NCBI RefSeq assembly: GCF_900111875.1
Contig: NZ_FOJU01000003.1
Location: forward strand, 372,001-436,000
DNA length: 64,000 nt
Reading direction: 5' to 3'
Origin: Poseidonocella pacifica
GTDB lineage: Bacteria; Pseudomonadota; Alphaproteobacteria; Rhodobacterales; Rhodobacteraceae
Shown here: positions 1-64,000 of the stretch, one piece after another
Layout of the letters: each line of letters begins with the position of its first letter
Numbering within the stretch: the first letter of the stretch is position 1
Notes under the pieces: model-generated
Told to the model about the DNA's origin: nothing
Seen by the model: the letters and a program-made list of their open reading frames with translations, nothing else
Database searches by the model: none
Made by a program: the position numbers and the translations under genes

Positions 1-65
1 TAGACACCCGGCGCGCTCTCAAGTGTCTTGAGATAGTCTTGAATGACGGCATGCCCCTGCGGCAC
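1..65 (-). CDS. uvrC: UvrC, excinuclease ABC subunit C (5' end only)
   Basis: Only the first 21 codons lie in the window; the gene runs off the left edge on the minus strand. Read from a GTG at 65-63, the peptide has GHAVIQDYLKTLESAPGV, which matches the conserved UvrC N-terminus (family pattern ...LKTLxSxPGVYxM, the start of the GIY-YIG nuclease domain). A GGGGGA ribosome-binding site lies 6 bases upstream of this GTG. An in-frame GTG at 83-81 would add six residues. UvrC makes the dual incisions in nucleotide excision repair. An SDR gene just behind uvrC is a common arrangement in Rhodobacterales. The call rests on a very short peptide. Confidence 0.72.
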   Translation of the reverse strand, partial: MPQGHAVIQDYLKTLESAPGV

Positions 66-366
66 GTTTGATCCCCCGTTCACCTTGGCTTGATTCTGTA
101 TCGCAGTTGGCCCCCCATCCGGGCGAAATCAAGCAGAAACCTATCCACGGATTGTGTGGATAACTCGGGGGGCAAAATATGTAGGACGGCGATTTTTCCT
201 TGTTTTCGGCCCAGTTCACCGGTTTGCCTACTTTTTGGGCGCGCTTGTAACAGTCTGATTTTAGGACGTATTTTTTTCAGCCCCGTGCAAAGTCCTGAAA
301 ACATTGGCAAATTGTAACACTTTCGTAATACCGATTAACCCGGTGCAAAAGTCTGCTCTCACCGGT
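66..366. promoter_or_regulatory. Intergenic region upstream of uvrC, with DnaA-box-like inverted pair
   Basis: I see no gene here. The region separates the stop of the SDR gene (367) from the uvrC start (65), so it should carry the uvrC promoter. It contains an inverted repeat TATCCAC / GTGGATA at 142-148 and 156-162 with a 7-base spacer; the right arm extends to a perfect DnaA-box consensus (TTATCCACA) on the minus strand at 163-155. AT-rich runs follow at about 188-205 and 255-280. No alphaproteobacterial SOS box (GTTC-N7-GTTC) was found. Confidence 0.4.
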
Positions 367-1146
367 TTATTCGACACCTTGGATGTCGGGCGTCTGCCAT
401 GCCAGATGTTGGCCGCCATCCACGCAAAGCAACTGGCCCGTAACGGCCGGTGTGGCGAGGAAATAGCGCAGCGCCGCGACGATATCCTCGGGGTTTGAAC
501 CGCGCTCCAGCACCGTCCCCGCGCGCTGTCCGGCGAAGTGTCGCTCCGACTGCCTTGCACCGCGCATCGTCGGACCGGGGCCAATCGCGTTGACCCGCAC
601 ACGCGGCCCGAGCGCCTGCGCCGAGGTGCGCGTCAGGGCCCAGAGCCCCATCTTGGCGATGGTATAGGTCATGAACTCCGGCGTGAGTTTCCGCACCCGC
701 TGGTCGACCATATTGATGACCAGCCCCGCCGCCACCGGCTCTCCACGCGCGTCGAGGGTAGGCTCGGGAATCTGCGCCGCGAGGGCTTGGGTCAGAACGA
801 ACGGCGCGCGGAGGTTGGTTTCCATATGCCGGTCCCACCCCTCTCGGGTGGCTGAACCCAAGTTGTCATATTCAAAGATCGAGGCGCTGTTCACAAGGCA
901 GGTAATCGGCTGACCGAGCGCGTCTGAGGCCCGCGGCAGAAGCGCCTGCATGACCTCTTCTTCGAGCAGGTCGGCTTGGAGCGCCACCGCCTTGCGCCCC
1001 ATTGCTTCGATCCGCTCCACCACCTCCGCTGCGCCGCTGGCAGATGAGGCATAGTGCACGGCAACATCGTGCCCCTCTTCAGCAAGACACAGTGCCATGG
1101 CCCGGCCTAGACGCGCCCCTGCCCCTGTTACCAACGCTGCTGGCAT
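367..1146 (-). CDS. SDR family oxidoreductase, pteridine-reductase/FolM-like
   Basis: A 259-residue short-chain dehydrogenase. The N-terminal Rossmann motif reads GAGARLG, the TGxxxRxG variant typical of pteridine and dihydromonapterin reductases rather than classical SDRs; the catalytic YTIAK stands about two thirds along. Such enzymes reduce oxidised pterins with NADPH in the cytosol, which would make this a folate/pterin maintenance enzyme, but substrate is inferred only. The ATG at 1146 was chosen because GAGGAGGG precedes it; a longer upstream extension lacks family similarity. It follows caxA by 11 bases in the same direction and precedes uvrC. Confidence 0.82.
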   Translation of the reverse strand: MPAALVTGAGARLGRAMALCLAEEGHDVAVHYASSASGAAEVVERIEAMGRKAVALQADLLEEEVMQALLPRASDALGQPITCLVNSASIFEYDNLGSATREGWDRHMETNLRAPFVLTQALAAQIPEPTLDARGEPVAAGLVINMVDQRVRKLTPEFMTYTIAKMGLWALTRTSAQALGPRVRVNAIGPGPTMRGARQSERHFAGQRAGTVLERGSNPEDIVAALRYFLATPAVTGQLLCVDGGQHLAWQTPDIQGVE

Positions 1147-1157
1147 CTTGACCCTCC

Positions 1158-2099
1158 TCACATGATAAGGACTGAAAGATAAATCCCGTAAAGAGCTATG
1201 AACACGATCCCGACGAGCCGCCCGATATCCTTGCCAAAAAAGACAAAGGGTACGAGCAGCAGCGATGCCGCCAGCATCACCCAAAGATCGAAGGAAAGAA
1301 ACTCCGGATCGACCGGGATCGGCCCCACCATTGTGGCGACCCCCATGATGGCGAGAAGGTTGAACATGTTGGAGCCGATGACGTTACCGAGCACGACGTC
1401 AGCCTGCTTGCGCAATGCGGCCATGACACTCGTGGCGAGTTCGGGCAGAGAAGTGCCAATCGCGACAAGTGTAAGGCCGATAACGGTTTCTGATATTCCA
1501 AAAACGCGTGCGATGTGGACGGCGCTATCGACGAGAAGATCCGCCCCGATTGGCAAACCTACAAGGCCAAGCACGAGATAGATAAAGATCCACGACCACG
1601 ACATGTCGGGATCAACGCCTTCTAGCTCTTCTTCAACATTATCCGCGCCATTGCGGTGGGCGCGAGCTTCAAAAAACGCGTTGCCGAGGATACCCGCAAG
1701 CACAGCGAGTAGAATGAGCCCGTGCCACCAGATGAGGGGCCCAAGGAAGCAGAGCAAAATGAAGAGGACGCTGCCGCCAATCATGAAAAGATAGGTTTTG
1801 CGGGTTTCGCATGCCCCGGTGTGCATGCTCGTCAAAAGCGCGGGCACGCCCAGCACCAACAGGATATTGGCCGTGTTTGATCCAACGACGTTGCCCATGG
1901 CGAGGCCCGGTGCCCCATCGAGCATCGCCTTGACCGAGATGAGCAACTCTGGCGCGGAGGTCCCGAACGCTACGATCGTCAGGCTGACAATCAGGGCCGG
2001 AATTCCGAGGCGCAGCGAGAGATTGACGGCGCCTTTGACCAGCGCGTCCCCCGCAAGGAGCAAAATCACAAGCCCCAAGCCACCAAGCAGCCACTCCAT
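1158..2099 (-). CDS. Calcium/sodium (cation/proton) antiporter, CaxA/YrbG family
   Basis: A 313-residue inner-membrane protein with about ten hydrophobic segments arranged as two inverted halves. Each half carries the alpha-repeat of the CaCA superfamily: AFGTSAPELLIS with GNVVGSNTANILL in the first, AIGTSLPELATS with GNVIGSNMFNLLA in the second; the acidic residues of GTSxPEL bind the cation. The length is usual for bacterial YrbG-type K+-independent Na+/Ca2+ exchangers. It is the last but one gene of a compact minus-strand run: the small Cys-rich protein ends 2 bases upstream of its start. Confidence 0.88.
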   Translation of the reverse strand: MEWLLGGLGLVILLLAGDALVKGAVNLSLRLGIPALIVSLTIVAFGTSAPELLISVKAMLDGAPGLAMGNVVGSNTANILLVLGVPALLTSMHTGACETRKTYLFMIGGSVLFILLCFLGPLIWWHGLILLAVLAGILGNAFFEARAHRNGADNVEEELEGVDPDMSWSWIFIYLVLGLVGLPIGADLLVDSAVHIARVFGISETVIGLTLVAIGTSLPELATSVMAALRKQADVVLGNVIGSNMFNLLAIMGVATMVGPIPVDPEFLSFDLWVMLAASLLLVPFVFFGKDIGRLVGIVFIALYGIYLSVLIM

Positions 2100-2101
2100 C
2101 T

Positions 2102-2272
2102 TCAGCCTTTCCTTTCGTCTCTACAGGAGCAAGGCCCGCGGCCAAGCTGTAATCGACGGCAATGGGGACATCGGGCGGCGGCCAGCCGATCGCGCCCGGG
2201 GAAGCGTAACCGCCCGAACATGGCGAGAACCGCCATCCCCGCGAGAAACACCGTCACGATTTTGACTATCAA
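2102..2272 (-). CDS. Small membrane-anchored zinc-ribbon-like protein (56 aa)
   Basis: A 56-residue protein starting at TTG (2272), 4 bases after the stop of the S49 peptidase gene and ending 2 bases before the caxA start. Residues 2-20 form one hydrophobic helix (IVKIVTVFLAGMAVLAMFG); the cytoplasmic part has CPHC at 35-38 and CSC at 48-50, a plausible four-cysteine metal knuckle. I recall similar tiny proteins of unknown function in this neighbourhood in other Rhodobacterales, but have not checked. The tight spacing on both sides and the Cys pattern argue for a real gene. No function can be assigned; a structural or assembly role beside the transporter or protease is speculation. Confidence 0.68.
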   Translation of the reverse strand: MIVKIVTVFLAGMAVLAMFGRLRFPGRDRLAAARCPHCRRLQLGRGPCSCRDERKG

Positions 2273-2276
2273 GGTG

Positions 2277-3074
2277 TCACAATCCGAAGCGCGAATAGGC
2301 CGCGCGTTCTTCGATTTGGCCCAGTGCGTCCTGCAGGAACTGACCACTGATGCGTTGGAGGATCGACCGGCGCGCGCCATAGCGGGCAAACCGGACCTTG
2401 TCACCGAACCGCTCTTTCATCGTCGGGACGAGATGGCCGATGCCATCCGCAAGTCCAACCTCCACAGCGCCCTGCCCTGCCCAGATCTCGCCTGTGAAAA
2501 GATCCTTCTCCAATGCGAGCTTGTCGCCGCGTCGCGCTTTGATCTGGGCGATAAAGGTGCCGTGCAACTGCTCCAGCAAGCGGTGAAGGCGGGCGACGTC
2601 TTCTTCGCGTTCGGGCAGGAATGGATCGAGGAAGCTTTTGGAATTCCCGGCGGTATGGACACGCCGCTCCACGCCCTGACGGGCCAGAAACACGTGCGCA
2701 CCGAACCCTGCCGAAATGACGCCAATGGACCCGAGAACAGACGCCTCGTCGGCCCAGATCTCATCTGCGGCGGACGCAAGCCAGTAGCCCCCCGATGCCG
2801 CCACATCTTCGACGAAGGCATAGACGGGAATATCCAACTCATCCGCCAAACGGCGAATGCGCGCGGCAATAAGCGAGGATTGCACCGGGCTGCCGCCGGG
2901 GGAGTTGATCAACAGGGCAACGGCGGCGGGCTTGCCGCGACGGAAAGCCCGCTCAATGGTCGAGGCAATGGCCTGATCATTGAGGGCGGCCCGCGGGCCG
3001 GAGGCGATCATGCCCTGAAGGCGGATCACCGCCACCAGAGGACCAGATTTGATAAAGGGGATCCATCTTCTCAT
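2277..3074 (-). CDS. S49 family peptidase (SppA/SohB-like)
   Basis: A 265-residue serine protease of the ClpP/crotonase fold. The Ser-Lys dyad is visible: Ser94 in AASGGY and Lys146 in GNSKSF. The conserved INSPGGSP oxyanion loop is at about 57-64. SppA-type enzymes degrade signal-peptide remnants or membrane proteins. This is a short single-domain form without an obvious N-terminal transmembrane helix, so it may be peripheral rather than an integral signal-peptide peptidase. It heads a run with the small Cys-rich protein and caxA; about 100 bases separate it from the ABC permease upstream. Confidence 0.88.
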   Translation of the reverse strand: MRRWIPFIKSGPLVAVIRLQGMIASGPRAALNDQAIASTIERAFRRGKPAAVALLINSPGGSPVQSSLIAARIRRLADELDIPVYAFVEDVAASGGYWLASAADEIWADEASVLGSIGVISAGFGAHVFLARQGVERRVHTAGNSKSFLDPFLPEREEDVARLHRLLEQLHGTFIAQIKARRGDKLALEKDLFTGEIWAGQGAVEVGLADGIGHLVPTMKERFGDKVRFARYGARRSILQRISGQFLQDALGQIEERAAYSRFGL

Positions 3075-3176
3075 GGAACCTCATGTAGATGGGCGGGGTC
3101 TCCTAAACAAGACGCCCCACCCAACCTGATCGCAATGATCCCCGATATGTTCCGCTATGGCCCGCCCTTTGGACGT

Positions 3177-3938
3177 TTAATCGCGCAGGCGCCAGCCAGT
3201 GCGGAAGATCCACCACACGAAACCAAGGCACCCGGCCGTGAACCCCGTGATCGCAAAAAGACTTAGTAAAATGGGCAGATCTGCCTGATCAAAAAAGGCC
3301 CAGCGGAAGCCGGAGATGAGATAAACTACCGGATTGAAGAGCGTAATCGTCTGCCAGATCGGAGGAAGCATCGAGAGCGAATAAAATGCTCCACCGAGAA
3401 AGACGAGCGGCGTGACGATCAGAAGCGGGACGATTTGCAACTGCTCGAAGTTGCCTGCCCAGATCCCGATGATGAACCCCAGCAGGGAAAAACTCAGGCA
3501 GGTCAGCAACAGGAACGCGATCATCGCGACGGGATGCGCAATCGACAGATCGACAAAGAATGCCGCTGTCCCCAAGATCACAAGTCCGATGAACAGCGCC
3601 TTGGTCGCCGCCGCCCCCACGTAACCCGCCACGATTTCGAGGAAGTTGACCGGCGCAGAGAGCAGCTCATAGATCGTCCCAATGAACTTGGGGAAGTAGA
3701 TTCCGAAAGATCCGTTTGAAATGGCCTGCTGGATCACGGAAAGCATGATGAGCCCCGGAACGATGAACGCCCCGTAAGACAGGCCATCAACCTCTTCGAT
3801 CCGACTACCGATCGCCGTACCGAAGATCACGAAATACAAGGACGTTGATATGACCGGAGAGATGAAGCTCTGCGTCATCGTTCGGAAGAACCGCGCCATT
3901 TCAAAGCGGTATATGGCCCAGATTGCGCCGGCATTCAT
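3177..3938 (-). CDS. ABC-2 type transporter permease
   Basis: A 253-residue integral membrane protein with six hydrophobic segments and the ABC-2 layout of NodJ/DrrB-like exporters: an N-terminal amphipathic stretch, then [20 protein letters not shown] and a C-terminal helix ending in a charged tail. It overlaps the ATP-binding gene by 4 bases (ATGA), so the two make one exporter in the inner membrane. Substrate is unknown; relatives export drugs, polysaccharide precursors or lipids. Confidence 0.87.
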
Positions 3939-4864
3939 GCGCCGTCCTCCTTTACCAAGCCGACGAAGATTTCTTCGAGGCTGCTTTGACTTGTGGCGAT
4001 ATCCGACAGCACGATCCCCGCTTCGGTCAGGTCACCGATGAGACGCGCAATGCCGGTTCGTTCGGCATTTCTGTCGTAGGTATAGAGAAGCGACGTCTTG
4101 TCCGGCCCAAATTCGAGGTCATAGAGGCCAAGACTGTCTGGGATTTCTTCCAGCGGCTCGGTCAACTCGATGCTGAGTGTCTTGCGCCCCATACGCTGCA
4201 TGAGCGCGGCCTTCTCTTCGACCAGCAAGAGCCGCCCCCCGGAGATGACACCGACACGATCCGCTATCGCCTCGGCCTCTTCGATGTAATGCGTGGTCAG
4301 GATGATTGTCACACCATCCGCCTTAAGCTGCGCCACGGTTTCCCACATGTCCTTGCGCAGTTCTACATCGACACCCGCCGTCGGCTCATCGAGAAAGAGC
4401 ACGCGCGGCTCATGTGACAGCGCCTTTGCGATGAGGACACGCCGCTTCATCCCGCCGGAGAGTTCCATGGTCTTGGCGTCGCGTTTGTCCCAGAGTGACA
4501 GTTGGCGCAGGATCGCCTCGATCTTGGCATCATCACGCCGCTTGCCAAAGAGGCCCCGTGAGAAGCTTACCGAGCTCCATACCGTCTCGAAGGGCTCCAG
4601 AGAAATCTCCTGCGGCACAAGGCCTATAAGCTGCCGCGCGCCGCGATACCCCTTGAGCGTATCGTGCCCCCCTACGGTGATGCTGCCCGACGTGGGCATC
4701 GTGATGCCGCAGATAGTAGAAATCAGTGTGGTCTTTCCCGCGCCGTTGGGTCCGAGAAGCGCGAGAATCTCACCTTCTTCGATATCGAGATCGACACCTT
4801 TCAGGGCTTCCATACCGGAAGCATAGGCCTTGCGCAGACCTTTGATGGAAACGATGGCCGTCAT
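3935..4864 (-). CDS. ABC transporter ATP-binding protein (CcmA/DrrA type)
   Basis: A 309-residue ATPase. Walker [10 protein letters not shown], signature LSGGMKRR, Walker [12 protein letters not shown] and the switch histidine in LTTHYIEEA are all present. After the nucleotide-binding domain (to about residue 220) there is the usual C-terminal extension of roughly 85 residues seen in DrrA-like exporters. It is the first gene of the two-gene exporter operon with the permease that overlaps its 3' end. Substrate unknown. Confidence 0.9.
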
Positions 4865-4966
4865 GCCGCCCCCCTTTGGATTCAGCGAAACCTAATCCCG
4901 AAGCCAAGAGAAAGAAACGGCTCAGATGCAGAGGCAGCCCCGCGCATGCGCACAGTGGCCGCGCAT

Positions 4967-5575
4967 TCAAACTGGGGGCGCGGTGCGGGTAAAGCTATCG
5001 CGTTCAGAGAATCCTGCGAACCAAGAAGACAACCCCGTTCGTCCCGCGCGCCAGTTTCGCGCCTCGTGGCGCAAGTCGAGATAACCCAAAGCACAGGCGA
5101 CGGCGATTTGCCCCGCATCGATCCGACCCGCAAGGTGCCCGAGCCAGCGTGCCTCCAACGCGTCGCAAGCTTGCGAGATCTTCGCCCATTGCGCTTCGAT
5201 CAACTTGTCGGAGCGGGCGTCTTCGGCACGTAGCCGCTTCTCATACACCATGAGAAGGGCGGCATCGAGAATTCCATCCCCCGTCGCCTCCAGCGTCAGC
5301 ACTTCCCAACGGCGCTCGCCGCCGGGATAGAGACCGCCGCCGACACGCGCGTCGAGATACTGGCAGATCACCCGGCTATCATAGAGCGTCGCTCCTTCCG
5401 CTCGTTCCAACGCGGGAACCTTGGTCAGCGGATTGCGGGCGGAAAAACCCGGTGCGGGCGCGAGCGGGGTGCCTGAAGTCGGGACAAGCTCAACCTCATC
5501 TCTCTGCCCGGTTTCGAGCAGCGTGATCATGACCTTGCGAACGTAGGGTGATGTGGGGCTGTGATAAAGCTTCAT
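4967..5575 (-). CDS. Glutathione S-transferase family protein
   Basis: A 202-residue soluble protein. The N-terminal thioredoxin-fold half begins MKLYHSPTSPYVRKV, with Ser7/Ser10 near the usual catalytic position, followed by NPLTKVPAL and the glutathione-binding DSRVICQYLD motif. The C-terminal half is the all-helical GST domain. Function may be detoxification or general thiol transfer; substrate cannot be told. It lies 39 bases downstream of mtaB in the same direction and could be cotranscribed. Confidence 0.87.
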   Translation of the reverse strand: MKLYHSPTSPYVRKVMITLLETGQRDEVELVPTSGTPLAPAPGFSARNPLTKVPALERAEGATLYDSRVICQYLDARVGGGLYPGGERRWEVLTLEATGDGILDAALLMVYEKRLRAEDARSDKLIEAQWAKISQACDALEARWLGHLAGRIDAGQIAVACALGYLDLRHEARNWRAGRTGLSSWFAGFSERDSFTRTAPPV

Positions 5576-5614
5576 GCGCAGATCAATGCACGCAGCACTC
5601 GATCCTGTCCAGCG

Positions 5615-6871
5615 TCATGCAACGAGTTGCGCGTTCTCGATGGAACGGACTTCGGCGGTGAGGATTTCTCCCTCCTGTTGGGCGACATCGAACCGAACCT
5701 CTGCAAATTGCTCGGTCCGCCCCATGTGGGGGTTCTCCATGAGAATGTTGTGGGTTCTGCCCACCTGTGCCGCGAGATGGGCCGCTACACGATCCATGCC
5801 TTTTGCCCGCAAACGCGCCGCGCGGTTTTTGATCGCACGTCCGTCAACCTGCGGCATGCGGGCGGCAGGCGTGCCCTTTCTCGGCGAATACGGAAAAACA
5901 TGCAGCCACGTCAGGCGGCACTCATCGACGAGGCGCAGGGAGTTCTCGAAATGGGCCTCCGTTTCCGTGGGAAACCCCGCGATGATATCCGCGCCAAAGG
6001 TCATTTCGGGGCGTAGACGCTGTGCTTCCTCGACGAAGGCTATCGCATCGTCGCGCAAATGACGGCGCTTCATCCGCTTGAGGATGAGGTCGTCCCCGTG
6101 CTGCAGGCTTAGGTGCAAATGCGGCATCAGGCGGCGTTCCGTCGCGATCGCTTCCATCAGTTGCGGATCAACTTCGATGGAATCGATTGACGAAATCCGC
6201 AAGCGCGGCAGATCGGGCACAAGCTTGAGAATCCGCATGACCAGATCGCCAAGGCTCGGCTCACCCGGCAGGTCAGCGCCCCAACTGGTCAGATCCACGC
6301 CCGTCAACACAACTTCGCGATAGCCACTTTGAACCAACCGCTTGATCTGGTCGACAACCACGCCAGCGGCCACCGACCGCGAATTGCCACGGCCGTAGGG
6401 AATGATGCAGAAGGTACAACGGTGATCGCACCCATTTTGCACCTGAACATAGGCGCGGCTGCGCGTCCCAAAGCCATCGATCAGATGACCGGCAGTCTCC
6501 TTGACCGACATGATGTCATCCACCTGTACGCGTTCCACCTCTCCGATGAAATCCGCGGCAAGGCCTTTCCACGTTTCGGGCTGCATCTTTTCGGTGTTGC
6601 CAATGACCGCATCTACTTCGGTCATGGCCGCGAATGTCTCCGGTTCAGTCTGGGCGGCACAGCCCGTCACGATCAGCCGGGCATCAGGATTCTCGCGGCG
6701 CAAACGACGAATTTCCTGTCGGGCCTTCCGAACCGCCTCTGCCGTAACGGCGCAGGTGTTGACGACAACGGCACCCGAAAGCCCCGCCTCCGCCGACAGT
6801 GCCTTCATGGCTTCGGTTTCATAGGCGTTGAGCCGACAGCCGAGCGTCGTGAATTTCGGTGCCTCGGTCAT
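5615..6871 (-). CDS. mtaB: MtaB, tRNA t6A37 methylthiotransferase
   Basis: A 418-residue radical SAM enzyme that turns N6-threonylcarbamoyladenosine at tRNA position 37 into its 2-methylthio form (ms2t6A). The N-terminal MTTase domain has the auxiliary-cluster cysteines C12, C40 and C71; the radical SAM cluster motif CxxxCxxC is C148, C152, C155. The rest is the TIM-barrel and a TRAM-like tail. It overlaps dapF by 4 bases (ATGA) downstream of it, so translation is probably coupled. MiaB and RimO are related, but the GCRLN start and overall length fit MtaB best. Confidence 0.9.
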
Positions 6872-7695
6872 GCGCCAAACTCCTCGGTCAATTCACCGGT
6901 GAAGACATGCGCGGTCGGCCCCGTCATCCAGACCCCATCATCACGCCAGTCGATTTCGATCTCCCCACCATCCAGCACAATCTGCACCGTCCGGCCTGTG
7001 ATCCCACGCCGCGCTGCCGCAACGGCCACAGCGCAGGAGGACGAGCCAGAGGCCAGCGTCAGGCCGGCTCCCCGCTCCCATACTCGCATACGCAACCTGT
7101 CCGGCCCCAAGAGGCTGGCAAACTGGACGTTTGTGCGCTCTGGAAAGAGAGGGTGATGCTCGATCCGCGGACCCAACGTCAGGATGTCGACGGCGTCGGC
7201 GTCCGAAACGAAGAAACTGCAATGAGGATTGCCCATGCCCGTCGCCGTTGGCGCGCCCTCGATCGGGAGGTGGAGCGTATCCAACTGTTCCGCAAGCGGG
7301 ACATCCGCCCACTCGAGTTGTGGATGGCCCATGTTCACTGCGGTAAGCCCCTGCCCCGCATCGCGTGCATGGAGCAGCCCTCGATCAGTCCGAAGGGTGA
7401 GTTCGTCCCGGCCTGTTTCATTCATGAGGAAACGCGCAATACAGCGCGTCGCATTTCCGCATGCCGCAGAGCCGCTTCCGTCTGAATTCAGAAACACCAA
7501 ACGCGCGTCCGATTCGTCGTCAGCACTGATCGCAGCGAGTTGGTCGAACCCAACGCCACGATGCCGGTCGCCGAGTGCCGCAGCCAGCGCGGGCGACGGC
7601 AACTCACCCCCGTCCCGCAGGTCGAGCACTAGAAAGTCGTTGCCCAGCCCATGCATCTTCATGAACCGGCGGGATTGTGAAAATGGTGTTGTCAT
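6868..7695 (-). CDS. dapF: DapF, diaminopimelate epimerase (second catalytic Cys reads Ser)
   Basis: A 275-residue enzyme that epimerises LL- to meso-diaminopimelate for lysine and peptidoglycan synthesis. The first catalytic cysteine is present: C79 in the [10 protein letters not shown] signature. The second is expected in an A-C-G-[ST]-G motif after ERGAGLT; here the DNA (minus strand near 7045) reads gcc tct ggc tcg, i.e. A-S-G-S with Ser216. A cysteine at 221 aligns with the common non-catalytic position five residues on. The start was set at the ATG at 7695, which gives the family's normal length. Promoter should lie in the 108 bases before tRNA-Lys. It is followed by mtaB. Confidence 0.9.
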
Positions 7696-7803
7696 CGCGC
7701 GGCATATAACGCCGCCCGAAGCCCAAATCCAGCGCCGGGTGCGACTTCCGCAAATTTCGGGGTTGACCGCCCCCCACAACCTTTCTAGGTAGCCCTCCAC
7801 AGT

Positions 7804-7879
7804 GGGCCGTTAGCTCAGTTGGTAGAGCAACTGACTTTTAATCAGTGGGTCGCAGGTTCGAATCCTGCACGGCTCACCA
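7804..7879 (+). tRNA. tRNA-Lys (anticodon TTT)
   Basis: A 76-base tRNA with encoded CCA end. The acceptor stem pairs GGGCCGT with ACGGCTC, the D-arm is AGCTCAGTTGGTAGAGC, the anticodon stem ACTGA/TCAGT encloses loop CTTTTAA with anticodon TTT, and the T-arm is CAGGTTCGAATCCTG. It is divergent from dapF. No integrase or repeated 3' end is seen downstream, so there is no evidence that it is used as an integration site here. Confidence 0.97.
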
Positions 7880-8096
7880 CTGCACCAAGGATGTTTTGGC
7901 TTAGTTGGCTTCAGCATCTTCGTAGTCTGTAGTTTGTACCCGATGTGTGGTACGACTGAGACCACCCGTTCCGCACCTTCACCGCTCAGAAAACGCAAGC
8001 AATGCCGCCTTTTGGCGGCCATCGGTCGATGCGCGCCCAAGCCTAGCTCCGAATTCCATCACGCCGCTAGATTCGGACGTTGGAATTTTGACTAGG

Positions 8097-8252
8097 TCAA
8101 ACCTGCCCGGTTTTCTTGACCTCGGCCAATATCGGCTTGCTCTCGCGGGCGGTCAAGCGCTCGAGGGCCTCTATGCGCGCCTCGAGTGCAGTAATACGTG
8201 CGTCTTGAGGAGCAAAATACTTGTCGAAGATGGCCTTGGATACGCTTGTCAT
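8097..8252 (-). CDS. Small coiled-coil protein, unknown function (51 aa)
   Basis: A 51-residue protein from ATG (8252) with an AAGGAAG ribosome-binding site 6 bases upstream. It starts MTSVSKAIFDKYFAPQD and continues with a short heptad-like helix rich in Ala, Leu, Glu and Arg (ITALEARIEALERL), ending in a Lys-rich tail. It has no membrane segment and no cysteines. I do not recognise it. The start signal and the clean amphipathic helix support it being real. It stands alone in the 700-base interval between tRNA-Lys and the kinase-like gene. The rest of that interval holds hairpins at 8004-8019 (GCCGCC/GGCGGC) and 8384-8405 (CCTGAT/ATCAGG), and no other gene that I can support. Confidence 0.5.
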   Translation of the reverse strand: MTSVSKAIFDKYFAPQDARITALEARIEALERLTARESKPILAEVKKTGQV

Positions 8253-8579
8253 TATTCTTCCTTTTAGGACCGACCTACGTCGGCCTCACAATTCTGGGCA
8301 AAAGCCGTTTGGTTTAGTCCACCCGCCCGAACGTCAGAGCTCATTTGGCTTGCGCTTCTGGGTCTGGGCCCCTCAAGTGCGAACCTGATGGTCCGTCAGA
8401 TCAGGTCCCTTGATTATCATCGCAGACTGTAAACCTCCGGTAAGATTCTGATTTAATTCAAAGGTACCAGCTCATTACCATCGAAGCGAAGGAGAGCACG
8501 CGGGCGTTTGTAAGGTCATCAGCTTGGGGCAAAGCAGACCGTGCTTGCCTCCCCCAGATGGAGCGGGCAAAACCGATTC

Positions 8580-9629
8580 ATGCTCGAACGATCTTCAGAA
8601 CCGGCCCATGGCAAATTTCTTCCCGGCACCGTGCACAAGCGCGATGCCTTCTCCGAGACGATCTCGGGGCATATGTCCGAGGCGCCGGCGACCAAGGTGG
8701 TGCTTCGGCGCCTTTCGGGCGTTTCGCCTTGGCTGCGCCCCCTGGCATGGAGCTTGGCCCGCAAGGAAATTCGCGGGCTGCGCGCCGTGGAGGGAATTGC
8801 CGGTACACCGACACTCTTGCGCGTCGATCGCGAGGGGCTGTTGCGCACATGGTCAGAGGGCATGCCGCTCAACCTTGCAAAACCGAAGAACCCCGCCTTC
8901 TACCGTGACGCGGCGCGACTGCTTGCCCAGCTTCGCAGGCGGGGCATTACCCACAACGATCTTGCCAAGCCACAAAACTGGCTGATGGCACCGGATGGAC
9001 ACGCCGAAATCATCGACTTTCAGCTTGCGACGGTCCATCGCCGGAAAGGCTTGCGATATCGCCTGATGGCCTATGAGGACCTGCGCCACCTTCTGAAGCA
9101 GAAACGCAAGTTCGCGCGTCATCTTCTGACGCCGACCGAGAAGCGGCTACTTGCGCGGCGTTCCCTGCCCTCCCGGATATGGATGGCGACTGGGAAAAGG
9201 CTTTACAATTTTGTCACGAGGCGTCTGTTCGATTGGTCGGATGGCGAGGGTGCCGGAGATCGGTTTCGCAAGGATGGGCCAGCCATTCGAGACGCCCTGC
9301 TCGCCCACCCGCATGTGCATGCCGTCGCACTGTCCCCCTTCTCGCTCCCCGCGCGAGGCGTCGGGATCTACGCATTTGTCGTGAGTACGCTTCCTGAAAC
9401 GGAATTACGCTCCCTCGCTGGTCGGCGCATTGAATTGCTGCAACCGGTCAAGGCGCTCCCCCTCCATGCAGATGGTACCCCGCGTGAGGACCTGCTAGAA
9501 TTGATCGCCATGAACCGGCTCGATGAGTTGGAGGCGATTCTGACCCATGATCCCGAAATGCGGGCCGTGGTTGAACCGATAGTGGCCGAACGGCTGAACC
9601 TGACGGATCGGCGCTTGCGGGAAGTCTGA
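8580..9629 (+). CDS. Kinase-like protein with AMP-binding-C-like tail
   Basis: A 349-residue protein. Residues 40-165 look like a minimal RIO/lipopolysaccharide-kinase-type fold: catalytic loop H125-N-D127 with N133 (HND...N), and D146-F-Q in place of the usual DFG, so the ATP/metal residues are kept. The glycine-rich loop is not obvious. Residues about 230-320 resemble the C-terminal lid of acyl-CoA synthetases (IRDALLAHPHVHAVAL... GIYAFVV... ADGTPREDLLELIA). The ATG at 8580 gives the best N-terminus; a GTG at 8541 would add 13 residues. Substrate is unknown; serine/threonine, sugar or lipid phosphorylation are all possible. The sufT-like gene follows 66 bases downstream. Confidence 0.72.
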   Translation: MLERSSEPAHGKFLPGTVHKRDAFSETISGHMSEAPATKVVLRRLSGVSPWLRPLAWSLARKEIRGLRAVEGIAGTPTLLRVDREGLLRTWSEGMPLNLAKPKNPAFYRDAARLLAQLRRRGITHNDLAKPQNWLMAPDGHAEIIDFQLATVHRRKGLRYRLMAYEDLRHLLKQKRKFARHLLTPTEKRLLARRSLPSRIWMATGKRLYNFVTRRLFDWSDGEGAGDRFRKDGPAIRDALLAHPHVHAVALSPFSLPARGVGIYAFVVSTLPETELRSLAGRRIELLQPVKALPLHADGTPREDLLELIAMNRLDELEAILTHDPEMRAVVEPIVAERLNLTDRRLREV

Positions 9630-9695
9630 GTCTTTCCCTTTACGCTCCCTCCGGCATTTCCTATATCTGCCATCCACACAGGCGAAAGGCATCCG

Positions 9696-10058
9696 ATGAC
9701 CGACGCATCAGAACAGCTCGAAGGCGCCCCCCTCATTGCGCCGTCCAGCACCGACCATCCGCTTTATGATCAGGTGGTAGAGGCCTGCCGTGGGGTTTAT
9801 GATCCGGAGATTCCCGTCAACATCTATGATCTTGGGCTCGTGTACACGATCCAGATCAGTGATGAGAACGAGGTTCGCATCGTCATGACGCTCACCGCGC
9901 CGGGTTGTCCGGTGGCGGGTGAAATGCCGGGATGGCTCGCCGAAGCGGTTGAGCCCTTGGCCGGCGTGAAACAGGTTGATGTTGACCTTACGTGGGAGCC
10001 GCCCTGGGGAATGGACATGATGAGTGACGAGGCGCGTCTCGAACTCGGGTTCATGTAA
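9696..10058 (+). CDS. SufT/MIP18-like iron-sulfur assembly protein (DUF59)
   Basis: A 120-residue protein of the DUF59/MIP18 family. The core YDPEIPVNIYDLGLVY and the TLTAPGCPVAGEM segment are typical; the cysteine in PGCP is the conserved family cysteine. Family members (SufT, PaaD relatives) help mature Fe-S proteins. The N-terminal 25 residues are a variable extension. GAAAGG lies before the ATG. An A-type carrier gene lies 1.5 kb downstream on the same strand, so an Fe-S assembly role is consistent, though the suf operon itself is not in the window. Confidence 0.85.
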   Translation: MTDASEQLEGAPLIAPSSTDHPLYDQVVEACRGVYDPEIPVNIYDLGLVYTIQISDENEVRIVMTLTAPGCPVAGEMPGWLAEAVEPLAGVKQVDVDLTWEPPWGMDMMSDEARLELGFM

Positions 10059-10181
10059 ATCAGGTCGCGTCGGGCATTCCGGGCGGGATATCTGGCGAGA
10101 CATGATACGCGCCAAGATCAGAGCCTCTTCCGGAGAATGCGCCCCCTTGTTCGCTACCGTCGCTCGGGGCACTCTCAGCGC

Positions 10182-10799
10182 ATGACGCAAATTGATCCGA
10201 TAGCGGTTTTGACCGGTGACATTGTCGAGTCCACATCGCTTGGGCGTGATCGGCTCGAGAGCGTTTTCGCGGCCCTCGAAGACGCTGCAGAAGAATTGAG
10301 CCTCTGGCAGGAGGCCGATCCCAAACTGACCCGGTTTCGCGGAGATGGCTGGCAACTGGTCGTGATGCGCCCAACAATTGCGCTGAGGGCCGCGCTTTTC
10401 CTCCGTGCAGCGATTCGTCGACATGGGCGGGATTTGGATACGCGCATTTCAATCGGAACAGGTGCCGTGGATGCGCTTCCCGACGGCGACCTTTCGGGCG
10501 CTTCCGGCTCGGCCTTCGTCAGTTCGGGCCGGGGACTTGATCAGATACGAAAGACCGCCCGGATCGCCTCCGACGGTTCCGGACCCCTCCGGGCCGCCAC
10601 CCTACTCGCCGATACGTTGACCCGTGGGTGGAGCCCAGCACAGGCCGCAGTGGCTTATTACGCGCTAAACCCTGATAGGCCGACCCAGTCCGAGATAGGC
10701 GAAGCGGTCGGCAGCAGTCAGCAGAACGTACAGAAAGTTATGGAAGCCGCCCACCTTCCAGATATCTTGACGGCCCTTAACGCCCTCGAAACGGCATGA
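10182..10799 (+). CDS. SatD family protein with C-terminal helix-turn-helix
   Basis: A 205-residue protein. The N-terminus (AVLTGDIVESTSLGRDRLE...) and the FRGDGWQL and ISIGTGAVD segments match the SatD family, named from the streptococcal acid-tolerance locus. The C-terminal 45 residues contain a likely winged-helix reader head (SEIGEAVGSSQQNVQKVM). The ATG at 10182 was chosen because it is where family similarity begins; its ribosome-binding site is weak. It is followed after 43 bases by the DUF3307 membrane protein, a pairing I recall from other bacteria. Molecular function is unknown; nucleotide sensing or transcriptional control is inference. Confidence 0.75.
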   Translation: MTQIDPIAVLTGDIVESTSLGRDRLESVFAALEDAAEELSLWQEADPKLTRFRGDGWQLVVMRPTIALRAALFLRAAIRRHGRDLDTRISIGTGAVDALPDGDLSGASGSAFVSSGRGLDQIRKTARIASDGSGPLRAATLLADTLTRGWSPAQAAVAYYALNPDRPTQSEIGEAVGSSQQNVQKVMEAAHLPDILTALNALETA

Positions 10800-10816
10800 A
10801 ATTAACAATCATATTT

Positions 10817-10839
10817 GGTTGTTTTTCTGGAATACAACC
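10817..10839. promoter_or_regulatory. Inverted repeat between satD-like and DUF3307 genes
   Basis: GGTTGT at 10817-10822 and ACAACC at 10834-10839 form a perfect 6-base dyad with an 11-base spacer, in an AT-rich 43-base gap directly before the ATG of the DUF3307 gene (10843). No good Shine-Dalgarno sequence lies in the gap. It could be an operator for the HTH protein encoded upstream or an RNA hairpin affecting translation of the DUF3307 gene. Confidence 0.4.
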
Positions 10840-10842
10840 TAG

Positions 10843-11562
10843 ATGACCCCGGACGCCCTCGTTACCTTTGTCGCCTTGCTGTTCGCCCATCTGCTGGCGG
10901 ACTTCATCCTGCAAACGGGGTGGATCGTCGCCAATAAGCGCAAACCCGGCGTGTTACTTCTTCACGGAGCGCTTGTCCTTCTCGCCGCGCAAGTGACTGT
11001 CGGATCGCTTTCACCGATCCTGATCGCCCTCGCAGCCGCGCATGTCGCCATTGATGCTGCCAAAATATACGGACAATTCAACCGGTTTTCCGGATTCGCG
11101 ATTGATCAAATCGCTCATCTCGGCACTCTCGTATTGGTTGCCGGCATCGCCCCCAGCCTCTTTGTCGAAGGGATCTGGGCGGACATACCCCATACGCCGA
11201 CCCTGTTTCTCGTCGGGGCTGCTTTCATCGCTGCGGTCGCAATGGGAGAGCACGGCATTGCCCTGCTCATGCGCCCCTACGGCGCGCGCGTCAGAAGTCG
11301 CGGCCTCCCCCAAGCTGGACGCCTCATAGGAAGGCTGGAGCGGGCGGTCGTGGTTCTTCTGGTGCTCGCACAGATGCCGCTTGGCATTGGCTTCCTCCTG
11401 ACGGCCAAATCGATCCTCCGTTTTGGGACTGCCAGCCGCGATCAACAGAGCGCGGAATACGTGATCATAGGCACCCTCGCCTCGTTCAGTTGGGCACTTG
11501 CGGTTGGGCTCGCCACGGTTCATGGCATGACGCTCCTTGAGACTGGGGCCACGAACCCTTAG
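10843..11562 (+). CDS. DUF3307 domain membrane protein
   Basis: A 239-residue integral membrane protein. The N-terminal 110 residues carry the DUF3307 pattern: FAHLLADFILQTGWIVANK, then HGALVLLAAQ and AAHVAIDAAKIYG with FAIDQIAHLG; the conserved His/Asp residues within helices resemble metal-binding phosphatase-like or transport sites. Five to six hydrophobic segments in total. Function is unknown. Cotranscription with the satD-like gene is likely from spacing, and suggests a shared regulatory or stress role. Confidence 0.8.
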   Translation: MTPDALVTFVALLFAHLLADFILQTGWIVANKRKPGVLLLHGALVLLAAQVTVGSLSPILIALAAAHVAIDAAKIYGQFNRFSGFAIDQIAHLGTLVLVAGIAPSLFVEGIWADIPHTPTLFLVGAAFIAAVAMGEHGIALLMRPYGARVRSRGLPQAGRLIGRLERAVVVLLVLAQMPLGIGFLLTAKSILRFGTASRDQQSAEYVIIGTLASFSWALAVGLATVHGMTLLETGATNP

Positions 11563-11587
11563 CTTGGTAAAAAAGGAGGGACCGTTC

Positions 11588-11968
11588 ATGTTCGGTATTC
11601 CGGGAAAGCAGGCTGTCACCATGACACCGGCTGCAATCAATCAAATCACGAAACTGATGGACCGCAACGGTCATCAGGGGCTTCGCATTGGCGTCAAGAA
11701 GGGCGGCTGTGCGGGCATGGAATACACCATGGATTTCGCAGACGAGATCGATCCCAACGACGAGGTCGTGGAAGAGGACGGCGCGAGGGTGATGATCGCG
11801 CCCATGGCTCAGATGTTCCTGTTCGGCACCGAAATCGACTATGAGGTCTCATTGCTCGAAGCAGGTTTCCGCTTTCGCAATCCCAATGTGGCCGATGCTT
11901 GTGGCTGTGGTGAATCGATCAAGTTCAAGGACGTCGACGAACTCGCTGCCGAACGCCAAGCAACCTGA
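11588..11968 (+). CDS. A-type iron-sulfur carrier (HesB/IscA/SufA family)
   Basis: A 126-residue protein that would hold or transfer Fe-S clusters to target proteins in the cytosol. The three family cysteines are present: one in KKGGCAGMEY and two in the C-terminal CGCGES. A strong GGAGGG ribosome-binding site precedes the ATG at 11588, which excludes a longer upstream reading. It could be SufA, IscA or ErpA; sequence alone does not separate them. It lies 25 bases after the DUF3307 gene. Confidence 0.9.
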   Translation: MFGIPGKQAVTMTPAAINQITKLMDRNGHQGLRIGVKKGGCAGMEYTMDFADEIDPNDEVVEEDGARVMIAPMAQMFLFGTEIDYEVSLLEAGFRFRNPNVADACGCGESIKFKDVDELAAERQAT

Positions 11969-11976
11969 AGCGGCGG

Positions 11977-12008
11977 GGCTTGACGCTCCCGCCCTCACGG
12001 GTCAAGCC
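11977..12008. repeat. Inverted repeat before tpiA
   Basis: GGCTTGAC at 11977-11984 and GTCAAGCC at 12001-12008 form a perfect 8-base stem around a 16-base loop in the 69 bases between the Fe-S carrier stop and the tpiA start. There is no following T-run, so it is not a clear terminator; it could be an operator or an attenuating hairpin. Confidence 0.4.
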
Positions 12009-12037
12009 TGTGGCGGAATGGGAAATGGGAGCGATCG

Positions 12038-12787
12038 ATGCCACGCAAACTTGCCGCCGGAAACTGGAAGATGAATGGCCTTGGCGCCGCGCTCGCCGAA
12101 GTTACGGCCCTAGCTGAACGTTGCCCATCCCCCAAGGCAGAGGTTCTGATCTGCCCACCGGCGACTCTATTGTCTCGCCTCTCCGCCGCTGCCGAAGGAT
12201 CGCCCATCGCCACTGGCGGGCAGGATTGTCATACCGCCACATCCGGTGCGCATACCGGCGATATATCACCGGCCATGCTGGTGGATGCGGGTGCCAGCTA
12301 TGTAATCCTCGGCCATTCCGAGCGCCGTGCGGATCATGGTGAGTCCGATGCAACTGTCGCCGCCAAGACCCACGCGGCCTGGAACGCAGGCCTCACCGCC
12401 ATCGTGTGCGTCGGAGAGACGGAGGCGCAGCGCGAAGCAGGCGAAACTCTTGGTGTAATCCAGAGTCAGATCGCAAGCTCCGTTCCCGACGGTGCGACCG
12501 CTGCTTCGACCGTGATTGCGTATGAGCCTGTTTGGGCCATAGGAACGGGTAAGGTGCCAACACTGAAGCAGATTGCCGAAGTTCACGATGCCCTGCGGGG
12601 GCAACTCAATGAACGATTTGGCAGCGAAGGCAACGAAATCCGCCTGCTGTATGGTGGTTCGGTCAAGGCCAAGAACGCGGCTGAGATATTTGCAGTATCG
12701 AATGTCGATGGCGCACTGGTGGGTGGGGCGAGCCTCACGGCTGAGGACTTTGGGCCGATTGTCGAAGCGCTGGATGCTGCGGGCTAA
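12038..12787 (+). CDS. tpiA: Triosephosphate isomerase
   Basis: A 249-residue (beta/alpha)8 enzyme interconverting dihydroxyacetone phosphate and glyceraldehyde 3-phosphate in the cytosol. Catalytic residues are in place: the lysine of GNWKMN near the N-terminus, the histidine of ILGHSERR, the glutamate of [11 protein letters not shown], and the phosphate-binding LYGGSVK and GGASL loops. Length is normal. ATG at 12038. The P450 gene begins 5 bases downstream, so the two may be cotranscribed. Confidence 0.97.
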
Positions 12788-12792
12788 GGCAC

Positions 12793-13992
12793 TTGATTCT
12801 AGAACAGTCGCCGACGGAGCCGGGTTTCGTACAAGACCCATACCGGTTTTATGACCACGCCCGCGCAGGCGGTCCGGTCCATTTCTGGTCCGAATATGGA
12901 ATGACGGCCGTCTTTTCGCACGAGGCCGTGCAGGCCATTCTACGGGACCGGCGCTTTGGCCGTGAAATTCCGGTCGAACATAGAAAAGCCGTTCCTCCAC
13001 ATCTCGCACCATTTTATGCGATCGAAGACAACTCAATGCTTGAGTTGGATGCCCCTCGCCATACGCGCCTGCGGCGGCTTGTCCTCAAGGCATTCACCAC
13101 TCGCGCGATCTCTGCCCTTGCGCCAGGTATCGAAGCGCTCTGCCATTCTCTGATCGACGAGTTTTCGGGCGAGGTCGAGCTAATCACAGCCTACGCCCAA
13201 CCGATCCCGGTCATTACCATTGCCCGTCTTCTCGGCGTGCCCGAAGAGATGGCACCTCAGCTTCTTGCATGGTCCAATGCAATGGTCGCGATGTATCAAG
13301 CCAAGCGTGACCGCGCGATCGAAGACAAGGCCGCTGCCGCCTCTGCCGACTTTGCGACCTTCCTCAGGGGATATGTTGCGGAACGGCGCGCCCGTCCGGC
13401 GGATGATCTCATCTCGGAGTTGATAGCGGCAGAAGATGAGGCCGGAGCGCTGAGCACCGAGGAATTGATCGCGACCTGCATCTTGTTGTTGAATGCAGGC
13501 CACGAAGCAACTGTGCACTCAATCGGGAACGCTATCCCGATCTTGCTGGCCTCGACGGAGCGGGAAGCGTGGCTCAGCCCGGAACGGATCGACGGAACCG
13601 TCGAAGAGTTGCTGCGGTACGATCCTCCACTGCATGTGTTTACACGCTATGCGCTGGAAGACGTGGAGCTATATGGACACAGCTTTCAGCGCGGCGAACA
13701 AGTTGCCCTCATGCTGGCATCGGCCAACCGGGATCCAGCGGGATGGAACGCACCCAACCGATTTGACCCCTCCCGAAAGCCACAGACAAACGCAAGTTTC
13801 GGCGGTGGTGTTCATTTTTGCGTAGGAGCACCATTGGCGCGACTGGAGATGCGGATTGCCCTGCGTGTGCTCTTTGAAAGGCGACCGGAACTCGCCTTGC
13901 TCGCTCCTCCGGTCTACGGGGATCTCTATCATTTCCACGGATTAGAATCCCTACCCGTTCGCATCAGAGCGGAAGCGCCGTCGTCGATTTGA
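12793..13992 (+). CDS. Cytochrome P450
   Basis: A 399-residue soluble bacterial P450. The heme-binding loop is FGGGVHFCVGAPLAR with the axial cysteine, the K-helix ExxR is in VEELLRY, and the I-helix reads LLNAGHEATVH, where the usual acid-threonine oxygen-activation pair is E-A-T. The start is TTG at 12793, 5 bases after tpiA; no in-frame ATG lies upstream of the conserved region. No ferredoxin partner gene is adjacent, so redox partner and substrate are unknown. Its last 29 bases overlap convergently with the Lrp/AsnC gene. Confidence 0.9.
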   Translation: MILEQSPTEPGFVQDPYRFYDHARAGGPVHFWSEYGMTAVFSHEAVQAILRDRRFGREIPVEHRKAVPPHLAPFYAIEDNSMLELDAPRHTRLRRLVLKAFTTRAISALAPGIEALCHSLIDEFSGEVELITAYAQPIPVITIARLLGVPEEMAPQLLAWSNAMVAMYQAKRDRAIEDKAAAASADFATFLRGYVAERRARPADDLISELIAAEDEAGALSTEELIATCILLLNAGHEATVHSIGNAIPILLASTEREAWLSPERIDGTVEELLRYDPPLHVFTRYALEDVELYGHSFQRGEQVALMLASANRDPAGWNAPNRFDPSRKPQTNASFGGGVHFCVGAPLARLEMRIALRVLFERRPELALLAPPVYGDLYHFHGLESLPVRIRAEAPSSI

Positions 13993-14425
13993 TCTCCTCC
14001 ATCGAGAGGAGTGCGGTGACGTTGTGCACGCGCACTTCGGAAATCAGCGCCTGATAGAAGGCGTCATATGCACGCGCATTTCTGACGCGCACCTTGAGGA
14101 TATAGTCAATATCACCCGCAAGCCGATGCGCTTCGAGCACTTCAGGACGTTCTTGAAGAGCCTTGAGAAAGGACTTCTGCCAGTCGGCCTCATGCTCGGA
14201 CGTGCGGATGAGCACGAAGAAACATGCCTCAAATCCGAGCGCTTCGGGATCGAGGATAACGGTCTGTTGGCCGATGATTCCGGCATCGCGCATCTTGCGA
14301 ATCCGGTTCCACACCGGCGTCTTGGAACTGCTGACCGTCTTGGCGATTTCATCAAGTGACTGGCTCGCATCGCGCTGCAGTTCCGCGAGAATTTTCCGAT
14401 CCAGATCGTCAATGCGAACGGCCAT
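13964..14425 (-). CDS. Lrp/AsnC family transcriptional regulator, likely for the cys operon
   Basis: A 153-residue regulator: N-terminal HTH (DDLDRKILAELQRDAS... SSSKTPVWNRIRKM) and a C-terminal RAM ligand-binding domain. The ATG at 14425 has GGGAG before it. It is transcribed away from cysG across a 146-base gap holding two dyads, so it is the obvious candidate to regulate the sulfite-reductase operon and itself; the effector is unknown. The 3' end overlaps the P450 gene tail-to-tail. Confidence 0.88.
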   Translation of the reverse strand: MAVRIDDLDRKILAELQRDASQSLDEIAKTVSSSKTPVWNRIRKMRDAGIIGQQTVILDPEALGFEACFFVLIRTSEHEADWQKSFLKALQERPEVLEAHRLAGDIDYILKVRVRNARAYDAFYQALISEVRVHNVTALLSMEEIKSTTALPL

Positions 14426-14470
14426 TCCAACTTTCTCCCTGTTCCGAAACACCCTATCCCAACCCTGCGA

Positions 14471-14529
14471 CCAAAGGAACAAACATCCTTATTGGCGCAA
14501 GCTACTGGCCTCTAAACGGGAACATTTCC
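14471..14529. promoter_or_regulatory. Candidate operator dyads between Lrp regulator and cysG
   Basis: Two dyads lie in the divergent gap: AAGGA-N7-TCCTT at 14474-14490, flanked by CCAA and TTGG, and GGAA-CAT-TTCC at 14519-14529. Their cores share AGGAACA/GGGAACA, so they may be repeats of one recognition site. Lrp/AsnC proteins typically bind several degenerate dyads of this kind. Confidence 0.4.
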
Positions 14530-14571
14530 TATATTGGCGGTCAAGTTAAACCCACGCGCAGGGCCTAGCCA

Positions 14572-15966
14572 ATGAACCATTTTCCGATTTTTGTGGCCGT
14601 CGAGGGACGCCGCATCGTGCTATCCGGCGGCGGAGATGCTGCGCTGGCCAAGCTGCGGCTGATCCTCAAGACCACGGCGCATGTCACAGTCTTTGCGCCC
14701 ACGCCCGCACCAGAAATCGAAGCTTGGGCTGTTGAGGGTATCTTGCGGCTTGTACGTCGCCCGATGCAGCCGGGGGACGCGCTCTGCGCTGCCCTGTTCT
14801 ATGCGGCGGACGAGAACGAGAACGAGGACGCCCGGACCTCGGCCATTGCCCGCGCCGATGGGGCATTGGTCAATATCGTGGATAACCTGCAGGACAGTCA
14901 GTTCATCACACCCGCGATCGTCGACCGGGATCCTGTGACGGTCGCAATTGGCACGGAAGGCGCCGCCCCCGTACTCGCCCGGGCAATCAAGGCCGACCTA
15001 GAAGCAAAACTGCCCGCGACGCTGGGAACTCTCGCCCGCATCGGAAAATCCTTCCGCAAAGCCGCTGACGCCCTGCCATTCGGACGTCCTCGTCGCGATT
15101 TCTGGGCGGACTACTATTTCAACGCTGGCCCCGCCGCCATCAGTTCAGGCGAAGAGGCCGTTGGGCCCGCGCTCGACTCTCTGCTCGTCGATCATTTGTC
15201 CCGCAAGGAACGGCCAGGCCATGTTGCCTTCGTCGGTGCAGGACCAGGAGATCCGGAGCTTCTGACACTCAAGGCGCGCAAGTTGCTGGATGAGGCAGAC
15301 GTCGTGATCCACGACCGCCTGATCGCGGCTCCCATTCTCGAACTGGTGCGCCGGGAAGCCACGCTCTTGGATGCGGGAAAGGAGGGTTTTGGACCTTCCA
15401 TGTCGCAATCGGACATCAATGCCTTGATGGTCGAACATGCGGCCAGAGGTGCGCAGGTTGTCCGGCTTAAATCGGGCGATCCCACCGTGTTTGGTCGGCT
15501 GGATGAGGAAATCGACGCGGTCGGCGAAGCAGGCATCGGCTATACCATCGTCCCCGGCATCACCGCGGCCTCGGCGGCGGTTGCCTCCATCGGTCAATCG
15601 CTCACGAAGCGTGAGCGCAACTCTTCGGTCCGCTTTCTTACGGGGCACGACATGAAAGGGTTCGCCGATCATGATTGGGCCGCATTGGCGCGCCCCGGCG
15701 AGGTCGCCGCGATCTATATGGGCAAGAAATCAGCCCGGTTTATCCAAGGCCGGCTCATCATGCACGGTGCCGACCGCGCAACGCCCGTCACCATCGTCGA
15801 AAATGCATCCCGGCCCGATCAACGCATCCTGACCACCACTCTTGCGCATCTGGCCGAAGACATCGCCGCAGCCCAGCTCTCCGGGCCGGCCCTTACCTTC
15901 TACGGGCTCGCACCGCGCGCAGCCGAAGCCGCCATGAATGAAACGATCAAGCAGGAGCTCGCCTGA
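14572..15966 (+). CDS. cysG: CysG, multifunctional siroheme synthase
   Basis: A 464-residue fusion. The N-terminal half (about 1-200) is the precorrin-2 dehydrogenase/sirohydrochlorin ferrochelatase; its nucleotide loop reads LSGGGDAALAKLRL, degenerate against the usual GGGxVAxRK, while the catalytic-type Asp in NIVDN is kept. The C-terminal half (from about 215: GHVAFVGAGPGDPELLTLKA) is uroporphyrinogen III methyltransferase. Together they make siroheme, the cofactor of the CysI encoded two genes on. The stop overlaps the next ATG by one base (TGATG). Confidence 0.95.
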   Translation: MNHFPIFVAVEGRRIVLSGGGDAALAKLRLILKTTAHVTVFAPTPAPEIEAWAVEGILRLVRRPMQPGDALCAALFYAADENENEDARTSAIARADGALVNIVDNLQDSQFITPAIVDRDPVTVAIGTEGAAPVLARAIKADLEAKLPATLGTLARIGKSFRKAADALPFGRPRRDFWADYYFNAGPAAISSGEEAVGPALDSLLVDHLSRKERPGHVAFVGAGPGDPELLTLKARKLLDEADVVIHDRLIAAPILELVRREATLLDAGKEGFGPSMSQSDINALMVEHAARGAQVVRLKSGDPTVFGRLDEEIDAVGEAGIGYTIVPGITAASAAVASIGQSLTKRERNSSVRFLTGHDMKGFADHDWAALARPGEVAAIYMGKKSARFIQGRLIMHGADRATPVTIVENASRPDQRILTTTLAHLAEDIAAAQLSGPALTFYGLAPRAAEAAMNETIKQELA

Positions 15967-16274
15967 TGCCCCGCGCCTTCACCCCCAAGGTCATCACCGC
16001 AAACGCCCTGCTTGAGGGCGACGTCGTTTACCTGACCGCAGACGATATCTGGACCCGTGATCTAGACGCAGCCGAATTGCTCGAAGACGAAGCCCACGCC
16101 CAACTTCGCCTTATCGAGGCGCAGGCGCGCGTTCATGAGGTCGTCGGAGCCTATCTGGCGGACATGAAGCCCAGCCCCCACGGGCCGGAGCCCACTCATT
16201 TCCGCGAAGAATTCCGCCGTACAGGCCCTTCCAACTATTTCCATGGCAAACAAGCGGAGAAGAACCATGTATAA
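15966..16274 (+). CDS. DUF2849 domain protein
   Basis: A 102-residue protein of the DUF2849 family, starting MPRAFTPKVITANALLEGDVVYL and having a charged helical middle. No cysteines, no membrane segment. It sits between siroheme synthase and sulfite reductase, overlapping both (1 and 8 bases), a position I recall as conserved in alphaproteobacteria. Function is unknown; an accessory role in sulfite reductase assembly or cofactor loading is inferred from place only. Confidence 0.88.
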   Translation: MPRAFTPKVITANALLEGDVVYLTADDIWTRDLDAAELLEDEAHAQLRLIEAQARVHEVVGAYLADMKPSPHGPEPTHFREEFRRTGPSNYFHGKQAEKNHV

Positions 16275-17931
16275 ATACAACGACTTCGACGCCGCCTTCA
16301 TTGCAGAGCGCAATCGCCAGTTTCGAGCACAGGTCGAGCGGCGCATTGATGGATCGCTGTCCGAAGAGGAATTTCGTCCGCTCCGGCTCATGAACGGTCT
16401 TTACCTGCAACTGCATGCCTACATGCTGCGTGTTGCGATCCCCTATGGCACGCTGAACAGCGCACAGATGCGTCAGCTTGCCTATATCGCGGAGCGGTGG
16501 GACAAGGGTTATGGGCATTTCACCACCCGGCAGAACATCCAATATAACTGGCCCAAGCTGCAGGATGTCCCGGATATCCTCGATGCGCTTGGCGAGGTGG
16601 AAATGCATGCCATCCAAACCTCGGGCAACACCATCCGCAACGTAACCGCCGACCATTTTGCCGGCGCAGCAGCGGATGAGATAGACGATCCGCGCCCTGT
16701 GGCAGAACTCCTGCGGCAATGGTCTACCGATCACCCGGAATTCCAGTTCATGCCGCGCAAGTTCAAGATCGCCATCACAGGCGCGCCAAACGATCGCGCT
16801 GTGATCAAGGCTCATGATATCGGCATCCAGATTGTGGAACAGAACGGTGAGCGCGGGTATCGCGTTCTGGTTGGTGGCGGTCTCGGTCGCACGCCGATGA
16901 TCGGCAAGGTGATCAGTGACTTCGTCACCGAAGTCGACCTGTTGCCCTATCTGGAATCGATCGTGTCCGTCTGGAACCAGATCGGCCGACGCGACAACAA
17001 GTACAAGGCCCGCATCAAGATCACTGTGCATGAGCACGGTATCGATGAGATCCGCCGTATGGTCGAGGAGCGGTTCGAGCAGGTACGCCCGACCTTTGGC
17101 GGTATCGACCAGCAGCTTTTGGCGGAAATCCGAGAATCGTTTGCGCCACCGGCGTTCCGCAAGGCGGAGATCGACGATTACACGCGAGCCTACGACTCCG
17201 ATCCGGTTTTCCGTTCATGGATCGATACCAACATCACGGCACATAAACAGGCCGACTATGCCATCGTTTCGATCAGCCTGAAGGCCCACGGCAAGACTCC
17301 CGGAGATGCGACCGCCGACCAGATGCGCACCATGGCCGATCTGGCGGAGCGCTACGGCCACGATGAACTGCGCATCAGCCACGAGCAGAACGTGATCCTG
17401 CCCCACGTTCACAATTCCGACCTTGCTGCCGTGCATACCGCGCTCAAGCAGGCTGGTCTGGCGACCGCGAACATTGGTTTGATCTCCGATATCATCGCCT
17501 GCCCCGGCATGGACTATTGCGCGCTTGCCACTGCCCGGTCGATTCCGATCGCGCAGGAAATCGCCACGCGCTTTGACGAGTTGAAGCTGGAGCATGAAAT
17601 CGGCCCGATGAAGATCAAGATTTCGGGCTGCATAAACGCGTGCGGGCACCACCATGTGGGGCATATCGGGATTCTCGGTCTCGACCGCGCCGGGGTCGAG
17701 AATTACCAGATCACTCTCGGCGGTGATGGGACGGAAGATGCCACGCTCGGCGAACGCGCTGGACCGGGCTTCTCCTACGATGAGATCGTGCCAGCCATCG
17801 AGCGGATCATGAACGCCTATCTGGCACACCGTGAAACCGAAGCGGAAACCTTCCTGCAGGCCTATCGCCGGTTGGGTCTCGCGCCGTTCAAGGCAGCGCT
17901 CTATCCAGAGGCGCAGGCCAATGCCGCTTGA
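16267..17931 (+). CDS. cysI: CysI-like siroheme sulfite (nitrite/sulfite) reductase
   Basis: A 554-residue siroheme/4Fe-4S protein that reduces sulfite to sulfide with six electrons. The cluster/siroheme ligands are C412 and C418 in CPGMDYC and C455 and C459 in GCINACGHH. Two ferredoxin-like half domains flank the two catalytic domains. The sequence family also includes nitrite reductases, but the neighbours (siroheme synthase, CysH, no nitrate genes) point to sulfite. The ATG at 16267 lies inside the end of the DUF2849 gene. No cysJ flavoprotein is present; electrons may come via the fpr gene product at the operon's end. Confidence 0.93.
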   Translation: MYKYNDFDAAFIAERNRQFRAQVERRIDGSLSEEEFRPLRLMNGLYLQLHAYMLRVAIPYGTLNSAQMRQLAYIAERWDKGYGHFTTRQNIQYNWPKLQDVPDILDALGEVEMHAIQTSGNTIRNVTADHFAGAAADEIDDPRPVAELLRQWSTDHPEFQFMPRKFKIAITGAPNDRAVIKAHDIGIQIVEQNGERGYRVLVGGGLGRTPMIGKVISDFVTEVDLLPYLESIVSVWNQIGRRDNKYKARIKITVHEHGIDEIRRMVEERFEQVRPTFGGIDQQLLAEIRESFAPPAFRKAEIDDYTRAYDSDPVFRSWIDTNITAHKQADYAIVSISLKAHGKTPGDATADQMRTMADLAERYGHDELRISHEQNVILPHVHNSDLAAVHTALKQAGLATANIGLISDIIACPGMDYCALATARSIPIAQEIATRFDELKLEHEIGPMKIKISGCINACGHHHVGHIGILGLDRAGVENYQITLGGDGTEDATLGERAGPGFSYDEIVPAIERIMNAYLAHRETEAETFLQAYRRLGLAPFKAALYPEAQANAA

Positions 17932-18715
17932 GGATACGCCGACCAATCTCCTGTCCGAAGGGGGGCGTTTGCATTCCGAGGGCACGCGCGCGGACCTTCT
18001 GGCCCGTGTGGACGCGCTGAATGCACGCTATCGCCACCATTCGGCGACGCAGGTACTGCGCGACGCGCTGCGGGATCCAGCCGCAGGCAGGCTCGCACTT
18101 GTCAGCAGTTTCGGCGCGGAATCCGTTGTACTTCTGCACCTCGTCGCGATGATCGAGAAAAATACCGCCGTGCTCTTTATCGACACGCAGATGCTTTTTC
18201 CCGAAACCCTCGTCTACCAAACCGAGGTGAGCGAACGGCTCGGGCTCCGCAATGTGCGTATCATCAGGGCGGATGAGTTTGAGGTGGAAAAGGAAGACCC
18301 GTTCGGACGCCTGCACATGGCCAATACGGATGCCTGCTGTGACTTGCGGAAAACCCGCCCCCTTGAACGAGCGTTGCAGGGCTTCGACGGGTGGATTACC
18401 GGGCGCAAGCGATTTCAGTCCGGCACGCGCTCCGCGCTGGATTTTTTCGAGGCCGAGGAAGGCGTTGACCGCATCAAGCTCAACCCGCTGGCGCATTGGG
18501 CGCCGGAGGACGTACGCGTTTATATGGACGAAAACCGATTGCCCCGGCACCCGCTGGTGGCTCAAGGCTATCCATCGATTGGCTGCGCTCCTTGCACCTC
18601 CAAGGTGGCCGAGGGCGAAGATCCCCGTGCCGGCCGTTGGCGCGGGCAGAACAAAGACGAATGCGGTATCCATTTCGTGAATGGGCGCGCAATCCGTAAA
18701 GGAGAAAACGCATGA
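17921..18715 (+). CDS. cysH: CysH, adenylyl-sulfate (APS) reductase
   Basis: A 264-residue thioredoxin-dependent reductase giving sulfite. Four cysteines for a 4Fe-4S cluster (C139-C140 and C222...C225 in CCDLRK and GCAPCT) mark the APS-reducing type, not the PAPS type. The P-loop-like SSFGAESVVLL is at the N-terminus. The expected C-terminal catalytic Cys is in KDECGIH. It overlaps cysI by 11 bases and the DUF934 gene by 4. The separate sat/cysC at 34 kb supplies APS. Confidence 0.93.
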   Translation: MPLEDTPTNLLSEGGRLHSEGTRADLLARVDALNARYRHHSATQVLRDALRDPAAGRLALVSSFGAESVVLLHLVAMIEKNTAVLFIDTQMLFPETLVYQTEVSERLGLRNVRIIRADEFEVEKEDPFGRLHMANTDACCDLRKTRPLERALQGFDGWITGRKRFQSGTRSALDFFEAEEGVDRIKLNPLAHWAPEDVRVYMDENRLPRHPLVAQGYPSIGCAPCTSKVAEGEDPRAGRWRGQNKDECGIHFVNGRAIRKGENA

Positions 18716-19119
18716 CTGTACTTGTGACCGACGATGGTTTTCGCGCCGATAGCTGGAATGGGCCGATCGTCCCGCTCGCTGATGATGACGGCACCGTCCG
18801 CGCGCTCGATGTGCCGAGCGATACCGATCCCGCATCGCTCAAGGACCGCATCGACACGCTGGGTCTCATTCGCGTGGATTTCCCGTCTTTTTCCGACGGG
18901 CGCGGCTTTACCATCGCCCGGCAGCTTCGCCTACTGGGATTTCAGGGCCGCTTGCGCGCGCATGGCCATGTTATCGCCGACCAGTACGCCATGGCGCGGC
19001 GCTGTGGTTTTGATGAGGTGGAGATTGCCGACGACTTGGCAGAACGCCAGCCTGAGGATCAGTGGCTAGCCCGCGCAAACTGGCAGGCCCACAACTATCA
19101 AGCCCGCCTGCGCGGTTAG
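18712..19119 (+). CDS. DUF934 domain protein
   Basis: A 135-residue soluble protein of the DUF934 family; recognisable segments are VDFPSFSDGRGFTIARQLR and FDEVEIADD near the C-terminus. Its start overlaps the cysH stop (ATGA). The family is nearly always beside sulfite reductase genes, so a partner role in sulfite reduction is inferred; biochemical function is not known to me. Confidence 0.9.
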   Translation: MTVLVTDDGFRADSWNGPIVPLADDDGTVRALDVPSDTDPASLKDRIDTLGLIRVDFPSFSDGRGFTIARQLRLLGFQGRLRAHGHVIADQYAMARRCGFDEVEIADDLAERQPEDQWLARANWQAHNYQARLRG

Positions 19120-19184
19120 GCCCGCTTTCATATCAAACAGAACATCGCTAAGGAGAGGCCGCCGTAACAGTCGGTGGATATGAC

Positions 19185-20006
19185 ATGACCGAGATTAGAC
19201 CCGTGAAAGACGCAACTCCCGTCAAGACCTTGCCCGATGCTCAGACTGTCACTGAAGTCACGCATTGGACGGACCGACTGTTCAGTTTTCGTGTAACCCG
19301 GCCTGCATCACTCCGCTTTCGATCGGGGGAATTTGTGATGATCGGCTTGCTGAAGGACGACGGAAAGCCCCTTCTGCGGGCCTATTCCATCGCGTCGCCC
19401 TCGTGGGATGATGAACTGGAGTTTTATTCGATCAAGGTTCAGGATGGCCCCCTTACATCGCGACTGCAACACATCCAGCCCGGCGATCAGATCATCCTTC
19501 GGCCAAAGCCTGTCGGCACATTGGTGCATGACGCCTTGCTTCCCGGCAACCGGCTTTGGCTATTCTCCACCGGAACCGGGATCGCGCCTTTTGCATCGCT
19601 TATCCGCGATCCACAGACCTACGAAGACTATGACAAGGTGATCCTGACACACACCTGCCGCGATGTGGCGGAATTGGAGTATGGTCGGAAGTTAGTGGAG
19701 AACGTTCGCAACGATGAGCTTCTGCGCGAACTGATCGGCGACGGCCTCGACAAGCTTGTCTACTACCCCACAACGACTCGCGAGGAGAGCCCGAAGATGG
19801 GGCGGATCACGGCGCTCCTGAGTGACGGGACGCTCTTCAAGGATCTGGGTGTCGATGATTTCGGAGCGGAAAATGACCGGGCCATGGTGTGTGGCTCGAT
19901 GGGTCTCAATACCGATATCAAGGTAATCCTCGAGGGGTTCGGACTTCGCGAGGGAGCAAATTCCGAACCCGCCGAGTACGTCGTTGAAAAGGCGTTTGTG
20001 GGGTAA
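19185..20006 (+). CDS. fpr: Ferredoxin/flavodoxin-NADP+ reductase
   Basis: A 273-residue FAD enzyme. The FAD-binding RAYSIASP and the NADP-binding STGTGIAPFASLI are clear, and the C-terminus ends with the bacterial type's short tail. It moves electrons between NADPH and ferredoxin or flavodoxin. As last gene of the cys operon it can supply electrons for CysI in the absence of CysJ. A good AAGGAG site lies about 30 bases upstream of the chosen ATG with nothing to start near it, so the translation start is less sure than the gene. Confidence 0.92.
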   Translation: MTEIRPVKDATPVKTLPDAQTVTEVTHWTDRLFSFRVTRPASLRFRSGEFVMIGLLKDDGKPLLRAYSIASPSWDDELEFYSIKVQDGPLTSRLQHIQPGDQIILRPKPVGTLVHDALLPGNRLWLFSTGTGIAPFASLIRDPQTYEDYDKVILTHTCRDVAELEYGRKLVENVRNDELLRELIGDGLDKLVYYPTTTREESPKMGRITALLSDGTLFKDLGVDDFGAENDRAMVCGSMGLNTDIKVILEGFGLREGANSEPAEYVVEKAFVG

Positions 20007-20033
20007 GATCTACGTCAGCGAATGAGTTGCACC

Positions 20034-20930
20034 TTACTCGGCGGCGAGGGCCGCCGGGGCGAGGCTGTACTCGTTGAGAACCTCGGCAAACGCCGGATCG
20101 CGGGACGCGATATGGAGGGTGGCGCGTAACATTCCCTCTTTGGAGCCACAGTCAAACCGCTGACCACTGAAGTGGAAGCCAGAAAGCCCGACCTTGTCGA
20201 TCCCGCGGGCGATGGCGTCGGTGAGTTGAATTTCACCGCCAGCACCTGGCGTCTGTGTCTCCAGCGCCTCAAAGATCGACTCGTGCAGGACATAGCGACC
20301 AACCACGGCAGTGAGCGAAGGCGCTTTACCTGCCTCGGGCTTCTCAACCATACCAAGAGCACGGCTGATTTGCCCCTTCCGGTGGCTTACATCCAGAACA
20401 CCGTACTTGTGGACGCGATCTTCGGGCACATCCATCACGGCAACGAGGTGACCCGCGCCAGTTTCTTCATACCCGCCGATCATTTCGGCCAGACATCCCG
20501 GCTCTCCGAGGATGAGGTCGTCGGGTAGGATAACAGCGATCGGGCCGGGCAGCGCGTGTTCCTTGGCGCATAGCACAGCGTGACCAAGGCCAAGCTGCTC
20601 TTCCTGCATCACGAAAACGACGTCTTCGCCGGTATCGTCAACGCATGCACCATCAAGGTACTCGGCGATGTCGGACTTGCCCTTGGCGCGGAGATGCTCG
20701 CTCAACTCGGTGTCTGCGCGGACATGCTTCTCAATGGCAGTCTTCGACGGATGGTTTACAAAGATCATCCGCTCGATCCCAGCGGCACGAGCCTCATCAA
20801 GAGCGAACTGAATCAATGGGGTGTCGATAACCGGCAGAAGCTCCTTGGGGGTCGCCTTCGTCGCCGGGAGGAAACGAGTTCCCAAGCCTGCCACGGGAAA
20901 AATTGCTGTTCTCACCTTCGAACCGGCCAT
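20034..20930 (-). CDS. galU: GalU, UTP-glucose-1-phosphate uridylyltransferase
   Basis: A 298-residue nucleotidyltransferase making UDP-glucose. The N-terminus (KVRTAIFPVAGLGTRFLPAT) contains the nucleotide loop, followed by KATPKELLPV and VVGRYVL. ATG at 20930 has AGAGGAG before it. It is convergent with fpr and divergent from the glucosylglycerol operon, separated from the latter by 391 bases. UDP-glucose feeds polysaccharide synthesis; GgpS normally uses ADP-glucose, so GalU need not be part of that pathway. Confidence 0.96.
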   Translation of the reverse strand: MAGSKVRTAIFPVAGLGTRFLPATKATPKELLPVIDTPLIQFALDEARAAGIERMIFVNHPSKTAIEKHVRADTELSEHLRAKGKSDIAEYLDGACVDDTGEDVVFVMQEEQLGLGHAVLCAKEHALPGPIAVILPDDLILGEPGCLAEMIGGYEETGAGHLVAVMDVPEDRVHKYGVLDVSHRKGQISRALGMVEKPEAGKAPSLTAVVGRYVLHESIFEALETQTPGAGGEIQLTDAIARGIDKVGLSGFHFSGQRFDCGSKEGMLRATLHIASRDPAFAEVLNEYSLAPAALAAE

Positions 20931-21321
20931 GGGCGCTAACTCCTCTAAAATCTCGTCACTGTTTCTGCTCTGCAGCACTGGTCTCAGGGTATGACTTGAC
21001 GCTGCGTTGTCAAAACAAACCCTGACATTCGGTTAAAGAACGCGACAGTTTGCAAAGAGTTTCATCGAAATCGTCGGATATGGGTTTTTTATTTTGTTGA
21101 GCAAAATCAATATTGGGTTCGTAAACCGCGCAATTTTTAGGCAAATATTGCCTCCAACACAGTCCCCCTCGGAGCGGGTCATTCATTTCCAGGTCGAGTA
21201 GCTCTCCGACTCGAACAGCCTCTGACCGACCCCTAATATGCTGCGGTGCAGCTAAGCGATCCGCGGCATTGATATTCTGCTCTGGCCCCCTACCATCATA
21301 GGCGAAAAGGAAATCACCTTC
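20931..21321. promoter_or_regulatory. Divergent control region of galU and the gpsA-ggpS operon
   Basis: This 391-base interval has no gene that I can support. It is AT-rich between about 21050 and 21150. A 15-base palindrome AGGCAA-ATA-TTGCCT lies at 21139-21153, and an inverted repeat TCGAGT/ACTCGA with a 9-base spacer at 21194-21214. The ATG of gpsA is preceded by AAGGAA. The length and the repeats suggest regulated transcription, as expected for an osmolyte operon. Confidence 0.45.
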
Positions 21322-22479
21322 ATGTCAGAGAACCGGAACGACGACAGCGAATCCCAGATCGCCGCGCCGAGCGTAGCGGGCCGTTTGATGCAGCCCCCGC
21401 CGTACAATAGAGTGGCGGTCATAGGCGCAGGATCATGGGGTACGGCGCTTGCCACCATTGCCGCCCGAAATGGCCGGCAAACAAAGTTGTGGGGCCGTAA
21501 TCCGAAAGTGATCCGCTCAATCAACGCGGGGACAGGCAATCCGACCTATCTTCCCGGGGTGGCTCTCCCCCGGAGCCTGCTTGCTACTGATGATCTGGCC
21601 GCCGCTCTAGCCGATGCAGAGGCTGTGATCCTCGTGACCCCCTCCCCCACGATCCGTGCGATGAGCGCTGCAATCCGGGAGCACCTTGCCCCCGGCGTGC
21701 CGGTCACGCTCTGCTCCAAGGGGATAGAAACGCAAACAGGGCTGCTCCTCTCGCAAGTGGTTGAGGCCGAACTGCCCGGTCATCCGGTTGGGGCCCTGTC
21801 CGGCCCGACCTTTGCCGGAGAAACCGCGCTTGGGCATCCGACGGCTGCGACGATAGCATTCCCGTTTTCCTACGAGGATCGGCTGAACCCAAGCTTTAGC
21901 CCGGCCGCGCGGATGGCGGTGACAATGGGGGACGACATGTTTCGCCCCTATATCTCGGACGACCTGATCGGAGTAGAGGTTGGCGGCGCGGTCAAGAACG
22001 TCATCGCCATCGCCTGCGGTATGATGACGGGCGCAGGCTTTGCCCAGAATACCCGCGCGGCTCTGATCACCCGCGGCATAGACGAGATGAAACTTCTGGC
22101 GGAGGCTCTTGGCGGCCGCAGGGAAACAGTGACAGGGCTTTCTGGCGCGGGGGATCTGACACTCACCTGTTCCAGCGAGACCTCGCGGAACATGTCGCTC
22201 GGCAAGCAACTGGGCGAAGGGTTGCTTCGGTCTGAGTGCTTTGGCGGCAAGCCCGTGGTGGTAGAGGGGGAGGTCAATGCGGTCTCTGTGATCGATCTCA
22301 GCAGGCGGATCGGGGTGCCCATGCCCATCTGCGAGGCTGTACACAACGTCCTGCACAATGGCGGAGACCTGAGGGAGACATTCGCGGAACTCTGGTCACG
22401 GCCCATGGAATCCGAACCGCGAACAATGGACATTGCCGCCCACCACGCCCCAGGCGTCGTGCCGGCCAACTCGGTGTAG
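21322..22479 (+). CDS. gpsA: GpsA, NAD(P)-dependent glycerol-3-phosphate dehydrogenase
   Basis: A 385-residue enzyme reducing dihydroxyacetone phosphate to sn-glycerol 3-phosphate. The dinucleotide loop GAGSWGTALA and the catalytic lysine in GGAVKNVIAI are present. It is longer than usual (about 330): some 28 extra residues precede the Rossmann fold and about 20 follow the normal end. It is the first gene of a tight three-gene operon; one base separates its stop from the HAD gene. In that setting its job is probably to supply glycerol 3-phosphate to GgpS rather than to phospholipid synthesis; a second housekeeping gpsA would be expected elsewhere. Confidence 0.93.
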   Translation: MSENRNDDSESQIAAPSVAGRLMQPPPYNRVAVIGAGSWGTALATIAARNGRQTKLWGRNPKVIRSINAGTGNPTYLPGVALPRSLLATDDLAAALADAEAVILVTPSPTIRAMSAAIREHLAPGVPVTLCSKGIETQTGLLLSQVVEAELPGHPVGALSGPTFAGETALGHPTAATIAFPFSYEDRLNPSFSPAARMAVTMGDDMFRPYISDDLIGVEVGGAVKNVIAIACGMMTGAGFAQNTRAALITRGIDEMKLLAEALGGRRETVTGLSGAGDLTLTCSSETSRNMSLGKQLGEGLLRSECFGGKPVVVEGEVNAVSVIDLSRRIGVPMPICEAVHNVLHNGGDLRETFAELWSRPMESEPRTMDIAAHHAPGVVPANSV

Positions 22480-22480
22480 A

Positions 22481-23257
22481 ATGACACAGAAAACTGACTT
22501 CAACGACCTATCAAACCGCGACTTCGTGCTCGCAACCGATCTCGACGGTACCTTTCTGGGCGGCTCGGAACGAGACCGAGAAACGCTCTATTCCTGGATA
22601 GAAGAGAACCGCGATACCATCGGTCTCGTCTTCGTCACGGGGCGCGATCCGCAATTCATCGCAGAGCTTTGCGATGGGGGCGTGCCTTGGCCTGAGTATG
22701 TCGTGGGTGACGTGGGAACAACCATCGCCGGAGTAGGCATGTCCCGGAAAATTGAGCCGATTGAAACGTTGGAGACCGAAATCGCAACGACATGGGGCGA
22801 CAGCGGCACGCGCGTCCGCGAGGCGCTGAACGGGCATCCTGGCCTTACGCTCCAACAGACTGCCTTTCGCTATCGCGTAAGCTATGATCTCAACCCGGCG
22901 GAGTTTGATGATCGCGCGTTGGAGATTGTCCGCGACATGGGATTCGACCCGCTGATTTCGGACAACCGGTATTTCGACGTGCTGCCGCGCGGGATCAGCA
23001 AGGGCCCCTCGATCCAGCGGCTCGTGGATCATCTCGGCGTCGCGCGAGAGCGCACGCTCGTCGCGGGTGACACGATGAACGACTTCTCGATGCTTGCGTG
23101 CGGCTTGCCCGCGGTCGCGGTGGGCGGCGCCGAAGAGGCGCTTCGCCGCGCCCTCGAAGGACATGACCACGTCTATCACGCGGAAGCCCTCGGCGCGGGA
23201 GGTATCCTTGAGGCCATCGACGCGCTAAACCTGCATCGCACTCCGGGAGGAAATTGA
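22481..23257 (+). CDS. HAD-IIB phosphatase, probable glucosylglycerol-3-phosphate phosphatase
   Basis: A 258-residue HAD hydrolase of the Cof/mannosyl-3-phosphoglycerate phosphatase type. Motif I is D20-L-D22-G-T, motif II is VTGR, motif III lysine is in GISKG, and motif IV is AGDTMNDF. It lies between gpsA and ggpS, with its stop one base from the ggpS start, so dephosphorylation of glucosylglycerol phosphate is the natural reading. In some heterotrophs a HAD domain is fused to the N-terminus of GgpS; here the same order is kept as two genes. It is unlike the cyanobacterial GgpP type. Substrate is inferred from context. Confidence 0.8.
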   Translation: MTQKTDFNDLSNRDFVLATDLDGTFLGGSERDRETLYSWIEENRDTIGLVFVTGRDPQFIAELCDGGVPWPEYVVGDVGTTIAGVGMSRKIEPIETLETEIATTWGDSGTRVREALNGHPGLTLQQTAFRYRVSYDLNPAEFDDRALEIVRDMGFDPLISDNRYFDVLPRGISKGPSIQRLVDHLGVARERTLVAGDTMNDFSMLACGLPAVAVGGAEEALRRALEGHDHVYHAEALGAGGILEAIDALNLHRTPGGN

Positions 23258-23258
23258 T

Positions 23259-24764
23259 ATGTCCAGCGATCTGGTGATCGTCTACCACCGCCAGCCCTAC
23301 GAAGAGGTCGAGGAGAACGGAAAGACGGTTTTTCGGGAGCATCAAAGCCCTAACGGGATCGTCCCAACGCTCAAGAGTTTCTTTCGCCGCGCCGAAAAAG
23401 GTTCATGGATTGCGTGGAAGCAGGCGGAGGATACGGCAAATCCCGGTTTCGAACGGATTGTCGAATTTGACGACAAGAATGGCCGCTACTCCGTCAATCG
23501 CCTGCCGCTGACCCCCGAACAGGTGAAAAGCTTCTATCACGTCACCTCGAAAGAAGCCTTCTGGCCAATCCTCCATTCGTTCAAGGAGAAGTATAACTAC
23601 GATCCCGTCGACTGGCCGGTGTTCCGGGAGGTCAACTGGGCCTTTGCCGAAGCTGCTGCGGCCGAAGCCGCCGAGGGCGCTAAGGTATGGATTCACGATT
23701 ACAACCTCTGGCTGGTGCCGGGCTATCTGCGGCAGTTGCGGCCCGATGTGGTGATCTCCTTTTACCACCATACGCCCTTCCCCTCCGCGGATATGTTCAA
23801 CGTCCTGCCATGGCGCAAGGAGATCGCCTTGAGCCTGCTGGCCTGTGACATCGTCGGATTTCACATCCCCCGCTATGCCGCAAACTTCGTCTCGGTGGTG
23901 CGCAGCCTCGCCGATGTAGATCAAACGCGCCGCGAGACCGTTCCCGAAATGATGCTGTCAGAAGGCAGCGCCTTGAGCGATCGCTCGGTGCCTACCGCGA
24001 TTACCTTCGAGGGGCGAGAGATCCTCGTGGCGACCTCCCCCGTCGGGATCGACGCCGATTACATCGAAAGCGTCGCCTCGCGCCCCGAAACAGCCGAGCG
24101 GGTGGAGGAGCTTCGCAAAGAGCTTGGCACCAGCAAGATGGTGCTATCGGTCGGGCGCACGGATTACACCAAGGGCGGACGCGATCAACTTCTAAGCTAT
24201 GAGCGTCTTCTCGAAGGCTCCAAAGACCTTCGAGGCCAGGTGCGGTTGATGCATGTCTCGGTCAGCGCAAATCGCAACATGTCCGTCTACGAAGACATCC
24301 AGAACGAAATCGAACAGATCGCAGGCCGTATCAATGGGCGCTTCGGTACCTTCGAATGGCAGCCGGTCGCGCTCATCAGTCGGGCAATCCCCTTCGACGA
24401 TCTCGTCGCCTACTACAAGGCTGCGGATGTGGCGTGGATCACACCCATGGCCGATGGCATGAATCTGGTGGCAAAGGAATTCGTCGCGTGCCGGGACGAC
24501 AACGACGGGGTGCTGGTCCTGTCGGAATTTGCCGGTGCCTCGGTCCAGTTGTCCTCCGCGATTCTGACCAACCCGTTTTCAAACCGGTCAATGGATACCG
24601 CAATCCGCCAAGCCCTCGATATGGAACCCGAGGAACGCCGTCAGCGGATGGAGCTTTTGCGGGACAACGTCAAAACCTACGACATTCGGCAATGGGCCGA
24701 CGATCAGGATCTTCTGTTGAAAAAGGCCACGGCCATCCGAAAGGCCGCGCTGACCTCAGCTTGA
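23259..24764 (+). CDS. ggpS: GgpS, glucosylglycerol-phosphate synthase
   Basis: A 501-residue GT20 glycosyltransferase. It shares the trehalose-phosphate synthase fold (HDYNLWL at 146-152, HHTPFPS at 170-176, VGRTDYTKG, LSEFAGASVQL), but the N-terminus reads LVIVYHRQPYEEVEENGKTV and SPNGIVPTLKSFF, which I recall as the cyanobacterial GgpS pattern and not OtsA. GgpS joins glucose from ADP-glucose to glycerol 3-phosphate; the product after phosphatase action is the compatible solute glucosylglycerol. The adjacent gpsA, which makes the acceptor, supports GgpS over OtsA. GGGAGG precedes the ATG. Confidence 0.88.
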   Translation: MSSDLVIVYHRQPYEEVEENGKTVFREHQSPNGIVPTLKSFFRRAEKGSWIAWKQAEDTANPGFERIVEFDDKNGRYSVNRLPLTPEQVKSFYHVTSKEAFWPILHSFKEKYNYDPVDWPVFREVNWAFAEAAAAEAAEGAKVWIHDYNLWLVPGYLRQLRPDVVISFYHHTPFPSADMFNVLPWRKEIALSLLACDIVGFHIPRYAANFVSVVRSLADVDQTRRETVPEMMLSEGSALSDRSVPTAITFEGREILVATSPVGIDADYIESVASRPETAERVEELRKELGTSKMVLSVGRTDYTKGGRDQLLSYERLLEGSKDLRGQVRLMHVSVSANRNMSVYEDIQNEIEQIAGRINGRFGTFEWQPVALISRAIPFDDLVAYYKAADVAWITPMADGMNLVAKEFVACRDDNDGVLVLSEFAGASVQLSSAILTNPFSNRSMDTAIRQALDMEPEERRQRMELLRDNVKTYDIRQWADDQDLLLKKATAIRKAALTSA

Positions 24765-24768
24765 GCCA

Positions 24769-25416
24769 TCAAGACCCGCTGCGCACCCCGATCCCAGCGG
24801 TGCGCAGCACCCATGGGCCAAGTTCCGTCAGCATTTGCGACATTGCCGCATCCAACGCCGGCACGATGGCCTGCGGCGTGGTCCCTGATGTCTCAGCCGC
24901 CCCGGCAAAGCTGCGCCGCGCAAGTACCGCAGCATCGTTTTCCCGGATAAGCGTAGCCGTCAAGGCGACGCGCGTGACCGTGCGTCCGTCCGCTGACACA
25001 TCCGCCTGAAGGTCGGTCAGTTCGGTCAGCAAGGCATAGTCGCCAACCGTCCCCAAAGGCCGCCGTCCAACGAAGCGAAACCCGCCGGAAGCTTCCATGC
25101 GACGCAGAATTACCGTCTGCACCATTTCCGGGGCCGGGTCGGTCCAACGGGCATCGGGCAAATAGCTCGCCTCAAGAGGACTGGGCCGTACGAGGATGCG
25201 ATCGGTATCCAATGCACCGGATACCGTTGGAAGCTCTACCGTGAGATCACTGCGCAGGCTGCCTGTCGCGGCAAAGCGAGCACCCTCTCCACGCAACTCA
25301 TAGGCATCGAGCGGTTCGGCTGCATCGCTGAGCGCGCCGATGGCCGAACACCCCGGAAGCGCGAGCAGGAAACACATCATAAGTGGCCGCAGCATGGCAA
25401 TCCTCACTTTTTTCAC
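24769..25416 (-). CDS. MCE-operon lipoprotein (PqiC-like ABC auxiliary lipoprotein)
   Basis: A 215-residue lipoprotein: hydrophobic signal then lipobox LPGC with Cys at about residue 23. The body matches the ABC-type transport auxiliary lipoprotein family (PqiC/DUF330). It would be anchored in the outer or inner membrane facing the periplasm and help an MCE lipid transporter. Its start overlaps the MCE gene's stop by 4 bases, so it is the last gene of this operon. No MlaC-type soluble carrier is present. Convergent with ggpS, 4 bases apart. Confidence 0.85.
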   Translation of the reverse strand: MKKVRIAMLRPLMMCFLLALPGCSAIGALSDAAEPLDAYELRGEGARFAATGSLRSDLTVELPTVSGALDTDRILVRPSPLEASYLPDARWTDPAPEMVQTVILRRMEASGGFRFVGRRPLGTVGDYALLTELTDLQADVSADGRTVTRVALTATLIRENDAAVLARRSFAGAAETSGTTPQAIVPALDAAMSQMLTELGPWVLRTAGIGVRSGS

Positions 25417-27149
25417 CGTCTGTACTCCGGCGTTCCGTTGTTGAGCAGGAACCGCGCCGGATCGCGCTCTATCCGCGTGGCAAGCGAGTCGAGTGTCGAA
25501 ATCAAGCGCCGCGTTTCTGCGCCGAGGCGCGTAAATTGCGGCAACCCCCCACTCACAAAGTCATTGATGGGCCCCCGCGCGCCCGTGACGATACCCGAAA
25601 GGTCCGAAAAGGCGACCCGCGCGGATTCGGCAGCAGCGCGAAGATCCTGCGAGGCAAGGGGGATTTCCTCGGAGACCTGCGCAACGGTTTGATCGAGGCG
25701 GCCTATCGCCCCGCGCAATGCGGTTGCGATTTCGTCGACGTCCTCGTTGATCACGCGGTCTGCCCCGTCGAATGTCCGCTCCGCCGCGGCCAGCGTTCGT
25801 TCGCCCGTCGCGAGAGCCCGCTCAATCGCGCCCAAGGTGGTGTTGGCACGGCTGAATGTCTCGGTCACTGTGGTCATGGTCAGTTGGGCATCATCGCTCA
25901 AACCTTCCAACCTGCCCGTCGTGGAGCTGAGGTCAGCAGCGATGGTGTCGATTGCGTTGCGTGCAGTTGTCGCCGCCGAACGAACGTCCGCCACGATGCC
26001 GGGCACGTCCTCGCCGACAGTCTGCGCTATCCCGTCCGCAGCTTGCCGGGCGCTGTCCATCGCCGCGCGGGTTTCAGCGACAAGCGCGGCACCATCCCCA
26101 TCCATCAGCGTCTCAAAAGAAACAGCCGCGCTTTCGACGGCATCAAGGGTCGCAACGAGGTCATCCACCATGATATCGGCCTCGGCGAGCAACTCGTCTG
26201 CCTGCGTCAGGCGCGCTGTGGCCGATATGCCGGTATCGCGCCATGTATCGAGAAGATCGCCCGCCTTGATCCCCAACTCATCCGTTTGCCGGCGGATGGA
26301 GGCGGAGGTTTGCGTCAGATCCGACATCGCCACCCGCAGATCGTCCGAGATAAAGTTCCCTGCCCGCTCGATGGTCGTCTGCGCGCTCTGGAGCGTTTGG
26401 GTACCTGCTTCGAAGGTGATCTCGGCCTTTTCGGACAGATCTTCGACCGCGACGATTGCGTCGTCTGCCAGCGTCAGAGTGCGCTCCACAGCCCCGGCGA
26501 TCCCTTCCAATTCACCGGTAAAGCGGGCAATCTCCGACACCGACTCGCCCACATTCGCAGCCACGGTCGAGAAATCCGAAAGCGTCTGGTCGAGCTTCTC
26601 GGAGGATGATTCCAGATTTAGAATGATATTCTCAACCCGATCGCGGTTCTCATCGGACAAAAGGCCGTTGACCTGTTCCGCGATCTCCAGAATCTCGGAC
26701 AGGAGTCGCGGCGCGTCCTGTGTCAGGCTCTGCAGCGTAGAGCGGTCGGATTCCAGCACCGGTATGTCGTCACCGTCGCCTTTGGCAAGCGGAGCGTCCG
26801 GATCACCCGAGGTAATCGCCACATAGGCCACGCCGGTGACCCCCTGGCTCTCGATTGTAGCCACGCTGTCTTCACGGATCGGCGTATCTGCGGCCACTTC
26901 AAGGCGCACACGAACGGTTCCGTCCTGGTCCTCCGAAAGCCGCAGTTCCACGACCTGTCCGACGCTGAGGCCCGCAAACCGAACGTCGGACGCGCGGTCC
27001 AGCCCACTGACGTTGTCGAAAAACGCATCGTAATAGGCAAACTGACGGTCAAGCTCCGCCTTGGAGAACCAGATGAAGAAGCCCATGAGGCCGAGGAAAC
27101 CGGCGAGGGTAAAGGCCCCGATCAGGATGAAGTTCGCGCGCGTTTCCAT
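25413..27149 (-). CDS. MCE domain protein, long periplasmic form
   Basis: A 578-residue protein: one transmembrane helix at about 9-27, one MCE (MlaD) domain at about 38-116, then some 420 residues of almost uninterrupted helix-forming sequence rich in Ala, Thr, Asp and Glu with many TxxAD/ERTLxxAE-like heptads. E. coli MlaD is about 180 residues, so the helical part could build a needle or tunnel across the periplasm, as in single-MCE-domain proteins with long helices. Partner of the ATPase and MlaE permease encoded upstream; substrate is probably phospholipid or sterol-like lipid. Confidence 0.9.
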   Translation of the reverse strand: METRANFILIGAFTLAGFLGLMGFFIWFSKAELDRQFAYYDAFFDNVSGLDRASDVRFAGLSVGQVVELRLSEDQDGTVRVRLEVAADTPIREDSVATIESQGVTGVAYVAITSGDPDAPLAKGDGDDIPVLESDRSTLQSLTQDAPRLLSEILEIAEQVNGLLSDENRDRVENIILNLESSSEKLDQTLSDFSTVAANVGESVSEIARFTGELEGIAGAVERTLTLADDAIVAVEDLSEKAEITFEAGTQTLQSAQTTIERAGNFISDDLRVAMSDLTQTSASIRRQTDELGIKAGDLLDTWRDTGISATARLTQADELLAEADIMVDDLVATLDAVESAAVSFETLMDGDGAALVAETRAAMDSARQAADGIAQTVGEDVPGIVADVRSAATTARNAIDTIAADLSSTTGRLEGLSDDAQLTMTTVTETFSRANTTLGAIERALATGERTLAAAERTFDGADRVINEDVDEIATALRGAIGRLDQTVAQVSEEIPLASQDLRAAAESARVAFSDLSGIVTGARGPINDFVSGGLPQFTRLGAETRRLISTLDSLATRIERDPARFLLNNGTPEYRR

Positions 27150-27166
27150 TGATTATGCTAATTGCC

Positions 27167-27940
27167 TCATTCGGCTGCGGTGGCAAGGGCCGCGCGAGCG
27201 CGCGGGCCGTGAAAATAGTCGTGAACCCATGGATGATCGACCTCTCGCATTTCCGCCATGGTTCCCGTGACAAGAACCTTCTTTTCGGCGAGCACCGCGA
27301 TACGGTCGCAACACGCTTGAAGACTATCGAGATCGTGCGTGACCATAAACACTGTCAGACCCAGCGCATCGGAAAGCCGCTCGATCAGCCGATCGAACTC
27401 GGCTGCCCCGATCGGATCCAGGCCCGCGGTCGGCTCGTCAAGAAAGACGATATCCGGATCGAGCGCGAGAGCACGAGCCAGCCCGGCCCGCTTGCGCATA
27501 CCACCCGAAAGCTCAGAGGGGTATTTGTCACCGGCGAGGTAGGGCAGCCCGGACATGGAAATCTTGAGATCAGCCAGCGCACGGCGGGTTTCATCGTCGA
27601 TATCGGCATCCCGCAAGGGGACTTCGACATTTTCACGCACAGTAAGCGAGGAGAATAGCGCACCGTCCTGGAACATGACCCCCCAGCGCTTGCGGATCGC
27701 CTGTCGCTTGGCTTCGCTCGCGGAGTTCAGCTCGACCCCAAGCACTTCGATCGTTCCGGCCGCTGGCGTCTGTAGGCCGACGATGGTGCGGAGCAGAACC
27801 GATTTACCCGTACCCGAGCCGCCGACGATCCCCAAAACTTCGCCGCGCTTCACGTCCAGATCCAGATTGTCGTGCACGACCTGCGAGCCAAACTGGTTGC
27901 GTATCCCGCGCAAGCGGATGATCGGATCCGGAGCGTTCAT
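27167..27940 (-). CDS. MlaF-type ABC transporter ATP-binding protein
   Basis: A 257-residue ATPase. Walker A VGGSGTGKS, signature LSGGMRKRAGLARA, Walker [13 protein letters not shown] and H-loop VTHDLDS are present; the GMRKR signature is typical of the MlaF family. ATG at 27940 overlaps the stop of the permease gene by 4 bases. Cytoplasmic engine of the MCE lipid transporter. Confidence 0.92.
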   Translation of the reverse strand: MNAPDPIIRLRGIRNQFGSQVVHDNLDLDVKRGEVLGIVGGSGTGKSVLLRTIVGLQTPAAGTIEVLGVELNSASEAKRQAIRKRWGVMFQDGALFSSLTVRENVEVPLRDADIDDETRRALADLKISMSGLPYLAGDKYPSELSGGMRKRAGLARALALDPDIVFLDEPTAGLDPIGAAEFDRLIERLSDALGLTVFMVTHDLDSLQACCDRIAVLAEKKVLVTGTMAEMREVDHPWVHDYFHGPRARAALATAAE

Positions 27941-29043
27941 ATTCCCAACTCCGCAAAAAAGATCGAGAAGAGCGCGTCGGCGACGATCACCATGAAAATG
28001 GCCGTAACGACCGCCTTGGACGTCATGATCCCGAGAGATTCCGCATTGCCCTTGACCTGCATCCCGGCGTGGCAGCCGACGATACCGATGATGAGGGCAA
28101 AGACCGGCGTCTTGACCAGACCCACGAAGACATGTGCAACATCCGTTCCCTCGACCAACCGGGTTCGGAACATCGCGGGCGAAATCCCCAGTTCCAGCCA
28201 CGACATGAGCGCCCCGCCCAGAAGCCCCGAGACATCCGCGATCAGCCCGAGGATCGGCAGCATCAAGAGCAGCGCCAGCACTCTTGGAACGATCAAGGCA
28301 TCGGCGGGGTCCACGCCCAAGGTACGCATTGCATCGACCTCTTCGCGCATCTTCATCGATCCGATTGCCGCAGTGAAAGAGGACGCCGTGCGCCCGGCCA
28401 CGATGATCGCCGTCAAGAGAACCCCCAACTCCCGAAGGACGGAAACGGCGATAAGATCGACGACAAAGACCTCCGCGCCGAACTGTCGCAATTGCGCGGC
28501 GCCCTGAAACGCCAGAACGATGCCGATCAAGAAGGCCATGAGCGCCACGATGGGCACAGCCTTGAGACCAACGTCCTGACAATGATGCGCCAGCGCAGTG
28601 AACCGAAAGGTTTTGGGATGCAGGATGGAAGCGAAGAGACGCGCGAGGAAGAGACCGAGGTACCCGCTCAGCGCCGAAAAGAATTTCCCCGCATCCGCCA
28701 TCTTGCGGCCCAGCGCTTCGAGGCGATCAAGTGGGCTTCTTCGGCTGGATTTCTCAGGATCGGGTTTAGGCCACGCAGAGGAAACCGCATCAAGGATATC
28801 CTCATGCGCCCGTGAGCCGCCGAATATCCGCAGATCGCGGGAATCCCTCGCGGCCACCAAGGCCCAGGAACCGGCAGAGTCCAGCCGATCAACCTCGGAG
28901 ATATCAATAGAGCCGTTGGCACCCGAAAGGGCATCCCGCAAGCGGCCTAAATGCGCAAGCGTCGCATCTCCGCGCAGGATCAAACCGCCCTCGGCCGTTT
29001 CTATCTCAAGGTCGCCCCCTGGGGCGACCGCGCCGTCATTCAT
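27937..29043 (-). CDS. MlaE-family permease fused to an N-terminal STAS domain
   Basis: A 368-residue protein. Residues 1-90 resemble a STAS domain (DISEVDRLDSAGSWALVAAR), the counterpart of the separate MlaB protein of E. coli; from about residue 130 on is the MlaE permease with five helices (FRFTALAHHCQDVGLKAVPIVALMAFLIGIVLAFQ..., AGRTASSFTAAIGSMKMREEVDAMRTLG). The fusion makes the MlaB function part of the permease. First gene of the four-gene MCE operon. No obvious promoter was recognised in the short gap to ubiK. Confidence 0.92.
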   Translation of the reverse strand: MNDGAVAPGGDLEIETAEGGLILRGDATLAHLGRLRDALSGANGSIDISEVDRLDSAGSWALVAARDSRDLRIFGGSRAHEDILDAVSSAWPKPDPEKSSRRSPLDRLEALGRKMADAGKFFSALSGYLGLFLARLFASILHPKTFRFTALAHHCQDVGLKAVPIVALMAFLIGIVLAFQGAAQLRQFGAEVFVVDLIAVSVLRELGVLLTAIIVAGRTASSFTAAIGSMKMREEVDAMRTLGVDPADALIVPRVLALLLMLPILGLIADVSGLLGGALMSWLELGISPAMFRTRLVEGTDVAHVFVGLVKTPVFALIIGIVGCHAGMQVKGNAESLGIMTSKAVVTAIFMVIVADALFSIFFAELGI

Positions 29044-29107
29044 CTAAAGATGCTCCACGCAGGTCACGGCAGAGACTAGAGTGGAGTCGCACCAGAGGCC
29101 AGTGGGA

Positions 29108-29359
29108 TCAGTTCGAAGAGAGTTTGGCTTCGATCTCGGACAGCCGCGCCTTGAGGCTTTCGTTTTCCTCACGGGCCTTCTGAGCCATCGTGCGCACAGC
29201 GTCGAATTCTTCGCGGGTCACGAAATCACGGTCGGCAAGCCACCTGTCTACCATCGAACTGACAGCAGTCTCGGCTTCCTGACGCGCGCCTTGGGCGACG
29301 CCCATCGCGTTGGTCATGAGTTGCGATATGTCGTCCATGATCTTGTTGCGGGTCTGCAT
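29108..29359 (-). CDS. ubiK: UbiK-like ubiquinone biosynthesis accessory factor
   Basis: An 83-residue coiled-coil protein of the UbiK/YqiC (BMFP) family: N-terminal amphipathic helix ([23 protein letters not shown]), middle [21 protein letters not shown], and a C-terminal coiled coil. In E. coli UbiK binds UbiJ and palmitoleic acid and is needed for efficient aerobic ubiquinone synthesis. ATG at 29359 has GGAGG upstream. Divergent from lgt. Confidence 0.85.
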
Positions 29360-29452
29360 GGTATCCTCCGGTTCGGGTTTCCCCCTATATGGTTCTCCGA
29401 TGGCCATCCCACAAGGTTGACTTCAACCACTGCCCAAAGGCAGAGATGCCAC

Positions 29453-30346
29453 ATGTTAGCAGCCCTCCCCTTTCCGGACATATCGCCGGACCTCTTCACC
29501 GTTTCGCTTGGCGCGATGACCTTTTCGTTGCGGTGGTACGCCTTGGCTTACATCGCCGGATTGCTCATTGGTTGGCGCATCGTAGTCTATGCGGTCCGGC
29601 GTCCGCGTCTTTGGCCGGCGGACACTCCGCCACTGACGGCGGCACAGGTCGAGGACCTACTGTTCTGGATCATACTCGGGGTGGTGATTGGAGGGCGGCT
29701 TGGCTTCGTTCTGTTCTACCAACCAGCCTATTTCGCCCAGAACCCTGCGGAGATACTCAAGGTCTGGCAAGGCGGGATGTCGTTTCACGGCGGGTTCGCA
29801 GGCGTAATCGTAGCGACGCTCCTTTTTTGCCGCCGGAATGCCGCACCCTTTCTCTCAGTGACCGATTCACTGGCGCTTGCCGCCCCGCCCGGACTGCTTC
29901 TTGGCAGGCTTGCGAATTTCATCAATGGAGAGTTGTGGGGCCGCCCCACCGATGTGCCGTGGGCCGTCGTCTTTCCCATGCCGCAGGCACAGGACTGCCC
30001 CGGGATCGCAGGCATCTGCGCGCGTCATCCCTCGCAGCTCTACGAAGCGGCGCTCGAAGGTCTGTTGCTCGGTGGCGTTCTCTTGGCGCTCGCCTTTGCA
30101 ACTGGCCTGCTAAGGCATCCCGGGCGGGCCGCCGGCGTTTTCCTCACGGGCTACGGCCTTGCGCGTTTCCTCGTGGAACTTGTGCGCCAACCAGACGCCC
30201 AGTTCATGAGCCCTGACAACCCGGTAGGATATGCCCTGCAACTCGGCTCGTTCGGACTGACCATGGGCCAGATCCTTTCGCTTCCGATGATCGCGCTCGG
30301 CGTTTGGCTTATTCTACGCGTTTCTCCCAGCACGCGCCCAGCATGA
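29453..30346 (+). CDS. lgt: Lgt, prolipoprotein diacylglyceryl transferase
   Basis: A 297-residue inner-membrane enzyme transferring diacylglycerol from phosphatidylglycerol to the lipobox cysteine of prolipoproteins. About seven membrane helices; the signature [13 protein letters not shown], the SFHGGFAG loop and [10 protein letters not shown] are present. ATG at 29453 is the natural start; the longer open frame upstream overlaps ubiK on the other strand. The 3' end overlaps the methyltransferase gene by 4 bases. Confidence 0.95.
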
Positions 30347-31410
30347 CCCCCCTTGCCCAAAAAGAGATCCGCCGACGTATCGCCGAGCAGGGCCCGATCA
30401 CGCTTGCCGACTACATGGCCGAATGCCTGATGCATCCCCAATACGGGTATTACAGCACACGCGACCCATTCGGCACCGCAGGCGATTTCGTGACCGCACC
30501 AGAGATCAGTCAGGTGTTCGGAGAGTTGATCGGGCTTTCTATCGCGCAAAGCTGGCTCGATCAGGGCGCGCCACCTGCATTCGTGCTCGCCGAACTCGGT
30601 CCGGGGCGCGGGACTCTCATGGCGGACCTTTTGCGCGCCACTCGGTCCGTTCCCGGGTTTCACGCAGCGCTAAAGTTACATCTGGTAGAGGCCTCTCCCA
30701 CCCTGCGCGCAGCGCAGGCGGCCCTCCTCGCCGACGCGGAGCCTGTCTTCCATGACAGCCCCCAAGATCTGCCGCCCGACAAGCCGATCTGGCTTGTGGC
30801 GAATGAATTCTTCGATGCCCTCCCCATAAGACAGTTTCAAAGGCAAAAAGACGGCTGGCGTGAGCGGCTTGTCGGTTTCTCAGAAGGTGAGCTTGGATTT
30901 GGGCTTGGCGCCGTAACCGCCCCCCCTTCATTGGCGCATCGCATGGATGACACGCGCGTGGGTGACATCGTTGAGATCTGCCCCGGTGCCACGACAATAG
31001 CTGTAGAGATCGGCGAGCGGATCAAAGCCCACGGAGGCGCAGCTATTTTGATCGACTATGGCGATTGGCACGGCTTGGGCGATACGTTTCAGGCAATCCG
31101 CAAGCATGCCCCGGTCGATCCCTTTGCAGAACCGGGGAACGCGGACCTCACCGCGCACGTGGATTTTGAGGCAATCGCCCGCGCCGCGCCTTGCGCCCAT
31201 AGCCAGCTGACCCCGCAGGGCACTTTCCTCGACCGCCTCGGGATTGCGGCCCGTATCGAGATCCTGTTGCGCCGCGCCACGCCCGCGCAATCCGAAAGCC
31301 TGCGCGCTGCATTTCGGCGCTTGACCGACCCGGGGGAAATGGGCTCTGTATTCAAGGTGATGTCACTTCACCCTACCGATGCACCCCCACCAGCCGGGCT
31401 CATGCAATGA
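30343..31410 (+). CDS. SAM-dependent methyltransferase, MidA/NDUFAF7 family
   Basis: A 355-residue class I methyltransferase. Typical family elements: [14 protein letters not shown]-like opening ([22 protein letters not shown] region), the SAM loop [14 protein letters not shown] and [10 protein letters not shown]. The mitochondrial homologue NDUFAF7 dimethylates an arginine of a complex I subunit, so a role in NADH dehydrogenase assembly is possible, not proven for bacteria. Middle gene of lgt-midA-pgeF with 4-base overlaps on both sides. Confidence 0.88.
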
Positions 31411-32159
31411 CGCTTGAGATCCTTACCTCCGACGCCTTGGGCACCCTCCGCCATGGCTTCTTCACCCGCCGCGGCGGAGCCTCTTCTGGCGTATTTGAAG
31501 GGCTCAACTGTGGCCGCGGCTCGAGCGATCAGGACGAAATCGTACGAATCAATCGGGCGCGCGTCGCCGAAGCGATGAACGTCGCGCCTGATGATCTGTA
31601 TGGAGTTCACCAAATCCATTCCGCGACTGTCATCCGCGCGGAACCCGGCACCGGATCACCGCAAGCAGATGCCCTTGTCACATCAACACCCGGCATTGCT
31701 ATCTCCGTTCTGACAGCCGATTGCGCGCCGGTCCTTTTCGCTGATGAGGCTGCTGGCGTGATCGGCGCTGCGCACGCGGGCTGGCGCGGAGCGATCGAAG
31801 GCGTTCTGGAAGCAACACTGGATGAGATGATCGCCCTTGGCGCTGAGCGCGGCAGGATCACGGCGGTCATCGGTCCCACGATAAGTCAGCGCGCCTATGA
31901 AGTTGGCCCAGAATTTCTGGAAACCTTCGTCGTCGATGACCCTAGCAACGCGCGATTCTTTTCCGGCGGCAAGAATGACCGTATGCATTTCGATCTGCCG
32001 GGTTTCATTCTGGGGCGGCTTCGCGCCGCAGGTGTCGGTGAGGCCGAATGGATTCGCCACTGCACCTACTCGGACGAAGCCCGCTTCTACTCTTACCGCC
32101 GCAGCACCCACCGTCAGGAAGCGGACTACGGCAGGCTGATTTCCACGATCCGCCTTTAG
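31407..32159 (+). CDS. pgeF: PgeF, peptidoglycan editing factor (YfiH/laccase-domain)
   Basis: A 250-residue protein of the multicopper-polyphenol-oxidase-like YfiH family. The family metal/active-site residues are visible in LTADCAPVLF, AAHAGWRGA and the HCTYSDE segment near the C-terminus. In E. coli it removes L-Ser wrongly put in place of L-Ala in peptidoglycan stems; human FAMIN homologues act on purine nucleosides. Overlaps the MidA-like gene by 4 bases and the next minus-strand gene tail-to-tail by 4. Confidence 0.92.
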   Translation: MTLEILTSDALGTLRHGFFTRRGGASSGVFEGLNCGRGSSDQDEIVRINRARVAEAMNVAPDDLYGVHQIHSATVIRAEPGTGSPQADALVTSTPGIAISVLTADCAPVLFADEAAGVIGAAHAGWRGAIEGVLEATLDEMIALGAERGRITAVIGPTISQRAYEVGPEFLETFVVDDPSNARFFSGGKNDRMHFDLPGFILGRLRAAGVGEAEWIRHCTYSDEARFYSYRRSTHRQEADYGRLISTIRL

Positions 32160-32656
32160 GCCGAACGACTCAGCCGCTCTTCCAGCACTTCGAAGGGTAC
32201 GCCCGGCTCATCCTTGGCCACACGGATCACCAGAGATGTCTTGACGCTCCCCACGTTGGGCGCGGTGAGCAGTTCCGAGGTCAGAAAACTCTGAAATGTG
32301 CTGAGATCGGGGGCCACGCATTTGAGCATGAAATCCACCTCACCGTTCAGCATGTGGCATTCCCGTACGAGCGGCCAGTTGCGGCAGCGTTCCTCGAAGG
32401 CAGAGAGATCGGCCTCCGCCTGACTTTGCAGTCCGACCATCGCAAAGACCCGCACTTCGAATCCCAGCTCCCGCGTATCCACGTCAGCATGATATCCGGT
32501 GATGTATCCCGCTTCTTCGAGCGTTCGGACGCGGCGTAGGCAGGGCGGCGCGGAGATACCGACCCGCCTGGCAAGCTCGACATTCGTCATTCGGCCGTCG
32601 GCCTGCAGTTCGGCAAGTATCTTGCGATCGATCGGGTCGAGGCGTGAAGTCGGCAT
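32156..32656 (-). CDS. Lrp/AsnC family regulator, divergent from trxB
   Basis: A 166-residue feast/famine regulator: HTH with DPIDRKILAELQADGRM and SAPPCLRRVRTLEE, then a RAM domain. ATG at 32656 follows GGGAG. It is divergent from trxB over 185 bases, an arrangement I recall in several alphaproteobacteria. The target set may be amino-acid metabolism in general, as with Lrp proper. It is one of three Lrp/AsnC genes in this window; the other two have clear neighbour targets. Confidence 0.9.
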   Translation of the reverse strand: MPTSRLDPIDRKILAELQADGRMTNVELARRVGISAPPCLRRVRTLEEAGYITGYHADVDTRELGFEVRVFAMVGLQSQAEADLSAFEERCRNWPLVRECHMLNGEVDFMLKCVAPDLSTFQSFLTSELLTAPNVGSVKTSLVIRVAKDEPGVPFEVLEERLSRSA

Positions 32657-32841
32657 GTTAACGCTCCCATTTTTGCGAAAGTTTATCTGATGGCAGAGCA
32701 AGCCGCAATTAAGTTTCACACTTCCGCAAGATCGTTATTTGCATCCGACGAGATTGCTTCGCGTGCATGGCCGCTTTCCGGGGGTTTCAACCACGAGGAC
32801 CGGTCGCTATATCAAGCCGGAACTTTCGCAGGGGACACCAC

Positions 32842-33786
32842 ATGAGCGAGACACGGCACACCAAGGTTTTGATCATCGGCTCCGGCCCGGCGGGCTATAC
32901 CGCTGGCGTCTATGCCAGCCGCGCCATGCTCGAGCCGATCCTCGTTCAGGGAATCGAACCCGGTGGCCAGTTGACCACGACCACCGAGGTCGAAAACTGG
33001 CCCGGCGATACCGAGGTGCAAGGCCCCGACCTGATGGTGCGGATGGAAGCACACGCCAAGGCGATGGGCTGTGAGATCATCGGCGACATCATCACCAAGC
33101 TTGATCTCGACCAGCGCCCCTTCACCGCTCATGGCGACAGCGGCACGACCTATACCGCCGACGCTGTAATCCTCGCCACTGGCGCGCGGGCCAAATGGCT
33201 GGGTCTTCCCACCGAGGAGGCCTTCAAGGGCTTTGGGGTTTCGGCTTGCGCGACCTGCGATGGCTTTTTCTATCGCGAGCAAGAGATCGTCGTGATCGGC
33301 GGCGGCAACACCGCCGTGGAAGAAGCGCTGTTTCTGACCAATTTCGCCTCCAAGGTCACGCTGGTGCATCGCCGCGATGAGCTGCGCGCGGAACGTATCC
33401 TTCAGGACCGACTCGCAAAGAACCCAAAGATTGAAACCCTGTGGTTCCACGAGCTTGTCGAGGTGTTCGGCACCGACATGCCCAAGGGTGTCGAAGGGGT
33501 CCGGCTTCGCGATGTCAGAACTGGCGAGATCCGGGAACTGGCCTGCAAGGGTGTTTTCATCGCGATCGGCCATGCCCCGGCGAACGAGTTGGTGAAGGAC
33601 GTTCTGGAAACGCATATGGGCGGCTATGTCGTCACGCAGCCGGACAGCACCGCGACCTCCATTCCCGGCGTCTTTGCCGCGGGTGACCTGACCGACCACA
33701 AGTACCGTCAGGCCGTGACAAGCGCCGGAATGGGCTGCATGGCAGCGCTGGAGGCCGAACGCTGGCTCGCCGAACACAGTGACTGA
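32842..33786 (+). CDS. trxB: Thioredoxin-disulfide reductase
   Basis: A 314-residue FAD/NADPH enzyme. FAD loop [18 protein letters not shown], redox-active C-A-T-C in [15 protein letters not shown] loop [11 protein letters not shown] and the C-terminal [13 protein letters not shown] are all as in bacterial TrxB. It keeps thioredoxin reduced, which in turn serves the APS reductase CysH. ATG at 32842; an upstream in-frame ATG at 32767 would add 25 residues with no similarity. Confidence 0.96.
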
Positions 33787-33883
33787 TCCGGCGCGGTGGC
33801 TGGCTGGCGATAGCCTGCCGCTTGCTCAATCCTGCAATTGCTCAGCGTTTAGGCGCTTTGTTGCTTACAAGCTATGCGCTACA

Positions 33884-33900
33884 CGAAATGCAGCATTTCG
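33884..33900. repeat. Hairpin CGAAATG/CATTTCG upstream of sat/cysC
   Basis: A perfect 7-base stem with a 3-base loop at 33884-33900; the left arm's core CGAAATG recurs directly at about 33913-33919. It lies in the 224-base gap between trxB and sat/cysC, 110 bases before the latter's ATG. It may be a regulator site for sulfate activation or an RNA structure; there is no T-run, so it is not a clear terminator of trxB. Confidence 0.4.
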
Positions 33901-34010
33901 CCTCGTCCGGGCGAAATGATGACGCGATGGCTTGAAATCTTTGCCCACCTGAGTCTATGGCCTGCGCGACCCGTTGACCGGTCCACAACCATTGAAGCGA
34001 GATCCTTTAC

Positions 34011-35720
34011 ATGACGATGAGCCCCAACCTCACTCCGGTTCCCGAACTTTACGTCTCCTATGAATCTGCACAGAAGCTTAAAGTTGAGGCTGCGGATCTT
34101 GTGAGTTGGGATCTCTCTCCTCGCCAGATTTGTGACCTTGAGTTGCTGATGAACGGCGGCTTCAACCCCCTCAAAGGGTTCCTGTCGGAAGAGGACTATA
34201 TCGGCGTCGTCGAAAACATGCGCACCGCCGATGGTGCCCTCTGGCCGATCCCGATCACGCTCGACGTCAACGAGAAGTTCGCAGAGGCGCTTGAGATCGG
34301 TCAGGACATTGCCCTTCGCGATCAGGAAGGCGTCATTCTCGCGACCATGACCGTGACGGACCGTTGGGCGCCCGACAAGGCGCGTGAAGCGGAGAAGGTC
34401 TTTGGCGCGAACGACGAAGCTCACCCTGCGGTCGATTATCTGCATAACACCGCCGGCGCTATTTATCTCGGTGGCCCGATCACCGGCATCCAGCCACCCA
34501 TGCACTATGATTTCCGTGCACGCCGCGACACGCCGAACGAGCTACGGGCCTATTTCCGCAAGCTGGGCTGGCGCAAGGTCGTCGCGTTCCAGACGCGCAA
34601 CCCACTGCACCGCGCCCACCAGGAACTGACGTTCCGGGCCGCACGTGAAGCCGAAGCCAACCTTCTGATCCACCCGATCGTCGGGATGACCAAACCCGGC
34701 GATGTGGATCACTTCACCCGCGTCCGCTGCTATGAAGCCGTTCTCGACAAGTATCCCGCGGCGACGACCACCATGAGCCTGCTCAATCTCGCCATGCGCA
34801 TGGCCGGTCCGCGCGAGGCCGTCTGGCATGGCCTGATCCGCCGCAACCACGGCTGTACGCATTTCATCGTTGGCCGTGATCACGCCGGCCCCGGCAAGAA
34901 CTCCGCCGGTGAGGATTTCTACGGCGCCTATGACGCGCAGGATTTGTTCCGCGAGCATCAGGAAGAAATCGGCATCGAAATGGTCGACTTCAAGCACATG
35001 GTCTATGTGCAGGAGCGCGCCCAATACGAACCCGCTGACGAGATCGAAGAAGGCGTCACCGTCCTTAATATTTCCGGCACGGAACTGCGCCGCCGTCTCG
35101 CCGAAGGGCTGGAGATCCCCGAGTGGTTCTCCTTCCCCGAAGTCGTCACCGAATTGCGCAAGACGCGTCCGCCACGGGCCAATCAGGGCTTTACCGTGTT
35201 CTTCACCGGTTTCTCCGGCTCCGGGAAATCGACCATCGCCAACGCTCTTATGGTCAAGCTGATGGAAATGGGCGGCCGCCCTGTGACATTGCTTGACGGC
35301 GATGTCGTTCGGAAACACCTGTCCTCCGAACTCGGCTTCTCCAAGGAACACCGCGACCTCAACATCGAGCGGATCGGTTTTGTAGCCTCCGAGATCACCA
35401 AGAACGGCGGCATCGCCATCTGCGCGCCCATCGCCCCCTATGCGAAGACGCGCCGCAGCGTCCGCGGCATGATCGAACAGTATGGCGCCTTCGTCGAAGT
35501 GCATGTCGCCACATCGCTCGAAGAATGCGAACGCCGCGACCGCAAAGGGCTCTACAAGCTCGCTCGCGAAGGGAAGATCAAGGAATTCACAGGGATTTCC
35601 GATCCCTACGACGTTCCCGAAAGCCCCGAGCTGCGCCTTGAGACAGAGAATGTCGACGTGGACAACTGCGCGCACCAAGTTCTGCTGAAACTTGAGCAGC
35701 TTGGCCTCATCGCCGGGTAA
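34011..35720 (+). CDS. Bifunctional sulfate adenylyltransferase / APS kinase
   Basis: A 569-residue fusion. Residues 1-385 are ATP sulfurylase (QTRNPLHRAHQE and GRDHAGPG motifs), residues about 390-569 are APS kinase (P-loop GFSGSGKST, then DGDVVRKHLSSELGFS and the APYAKTRR segment). It makes APS from sulfate and can go on to PAPS. Because CysH here is the APS-using type, the kinase part is probably for sulfation or regulation. It has no transporter genes beside it. A strong terminator follows. Confidence 0.95.
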   Translation: MTMSPNLTPVPELYVSYESAQKLKVEAADLVSWDLSPRQICDLELLMNGGFNPLKGFLSEEDYIGVVENMRTADGALWPIPITLDVNEKFAEALEIGQDIALRDQEGVILATMTVTDRWAPDKAREAEKVFGANDEAHPAVDYLHNTAGAIYLGGPITGIQPPMHYDFRARRDTPNELRAYFRKLGWRKVVAFQTRNPLHRAHQELTFRAAREAEANLLIHPIVGMTKPGDVDHFTRVRCYEAVLDKYPAATTTMSLLNLAMRMAGPREAVWHGLIRRNHGCTHFIVGRDHAGPGKNSAGEDFYGAYDAQDLFREHQEEIGIEMVDFKHMVYVQERAQYEPADEIEEGVTVLNISGTELRRRLAEGLEIPEWFSFPEVVTELRKTRPPRANQGFTVFFTGFSGSGKSTIANALMVKLMEMGGRPVTLLDGDVVRKHLSSELGFSKEHRDLNIERIGFVASEITKNGGIAICAPIAPYAKTRRSVRGMIEQYGAFVEVHVATSLEECERRDRKGLYKLAREGKIKEFTGISDPYDVPESPELRLETENVDVDNCAHQVLLKLEQLGLIAG

Positions 35721-35730
35721 TCGCTAAACC

Positions 35731-35763
35731 AAAACGGGCCGCCCCCACCGGGCGGCCCGTTTT
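35731..35763. terminator. Rho-independent terminator, bidirectional
   Basis: An 11-base perfect stem ACGGGCCGCCC / GGGCGGCCCGT with loop CCACC, flanked by AAA on the left and TTT on the right, so that it can end transcription from both sides. It lies between the sat/cysC stop (35720) and the DUF1150 stop (35786), which converge. Confidence 0.92.
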
Positions 35764-35785
35764 ACATTCTGACCATTGTGATGGC

Positions 35786-36013
35786 CTAGTGCACCGCTAC
35801 GGGTGCCAGATCGTTCTGGCGTGCGAGAATAAACGCCAACTTCCGATCCTTCACGAGCGCCAGACGCTCTCCATCCGCATTGTGAACCGCGTAGAGCCGA
35901 TCAAGCCCCATCGCTTGCTCGCGTACATCCTCGGGCAGATCCGCGACCGCGACGCTGCGCACATAGACGATCTTCGCCTCGGGTCCGGTTTCGATTTCAT
36001 AATCCGTATGCAT
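35786..36013 (-). CDS. DUF1150 family protein
   Basis: A 75-residue soluble protein of the DUF1150 family, with the pattern IVYVRSV, LYAVHNADGERLALVKDRKLAF and RQNDLAPVAVH at the end. It follows the Hsp20 gene by 3 bases. The family is known mainly from alphaproteobacteria and is often next to small heat-shock proteins; its function is unknown. Its placement suggests a stress-linked or chaperone-linked role. Confidence 0.88.
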   Translation of the reverse strand: MHTDYEIETGPEAKIVYVRSVAVADLPEDVREQAMGLDRLYAVHNADGERLALVKDRKLAFILARQNDLAPVAVH

Positions 36014-36016
36014 CGC

Positions 36017-36430
36017 TCACCTCTTGCTTATCGTTATGGTCTGCACGACCGTTTCGGGGCGCGCCCGGCTTAGGTCGACATGCAGCAAGCCGTTCTCAAG
36101 CTGTGCCGCGCCGACTTCGACCCCTTCGGCCAGGACGAAGGATCGTTGAAACTGCCGCGCCGCGATCCCGCGATGAAGAAAGATCCGGCTTTCTTCCTCT
36201 TCGGTTTGACGGCCACGTATCACGAGTTGTCGGTCCTCGACGGTAATCGAGAGGTCTTCTTCACGAAAACCCGCCACTGCGAGGGTTATCCGGTAGGAAT
36301 GATCCGAGCTTTGCTCGATGTTATAAGGCGGATAGCCTTCGTTTCCGGCCTTTGCCGTCCGCTCTACGAGCCGTTCGAGCTGATCAAATCCAAGCAGGAA
36401 CGGGTGTGAGCCCAAGGTGAGTTTCGTCAT
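36017..36430 (-). CDS. Hsp20 family small heat-shock protein
   Basis: A 137-residue alpha-crystallin-domain chaperone (IbpA-like): N-terminus MTKLTLGSHPFLLGFDQL, alpha-crystallin domain about 35-125 with AVAGFREEDLSI, GIAARQFQRSFVL and ENGLLHVDL. It holds unfolding proteins in oligomers. The ATG at 36430 is preceded by GAAGGA; an ATG five codons upstream (36445) is the alternative. Cotranscribed with the DUF1150 gene. Confidence 0.92.
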   Translation of the reverse strand: MTKLTLGSHPFLLGFDQLERLVERTAKAGNEGYPPYNIEQSSDHSYRITLAVAGFREEDLSITVEDRQLVIRGRQTEEEESRIFLHRGIAARQFQRSFVLAEGVEVGAAQLENGLLHVDLSRARPETVVQTITISKR

Positions 36431-36586
36431 CGACACGTCCTTCAAAAAGCGACAGTCCAGTCAAGGCGGGTCCCATTTCGGCAACCCTGAGAGAATATGG
36501 TGCCGCGTACCGGAGCCTGCAAGGCCTTTGCGTGCGGCCTTCGGTTTGCTAAGACGGATCCAAACCGCAAAACAGGTGAGACGCGC

Positions 36587-36811
36587 ATGAACGCTCGGAC
36601 AGATATTTCGATGAAGTCCGATGAGGTACTTCGCGTCGAACTGGAGGTTTTTCGCCGCGAGCATCGCGATCTTGACGAGGCGATCGATGCCATCGCTGCG
36701 AAGGGAATGGGCGATCAACTGACCCTGCAACGTCTCAAGAAAAAGAAGCTCTATCTCAAGGACATGATCGCCCAGATCGAAGACCGGCTCTATCCCGATA
36801 TCATTGCATAA
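36587..36811 (+). CDS. YdcH family small protein (DUF465)
   Basis: A 74-residue helical-hairpin protein: SDEVLRVELEVFRREHRDLDEAI and LQRLKKKKLYLKDMIAQIED match the DUF465/YdcH pattern (conserved R-EH-L-D and K-KL-LKD). Function is unknown. The ATG at 36587 lacks a strong ribosome-binding site; an ATG at 36614 is an alternative. It sits 49 bases ahead of purE in the same direction, another order seen in relatives. Confidence 0.85.
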   Translation: MNARTDISMKSDEVLRVELEVFRREHRDLDEAIDAIAAKGMGDQLTLQRLKKKKLYLKDMIAQIEDRLYPDIIA

Positions 36812-36860
36812 CGGCAAGCTGCGGGTATAAGCGGGCCCGAGACACGAGAGGAGTGCCCGC

Positions 36861-37349
36861 ATGACGATGGCCAAAATCGGCATCATAATGGGGAGCCAGT
36901 CCGACTGGCCCACGATGAAAGAGGCAGCAGCGATTCTCGATGAGCTGGCCGTGCCTTATGAGGCGCGGATCGTTTCCGCGCACCGAACGCCGGATCGGCT
37001 CTGGGACTATGGCAAGGGCGCTGTGGAACGCGGGCTGCAGGTCATCATCGCGGGGGCGGGCGGCGCGGCCCATCTCCCGGGCATGGTCGCATCTAAAACG
37101 CGCCTCCCCGTGATCGGCGTCCCCGTCCAGACGCGGGCCCTCTCCGGGGTCGACAGCCTTTATTCCATTGTCCAGATGCCACGCGGATTTCCCGTCGCAA
37201 CCATGGCAATCGGCAGCGCGGGCGCGGCAAATGCCGGACTGATGGCGGCGGAGATCCTCGCCCTCAATGATCCCGCCCTTGCCGAACGGCTGGAGACATG
37301 GCGTTCTGACCTTTCGGCATCCATTCCGGAGGAGCCACAAGATGACTGA
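36861..37349 (+). CDS. purE: PurE, N5-carboxyaminoimidazole ribonucleotide mutase
   Basis: A 162-residue enzyme converting N5-CAIR to CAIR in purine synthesis. Class I PurE residues are clear: [27 protein letters not shown] and GVPVQT. ATG at 36861 follows GAGAGGAG. It overlaps purK by 8 bases, matching the functional pair. Confidence 0.96.
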
Positions 37350-38406
37350 CCCCCTCGCACCCGGATCTGTCATCGGCATCCTGGGCGGCGGCCAGCTTGG
37401 GCGCATGCTTTCTGTCGCGGCCGCGCGGCTCGGCTATCGCACCCACATTTTTGAACCCGGTGCCGCCCCGGCGGCGCATGTGGCGGAGATGGTGACAACT
37501 GCGGGCTATGACGATCTGGATGCTCTCAAAGCCTTTGCAGAGCAAGTCGACGTCATCACCTATGAGTTTGAGAACATACCGACCGAGGCACTCGACGCGC
37601 TAGAGCCGGTCCGGGCGATCCACCCCAATCGCCGCGCGCTGGCCGTGTCCCAAGATCGTATGATCGAAAAAGCCTTTCTTTCCGATCTGGGGCTGCGCAC
37701 TGCGCCATTCGCTGCGGTGGATGATGAGATGGACCTTTCCGAAGCCATCGCGGCAATCGGACTTCCCGCCATCCTGAAAACCCGCCGCTTCGGCTATGAT
37801 GGCAAGGGACAGGCCCGGATCGCAGAACCGGAGGACGCAAGCAGCGCACTCGCGGAGATGAACAGCGCGCCCGCGGTCCTCGAAGGGTTCATCCGCTTTG
37901 AGCGGGAGATATCGGTGATCGCAGCGCGCGGCGCGAACGGTGACGTCGCCTGTTTCGATCCGGGAGAGAACGTTCATCGCGACGGGATTTTGCGCACGAC
38001 GACCGTCCCCGCTGCAATCGACGCGGAGCTAACCGCAGCGGCAAAGGACCTTGCGGCACAAGTTCTCGAAAAATTGAATTACGTCGGCGTGATGGGTGTG
38101 GAGCTTTTCGTCACCGAAGAGGGGCTTGTGGTCAACGAAATCGCACCGCGCGTCCACAACTCGGGGCATTGGACCCAAAACGGCTGCACCGTCGACCAGT
38201 TCGAACAACACGTCCGGGCGATCGCTGGTTGGCCCTTGGGCGATGGGAGCCGCTATGCCGATGTTCAGATGGAAAATCTGATTGGCGAAGATTTGCTGCG
38301 CATTCCGGAAATCGCGCGGGAACCCGGCGCGGCGATCCATCTTTACGGGAAAGGCGAGGTTCGAGCGGGCCGGAAGCTTGGCCACGTCAATCGTGTGATT
38401 CAGTAG
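37342..38406 (+). CDS. purK: PurK, N5-carboxyaminoimidazole ribonucleotide synthase
   Basis: A 354-residue ATP-grasp enzyme making N5-CAIR from AIR, bicarbonate and ATP. N-terminal [15 protein letters not shown]-grasp core [13 protein letters not shown] and the metal-binding [13 protein letters not shown] are present. It is translated from an ATG inside the end of purE. Confidence 0.96.
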
Positions 38407-38408
38407 GC

Positions 38409-39272
38409 TCAGCGGTAAAACGCATCTTTCAAACCCGCCGCATGCGCGACATCAAGCGCGCGTGCCCGTCGTTCGCGGGAGGTAAAGGGCCCGGCCATCA
38501 CAACGTGAAGCTCTTTTCCGCGCCGGCGGAGCAATTGCCGTTTTACCGGCAGACCCGCTGCTCGCAATCGTCCTTCGGTTCGGTTGGCATTTGCAACAAC
38601 TGAAAAGGTGCCAAGCTGCACATAAGGCCTCGCGAGGGGACTATGGGCTTTGGCTCTGGCCGGGCGTGGTTCGGCCTGCTTGATGGTTATCGGCACCCCA
38701 CCAGCTATGACCTCGGGCGCTTTGGGTGCGACCCGCGTGAGCGGTCGAGCATCCTCGGCGCGCACTGTCGGCGGTGGTAGTACACTCGGCAAGGGTGCCT
38801 TCAATGATGCGGTTTTCTGGACCGGCACCGAGGGCGGCAGCGGGGGCAACGCCCGGACCGAAACGGTCGACCCACCATGCGCCCCCGCAGGCAGGCAGGA
38901 AAGCTCATACCGACGCGCGCCCAAGGTGAGCTCTTGGCGCGTGCCCCCTACAGAGCCGCACGCCGGATCCCGTTTCAATCGCGCTGCGGCGGACAGCACC
39001 TCATATGGCAAATCGGATTCGTTCCGAATATCTGTCTCTGGCGCCGTAGTGTGGGCAACTTCCATTGCATTGTCCGACAGACCACAGACCTGTGAGCGAT
39101 CCTGCCTCATGAGCGGCACCCAGGTCATGCGGTCCTCAATCAGCGCTCGGACATGAAGACATCCGTTGCTATCGACGTATTGGTCCGCCCCAGCCACAGA
39201 ATTTTCAAAGGGTGCTGCCTCGACGCGCACCGAGAGCATCAGAAGCAGACAGATCAGTCGAAAGGCGGGCAT
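38409..39272 (-). CDS. Secreted SPOR-domain protein
   Basis: A 287-residue exported protein: signal peptide MPAFRLICLLLMLSVRVEA with likely cut before APFEN; a Cys-containing N-terminal domain (about 20-140) with NGCLHVRALIEDRMTW; a proline-rich linker; and a C-terminal SPOR domain from about 210 (PYVQLGTFSVVANANRTEGRL... ELHVVMAGPF). SPOR domains bind denuded glycan strands at the division septum, so the protein may act in cell-wall remodelling. Convergent with purK, 2 bases apart. Confidence 0.82.
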   Translation of the reverse strand: MPAFRLICLLLMLSVRVEAAPFENSVAGADQYVDSNGCLHVRALIEDRMTWVPLMRQDRSQVCGLSDNAMEVAHTTAPETDIRNESDLPYEVLSAAARLKRDPACGSVGGTRQELTLGARRYELSCLPAGAHGGSTVSVRALPPLPPSVPVQKTASLKAPLPSVLPPPTVRAEDARPLTRVAPKAPEVIAGGVPITIKQAEPRPARAKAHSPLARPYVQLGTFSVVANANRTEGRLRAAGLPVKRQLLRRRGKELHVVMAGPFTSRERRARALDVAHAAGLKDAFYR

Positions 39273-39337
39273 CAGGCGCGCTCCATGGGGCAAGGGATTG
39301 CCCCACACCTAGCGCCCGAGGGTTAAGGTTTGTTGGA

Positions 39338-39970
39338 CTACTTGGTTCCGAACATCCTGTCGCCCGCATCGCCAAGTCCGGGCACAATATATCCCTGATC
39401 GTTCAATCGCTTGTCCAGCGCCGCCGTGACAATCGGAACGTCCGGGTGTGCTTCCTTCATGCGCGCCACGCCCTCGGGGGCCGCAAGAAGACAGAGAAAA
39501 CGGATATCCGTCGCGCCGGAATCCTTCAAAAGCTGCACCGCCGCGGCAGAGGAATTTCCCGTTGCCAGCATGGGATCAACTGCAATCACCACCCGGTCCT
39601 CCAGCGACATCGGCACCTTGTAGTAATACTGAACCGGTTGCAGCGTCTTCTCATCCCGGTAGAGCCCTACGAAACCCACTCGGGCCGAGGGGATCAACTC
39701 CAGCACCCCATCCAAAAGCCCATTGCCCGCACGCAGGATAGAGATCAGCGCAAGTTTCTTGCCGGCCAGCACCGGTGCATCCATCTCCTCTACCGGGGTT
39801 TCGATCGGCTTGCTCGTCATCGGCAACTCGCGCGTGATCTCATAGGCGAGAAGCTGACTTATCTCGCGCAGCAATTGCCGGAAAACGGCGGTGGAGGTGG
39901 ACTTCTCCCGCATGATGGTCAGCTTGTGCTGAACAAGCGGATGGTCGACGATATTAAGATGCTGGGTCAT
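39338..39970 (-). CDS. upp: Uracil phosphoribosyltransferase
   Basis: A 210-residue enzyme making UMP from uracil and PRPP. The PRPP-binding [14 protein letters not shown] and the C-terminal uracil-binding [12 protein letters not shown] are present, along with [13 protein letters not shown]. Last gene of the nucleoside-salvage operon; it overlaps add by 4 bases. Confidence 0.96.
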
Positions 39971-40953
39971 GTCTGCTCCAGTTGCTTGGCGATCCGGTCG
40001 CGGGTGTCGGCGTCGCAGAAGGCGGCGTCAAGGGACGTTTGCGCCAATTCCCGGAATTCCGCCTCGCCCCAGCCAAACGTCCGCTCCAACTCGTCGAATT
40101 CGCGGGTCATTGTGGTTCGGAAAAAGGGCGGATCATCGGTGGAAACGGTTACGCGGACCCCGCGCTCTCGCAGCTTGGCGATAGGATGGGCCTTGAAGGA
40201 TGGCACAGCCCCCAGCGCAACGTTCGAGCCCGGGCACACCTCAAGGACGATCTCATGCTCCGCGAGGTAGTCAACAAGAGCTAGGTCATCAATTGCCTGA
40301 ATGCCATGTCCGACCCGCTCGACCTTCAAGTCACGCACCGCCTGCCAGATACTCTTTGCCCCGCCCCACTCACCCGCGTGGGTAGTAAGCCGAAGCCCCG
40401 CCTCGCGGGCCAAGTCGAAGCTATAGGCAAAATCGCCCTGCGCCCCCATCGTCTCATCGCCGCCCATGCCGAACCCCACTATCCAGTCGCCGGCGGTCTC
40501 TGCTGCGCATAGGGCGATGGGTTTTGCCCGGTCCGGGCCGAAATGGCGGATACAGGTCACGATACCGCGCAGGGTGATGCCCATGGTTCGCTCCGCCTCA
40601 TCCGCCGCTTCTCGGATCGCGTGGAGATACTCGCGCCAGGCCCCTAGATCACCGCCCCCGCAAAAATCCGGGCTGATGAAGCTTTCCGTATAGACTACCC
40701 CGTGCTTTGCACTTTCCTCAAGTACGGCAAGGGTCAAGCGGCGATAATCATCAGGAGATTTCAGGACCGCCGTCGCCGCTTCGTAGACCCGCAGGAACTG
40801 CGCAAAATCCCCGAAGAGATAGTTACCGTTGTCGTCAAAAACCCCCGTCAGGTTCACATCCCGTTCCTGTGCCAAGCCGCGTATGAATGCGGGCGGCGCC
40901 GCGCCTTCGTGGTGAAGATGTAGCTCTACCTTCGGAATATCCTTCCAACTCAC
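39967..40953 (-). CDS. add: Adenosine deaminase
   Basis: A 328-residue amidohydrolase. Zinc ligands are in [13 protein letters not shown] and the STDDPPFF motif; GHGIQA precedes. The start is GTG at 40953, with AAGGAG before it, and shares GTGA with the deoB stop. The family motif is HxHLDG in most enzymes; here the third residue pair is HE, which I recall as common in Rhodobacterales. Substrate adenosine (or deoxyadenosine) fits the operon, which handles both ribo- and deoxynucleosides. Confidence 0.9.
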
Positions 40954-42161
40954 AAGAAGCTCCTTCCCGGTCCTTGACTTGGCACACCCAGATGCTCGGC
41001 GACACTCGCCGCTACATCCACGAAACCGACCTGTCCAATCTTGCCCATGCCTGTTCCCGCGACCAGAACTGGCACCTGCTCTCGCGTATGATCGGTACCT
41101 GGCCAACTAGGATCATTGCCATGGTCCGCTGTGAGCACGAGCATATCGCCCTCTTTCAGTTTCGGAAGGAGTCTTCCGATTTGCGCGTCAAACCATTCGA
41201 GCGCCCTAGCATAGCCCGATATATCCCGCCGATGTCCATAGAGGCTGTCGAATTCCACGAAGTTGGCAAAGGTGAGACTGCCATCAACCGCCGTTTCCAC
41301 CAGATCCTGCAAATGCCCCATCAGGTGCTCATCGTCGCCTTTACGTAACTCATCTATTCCCGTCATCGAAAAGATGTCGCCGATTTTGCCCACACCATAG
41401 ACCCGCCGGCCTGCGTCCTGCACCCAGTTCGTCAGAACCGCCTCGGGGAGCGCAATGGCGAAATCCTTGCGGTTTCCCGTTCGGGTGAACCCCTCCTCCG
41501 CCGAGCCAACGAACGGTCGCGCGATTACCCTACCGACCCGCATGTCGTGCAGCATCGGGGCAAGCGCGCGGCATAGGTCATAGAGCCGCTCCAGCCCGAA
41601 GTGCTCCTCGTGCGCTGCTATCTGAAACACGCTGTCCGCGGATGTGTAACAGATCGGCCACCCCGTTTGTGTGTGCTGCGCGCCCAGTTCGGCGATGATG
41701 GCTGTGCCGGATGCGTGGCAATTCCCGAGAACTCCATCAGTTCCAGAGGCCTCCGCCGCTGCACGAAGAACTTCAGGCGGAAAGCTCGCTTGAGTGTCCG
41801 GGAAATAGTGCCATTCCCATGGCACGGGCAGACCGGCAAGCTCCCAATGACCGGAGGGTGTATCCTTGCCCGGGCTGATCTCCTGCGCAGCGCCCCATCG
41901 CCCGGATGTCGCGGCACCAAGCCCGGGAGCGTCCTCACCCGACGCGAACCGAACAGCCTCGCCAAGACCAAGATTGGCAAGCGTAGGGAGCGCGAGGGGG
42001 CCATGCCGCCCGTCCTCGGCCTCACCACGGGCGCAGGCCTGGGCAATATGCGCGAGCGTGTTGGCGCCTGTGTCGGAGATGGTGCCATTGAAAAACTGAT
42101 GCGCGTCGGGCGCGCCGCCGATTCCGACGCTGTCCATGACGATCAAAAACGCGCGTGCCAT
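40950..42161 (-). CDS. deoB: DeoB, phosphopentomutase
   Basis: A 403-residue metal-dependent mutase of the alkaline phosphatase superfamily, interconverting (deoxy)ribose 1- and 5-phosphate. MDSVGIGGAPDA at the start supplies the first metal aspartate, TPSGHWEL the nucleophile region, and LTADHGNDPSWPGTDHTRE the C-terminal metal ligands. It shares one base with the deoA stop (TGATG). Confidence 0.96.
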   Translation of the reverse strand: MARAFLIVMDSVGIGGAPDAHQFFNGTISDTGANTLAHIAQACARGEAEDGRHGPLALPTLANLGLGEAVRFASGEDAPGLGAATSGRWGAAQEISPGKDTPSGHWELAGLPVPWEWHYFPDTQASFPPEVLRAAAEASGTDGVLGNCHASGTAIIAELGAQHTQTGWPICYTSADSVFQIAAHEEHFGLERLYDLCRALAPMLHDMRVGRVIARPFVGSAEEGFTRTGNRKDFAIALPEAVLTNWVQDAGRRVYGVGKIGDIFSMTGIDELRKGDDEHLMGHLQDLVETAVDGSLTFANFVEFDSLYGHRRDISGYARALEWFDAQIGRLLPKLKEGDMLVLTADHGNDPSWPGTDHTREQVPVLVAGTGMGKIGQVGFVDVAASVAEHLGVPSQGPGRSFL

Positions 42162-43462
42162 CAGCCGATCCTTTCGCGCACCAAAGGGAGAATGTCCGGC
42201 ACCTCATCCGTCACATGCATGGCGGCGCGGACCCGCGCCTCTGCGTGCGCCGCTGCCTCTTCGCTGGCTGCATGAATGCGGGCAAGTGATTGTCCAGCCT
42301 CTACATTTGCACCGAGTGCGACGATGTCAGATAGGCCGACTGAGGGGTCTATTCGGTCACTCTCGCGGTGCCGACCGCCGCCCAGATTTACGACAGCATG
42401 GCCAAGTGCCTCACCCTCTACGCGCGTCAGATAGCCCGATTGCTCGGCGGGTATGTCACGGACAACCTGCGCAGTTGGAAGGAACCGCAGCCAATCTTCG
42501 ACAAACCGCGTCGGACCGCCCATCTCCGAAATCATCATCCCGAAACGCGCCGCCGCCTCACCGGAGGTGATGCTGGCACGCATCCTCACAGCTCCCTCCC
42601 CTTCCGCTGCAAGCCCGCATTGTTCGAGCAACACAGCCCCAAGTTCAATGGACAAGTCCAGAAGCGGCCCGCCCGTGTCACCCGTCAGAACGCGCATGCA
42701 TTCCGCAACTTCCAAGGCATTGCCGAGCGCGGGCGCGAGGGGCTGAGACATGTCGGTCACGAGCGCGCTTGTCCGACAGCCCGCCGCATTGGCGGTGTCC
42801 ACCAAGGCTTGGGCAAGCTGTCGCGCTGCGGCGGGATCTTTCATGAAGGCACCCGAGCCGCATTTGACGTCAAGGACGAGCCCTTCGATCCCCGCAGCAA
42901 GCTTCTTGGAGAGGATCGACGCGGTGATCAAATCAAGGCTGTCGACCGTCGCGGTCACATCACGGATCGCATAGAGACGCTTGTCCGCAGGGGCGACATC
43001 GTCGCTGGCACCGACGATCCCGACGCCGGCGTTCCCGACGACACTGCGAAACTGCGCTTCGCTAAGCGATGTAACAACACCGGGAATGGCTTCCAGCTTG
43101 TCGAGGGTCCCGCCAGTGTGCCCCAGACCCCGCCCCGAAATCATGGGAACGAAAGCGCCGCAGGCCGCGAGCGCGGGTGCGAGGATCAGCGATACACAAT
43201 CCCCGACGCCACCGGTGGAATGTTTATCAAGGATCGGACCGGACAAATCCCAGTCAAGCACCCGACCCGAATCCCGCATGGCAAGGGTCAGCGCCGTACG
43301 GCCTTCGGCGCCAAGTCCCACGTGGCAAATCCCCATCGCAAACGCCCCGGCCTGCGCGTCGCTGACGGTCATGTCCGCAAGCCCCTTGGCGAACCATTTC
43401 AGATGTTCGGGCCCAAGCGCCTCGCCGTGCCGCAATCGCGCGTTTATGTGCCGTGCATCCAA
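42161..43462 (-). CDS. deoA: DeoA, thymidine phosphorylase
   Basis: A 433-residue phosphorylase. The signature LDKHSTGGVGD and the ISGRGLGHTGGTLDK loop are plain. The start is assigned to TTG at 43462, two bases after the cdd stop, because the family N-terminus (DARHINARLRHGE) begins there and no in-frame ATG is near. It cleaves thymidine (and deoxyuridine) to base and deoxyribose 1-phosphate. Confidence 0.93.
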   Translation of the reverse strand: MDARHINARLRHGEALGPEHLKWFAKGLADMTVSDAQAGAFAMGICHVGLGAEGRTALTLAMRDSGRVLDWDLSGPILDKHSTGGVGDCVSLILAPALAACGAFVPMISGRGLGHTGGTLDKLEAIPGVVTSLSEAQFRSVVGNAGVGIVGASDDVAPADKRLYAIRDVTATVDSLDLITASILSKKLAAGIEGLVLDVKCGSGAFMKDPAAARQLAQALVDTANAAGCRTSALVTDMSQPLAPALGNALEVAECMRVLTGDTGGPLLDLSIELGAVLLEQCGLAAEGEGAVRMRASITSGEAAARFGMMISEMGGPTRFVEDWLRFLPTAQVVRDIPAEQSGYLTRVEGEALGHAVVNLGGGRHRESDRIDPSVGLSDIVALGANVEAGQSLARIHAASEEAAAHAEARVRAAMHVTDEVPDILPLVRERIG

Positions 43463-43464
43463 CC

Positions 43465-43854
43465 CTAGCGTTCCATATGCCGTGGCGCGAATGCGCCGGG
43501 GAGAAGTTCCGACACCGTCGTGGTCCGCTCTACGCCCGCAGTGGTCGCCATGGTTACGGGCGTATCCGCAGCGGCAAACTCGGCAAGTTTCTGGCGGCAC
43601 CCGCCGCATGGGGTCACGGGTTCCGGGCTCTCGGCAATGACGTAAACCTCGGTAATCTCGCGCTCTCCCGCCGCGACCATAGCCGCGATCGCGCCCGCCT
43701 CCGCACAGGTGCCTTCGGGATAAGCGACGTTCTCGACGTTGCATCCGGCAAAGATCGCGCCTCCCGCAGTCCGGACCGCGGCCCCCACAAGAAACCCCGA
43801 GTAGGGCGCGTGGGCATTACGCCGCACGGCGGTCGCTGCTTCCTTGAGTTCCAT
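43465..43854 (-). CDS. cdd: Cytidine deaminase
   Basis: A 129-residue homotetrameric-type cytidine deaminase. Zinc ligands are in TCAEAGAI (C-A-E) and PCGGCRQ, with the substrate loop APYSGFLVGAAV and GCNVENVAYPE. First gene of the salvage operon cdd-deoA-deoB-add-upp. GGAGG lies before the ATG. The upstream gap to the LysR gene (276 bases) has repeated TTTTGCA/TTGCAA elements at 43888-43907. Confidence 0.96.
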   Translation of the reverse strand: MELKEAATAVRRNAHAPYSGFLVGAAVRTAGGAIFAGCNVENVAYPEGTCAEAGAIAAMVAAGEREITEVYVIAESPEPVTPCGGCRQKLAEFAAADTPVTMATTAGVERTTTVSELLPGAFAPRHMER

Positions 43855-44130
43855 AGTCCCTCCGTTTTCTGCCGCGTGAGTTGACAGTTTTGCATATGGT
43901 TTTGCAAGGCGTCGCGTGGTGTCACCTCAGAGTGGCCACGTCGCCCAAGTGGGCCGGTCCGGGGGCGTAAACCCTGTAGAGACTGAATTCAGAGTGTGAG
44001 CTTTCGTTGCCAGTGAATGCAACCTTCCAATCGGTTCAAGTTCCCATGCAGGAACCAGACGATTGAAGACGAATATCGTTGACCGCAAGCACCGCTAGTT
44101 TCAAGAAAGGCAAATTGAACGGGGGCGCGG

Positions 44131-45093
44131 ATGCTGACCAAAGGCGTGACATTGAGAGGGCTGGAGGTCTTTAGCGCCCTCGCCAGTACCGGGTCGGTCG
44201 CCCAGACCGCAGAAGTCACAGGCCTCAGCCAACCAGCGGTATCCCAACAGCTTCGCAATCTCGAAAGCGCTCTTGGCATTGCGCTTGTCAATCATGGGCG
44301 CCGACCGATGGTGCCGACCCCGGCAGGCCGCAGCTTTCTGGTACGCGTAGACACAATCCTGAACCAACTGCGCATTGCCCAAGGCGAATTGTCGGTGATG
44401 GATCTTTCGCACCTCAGCACCCTGAGCCTTGGGGTAATTGACGATTTTGACAACGATCTGACGCCCAGACTGGTCACGATCCTGGCCGAGAACCTGACGC
44501 GGTGCCGCTTCAAGCTCGTGACGGCTCCGAGCCACGAAATCACGGACATGCTTACGAACGGGCGGCTGCACATCGCAGTCGCCGCGACCACTGGCATCGC
44601 CCTCGAAGGGGTGGTCGAATACCCCCTCCTGCGCGATCCGTTCCTCCTCGTGACCCCGAAAGGAACGCCAATAGGCCCCGATCCCCTGATGGATCTGGCC
44701 GCCTTGCCCTTCCTCAGATACGATCGCGAGCAATTGATTGGCCGCCAGATCGAGGCGCAACTGGCGCAACACGGAATTCAGTTTTCCGAAAGATTCGAGA
44801 TTGGTGCACATCTTTCCCTGATGACACTTGCGTCACGAAATGTCGGGTGGACCATCACGACCGCTCTTGGGTTTATGCGCGCGGCGCGGATGCATGATGC
44901 GCTCGACGCGCATCCCCTCCCCTTCAAGCCTTTCGCCCGCGGTATCAGCCTGTTCGCCAGCGCCGATTGGGCCGACCGTGTCCCGCGCGACGTGGCTCGC
45001 ACCATGCGCCACCTTCTCCTGAGCCAATCGGTCGACCCAGCGCTTAAGATGCACCCTTGGCTTGCGGATGATCTGTGCGTTCTGGATGAATGA
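44131..45093 (+). CDS. LysR family transcriptional regulator
   Basis: A 320-residue LTTR: N-terminal winged HTH (LRGLEVFSALASTGSVAQTAEVTGLSQPAVSQQ region) and a C-terminal substrate-binding domain. It is divergent from cdd but this alone does not prove that it controls nucleoside salvage. The 232 bases downstream, before the CpaE-like gene, hold inverted repeats and no gene. Effector unknown. Confidence 0.88.
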   Translation: MLTKGVTLRGLEVFSALASTGSVAQTAEVTGLSQPAVSQQLRNLESALGIALVNHGRRPMVPTPAGRSFLVRVDTILNQLRIAQGELSVMDLSHLSTLSLGVIDDFDNDLTPRLVTILAENLTRCRFKLVTAPSHEITDMLTNGRLHIAVAATTGIALEGVVEYPLLRDPFLLVTPKGTPIGPDPLMDLAALPFLRYDREQLIGRQIEAQLAQHGIQFSERFEIGAHLSLMTLASRNVGWTITTALGFMRAARMHDALDAHPLPFKPFARGISLFASADWADRVPRDVARTMRHLLLSQSVDPALKMHPWLADDLCVLDE

Positions 45094-45229
45094 AGGAGCT
45101 CGAACGCCTGAGAAACCCGGGGATTTCGCACCTGCCGTCATCTTACCCCTAGCGCGAGGGTGCTCACCAAATCTGTGTAGGTGAGAAAAGTGGGGCTCGC
45201 GGTAAGGAAATACTGATACATTTACGCTC

Positions 45230-45311
45230 ATTCTCAACGAGAATTTCGAGAGATTTGCATTCTACTGCCGTAATTTGGGCCGAATTGCTCTTTGGAATCC
45301 GCAAATGCGGA
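45230..45311. promoter_or_regulatory. Two palindromes upstream of the CpaE-like gene
   Basis: ATTCTC-AAC-GAGAAT at 45230-45244 and TCCGCA-AA-TGCGGA at 45298-45311, both perfect. The second ends 14 bases before the ATG at 45326, just upstream of the GAGGG ribosome-binding site, so as RNA or as a bound operator it could limit expression. Confidence 0.4.
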
Positions 45312-45325
45312 ATTGAGGGTGCGCC

Positions 45326-46567
45326 ATGGACGAACGCTGGGAAATGGGTGAAATGACGACGCCAGATGAAAACAAGCCTGATCCCGCAGGTCTGATCGCC
45401 TGCTTGATCGCGCGTGCCCCCATGGAGTTTCTTGTGGGCGCCGAGATACAGGAAGCCGTCGGTGAGAACTGGACCACCGTGGAATTGGTGGAAGCGCAGG
45501 CGTTCCTGCGTCAGGCACCGGCGCAATCGCTTGAATTGGCTGTTCTCGCAGTTGGCCAACAGGATGAGCACGACCCGACACTCGTCGAAGAGGCCATTGT
45601 CGAGGCCGAGGCCCGGGGCATCACCGTTATCATCGTGGCCGAAGAATTGGGCGCGGTCACCTTGCATCATTTGCTTCGGTTGGGGGCAGATTGCGTTATC
45701 CCCTACCCCCTTCCGTCTGGCGATCTTGCCGCAGCGATGAAGAAAGCCCTGCGTCCAAAGCCCGCGTCCTCCGCGCGCGACAAACGCGCCGCCGAAGGCA
45801 CGATCATCGCGCTGCAAGGGGTGGCTGGCGGTGTCGGCACGACGACACTTGCCACCAATCTCGCGTGGGAATTGGCGGATATGGAGGATCTTGATGGGCC
45901 ATCGGTCTGCCTGATCGACCTTAACCACCAATTCGGCAGCGTGGCGAGTTACCTTAACCTTCGGGAACACCCCGCAACGTTCGATATCTGGAATGAAACC
46001 GGCCCCGTGGGGCAGGAGGAGATCATACAGGCGTTTCAGCCTGTGCATGAACGCCTCTTCGCCTTGGTTGCGCCCTCTGAACCCACGATGGGGGGAGATG
46101 CCGTTCCGCCCGTCCTTGGCAGCATCCTCAACGCGGTGCGCAATCGTTTCGACTATGTCATCGTCGATCTTCCACAGGTCGTCACCTCGGCGAGCATGAC
46201 ACTCTTGGATGAGGCCGACCTGATCCTTGCCGTGCTCAATCTGGATCGGCGATCTTCACGCAATACGGTTCGCCTTACGCGATTGTTGCGGAGCATGGGG
46301 CATACAGAAGAAAAAATGCGCTATGTGCTCAACCGCGCACCGGGCGTTGCAGAACTCAATGCGCGCGCACGGGTGCGACGTCTGGCCGAGGGGCTTGGCA
46401 TTGCGATCGAAGCCACGCTGCCGGACTTTGGTGAAAATGTCATCCGCAGCAATGATCAGGGGGTTCCGCTCGCCCTGTTTGCCCCGGACTCTCCGCTGCG
46501 CCTCCAACTTCAGGCTCTTGCACGCGATTTGAACCGGACTGAGGGCGCGGGTCACAGGGCGGCCTGA
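45326..46567 (+). CDS. CpaE/TadZ-like ParA-superfamily ATPase
   Basis: A 413-residue protein. Residues about 20-145 form a receiver-like domain without the usual phosphoacceptor pattern; from about 155 is a MinD/ParA-type ATPase with a deviant Walker A (GVAGGVGTTTLATNLA) lacking the lysine pair, as in TadZ/CpaE. CpaE/TadZ places Tad (Flp) pili at the pole. No other tad/cpa gene is adjacent, so it may position a different machine or act with a pilus locus elsewhere. A start at the internal ATG at 45353 is possible. Confidence 0.82.
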   Translation: MDERWEMGEMTTPDENKPDPAGLIACLIARAPMEFLVGAEIQEAVGENWTTVELVEAQAFLRQAPAQSLELAVLAVGQQDEHDPTLVEEAIVEAEARGITVIIVAEELGAVTLHHLLRLGADCVIPYPLPSGDLAAAMKKALRPKPASSARDKRAAEGTIIALQGVAGGVGTTTLATNLAWELADMEDLDGPSVCLIDLNHQFGSVASYLNLREHPATFDIWNETGPVGQEEIIQAFQPVHERLFALVAPSEPTMGGDAVPPVLGSILNAVRNRFDYVIVDLPQVVTSASMTLLDEADLILAVLNLDRRSSRNTVRLTRLLRSMGHTEEKMRYVLNRAPGVAELNARARVRRLAEGLGIAIEATLPDFGENVIRSNDQGVPLALFAPDSPLRLQLQALARDLNRTEGAGHRAA

Positions 46568-46624
46568 CTCCCCCCTTTTCCTCGCCTGCGCCTTCGCCTA
46601 TCCACGCAGCAGGAGGCGCATTAA

Positions 46625-47278
46625 ATGACCGAACTGACCCTCGTCCGCCACGGACAGGCCAACTCCGCCGGGCGGGACGAAGCCAGCTACGACAAGTTGT
46701 CGAAACTCGGCCATCGTCAGGCTGCTTGGTTGGGCGAGTATCTCGATACAGTTCCCGCTTATGACCGGATCGTGTCGGGCACGATGCGCAGGCATCTCGA
46801 AACAGCGAGAGGGGCCAACATTGCGGGCCTTCCCCATGAGCGGGATGAGCGACTGAACGAACTTGATTACTTCGGCCTCAGTCAATCGCTGCGCGACAGC
46901 CACGGCGTGCCATTCCCCGATACGCCAGAGAGCTTTGCCGCGCATGTTCCGCAGGTTCTCGGAGTATGGAGAGAAGGCCAGATGAGCGATCGCGTCGAAA
47001 CCTATGAGCAGTTTCGCGACCGCATCTTCGCGGCACTACGCAGCGCGGCCGCAGGCGGGGATCGCCCGTTGCTGGTTACGTCGACCGGGGTTATCGCGAC
47101 CCTCACCGCCATAGCGCTCGGGCTGGACACGAGCGCTAAGACCAAGATGTTCCTCGCAATCGCCCACACCTCGATCCACCGTTTCGAGTTTCGCGGAGAT
47201 GACCTCTTTCTCAGCCAGTTTGGCGGAACGCCGCACCTCGATACCGCCGAAAGGCTTCCCCACCGGACGTTCGTCTGA
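46625..47278 (+). CDS. Histidine phosphatase family protein
   Basis: A 217-residue member of the phosphoglycerate-mutase-like superfamily. The catalytic RHG is in TLVRHGQAN; the second conserved His is in LAIAHTSIHRF. Length and sequence fit a phosphatase rather than glycolytic mutase. Substrate unknown. It stands 57 bases after the CpaE-like gene and may be cotranscribed with it; convergent with the SDR gene downstream. Confidence 0.87.
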   Translation: MTELTLVRHGQANSAGRDEASYDKLSKLGHRQAAWLGEYLDTVPAYDRIVSGTMRRHLETARGANIAGLPHERDERLNELDYFGLSQSLRDSHGVPFPDTPESFAAHVPQVLGVWREGQMSDRVETYEQFRDRIFAALRSAAAGGDRPLLVTSTGVIATLTAIALGLDTSAKTKMFLAIAHTSIHRFEFRGDDLFLSQFGGTPHLDTAERLPHRTFV

Positions 47279-47299
47279 CCAACCGGATATTCGTCAGAG

Positions 47300-48031
47300 T
47301 CACGCGAAAATACGGTAGTACAACCAGTCTGGGAGCAGACGCCCCAAACGGAACATCCATGCGAAGGTTGTGGGAAAACTGCGACTGAACCCTTCGCCGT
47401 TCATGTGTTCGAAGATCACCTTTGCGGCGTCCTCTGCATCCATCAGGAACGGCATGCGAAAGTCGTTCTTGTCGGTCAGTCTCGTGCGGACAAAACCGGG
47501 ATTGACAAGTTGGACATCGACACCGGTGCCGCGAAGATCGGCATGCAGGCATTCGGCCAAAGACATCACGCCCGCCTTGCTGGCGGCATAACCGATGGCG
47601 CCCGGTAGACCGCGGGATCCCGATAGGCTGCCTGTCAGCACGATATGCCCCTCGCCACGCTCCGTCATCTGCGGCACCACCTGCCCCAAAACGCGAAACG
47701 CCCCGGTGAAATTGACGTCGGCCATGAGTTCCGCTTTCTCGGCGTCCCATTCCGTCGCCTTCATGGGCCAATAGACCCCGGCTACATGGACAAGGCCATC
47801 AATCTGGCCAATCTGCATCGCAGCAGAGGTGACGCTGTCGCGATCCTGAACATCGCACACGGTATAGGACGCCCGGCCCGGCAAAGCGTTCACGACCTCC
47901 TGCAACCTTTCCTCAGTCCGCCCGGAGATAATCACCTCCGCCCCGACCCGGCTCAGTACATGCGCCAAGGCCTCGCCCAGCCCTTCGCTTCCTCCGACGA
48001 TCCAATATCTCTTCCCCTGCCAATCCCGCAC
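47300..48031 (-). CDS. SDR oxidoreductase of the RpoE-linked operon
   Basis: A 243-residue short-chain dehydrogenase: dinucleotide motif GGSEGLG, catalytic serine in LTGSLSG and YAASK. It is the last of three genes (FAD protein, DUF1365, SDR) that run from the divergent RpoE-type promoter. In Rhodobacter sphaeroides an SDR gene is in the same neighbourhood and RpoE/ChrR regulon. Substrate unknown; lipid oxidation products or fatty acyl groups are possible. Confidence 0.85.
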   Translation of the reverse strand: MRDWQGKRYWIVGGSEGLGEALAHVLSRVGAEVIISGRTEERLQEVVNALPGRASYTVCDVQDRDSVTSAAMQIGQIDGLVHVAGVYWPMKATEWDAEKAELMADVNFTGAFRVLGQVVPQMTERGEGHIVLTGSLSGSRGLPGAIGYAASKAGVMSLAECLHADLRGTGVDVQLVNPGFVRTRLTDKNDFRMPFLMDAEDAAKVIFEHMNGEGFSRSFPTTFAWMFRLGRLLPDWLYYRIFA

Positions 48032-48047
48032 TCTGAACTCCTTCGCC

Positions 48048-48866
48048 CTAAACCGATCTTACCCTATCATTTCGCGCGATTGAGTCATTCTTCAACCTAT
48101 CAACGTCAGAGTCGCAGGAAACCGCGTGCTCCGGGGGGCGCGGTCGAACCCGATACCTCCCTCCCTTGAGACGCAGTTTCAGGGCCTGCCAAAAGATCAA
48201 CGCCAGAACGCGGCGTGAACCGAACGGGCGGCGCGCCAACAATGCAAGGCTGCCGGGCGTTGTCAGAGGTCGTCGCGGCCCCGTCAACGTCGCTATCATA
48301 ACCGACTCGCTGTTGCGGTTTTCAATGCTGATGCCGATCCTATCGAGCCTGATATCGAAGCGAAATTCATAGTGGCCCTCGATGGGCTGAAACGGGGAAA
48401 CATAGAAAATCTTTTGCGCGACGAGCACATCCTGCGACACGATCGGCGTCCGGTCAGGCTTCACGCACAGGTAGGAGTGCCGTTCTCCGAAGGTATTGGT
48501 CACTTCGGCGATCACCGCACGAAGGCGGCGACCGGTATCATGGGCCAGCCAAAAGCTGACGGGATTGAAAACGTGACCCAACGTGCGCGGCTGGGCAAGG
48601 AGAAGCATTGGGCCATCCGCGGTAACCGAATGTTCCCGAAGCACATCGCGGGCCCATTCCGCCCCGCGTCCATGCCCCGGCGCGCCGCCGTGATCCCGGT
48701 CGTTCAAGGCCAGCAAATTGCGCCCGTTGCGGGAAAAGAGCCGTGGCGCAAGCAACTTGGCCTCTGCATCAACAAGCACGTAGTCTACCGAATAACGAAA
48801 CACGTTCGCCGGCGTGCCGCGGCGCATGTGGCATGTATGGGCCGCTATATGCTCGACGTAGCTCAT
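48048..48866 (-). CDS. DUF1365 family protein
   Basis: A 272-residue protein of the DUF1365 family: HTCHMRRGTPANVFRYSVDYVLVD at the N-terminus, then FNPVSFWLAHD and FGERHSYLCV. It nearly always lies beside a FAD amine-oxidase-like gene and often a cyclopropane-fatty-acid-synthase-like gene, pointing to fatty acyl modification in membranes; its reaction is unknown. Overlaps the FAD gene by 4 bases. The C-terminal tail after about residue 250 is poorly conserved. Confidence 0.9.
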   Translation of the reverse strand: MSYVEHIAAHTCHMRRGTPANVFRYSVDYVLVDAEAKLLAPRLFSRNGRNLLALNDRDHGGAPGHGRGAEWARDVLREHSVTADGPMLLLAQPRTLGHVFNPVSFWLAHDTGRRLRAVIAEVTNTFGERHSYLCVKPDRTPIVSQDVLVAQKIFYVSPFQPIEGHYEFRFDIRLDRIGISIENRNSESVMIATLTGPRRPLTTPGSLALLARRPFGSRRVLALIFWQALKLRLKGGRYRVRPRPPEHAVSCDSDVDRLKNDSIARNDRVRSV

Positions 48867-50170
48867 TCCGCGGCCATGCTCTTGGCCATCGAGCCGGCAA
48901 CAATACGGCGGGCAACATCTGCCGCACTGGCCAAACCGTCCTCATGAAATCCGTGGCCCATCCACGCACCACAGAACCACGTCCGCCGCGCTCCGTTCCG
49001 GGCAGCGAGTCCCTCCTGCGCGGCGAGCGCACCCAGATCATACACCGGATGGTCAAGCGTCACCTGATCATAGATCAGCTCTTCTCGGATGGGCCGAGAG
49101 GAGTTGAGCGTCACGAACATCTGATCGTTCATCGGGATCGGTTGCAGTGAGTTCATCCAATACGTCAGGTCGATATGCTCGGCCGATTTGTCCCGCTGTT
49201 CTGTGTAATTCCAGCTCGACCACACACGACGACTGCGCGGCATGATCCTGTCATCGGCATGTAGCGTGACTTCGTTCGGCTGATAGCGGATCGCCCCGAG
49301 CAAGGCGCGCTCCTCGTCGTTTGCATCGCTCAGCAGGCGCAAGGTCACGTCCGTATGTGTGGCGAAAATCACCTCATCGAAATGCTCCCCTTCACCGCCA
49401 GCGGGGCGTAGCTCGACGCTCTCACCCATGCGGCGAACGGATGCCACGGGCGCCCCGGTCCGTATCTCTACACCCGCCTTGCGCAGATGCGCCTCCAACC
49501 GGGTGACATATTCCTGCGATCCTCCCCTCACCGTAAACCACTGATGCTGCCCCGTATGGCTCAGCAATGCATGGTTATCGAAGAATTGGATCATCGACTG
49601 CGCCGGAAAGTCGAGAATGCGGTTCACCGGCGCGGACCAGATCGCCCCGGAAAGTGGTGAGAGGTAATAATCCCGGAACCAATCCCCTGTCCCCATCCGC
49701 ACCAGAAACTCACGCACCGTCAGCCCCCTCTCGGCCTCGGCGAGGCGCATCGCATTGGCGTTGAAATGCAGGATATCGCGGCACATCCGAAGAAACCGGT
49801 GCGACACGACATTCTTCTTTTGCGCGAACAGCGCCCCAATGGTCGCAAGCCCGTACTCAAGCCGGCCTCCGTCGATCGAAGCACCAAAGCTCATGTTGCT
49901 GCGCGCGATTGGCGCGTCGATTTCCTTGAAGAGCCCCGCCAGTTGCGGATAGTTTTCATAGTTGAACACGATGAACCCGGTATCCACCGGCTGATCTCCA
50001 CGTCGCCCAGCCATGACGGTACGTGCGTGCCCACCCAGCCGCGGCTCGCTTTCATACAGAACCACCTCCGCGTGATCGGCAAGCATATGCGCCGCGCCCA
50101 TGCCGGAAATCCCGCCCCCAATGACAGCAATCTTCGGGCGGTACCCATTTGGTCTCTCTTCGAATGGCAT
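48863..50170 (-). CDS. FAD-dependent amine-oxidase-like protein of the RpoE regulon
   Basis: A 435-residue flavoprotein: FAD loop AVIGGGISGMGAAHML, then RLGGHART; C-terminal FAD loop WFCGAWMGHGFHEDGL. The family is often named after cyclopropane-fatty-acid operons. The closest described relative I recall is R. sphaeroides RSP_1091, implicated in unsaturated/furan fatty acid formation under singlet oxygen stress. First gene of the operon opposite rpoE-chrR, with an RpoE-like promoter 27-60 bases upstream. Confidence 0.88.
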   Translation of the reverse strand: MPFEERPNGYRPKIAVIGGGISGMGAAHMLADHAEVVLYESEPRLGGHARTVMAGRRGDQPVDTGFIVFNYENYPQLAGLFKEIDAPIARSNMSFGASIDGGRLEYGLATIGALFAQKKNVVSHRFLRMCRDILHFNANAMRLAEAERGLTVREFLVRMGTGDWFRDYYLSPLSGAIWSAPVNRILDFPAQSMIQFFDNHALLSHTGQHQWFTVRGGSQEYVTRLEAHLRKAGVEIRTGAPVASVRRMGESVELRPAGGEGEHFDEVIFATHTDVTLRLLSDANDEERALLGAIRYQPNEVTLHADDRIMPRSRRVWSSWNYTEQRDKSAEHIDLTYWMNSLQPIPMNDQMFVTLNSSRPIREELIYDQVTLDHPVYDLGALAAQEGLAARNGARRTWFCGAWMGHGFHEDGLASAADVARRIVAGSMAKSMAAE

Positions 50171-50203
50171 GTTTGTTCGCGCTCCGCCTCAGAGGTGTTT
50201 TCC

Positions 50204-50233
50204 TCATTACGGCGGTCCGAGCGAATTGGATCT
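50204..50233 (-). promoter_or_regulatory. Sigma-E (RpoE/ChrR-type) promoter for the FAD-DUF1365-SDR operon
   Basis: On the minus strand, -35 AGATCC (50233-50228), an 18-base spacer, and -10 TAATGA (50209-50204). The RpoE consensus described in Rhodobacter is close to TGATCC-N18-TAAGTA. The start codon at 50170 is about 34 bases from the -10, leaving a short leader. Confidence 0.6.
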
Positions 50234-50253
50234 GTCACAGAGAAGAATTCTTT

Positions 50254-50283
50254 TGATCCGGCAAGCCGAGCTTTGCGTAAACG
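50254..50283 (+). promoter_or_regulatory. Sigma-E promoter for rpoE-chrR (autoregulation)
   Basis: -35 TGATCC (50254-50259), an 18-base spacer, -10 TAAACG (50278-50283). The -35 is a perfect match to the Rhodobacter RpoE element. The rpoE ATG at 50426 is about 143 bases downstream, giving a long leader. The two -35 elements of the divergent promoters are only 20 bases apart. Confidence 0.65.
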
Positions 50284-50425
50284 CTGCATGATCAATACAG
50301 CACTCCGGGTCGAGAAAACCACGTTCCAGCCGTCATGCGGCGCTTCAACAGCGCGCGCTCTGCGTGCTATGCCTGCCCCAAGGACCGGAATATTGAGGAT
50401 CAGGGTGCAGGTACCAAAGAGCGAC

Positions 50426-50965
50426 ATGAGAGCGGATTGGGTGGCCCATGTCATGCGCATCCGCGAAGATCGCGATACCGAGGCCTTTGCCGATCTGTTC
50501 TACCATTTCGCGCCGCGCATCAAATCCTTCCTCATGCGCTCCGGCGCGTCGCATACCCAAGCGGAAGATTGTGCGCAGGATGTCATGGCGACGGTCTGGC
50601 ACAAGGCACATCTTTTCGATCCGGCCCGCGCCAGCGTGGCGACGTGGATCTTCACCATTGCCCGAAATCGGCGGATCGATCTGCTGCGCAAGGAGCGACG
50701 CCCCGAGCCCGAAGACCTCTCATGGGGCCCCGAACCAGAACCCGCTCAGGAAGACATCGTCAGCTTTCAACAGGCCAGCCACCGGTTGGCAGAAGCGCTC
50801 GTGGCGCTCCCCGAACGACAACGGGCCCTGGTCGAGCGCGCCTATTTCGGCGATCTGAGCCACAGCGAGATTTCCGCCGAGACGGGCTTGCCCTTGGGAA
50901 CAATCAAGTCGCGCATACGGCTCGCCCTTGACCGTCTGCGCCATGCGATGGGATCATCCGAATGA
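50426..50965 (+). CDS. rpoE: RpoE, ECF group sigma factor (ChrR-controlled)
   Basis: A 179-residue ECF sigma: region 2 (AFADLFYHFAPRIKSFLMRSGA, DVMATVWHKAHLFDP, TWIFTIARNRRIDLLR) and region 4 (ALPERQRALVERAYFGDLSHSEI, PLGTIKSRIRLALDRL). This is the ECF11 type whose anti-sigma is ChrR; in R. sphaeroides it mounts the singlet-oxygen response. It overlaps chrR by 4 bases. Its own promoter is seen at 50254-50283. An in-frame ATG at 50288 would extend it by 46 residues without similarity. Confidence 0.95.
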   Translation: MRADWVAHVMRIREDRDTEAFADLFYHFAPRIKSFLMRSGASHTQAEDCAQDVMATVWHKAHLFDPARASVATWIFTIARNRRIDLLRKERRPEPEDLSWGPEPEPAQEDIVSFQQASHRLAEALVALPERQRALVERAYFGDLSHSEISAETGLPLGTIKSRIRLALDRLRHAMGSSE

Positions 50966-51606
50966 CACGACAGATAACACACCACCCGACCGATGCCCTC
51001 CTTCTCGCCTATGCTGCTGGTGCCCTGCCCGAGGCCTTCTCGCTGGTCATCGCTGCCCATATCTCCTTGTGCGACCAGTGCCGCGCCCAATCCGAAAGCT
51101 TTGACGCGGTTGGCGGGTCCCTTCTCGCGCAGGCCGAGGACAAAGACGTGCCGCCTCCCGATCTTGAGGCGACATTGGCACGGATTCGCAAAGGGCCGGC
51201 AACACGGCGCGCTCTTCCTCGTGACCCGGTTTTTCCCGCGCCATTGGCGGATTACCTCGGCGGCGGCGTTGATCGCGTGCGTTGGCGGCCCGTTGGCATG
51301 GGCGTACGGCAGGCCATCCTGCCAACATCGCGCACCGCCAGCGCTAGGCTGCTGTACATCCCCGCGGGCACTGCCGTTCCCGATCATAGCCATAAGGGGT
51401 TGGAATTGACGTTGGTGCTGCAGGGTGCGTTTGCCGACGCTGACGGACATTTCGGGCGCGGCGATCTGGAAGTCGCCGATGACTGCGTTGACCATGCACC
51501 CATGGCTGACATTGGGGAGGATTGCATCTGTCTCGCTGCGACAGAAGCGCCCTTGCGGTTCAACGCCTTCTTTCCGCGCCTCGCGCAGCCGTTCCTGCGC
51601 ATCTGA
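50962..51606 (+). CDS. chrR: ChrR, zinc-binding anti-sigma factor
   Basis: A 214-residue anti-sigma. The ZAS domain has H7 or H8, H33, C37 and C40 (AHISLCDQC) for zinc; the C-terminal cupin has H142, H144, E148 and H178, one residue off the numbering I recall for R. sphaeroides ChrR. The ZAS domain holds RpoE inactive; the cupin senses singlet oxygen or peroxide and triggers ChrR loss. Translationally coupled to rpoE (ATGA). Confidence 0.95.
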   Translation: MTRQITHHPTDALLLAYAAGALPEAFSLVIAAHISLCDQCRAQSESFDAVGGSLLAQAEDKDVPPPDLEATLARIRKGPATRRALPRDPVFPAPLADYLGGGVDRVRWRPVGMGVRQAILPTSRTASARLLYIPAGTAVPDHSHKGLELTLVLQGAFADADGHFGRGDLEVADDCVDHAPMADIGEDCICLAATEAPLRFNAFFPRLAQPFLRI

Positions 51607-51655
51607 ACCCATCCCAAGCTAATGGCACTCGCCTCCCCCTGCGTTCAACCCCGTC

Positions 51656-51701
51656 AGGAGGATGTTGCATGCCGTCCCATTCTGTGCGTTATTGTGCATA
51701 A
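51656..51701 (+). promoter_or_regulatory. Leader of the tup operon: 10-codon reading frame and ModE-like dyad
   Basis: A perfect AGGAGG (51656-51661) stands 7 bases before an ATG at 51669 that opens a 10-codon frame (MPSHSVRYCA, stop at 51701). The end of this frame coincides with a dyad TTAT-N5-ATAA (51689-51701) whose left half CGTTAT equals a ModE half-site. tupB starts 27 bases on, with its own GGGGA. It may be an operator for the regulator encoded at the operon's end, a leader peptide, or both. Confidence 0.4.
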
Positions 51702-51728
51702 TTTCCGGATCTGGGGAAATTTCGCAGT

Positions 51729-52436
51729 ATGCAGCAAGAAACGTCCGCTATCTGGCTGGCGCTGGAGATGGTTCTGACGGGGGAGCACGATCTGATCGAG
51801 ATCGTCGGGCTTTCGCTACAGGTGAGCCTCACCGCGACTACTCTCGCGTGCGCTATCGGTTTGCCAGTCGGGGCCCTGCTCGCAATCCTGCGGTTTCCCG
51901 GGCGCGGTCCGCTTCTGGTGCTCGTCAACGCGCTCATGGGCCTGCCGCCGGTCGTGGTTGGCCTGTTGGTCTATCTGGCCCTGTCCCGCTCAGGCCCGCT
52001 GGGGTTTCTGGGGCTGCTCTATACGCCGTCGGCGATGATCATTGCGCAAACCATCCTCATTGCTCCCATCGTGGCGGCACTCTCGCGGCAGGTGCTCGAA
52101 GACCTGCACGGTGAATATGCCGATCAATTCCGCTCCTTCGGCCTCGGCCCGATCCAGACGATATCCGCGCTCCTCTGGGATGGGCGTTATGCCTTGCTCA
52201 CCGTTGCGCTCGCAGGGTTCGGGCGGGCGGTTGCCGAAGTTGGCGCTGTCATCATCGTGGGCGGGAATATCGACCACCTCACACGAGTGATGACCACGGC
52301 CATCGCATTGGAGACGTCCAAGGGAAACCTCGCCCTCGCACTAGCGCTCGGGATCGTCTTGTTGAGCCTCGCCCTTATCGTCAATGCCTTGGTCTATGGG
52401 CTGCGCCTTACCGCAACGAGGGCTGCCTATGCGTGA
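51729..52436 (+). CDS. tupB: TupB, tungstate ABC transporter permease
   Basis: A 235-residue permease with five to six hydrophobic segments and the permease loop DQFRSFGLGPIQTISALLWDGR (EAA-like). It is the type found with TupA binding proteins, where one permease gene forms the homodimeric channel. Overlaps tupC by 8 bases. It imports tungstate (WO4 2-) across the inner membrane. Confidence 0.9.
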   Translation: MQQETSAIWLALEMVLTGEHDLIEIVGLSLQVSLTATTLACAIGLPVGALLAILRFPGRGPLLVLVNALMGLPPVVVGLLVYLALSRSGPLGFLGLLYTPSAMIIAQTILIAPIVAALSRQVLEDLHGEYADQFRSFGLGPIQTISALLWDGRYALLTVALAGFGRAVAEVGAVIIVGGNIDHLTRVMTTAIALETSKGNLALALALGIVLLSLALIVNALVYGLRLTATRAAYA

Positions 52437-53196
52437 CGATGCGCGCCTTCACATGCTCGGCGGGCTGATGCCGATCAATCGACAGAAGCGTTCACTGCTA
52501 CCGCTTTCTTGCGAGGGGCTGTGTTTCGATGCCGGGGGCATGCGGCTTCTGGGGCCCGTTGACCTGACCCTCGCACCGGGACGGATCACGGTCGTCATGG
52601 GCCACAACGGGGCAGGAAAGAGCCTGCTGCTCGGCCTGCTTCACGGATTGCGAGCGCCCTCCGCGGGCACGGTTCGGTGGAGCACCAGGGATTCTGGTGA
52701 CACGCTTCGCCGGCGACAAGCGATGGTCTTTCAAAAGCCCGTTCTGCTGCGCCGTTCCGTCGCCGCGAATGTGGATTTTGCTCTCAAGACACGGGGCCGC
52801 CCCGACCCTGATCGCCGCGATGCGCTGCTCGCGCATGTCGGGTTGAGCCACCTTGCAGCGCGCCCGGCCCGCAAACTATCGGGGGGTGAACAGCAGCGGC
52901 TCTCCCTCGCACGCGCGCTTGCGACCGAGCCTGAGATTCTCTTTCTCGACGAGCCGACGGCCAGCCTCGATCCGGCCTCCGTGCGCGCGATCGAGGATAT
53001 CGTCTTCGCAGCACATGACGCAGGGACCAAGATCGTCTTCGTCACCCATGACCTCGGACAGGCGCGCCGACTGGCCGATGAGATCGTGTTCCTTCACGAC
53101 GGCCGCGTCGCCGAACAGACGCTAGCCTCGACCTTTTTCGACAAGCCCCGCTCGGCCGCCGCTCTGGCCTATCTCGAAGGACGCTTGCCGCTCTGA
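52429..53196 (+). CDS. tupC: TupC, tungstate ABC transporter ATP-binding protein
   Basis: A 255-residue ATPase: Walker A GHNGAGKSL, Q-loop FQKP, signature LSGGEQQRLSLARAL, Walker [13 protein letters not shown] and H-loop VTHDLGQA. ATG at 52429 overlaps tupB; an ATG at 52453 is an alternative that would drop eight residues. It lacks the C-terminal TOBE/MOP domain of ModC, fitting the Tup type. Confidence 0.9.
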   Translation: MRDDARLHMLGGLMPINRQKRSLLPLSCEGLCFDAGGMRLLGPVDLTLAPGRITVVMGHNGAGKSLLLGLLHGLRAPSAGTVRWSTRDSGDTLRRRQAMVFQKPVLLRRSVAANVDFALKTRGRPDPDRRDALLAHVGLSHLAARPARKLSGGEQQRLSLARALATEPEILFLDEPTASLDPASVRAIEDIVFAAHDAGTKIVFVTHDLGQARRLADEIVFLHDGRVAEQTLASTFFDKPRSAAALAYLEGRLPL

Positions 53197-53225
53197 CCTT
53201 TCCAAATAACGGGAGTACCTTGGAA

Positions 53226-54029
53226 ATGACGAAGACCTTTGTGTCCATTCTAGCGCTGACATTCGCAGCCAGCGCTGCCCATGCCGATATTATCGTGCAG
53301 AGCACCACATCAACGGCCAACTCCGGCCTGTACGATCACCTCCTTCCGACCTTTGAGGAAAAGGCAGGGTTCAAGGTCAATGTCGTGGCCGTGGGCACGG
53401 GACAGGCGATCAAGAACGCAGAGAATTGCGATGGTGACGTTCTGCTGGTCCACGCGAAACCCTCTGAGGAACAATTCGTCGCGGATGGCTTTGGCGAAAT
53501 GCGCAGTGACTTGATGTACAACGACTTCGTCATTGTCGGCCCCTCCGCAGATCCGGCTGGCATCGCTGGGAGCGACAACGCGCAGGCGGCGCTGCAAACC
53601 ATTGCGGAGGCGGGCGCCTTGTTTGCGTCCCGAGGGGATGAATCCGGTACGCACAAGAAGGAACGCGCGCTCTGGTCCGATGCGAATATCGATCCGCTGG
53701 CGGGTTCGGGATCGTGGTACCGCGAGACTGGCTCCGGCATGGGCGCGACCTTGAATGCCGCCGTGGGCATGGGGGCCTATGCCCTCACCGACCGCGCTAC
53801 GTGGCTCTCCTTCGGGAACAAGGGCGATTATAATGTGGTGGTCGAAGGCGACGAGGATCTTTTCAACCAATATGGTGTGATCCTTGTCAGCCCTGAAGCC
53901 TGCCCTTCCGTCAATGTCGAAGAAGGTCAGGCCTTCATCGACTGGCTGCTTTCCGAAGAGGGTCAGGCCGCAATTGCCGGGTACCAACTCGGCGGCAAGC
54001 AGCTTTTCTTCCCCAACGCGGGCAGCTAA
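53226..54029 (+). CDS. tupA: TupA, periplasmic tungstate-binding protein
   Basis: A 267-residue secreted binding protein: signal peptide ending ASAAHA before DIIVQ, then the oxyanion-binding STTSTANSGL motif which is characteristic of TupA, and RGDESGTHKKE further on. The ATG at 53226 is 10 bases from GGGAG; a TTG at 53220 is too close. The gene order here is permease-ATPase-binding protein. Tungstate would serve W-dependent formate dehydrogenases or aldehyde oxidoreductases, none of which is in the window. Confidence 0.93.
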   Translation: MTKTFVSILALTFAASAAHADIIVQSTTSTANSGLYDHLLPTFEEKAGFKVNVVAVGTGQAIKNAENCDGDVLLVHAKPSEEQFVADGFGEMRSDLMYNDFVIVGPSADPAGIAGSDNAQAALQTIAEAGALFASRGDESGTHKKERALWSDANIDPLAGSGSWYRETGSGMGATLNAAVGMGAYALTDRATWLSFGNKGDYNVVVEGDEDLFNQYGVILVSPEACPSVNVEEGQAFIDWLLSEEGQAAIAGYQLGGKQLFFPNAGS

Positions 54030-54039
54030 TCAGGAGGGC

Positions 54040-54921
54040 ATGGATCCTTTCGCCGCCGAACCTGAGTTTTTTACCGTCAGAGAGCTTGCCGAGTTCCTGC
54101 GCGTGAAGGAACGCAAGGTCTATGACCTTGCCGAAAAAGGATCGGTGCCCTGCACAAGGGCGACGGGGAAGCTGTTGTTCCCCCGTCGTGCCATCCGCGC
54201 CTGGATTGCCGCCTCCAGCGATGGCGTGCCCGGTGGGATGGACCGGCCCAATACCTTTCTGGGAAGCCACGATCCACTGCTTGAGCGCGCTTTGCGCGAC
54301 TGCCGCAGCGGAATGGCAACCTTGTTTGACAGCTCATTGGACGGCTTGCGCCGGTTTGCCGCGGGCGAAGGCATAGCGACGGGCCTGCACATCTATGATG
54401 CGGCGTTGGACCAATGGAACATTCCCTTTGCGAAGCGGTACTGCGCCGATGCGAATGCCGTCCTGGTGGGCTGGGCCAAACGGCAGCGAGGGCTGGTGTT
54501 TCGCAAGGAAGCTGGCGACATCCGCGGAATGGAAGACCTCATCGGCAAGCGTGTCGTTCGCAGGCAAGCAGAGGCGGGCACGGAAGCAATTTTTGAGTTC
54601 CACCTACAATCGTCACTGGTCGAGTCTGAAAGCTTCGAGAGTATTGGCCCTGTTCACAGCGAACAGGACGCGGTGCTTGCGGTGCTTCAAGGGCGGGCAG
54701 ATGTGTGCTTTGGCCTACGCTCAGTCTCGGAGCCATATGGGCTGGGTTTCAGCCCCGTGACGGTCGAGCATTTCGATCTTCTGGTGGATCGGGCCGCTTG
54801 GTTCGATGAGCCCATGCAAACCTTCATGCAACATTGCGGCACATCATCATTCAAAGCGTTGGCCACCTCCGCAGGCGGGTACGACATGGCCCCTCTCGGC
54901 GTGGTGCGCTGGAACGCCTAG
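54040..54921 (+). CDS. HTH + periplasmic-binding-like regulator, probable tungstate/molybdate regulator
   Basis: A 293-residue protein: N-terminal excisionase/MerR-like HTH (FFTVRELAEFLRVKERKVYDLAEKGSVP region), then a type 2 periplasmic-binding domain (from about 85) without signal peptide. This domain pair is found in regulators next to molybdate/tungstate and phosphonate-type uptake genes. It follows tupA by 10 bases with GGAGG overlapping the gap. It probably senses cytoplasmic tungstate and represses the operon; the dyad at 51689-51701 is the candidate site. Confidence 0.82.
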   Translation: MDPFAAEPEFFTVRELAEFLRVKERKVYDLAEKGSVPCTRATGKLLFPRRAIRAWIAASSDGVPGGMDRPNTFLGSHDPLLERALRDCRSGMATLFDSSLDGLRRFAAGEGIATGLHIYDAALDQWNIPFAKRYCADANAVLVGWAKRQRGLVFRKEAGDIRGMEDLIGKRVVRRQAEAGTEAIFEFHLQSSLVESESFESIGPVHSEQDAVLAVLQGRADVCFGLRSVSEPYGLGFSPVTVEHFDLLVDRAAWFDEPMQTFMQHCGTSSFKALATSAGGYDMAPLGVVRWNA

Positions 54922-56318
54922 TCTGCGCCGGGCAGCGTCACGACACGGATTTCGCTGTCGGCAATGGAGGGGCTTTCCACCGACTTGCCCGCAGAGACCA
55001 CGCCCATCTGCTCAAATTTACGAACAGAGGGCAGCACGCGGGATTCAAGCGACCCAACCGCCTTGTTATAGGTCGAGACCGAGCGGGTAAGCGCCTTGCC
55101 GATGCCATCCATGTGCTCGGCAAAGGTGCTGAGACGGTCATAGAGTTCCTTGGCAGTCTTTTGCACTTCGACGGCGTTTTCCGCCATCTTCTCCTGTTGC
55201 CAGCCATAGGCGATGGCTTTGACCAGCGCCATGAGCGTCGTGGGCGTCGCGATCAGCACCTTACGCTCGAACGCAAATTCCATGAGGCCCGGATCAACTT
55301 CGGCGGCCGCCGCCACAAAGGTTTCGCCGGGTATAAACATCACGACAAAATCCGGGGTGGTGTGCAACAGATCATGATAGGCCTTGGAAGACAGCGTTTT
55401 CACGTGATCGCGAACCTGCCGGGCGTGGCGGGCGATCTGGGCGGTCTGGGCCTCCGGCGTCTCGGCGTCGAGCGCATCGAGGTAGGCCTCCAGCGGCGTC
55501 TTGGCATCCACGACGATGCTCTTGCCACCGGGGATATGCACGATGGCATCGGGTCGCCGCGCGCCGCCATCGGTCTCCATGTGACTTTCCAGGTCATAGT
55601 CCACGTGCTCTGCCATGCCCGCCATGTCAAAGACCTGACGCAACTGCATTTCGCCCCACCGCCCGCGCGTTTTGGGCGCGCGAAGCGCCTGAACCAGTTT
55701 GCGCGTTTCCTGCCCCAGCGTGCTCTGCCCTTCTGCGAGTTGCGTCACCTGCGCGCGGATCGCGCCATAGGCCTCATTGCGAGCTTTCTCGATCTCGCCA
55801 ATCCGCTTGTCGAAAACGCCAAGCTTTTCGTCGAGAGGCTTCACGAGGTGCTCAATCGCTCGTTTACGCCCCTCCAGATCTTCTTGGGCGGTGGCCTGAT
55901 GCGCCTTGAACCTTTCCGTCACGAGACCGAGAAACGCATCGGAGTTCTTCTGCAGGACACCATTCGCGAGGTTGGCGAATTTCTCCTCCATTTCGGCCTT
56001 CATGCCGCGCAACTCGTGCAAGCGCGCCGCATGTTCGGCCTTGCGCGCCTCCAACTCGGACTCCGCAGAAACCCGCCGCTCCAGTTCATCCTCGACCCGT
56101 TCCTTCGTCGCCTCCAACTCTTCTCGAAGCTGAGATGCGCGGATTTCCTTTTCGTCGGCAACCGCGAGTCGCTGTTGCAAGGACTGGATATCGGAACGGG
56201 CACGGCTCAACTTGATCGCGAGAACGATCAGCAGCAGCACAACAAGCGCGCCCCCGCCCAAGATCATCATCCCAAGCTGATCCATATTGGCCACTGCCTG
56301 ATCCATCCCTTCCATCAT
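54918..56318 (-). CDS. rmuC: RmuC, DNA recombination protein
   Basis: A 466-residue protein: N-terminal transmembrane helix (about 15-38), a coiled coil to about 190, then the RmuC nuclease-like domain with GRWGEMQLRQVFDMAGM and SIVVDAKTPLEAYLDA, where the D-x-K core lies in VVDAKTP. RmuC restricts inversions at short repeats. It follows mutL with a 4-base overlap, giving a DNA-repair pair, and overlaps the tup regulator tail-to-tail by 4 bases. Confidence 0.93.
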   Translation of the reverse strand: MMEGMDQAVANMDQLGMMILGGGALVVLLLIVLAIKLSRARSDIQSLQQRLAVADEKEIRASQLREELEATKERVEDELERRVSAESELEARKAEHAARLHELRGMKAEMEEKFANLANGVLQKNSDAFLGLVTERFKAHQATAQEDLEGRKRAIEHLVKPLDEKLGVFDKRIGEIEKARNEAYGAIRAQVTQLAEGQSTLGQETRKLVQALRAPKTRGRWGEMQLRQVFDMAGMAEHVDYDLESHMETDGGARRPDAIVHIPGGKSIVVDAKTPLEAYLDALDAETPEAQTAQIARHARQVRDHVKTLSSKAYHDLLHTTPDFVVMFIPGETFVAAAAEVDPGLMEFAFERKVLIATPTTLMALVKAIAYGWQQEKMAENAVEVQKTAKELYDRLSTFAEHMDGIGKALTRSVSTYNKAVGSLESRVLPSVRKFEQMGVVSAGKSVESPSIADSEIRVVTLPGAD

Positions 56319-58159
56319 GTCCGCCCAAATAGTCTTTCAATGTCAGATAGCTTCAGCTCGACATACGTCGGCCTGCCGTGATTGCATTGCCCTGAATGCG
56401 GGGTCGCTTCCATCTCTCGCAGCAGCGCATTCATTTCCTCCGCCCGCATACGGCGCCCGGAGCGGATTGAACCGTGACAGGCGACGCGGGAAAGAATGGC
56501 ATCGATACGCGCCTGCAGGTTCAGGCTTTCGCCGGTGTCTTCGAGTTCATCGAGTATGTCGCGGATCATCGCCTCGGCATTCACTTCACCGAGGATGGCG
56601 GGAGTTTCGCGAACGGCAACGGCGCCACCGCCGAACGGCTCTATCGTGAGACCGAACCGGGCGAACTCCTCAGCATACTCCAACAGCCGAGCGCTATCGC
56701 CTTCGGAAAGCTCAATGATCTCCGGGATCAGAAGCGCTTGTGCGGAGACGCCGTTTTCCGCCATCTGCCGCTTGAGCTTCTCATAGACCAGTCGCTCATG
56801 CGCGGCGTGCTGGTCCACGATGACCATGCCGCTCTCGGTCTGTGCAATTATGTAGTTCTCGTGCACCTGCCCTCGTGCGGCACCGAGAGGAAGGGTTTCA
56901 GGGGCTTCATCCTGCCCCTGCTCTTCGCTCGGTATGTCCACCACGCGGGCGCTGTAGGCTTCTGTGACCTCGGCAAAATGCGGTGCCTGCGCGCGATAGG
57001 CTACGGCCCGCGCTGCGCTCGACGGGCGATCCATCTGATAGACGCGGGGTGCCGTGCTGGGCGCTTCGGGCCGCATCGCGCCAAGCGTGGCATTGCCGAC
57101 GGTCGAAGACGATCTGTGCCCGGCCTCGGCAAGCGCATGCCGCAGGCCCGAGACTATCAACCCGCGTACCACGCCCGGTTCGCGAAAACGTACTTCGGTC
57201 TTGGCGGGATGCACGTTCACGTCCACCAGTCGGGGATCACAATCGACAAAGAGTGCGGCGGCCGGATGCCGATCGCGAGAAAGGTAATCATGATACGCGC
57301 CGCGCAGCGCCCCGATCAGCAATTTGTCGCGGACCGGACGTCCGTTGACGAAGAGGAACTGCTGTACTGCGGAGCCTCGCGAATAGGTCGGCAGGGCGGC
57401 ATATCCCGTCAGGTGGAACCCGTCCCGCTCGGCATCCAGCGGCAGGGAGTTTTCAGCAAAATCGCGCCCCAGCACTGCACGGAGTCGTGCGTGCAGTGCG
57501 CTGAACAGGTTTCCGTTTTCCGGATCGGCGCGAAAGACCGTCCTGTCATTTCCGCCCGAGCAGTCCCGCAGGATGAAGCCGACGAAGGGTTCGGCCATGG
57601 CAAGGCGCTTGACGGTGTCAGTAATGGCCTGTGCCTCTGCGCGGTCCGTGCGCAGGAATTTCAAACGCGCTGGCGTGGCGAAGAAAAGGTCGCGCAACTC
57701 AACCACCGTTCCTCGGTTGAGCGCTGCAGGGCGAACGGGCCCGCACTCGCCTCCCGATACCCGCAACTCGGCCGCCTCAAAGCCTTCGGCACGCGAGGTA
57801 AGGGTCAATCGCCCTACTGCTCCAAGGCTGGGAAGGGCTTCGCCGCGAAACCCAAAGCTGTTGATATTGAGCAGGTCCTCGCCATCAAGCTTGGATGTGG
57901 CGTGACGGCACAATGAAAGCGGCAGATCATCCGGCGACATGCCACAGCCGTCGTCGGTGACGCGGATCAAGGTTTTGCCCCCATCCGCGATGGCGATCTC
58001 TATCCGGCTCGCCTTCGCATCCAGCGCATTCTCCACCAACTCTTTCACGGCAGAGGCAGGACGCTCCACCACCTCGCCCGCGGCGATACGGTTGATAGCG
58101 GAGTCGTCAAGCTGCCGGATAACGGGCCGGGGGCTTATCTGGGGGTCAAGGTGGGACAT
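56315..58159 (-). CDS. mutL: MutL, DNA mismatch repair protein
   Basis: A 614-residue GHKL ATPase: ELVENALDAKA, DDGCGM and SFGFRGEALPS motifs near the N-terminus. The C-terminal half contains DQHAAHERLVYE, which fits the DQHA(x)2E(x)4E motif of nicking-competent MutL proteins, so this MutL is likely an endonuclease, as expected where MutH is absent. It couples MutS to downstream repair. Overlaps rmuC by 4 bases. Confidence 0.95.
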   Translation of the reverse strand: MSHLDPQISPRPVIRQLDDSAINRIAAGEVVERPASAVKELVENALDAKASRIEIAIADGGKTLIRVTDDGCGMSPDDLPLSLCRHATSKLDGEDLLNINSFGFRGEALPSLGAVGRLTLTSRAEGFEAAELRVSGGECGPVRPAALNRGTVVELRDLFFATPARLKFLRTDRAEAQAITDTVKRLAMAEPFVGFILRDCSGGNDRTVFRADPENGNLFSALHARLRAVLGRDFAENSLPLDAERDGFHLTGYAALPTYSRGSAVQQFLFVNGRPVRDKLLIGALRGAYHDYLSRDRHPAAALFVDCDPRLVDVNVHPAKTEVRFREPGVVRGLIVSGLRHALAEAGHRSSSTVGNATLGAMRPEAPSTAPRVYQMDRPSSAARAVAYRAQAPHFAEVTEAYSARVVDIPSEEQGQDEAPETLPLGAARGQVHENYIIAQTESGMVIVDQHAAHERLVYEKLKRQMAENGVSAQALLIPEIIELSEGDSARLLEYAEEFARFGLTIEPFGGGAVAVRETPAILGEVNAEAMIRDILDELEDTGESLNLQARIDAILSRVACHGSIRSGRRMRAEEMNALLREMEATPHSGQCNHGRPTYVELKLSDIERLFGRT

Positions 58160-58226
58160 TCAACTAGACCTAGCAGGAGCCCGCAGATTCGGCCATGGCT
58201 TTTGAGCGCCCCACCAGAGGAATTGA

Positions 58227-58254
58227 GGCGCGGTGAGCCTCGCAAAACCGCGCC
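58227..58254. repeat. Inverted repeat GGCGCGGT/ACCGCGCC in the mutL-dat gap
   Basis: A perfect 8-base stem with a 12-base loop (58227-58234 and 58247-58254) lies in the 175 bases between the mutL start and the dat stop. It could be a terminator of the dat-dgcA-dgcN operon, since both genes run leftward, but no T-run follows on the minus strand. No gene is seen in the gap. Confidence 0.35.
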
Positions 58255-58334
58255 AAAGAAGGCTCAGGCAAGTAGGCTCTGAGCGCGCTTGTCCGTATAC
58301 GCCCCCATAGTGCAGCTAGTGCGCGCTGGCCGGG

Positions 58335-59198
58335 TCAGATCGCTGCTTTGCGGCTTTCATCCAAGTAGATTTCGCGCAGGCGCGGCGCGACAGTGCCCGG
58401 CGCACCGGTTCCGATTTTCGCGCCGTCGATTTCGACTACCGGCATTACAAAAGTACTGGCGGAGGTCACAAAGGCCTCATCCGCCTGCTTGGCCTCATCG
58501 ATCGTAAAACTGCGCTCCTCTACCTCCATCTGCGCCTCGCGGGCAAAGCGCAAAACGGCGGCGCGGGTGATCCCATGAAGGATGTCGGAAGAAAGCTCTC
58601 GGGTGATGATCTTATTGCCCTTGACGATATAGGCGTTGTTGGAAGTACCTTCCGTCACCTGCCCATCCTCGACCATCCAGGCGTCATCCGCGCCAGCGGC
58701 CTTGGCCATCATCTTGCCCATGGAAGGATAGAGCAACTGCACCGTCTTGATGTCGCGGCGGCCCCACCGGATGTCGTCGATGGAGATGACCTTGATCCCG
58801 ACCTTCGCGACCGGCGTGTCCGCCATGCCGGGCTTGTCTTGGGTAAAAAGCACGACGGTTGGCCGGGTCGTTTCGGGATCGGGAAAGACGAAATCACGAT
58901 CCCCTGCGGAACCGCGTGTCACCTGCAGATAGATCATCCCGTCTTCGATTGCGTTCAATCGAACCAGTTCGCGGTGAATTTCCAACAACTCATCACGCCC
59001 CAAAGGCTCAACCATATCGAGTTCAGAGAGCGACCGCTGAAGCCGCAGGGCATGACCTTCGAAATCGATAAGTTTGCCGCCCAGCACACTGGTGACCTCA
59101 TAGACGCCGTCCGCCATGAGGAACCCCCGGTCAAAGATCGAAATCTTTGCGTCAGCTTCGGGAAGATACTCTCCGTTGACATAAACGGTGCGGGACAT
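58335..59198 (-). CDS. dat: D-amino-acid transaminase (Dat-like, fold type IV)
   Basis: A 287-residue PLP enzyme of fold type IV. The PLP lysine is in WGRRDIKTVQLL and the cofactor loop in EGTSNNAYIVK; the N-terminus VYVNGEYLPEADAKISIFDRGF is typical of D-alanine/D-glutamate transaminases rather than branched-chain enzymes. It interconverts D-Glu/2-oxoglutarate and D-Ala/pyruvate. It follows dgcA by 22 bases in the same direction. ATG at 59198 with GAGAGG upstream. Confidence 0.88.
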   Translation of the reverse strand: MSRTVYVNGEYLPEADAKISIFDRGFLMADGVYEVTSVLGGKLIDFEGHALRLQRSLSELDMVEPLGRDELLEIHRELVRLNAIEDGMIYLQVTRGSAGDRDFVFPDPETTRPTVVLFTQDKPGMADTPVAKVGIKVISIDDIRWGRRDIKTVQLLYPSMGKMMAKAAGADDAWMVEDGQVTEGTSNNAYIVKGNKIITRELSSDILHGITRAAVLRFAREAQMEVEERSFTIDEAKQADEAFVTSASTFVMPVVEIDGAKIGTGAPGTVAPRLREIYLDESRKAAI

Positions 59199-59220
59199 GG
59201 GCCTCTCCTCGTGTTGCCGG

Positions 59221-60186
59221 TCAGCCCCAGAGGGCCGCCTCGGGCGGATGCACGCCCGCCTCATCAAAGCGCAGCGCATGCGCCCGGTCTTGCGCGAGGA
59301 GAAGCGGCCCGTCAAGGTCCGTCACCATGGCCCCCTGCGCAAGAAGGGTGGCCGGCGCCATCGCGAGCGAGGAGCCGACCATACAGCCGACCATGATGTC
59401 ATAGCCGCGGGCCTGCGCATCCTCGCGAAGGGCAAGCGCCTCGGTCAGCCCGCCGGTCTTGTCGAGCTTGATGTTGACCATGTCATACTTGCCGATCAAG
59501 TCCGGAAGGCTGGCGCGATCATGACAGCTTTCATCCGCGCAAAGCGGGACCGGGCGGTCAATCCCCTGGAGGGCCTCATCGTCGCCCGCTGGAAGCGGCT
59601 GCTCCACCATTGCCACGCCAAGACGGACAAGATGCGGCGCAAGATCGGCATACACCTCCGCACTCCACCCCTCGTTGGCGTCAACGACGATGCGGGGGTT
59701 TGGCGCGCCGCGACGGACGGCCTCCAGGCGCGCCATGTCATCGGGCGTGCCGAGCTTGATCTTCAGAAGGGGTCGATGGGCGTGCTTGGCGGCCTGCGCC
59801 TCCATCTTCTCGGGCGTGTCGAGAGAGAGCGTGTAGGCGGTGATCTCCGGGTGCGGCGCGGGCAGGCCCGCAAGCTCCCAGACGCGTTTCCCCGCCTGCT
59901 TCGCCTCAAGATCCCACAGCGCACAATCGACCGCATTTCGGGCCGCCCCGGCAGGCAGCAGTGATTGCAACGTCGTCCGGTCGAAGCGCTCCGGCAGGCT
60001 CTCGATTTCAGTCGTGACCGTCTCCAGCGTCTCGCCATACCGTGCGTAGGGGACGCATTCACCCCAGCCTGAGACGCCGCCTAGGGTGATCCGTACGGTA
60101 AGGACTTGCGCCTCGGTGCGGGAGCCGCGGGAGATGGTAAAGACTTCGGCGAGCGGAAAGGTGTCCCGTGTGATCTCGATTTGCAT
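59221..60186 (-). CDS. dgcA: DgcA-like dipeptide epimerase-family N-acetyl-D-glutamate racemase
   Basis: A 321-residue member of the enolase superfamily, muconate-lactonizing/dipeptide epimerase group. Acid-base lysines are in KIKLG and KLDKTGG; metal ligands are in VDANEGW, EQPL and ADESC. Such proteins were called L-Ala-D/L-Glu epimerase; beside a DgcN gene the better call is DgcA, which racemises N-acetyl-D-glutamate in the D-glutamate catabolic pathway described in marine proteobacteria. It follows dgcN by 10 bases. Confidence 0.86.
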   Translation of the reverse strand: MQIEITRDTFPLAEVFTISRGSRTEAQVLTVRITLGGVSGWGECVPYARYGETLETVTTEIESLPERFDRTTLQSLLPAGAARNAVDCALWDLEAKQAGKRVWELAGLPAPHPEITAYTLSLDTPEKMEAQAAKHAHRPLLKIKLGTPDDMARLEAVRRGAPNPRIVVDANEGWSAEVYADLAPHLVRLGVAMVEQPLPAGDDEALQGIDRPVPLCADESCHDRASLPDLIGKYDMVNIKLDKTGGLTEALALREDAQARGYDIMVGCMVGSSLAMAPATLLAQGAMVTDLDGPLLLAQDRAHALRFDEAGVHPPEAALWG

Positions 60187-60196
60187 GATGCTTCCC

Positions 60197-61198
60197 TCAG
60201 AGAGCTTCGAGCGCGTCGGCAAGACGGGCCGCACCCTGCCGGAACGGATCAACGGCGGGAAGGCCCATGCGCGCTTCGACTTCGGCAAGATAGGATAGGG
60301 CCTCTTCCTCCCCAAGCCCGGCAGTGTTCACGGAGATCCCCACGACCTTCACAGCCGGGTTCGCAATACGCGCGATGGGAAGCACGAGATCGCGGAGCGC
60401 TTCCAACGTGGGCACGTCATATCCCGGAAGCCCGCGCATATGCTTGCGCGTCGGCTCGTGCGACAGGATCAAAGCGTCGGGTGCCCCCCCGTGGATCAGG
60501 GCCATGGTGACCCCGGAATAGGAAATATGGAACAGGCTCCCCTGCCCCTCGATATGATCCCAGTGATCCTCATCGGCAGGCGGGGTCAGCCATTCGACGG
60601 CCCCGGCCATGAAATCGGCAACCACCGCATCTAGCGGCACACCTTCGCCGGTAATAAGGATGCCGGTCTGCCCGGTGGCGCGGAAGCTGGATTTCAGCCC
60701 GCGCTTCTTCATCTCCATGTCCACGGCGAGGCTGGTGTACATCTTGCCGACGCTGCAATCGGTGCCCACGGCGAGGCATCGCTTGCCGCTCCGGGGCTCC
60801 CCATTGGCGATGGGGTATTTGACCGACGGGATGCGCACGTCATGCAAGGCGCGGCCCGTCTCACGTGCCTTCTCGACGAGGTCGGCCTCATCTCGCAGCA
60901 GGTTGTGCAGGCCCGACGCCAGATCAAACCCGAGATCCATGGCCTCAAGCAGCACGGCCTTCCATTTCTGAGAAATTTCCCCACCGCGATTCGCCACACC
61001 GATCACCAGCGTCTCTGCCCCTGCGGCGCGGGCTTCTTCGAGCGTCATGTCCGGCAGGCGTACGTCGGCGCCGCAACCGGGCAAGCGCAGTTGACCCACG
61101 GCATTGTCGGGCCGCCAGTCCCGGATACCCTGCGCCACTTTCGCAGCAAGTTGATCCGGCGCATCGCCTAGAAAGAGGAGGTAAGGTGTTTTGATCAT
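60197..61198 (-). CDS. dgcN: DgcN, D-glutamate N-acetyltransferase (DUF1611 family)
   Basis: A 333-residue protein of the DUF1611 family with a P-loop-like GTDCSVGKMYTS and the conserved LHDVRIPSVKYPIANGE and HGGAPDALILSHEPTR segments. The family was formerly annotated as hypothetical; it is now linked with DgcA in acetylating D-glutamate for conversion to L-glutamate. First gene of the dgcN-dgcA-dat run. It is divergent from the malyl-CoA lyase gene over 267 bases. GGAGAGACCC precedes the ATG. Confidence 0.87.
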   Translation of the reverse strand: MIKTPYLLFLGDAPDQLAAKVAQGIRDWRPDNAVGQLRLPGCGADVRLPDMTLEEARAAGAETLVIGVANRGGEISQKWKAVLLEAMDLGFDLASGLHNLLRDEADLVEKARETGRALHDVRIPSVKYPIANGEPRSGKRCLAVGTDCSVGKMYTSLAVDMEMKKRGLKSSFRATGQTGILITGEGVPLDAVVADFMAGAVEWLTPPADEDHWDHIEGQGSLFHISYSGVTMALIHGGAPDALILSHEPTRKHMRGLPGYDVPTLEALRDLVLPIARIANPAVKVVGISVNTAGLGEEEALSYLAEVEARMGLPAVDPFRQGAARLADALEAL

Positions 61199-61398
61199 GG
61201 GTCTCTCCTATTCGTCGAGCCTAGTGTCGCATTGGCCTTGCGCAACGGGGAGGAAAACCCGCCGAGGTGCAAGGGGCCAAGGCCAATCCTATATCGCCGT
61301 GCGGGTATTTCCGCCCCCAATGCAAAGAAATCGGCGGATTTAGCTGCACACGTACCGCGTAAGTCACCAAAAATGCTGCGCTTGCATAACTGCACTTG

Positions 61399-61415
61399 AA
61401 TTGCATCACGCAATT
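61399..61415. promoter_or_regulatory. Perfect palindrome AATTGC-ATCAC-GCAATT in the dgcN/mcl1 gap
   Basis: A 6-base perfect dyad with 5-base spacer at 61399-61415, about 50 bases before the malyl-CoA lyase ATG (61466) and 200 from the dgcN start. A TTGCAT repeat at 61382-61387 lies close by. The spacing to the start suits an operator overlapping the mcl1 promoter. The rest of this 267-base gap holds nothing else I can support. Confidence 0.45.
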
Positions 61416-61465
61416 AAATAACCCTATCGACAAATAGTGTGAAATTTCCTTGCGAGGGATCTTCG

Positions 61466-62422
61466 ATGAGTTTCCGTCTTCAGCCTGCGCCGCCCGCCCG
61501 TCCAAACCGCTGCCAGCTATTTGGACCCGGCTCCCGACCGGCGATCTTTGAAAAGATGGCAGCCAGTGCAGCGGACGTGATCAACCTCGATCTCGAAGAT
61601 GCGGTCGCGCCGGATGACAAACCGCAGGCGCGAAAGAATATCATAGAGGCAATCGGCGATGTGGATTGGGGCCGCAAGACGCTCTCGGTTCGGATCAACG
61701 GACTTGATACGCCCTATTGGTACCGCGATGTGGTGGATCTTCTGGAGAACTGCTCCGAGCGGCTCGACATCATCATGATCCCCAAGGTTGGCTGCGCTGC
61801 GGATATTTATGCCGTCGACGCGTTGGTCACGGCAATCGAACGGGCGACAGGCCGGTCCAAACCCATAGGCTTTGAGGTGATCATAGAGACCGCGGCTGGC
61901 ATCGCCCATGTGGAGGAAATCGCCGCCGGCTCACCGCGCCTGCAGGCGATGAGCCTCGGAGCCGCCGATTTCGCCGCAAGTATGGGCATGGCAACCACCG
62001 GGATCGGTGGAACGCAGGAAAACTACTACATGTGGCATGAGGGCGCGAAGCATTGGTCGGACCCGTGGCATTGGGCGCAGGCCGCGATCGTCGCCGCGTG
62101 TCGAACCCATGGCGTGCTGCCGGTTGATGGGCCTTTCGGTGATTTCTCCGATGACGAAGGATTTCGCGCCCAAGCTCTGCGGTCCGCGACTCTTGGCATG
62201 GTGGGGAAATGGGCGATCCACCCCAAACAAGTGGCACTCGCCAATGAGGTGTTCACCCCGTCGGAGGCGGCGGTGACAGAGGCCCGCGAAATCCTCGCCG
62301 CGATGAAGGACGCACAAGCCCGCGGAGAGGGTGCAGCCGTCTACAAGGGCCGGTTGGTCGATATCGCCAGCGTTCGGCAGGCCGAGGTCATCGTGAAACA
62401 AGCAGAACTGATCGAGGGATAA
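61466..62422 (+). CDS. mcl1: L-malyl-CoA/beta-methylmalyl-CoA lyase
   Basis: A 318-residue CitE-like aldolase. The N-terminus SFRLQPAPPARPNRCQLFG and the FEVIIETAAGIAHVEEI and GAADFAASMGM segments are nearly as I recall for Rhodobacter Mcl1. It cleaves malyl-CoA to glyoxylate and acetyl-CoA, and methylmalyl-CoA to glyoxylate and propionyl-CoA, in the ethylmalonyl-CoA pathway. ATG at 61466; GCGAGGG lies upstream. No other pathway gene is adjacent. Confidence 0.94.
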   Translation: MSFRLQPAPPARPNRCQLFGPGSRPAIFEKMAASAADVINLDLEDAVAPDDKPQARKNIIEAIGDVDWGRKTLSVRINGLDTPYWYRDVVDLLENCSERLDIIMIPKVGCAADIYAVDALVTAIERATGRSKPIGFEVIIETAAGIAHVEEIAAGSPRLQAMSLGAADFAASMGMATTGIGGTQENYYMWHEGAKHWSDPWHWAQAAIVAACRTHGVLPVDGPFGDFSDDEGFRAQALRSATLGMVGKWAIHPKQVALANEVFTPSEAAVTEAREILAAMKDAQARGEGAAVYKGRLVDIASVRQAEVIVKQAELIEG

Positions 62423-62428
62423 GCCGCC

Positions 62429-62881
62429 TCAAGCACGCTCGTCCTTGGGGGAGCCCATGACCACATAGGAGGTTATGGAACTCACCTGCGGTAGAGTGCC
62501 CAGCACCTCTGTATGAAAATGCTTGTAGGCGGCGAGGTCAGCACACTCGACCCGGAGCAGGTATTCGATCATGCCGGTGATATTATGGCACTCGCGCACC
62601 TCTTCTGCTTGCGAAATGGATGCTTCAAACGCCTCTTGGCTGGCTTTGGAATGATCCGAGAGTCCGACACCGATATAGGCCGTGAACCCCTGCCCGAGCT
62701 TCGTTCGGTCGATCACGGCGCGATAGCCCGCGATTACGCCCTCACGCTCCAGCGCCGTCACCCTGCGCAAACAGGCCGACGCAGAAAGACCGACCCGTTC
62801 GGCCAGCTCTTGGTTGCTGATCCGGCCCTGCGCGGACAACTCGCGCAATATCTTGTCGGTTATGCGGTCAGATTTAAGCAT
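62429..62881 (-). CDS. Lrp/AsnC family regulator of a LysE exporter
   Basis: A 150-residue regulator: N-terminal HTH (DRITDKILRELSAQGRIS... SASACLRRVTALERE) and RAM domain. It is divergent from the lysE-family exporter gene, 74 bases apart, the classic layout of an amino-acid sensor controlling its efflux pump. ATG at 62881. Its 3' end converges on mcl1, 6 bases apart. Confidence 0.9.
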   Translation of the reverse strand: MLKSDRITDKILRELSAQGRISNQELAERVGLSASACLRRVTALEREGVIAGYRAVIDRTKLGQGFTAYIGVGLSDHSKASQEAFEASISQAEEVRECHNITGMIEYLLRVECADLAAYKHFHTEVLGTLPQVSSITSYVVMGSPKDERA

Positions 62882-62883
62882 GG

Positions 62884-62936
62884 ATTGCAAAACAATGCCG
62901 TTTAGGTGTGAAATATGCAATTCCCTGCCACGCAAT
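62884..62936. promoter_or_regulatory. ATTGCA/TGCAAT elements in the lrp-lysE gap
   Basis: ATTGCA at 62884-62889 and TGCAAT at 62916-62921 are in inverted orientation, with a further GCAAT at 62932-62936. The same hexamer appears in the palindrome of the mcl1 gap. They are candidate binding sites for the adjacent Lrp/AsnC protein. Confidence 0.35.
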
Positions 62937-62955
62937 AGGGCGCATAAAACGTGGC

Positions 62956-63546
62956 ATGACACTTGACCTCATCCTCGCCCTCGCCGGCTTCTGCCTCGTC
63001 ACCGTGATCACGCCGGGGCCGAACAACTTCATGCTTCTGGCGTCCGGCGCGAATTTCGGGTTTCGCCGCACTGTGCCGCACATGCTTGGAATCGGGCTGG
63101 GGTTTCCGGCGATGGTTCTGCTGGTGGGCCTTGGCGTAATGCGCCTCTTCGATGCATGGCCGGTGAGCTATACCGTGCTGAAGGTGCTTTCGGTGCTCTA
63201 CATGATATGGCTCGCATGGAAGATCGCCCATGCCGCACCGCCCGCGGAGGCGCGGACCGGCGGCCGGCCCCTCACCTTCCTGCAAGCGGCGGGGTTCCAG
63301 TGGGTCAACCCAAAGGCTTGGTCCATGGGCCTCGGAGCGATTACCCTTTATGCCGCAAGCCGGGATCTGACGGCGGTGCTCTTGGTTGCGGGGATGTATG
63401 TCGCGGTCGCCGTGGTCTCCACCACGAGTTGGACCATGCTGGGGCAACAGATGGGGCGCATCCTCGCGCGGCCCGCGCGGTTGCGGGTTTTCAACCGCAT
63501 CATGGCGGCCCTTCTGCTGATCACTCTCGTACCCGTCATGCTTTGA
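62956..63546 (+). CDS. LysE family amino-acid exporter
   Basis: A 196-residue membrane protein with five to six helices and the LysE/RhtB N-terminal signature ITPGPNNFMLLASGANFGFRR. It exports amino acids or related metabolites; which one is not evident. The conserved second segment QWVNPKAW is present. ATG at 62956 has only a weak ribosome-binding site. Paired with the divergent Lrp/AsnC regulator. Confidence 0.9.
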   Translation: MTLDLILALAGFCLVTVITPGPNNFMLLASGANFGFRRTVPHMLGIGLGFPAMVLLVGLGVMRLFDAWPVSYTVLKVLSVLYMIWLAWKIAHAAPPAEARTGGRPLTFLQAAGFQWVNPKAWSMGLGAITLYAASRDLTAVLLVAGMYVAVAVVSTTSWTMLGQQMGRILARPARLRVFNRIMAALLLITLVPVML

Positions 63547-63612
63547 TCGAGTTGCATTGCGGATGCGATCCAATATATGCCGCATAAGACATACTGGGCT
63601 TGGGAACTGGGC

Positions 63613-64000
63613 ATGACCAACTACCTCGACTTCGAAAAAACGCTGGCCGAGATCGAAGGCAAAGCCGAAGAACTGCGTGCCATCGCACGGCAGAACGATG
63701 CAATGGACGTGGACAGCGAGGCAGGCGCGCTTGACGTAAAGGCCGCCAACATGCTCGCTGACCTCTACAAGAACCTCACCCCATGGCGCAAATGTCAGGT
63801 CGCCCGACACCCGGACCGGCCCCATTGCAGCGATTACATCTCTGCCCTTTTCACGGATTTCACGCCCCTCGCCGGTGACCGCAACTATGCCGAGGATCTG
63901 GCCGTCATGGGCGGCCTTGCCCGCCTCGATGGACGGCCCGTGGTGGTATTGGGCCAAGAGAAGGGCAACGATACCAAAAGCCGGATCGAACGCAATTTCG
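63613..64000 (+). CDS. accA: AccA, acetyl-CoA carboxylase carboxyltransferase alpha (5' part)
   Basis: The first 129 codons; the gene runs off the right edge. The N-terminus [21 protein letters not shown], then [13 protein letters not shown] and [11 protein letters not shown], is the standard AccA opening. With AccD it transfers the carboxyl group from biotin to acetyl-CoA in the first step of fatty acid synthesis. Full family length is about 320 residues. Confidence 0.95.

Follow-up and report, generated by a model that had tools for sequence, protein, structure and literature searches.

A compact gene cassette in Poseidonocella pacifica that very likely directs glucosylglycerol synthesis, with its own GpsA and an adjacent second GalU

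Introduction

What is made by a run of three genes in Poseidonocella pacifica that encodes a glycerol-3-phosphate dehydrogenase (GpsA), a HAD phosphatase and a GT20 glycosyltransferase, and where do its substrates come from? The run lies in the window, the whole stretch of 64,000 nucleotides that was analysed, and a first-pass annotation had described it as a self-contained glucosylglycerol operon. In the accessible portions of the literature (PMC10873239, PMC11787520), the solute glucosylglycerol is attributed to cyanobacteria and, with fused enzymes, to a small number of heterotrophs. The fused GgpPS is described for Stenotrophomonas rhizophila, Pseudomonas mendocina, Azotobacter vinelandii and Marinobacter (PMC10873239, in part), and glucosylglycerol is a compound of commercial use (PMC6753628, in part). 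Our analysis indicated that the cassette very likely serves the biosynthesis of this compatible solute.

Results and Discussion

Organization of the locus

Direct reading of the open reading frames and their junctions confirmed that gpsA, the HAD phosphatase gene and ggpS lie head to tail on the plus strand with a single base at each junction, as had been claimed. The gpsA gene (21322..22479) starts at ATG 21322 and stops at TAG 22477-22479, followed by the spacer base 22480. The HAD gene (22481..23257) runs from ATG 22481 to TGA 23255-23257, followed by the spacer base 23258, and ggpS (23259..24764) from ATG 23259 to TGA 24762-24764. The HAD reading frame as called opened earlier, at TTG 22433, and ATG 22481 agreed with the alignment to relatives. 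A GGAGG resembling a ribosome-binding site was found 5' of ggpS, within the 3' end of the HAD gene. Upstream of gpsA and divergent from it, a galU-type gene (20034..20978, minus strand) had been overlooked in the first-pass annotation, and both promoters are expected in the intergenic region between the two genes (20979..21321). A promoter consensus scan of 20900-24900 gave one site (21269-21296) against 1.1 expected in shuffled sequences, which is the chance level, and a terminator scan was likewise at chance level.

The GT20 protein is very probably a GgpS rather than an OtsA

The ggpS product matched the GT20 family profile PF00982, which also contains the trehalose 6-phosphate synthase OtsA, and the solved structures closest to it by sequence were named trehalose-phosphate synthases, with none of the 23 matches named GgpS. 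Both points are in favour of an operon for trehalose. The locus protein scored 669.6 bits with the GgpS equivalog model TIGR02398, 100 bits over the cut-off of 569. This model was also passed by two fused proteins (818.4 and 757), a Tistrella protein (676.6) and another alphaproteobacterial protein (697.4), and three annotated trehalose synthases, including E. coli OtsA, fell short of it. Both OtsA models were failed by the locus protein (TIGR02400, 411.3 against 564.85; PRK10117, 232.9 against 759); this failure alone carries little weight, because two annotated trehalose synthases also missed TIGR02400 (L160, 535.7; L162, 432.7). In the GT20 tree, 28 GgpS rows including the locus protein were split from 20 OtsA-like rows by a branch with 100/100 support. 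As far as we know, the rows of this tree included no experimentally verified GgpS. Cyanobacterial rows were absent too, so it is the curated model TIGR02398 that ties the locus protein to the GgpS of cyanobacteria. The position of E. coli OtsA Arg300, which we take to be a ligand of glucose 6-phosphate, was Arg in all 20 OtsA-like rows and Asn, Asp, Ala or Ser in all 95 GgpS rows, with Asn in the locus protein. Trehalose synthesis was rejected because of the model, the tree and this active-site position. The phosphatase, of the sucrose-phosphatase type instead of OtsB, and the linkage to gpsA, a supplier of glycerol 3-phosphate, also spoke against it, and we consider it extremely improbable. 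The locus thus shares the GT20 family and the catalytic positions with OtsA/OtsB trehalose synthesis but differs in the loss of Arg300, the phosphatase family and the GgpS model passed. The earlier assignment as GgpS, and with it the expected placement in the tree, was borne out. A genome search with GgpS returned a single match at E <= 0.001.

From its family membership, glycerol 3-phosphate is the predicted acceptor of GgpS, which would join it to glucose from a nucleotide sugar to give glucosylglycerol phosphate; the lost Arg300 and the neighbouring gpsA point to this acceptor indirectly. Position 360 (E. coli numbering), the neighbour of Asp361, was Ala, Val or Cys in 86/86 GgpS rows of the split clade, Arg in the fused and other GgpS, and Arg, His or Lys in the OtsA-like rows. 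This replacement is consistent with another product, either a glucoside of a different three-carbon phosphate or related acceptor, or a head group instead of a free osmolyte. We regard such a product as unlikely, since TIGR02398 was passed by a wide score and the gpsA in the cassette points to glycerol 3-phosphate.

A sucrose-phosphatase-type HAD protein in place of GgpP

The HAD protein matched PF05116 with 136.1 bits, and its motifs DLDGT, GR, KG and GDT.ND were kept in >97% of 95 aligned rows. These motifs and the HAD-IIB subfamily are shared with the Synechocystis SPP (PDB 1s2o, PF05116), but the scores of the locus protein with the models of sucrose-phosphate phosphatase were far under their cut-offs (63.8 against 183.65 and 75.1 against 209.75). 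The protein shares homology with the N-terminal, phosphatase half of fused GgpPS, and we propose that it is a glucosylglycerol-phosphate phosphatase that would strip the phosphate from the GgpS product. Comparison with fused GgpPS upheld the view that phosphatase and synthase are split here yet keep the order of the fused protein: both systems have the same two families, HAD then GT20, but GgpPS is one gene and the locus has two, the TGA and the spacer base after it excluding a single polypeptide. Five fused GgpPS formed the sister group of the split GgpS in the GT20 tree, which does not give the polarity between fusion and split. In common with the cyanobacterial system of GgpS and GgpP (Synechocystis; PMC6753628, in part), the locus has a synthase of the GgpS family and a phosphatase encoded by a gene of its own. 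The PF05116 protein takes the place of GgpP, whose salt-tolerance phosphatase model TIGR02399 matched nothing in the host genome at E values as high as 10.

A second, divergent gpsA

The cassette gpsA product (PF01210/PF07479) scored 358.7 bits with the GpsA model NF000942 (cut-off 257), as an NAD(P)H-dependent enzyme that would convert dihydroxyacetone phosphate to glycerol 3-phosphate. A second gpsA in the genome, for which the first-pass annotation had suggested a search, was found at G000:C6:215267 and was 40% identical to the cassette copy. In the GpsA tree, a single branch with an SH-aLRT of 100 separated 24 cassette rows from 12 housekeeping rows. Cassette-type gpsA was present in 45 of 51 ggpS-positive but only 2 of 244 ggpS-negative genomes of the family (Fisher p 5.5e-44, shared ancestry not corrected for). 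The identity and the tree agreed with the proposal of a dedicated glycerol 3-phosphate supplier. This attached gpsA was not found in the five fused loci read, one of which (L152) spanned only 4.9 kb. A gpsA near ggpS is not wholly new, because a review figure legend draws glpD, glpK and gpsA with cyanobacterial ggpS (PMC6753628, legend).

Distribution of the cassette

The proposed gene order was looked for in relatives by tblastn, and 211 loci were confirmed, the best 80 of which were kept for neighbourhood counts. Among these best 80 of 211, the HAD gene was directly upstream of ggpS in all 80 and gpsA upstream of the HAD gene in 71, counting one partial gpsA (L033); one of the nine loci lacking gpsA (L015) had only 1.46 kb of upstream sequence. 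The cassette is therefore common and not peculiar to this host. In Dinoroseobacter shibae, for example, the three genes are carried by a 153-kb plasmid. The split arrangement is common to many marine bacteria, and the glucosylglycerol pathway itself was already known. The synthase gene was found in 51 of 295 sampled genomes of the family, which suggests that many more marine bacteria may make glucosylglycerol.

The adjacent galU and the sugar donor

The divergent gene matched PF00483 and is predicted to encode a galU-type UTP--glucose-1-phosphate uridylyltransferase, the second copy in the genome. Comparison with a protein of the same genus placed its start possibly at the ATG of residue 17 (~20930). 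The best NCBIfam model was GalU TIGR01099, with 277.5 bits against a cut-off of 326.8; the other copy, at G000:C4:224104, was 50% identical and, scored on part of its sequence, gave 322.8 bits. In the GalU tree, the locus protein was on the cassette-type side. This type was present in 14 of 51 ggpS-positive and 3 of 244 ggpS-negative family genomes (Fisher p 1.9e-9, shared ancestry not corrected for), and in all 14 it lay <=2.6 kb from ggpS, divergently upstream in 13 and downstream in the same direction in one (G256). All seven genomes checked that carry it also had a second galU-type gene. GalU is not essential to the cassette, because galU was absent near ggpS in 40 of the 76 loci with enough upstream sequence (from the best 80 of 211) and its cassette type from 37 of the 51 ggpS-positive genomes.

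The linkage of GalU to ggpS suggests UDP-glucose as the donor, which the second GalU may supply. This would be unlike the Synechocystis GgpS, reported in the available part of PMC6004087 to need ADP-glucose and not to use UDP-glucose. Within the same pathway, GgpS could instead draw ADP-glucose from glycogen metabolism as in Synechocystis, with the adjacent galU serving another pathway and its linkage having some other cause. The host genome has a glgC-like gene that could give ADP-glucose, a genome of the same genus has kept galU with the three cassette genes missing, and most ggpS-positive genomes lack the GalU type. Against an ADP-glucose donor stand the enrichment of the GalU type with ggpS, its constant proximity in two arrangements and the second galU-type gene in every genome checked; we hold this donor to be a real possibility, short of probable. 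For UDP-glucose, we tentatively propose that marine alphaproteobacteria have a glucosylglycerol module, either mobile or subject to repeated loss, which can come with its own GpsA and GalU and in which GgpS uses UDP-glucose rather than ADP-glucose and osmolyte synthesis is decoupled from glycogen metabolism. The description of the cassette as self-contained did not hold, because it needs a nucleotide-sugar supplier.

The gene families, their order, paralogy and conservation were observed, and the reactions are those predicted from family membership. Very probably, the three genes and the divergent galU beside them make glucosylglycerol, which protects against salt, and supply their own building blocks. 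A phosphatase family other than GgpP, together with dedicated precursor enzymes, makes it a compact gene set for this compound.

Degradation genes

In Marinobacter, ggp is next to ggpPS (PMC10873239, in part). In the genome studied here, GH13 (PF00128) was found in six places, none on the contig of the window (C3), so no degradation gene of the Marinobacter type is linked to the cassette. Elsewhere, a GH13-like gene was located 3' of galU in two of the best 80 loci (L055 and L078) and in L237, and one preceded gpsA in Tistrella (L159). The best NCBIfam model for the GH13-like gene, below its cut-off, was named beta-galactosidase BglA, as was that for two GH13 genes of the host genome.

Gene order and identity of the synthase

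Three plus-strand open reading frames, gpsA (21322-22479), a HAD phosphatase gene of family PF05116 (22481-23257) and a GT20 gene matched by TIGR02398 (ggpS, 23259-24764), were arranged head to tail with a one-base spacer at both the gpsA/HAD and HAD/GT20 junctions, exactly as in the first-pass annotation. A galU-type gene (20034-20978, minus strand) diverged upstream of gpsA, and genes for an ABC-transport auxiliary lipoprotein and an MCE/MlaD-type protein followed ggpS in the opposite direction. The three-gene finding is real and its earlier reading correct, with galU now added.

The GT20 protein scored 669.6 bits against TIGR02398, the curated glucosylglycerol-phosphate synthase model (cut-off 569). 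This cut-off was passed by two fused GgpPS proteins (818.4 and 757), a Tistrella protein (676.6) and another alphaproteobacterial protein (697.4), and was failed by three annotated trehalose synthases (386.7, 295.2 and, for E. coli OtsA, 276.9). The protein also fell below the OtsA model cut-offs (411.3 vs 564.85 and 232.9 vs 759), which carries little weight alone because two of the three annotated trehalose synthases also fall short of the OtsA cut-off. A maximum-likelihood tree of 48 rows, with warnings for long branches (some OtsA-like rows and the relative's locus L157) and odd composition (E. coli OtsA), split 28 GgpS rows, all non-cyanobacterial (19 split including the window protein, five fused and four other), from 20 OtsA-like rows (16 GT20 rows scoring under the TIGR02398 cut-off, three plasmid-encoded proteins with a trehalose synthase annotation, and E. 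coli OtsA) at 100/100. Fused proteins were sister to the split-plus-other rows (99/96, 100/99), a topology that is neutral on whether fusion or splitting came first. Across an alignment of 115 rows, numbered as E. coli OtsA without Met, the catalytic positions Asp130, His154, Arg262, Lys267, Asp361 and Glu369 were invariant. At Arg300, a ligand of the phosphate of glucose 6-phosphate in OtsA, each of the 20 OtsA-like rows had Arg, and each of the 95 GgpS rows, among which a species may be present twice, had Asn, Asp, Ala or Ser. The model score, the tree branch and the Arg300 replacement together uphold the earlier assignment to GgpS rather than OtsA.

At position 360 of E. coli OtsA, the 86 rows of the split GgpS clade (PMADG motif in the window protein, 23259-24764) had Ala in 79 cases, Val in six and Cys in one; all nine fused and other GgpS had Arg there, and OtsA-like rows Arg, His or Lys.

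The HAD phosphatase

The window HAD matched PF05116, the sucrose-phosphatase family, at 136.1 bits, below the cut-offs of the named sucrose phosphatase models; HAD motifs were present in >97% of 95 aligned rows. The N-terminal part of fused GgpPS was also PF05116 (3/3 scanned), was 37-43% identical to the window HAD at five fused loci and was in frame with the synthase, in open frames of 761-828 codons (one row, from genome G646, had one TGA within the match). Since the window HAD is homologous to this N-terminal part, the description of the genes as split but in fusion order holds. Whereas the cyanobacterial system uses a TIGR02399-type phosphatase, that model had no match in the host genome, which has the PF05116 HAD instead.

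At one relative's locus (L157:6673-7387), the match to the HAD ahead of a stand-alone ggpS was spread over two reading frames, which suggests that the genome or its assembly contains a frameshift.

Distribution of the trio and its gpsA

In a one-genome-per-species collection, the best 80 of 211 confirmed loci came from many Rhodobacter-type genera and from Hoeflea, Oricola, Ahrensia, Nitratireductor and Aquisalinus; HAD stood directly before ggpS in 80/80 of them and gpsA before HAD in 71/80. HAD adjoined ggpS in 29 of the 30 family loci listed, the contig piece of the remaining one (L100) stopping at ggpS. Dinoroseobacter shibae and Falsirhodobacter algicola also carry the trio, in both cases on a plasmid whose annotation names ggpS, and in Tistrella mobilis it lies on a megaplasmid typed as conjugative; flanking genes varied between genera. 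The trio is a widely shared module whose genes were already annotated singly, a widely distributed variant of a known pathway. Searches of the open-licence literature brought up no account of the gpsA-HAD-ggpS order or of a ggpS-linked galU. Passages of PMC5924519, PMC5507952, PMC3985010 and PMC11787520 contained nothing relevant to the gene arrangement; PMC7002103 includes a table entering a glucosylglycerol-phosphate synthase for an alphaproteobacterium. An osmolyte genome survey of phototrophs including Rhodobacteraceae (PMC7824335) names glucosylglycerol and contains no ggp-prefixed word.

The second gpsA sought in the genome was found, 40% identical to the cassette copy. A quick tree of 36 rows placed 24 cassette-type gpsA, two of them from genomes without ggpS above threshold (G007 and G094), and 12 housekeeping gpsA on opposite sides of one branch (SH-aLRT 100). 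Of 295 family genomes, 51 had ggpS at E up to 1e-100, 47 had cassette-type gpsA at E up to 1e-85, and 45 had both; the ggpS, gpsA and galU searches were taken, from the genome handles, as covering one set. Of the six genomes with ggpS and no cassette-type gpsA, G002, G037, G179, G251 and G272 had the HAD; G196, which is 64% complete, gave no HAD match, and its ggpS contains a stop.

In G007 (L226:4081-5310) and G094 (L227:3425-4498), the cassette-type gpsA had no adjoining HAD or ggpS; these genes are possible remnants of a lost cassette.

The divergent galU and the sugar donor

The best model of the divergent gene was GalU, at 277.5 bits, below the cut-off of 326.8, and a second galU-type gene of the host (G000:C4:224104) was 50% identical to it. 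A quick tree was built from 41 rows, among them two identical pairs and two rows marked as long (L212 and L236). One branch (SH-aLRT 99) separated 20 linked and three unlinked GalU from 18 housekeeping or other copies. Within the best 80 of 211 loci, galU was linked in 36 of the 76 with at least 3.9 kb upstream, or 37 on adding L022, whose upstream sequence is shorter, always divergent and upstream. This GalU type (E up to 1e-88) occurred in 17 of the 295 family genomes: 14 of the 51 genomes that have ggpS, and 3 of the 244 that do not (G071, G188 and, as a weaker match, G160). Fisher tests of association with ggpS treat genomes as unrelated, so that their significance is overstated by shared ancestry. 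All 14 genes in ggpS genomes lay no more than 2.6 kb from ggpS; 13 were divergent, and the one in G256 followed ggpS with the same orientation. The linkage suggests UDP-glucose as the donor of the host GgpS, whereas the Synechocystis enzyme is reported to require ADP-glucose and not to use UDP-glucose (PMC6004087). The UDP-glucose reading is tentative because the host genome also has a glgC-like gene.

In G256 (L229, 84-2901), ORFs resembling, by eye, insertion-sequence transposase pieces lay directly upstream of the one-direction gpsA-HAD-ggpS-galU block, which hints at mobility.

A related locus without the cassette, and further solute genes of the host and relatives

In G071, the only other sampled genome of the genus, the neighbouring genes and their order matched those of the window, with galU (75% identical), about 300 bases and then the lipoprotein gene. 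Neither ggpS nor cassette-type gpsA was found above the search thresholds in its whole genome, and no remnant of the three genes emerged when the 600 bases surrounding the gap were compared by short words with window 20001-25500. Loss of the cassette in G071 and gain in the host are both possible.

The host also has an ectoine synthase gene (PF06339, G000:C2:629818-630192), a second compatible-solute pathway, so glucosylglycerol would be one among several solutes. A GH13-like gene followed the linked galU (L055, L078 and L237) or preceded gpsA (L159) in a few relatives. At L230 (1905-4619 and 8345-10000), which is the L055 locus again, convergent ORFs after ggpS resembled, by eye, glycerol kinase and iron alcohol dehydrogenase; together with the GH13-like gene they are candidate recycling genes.
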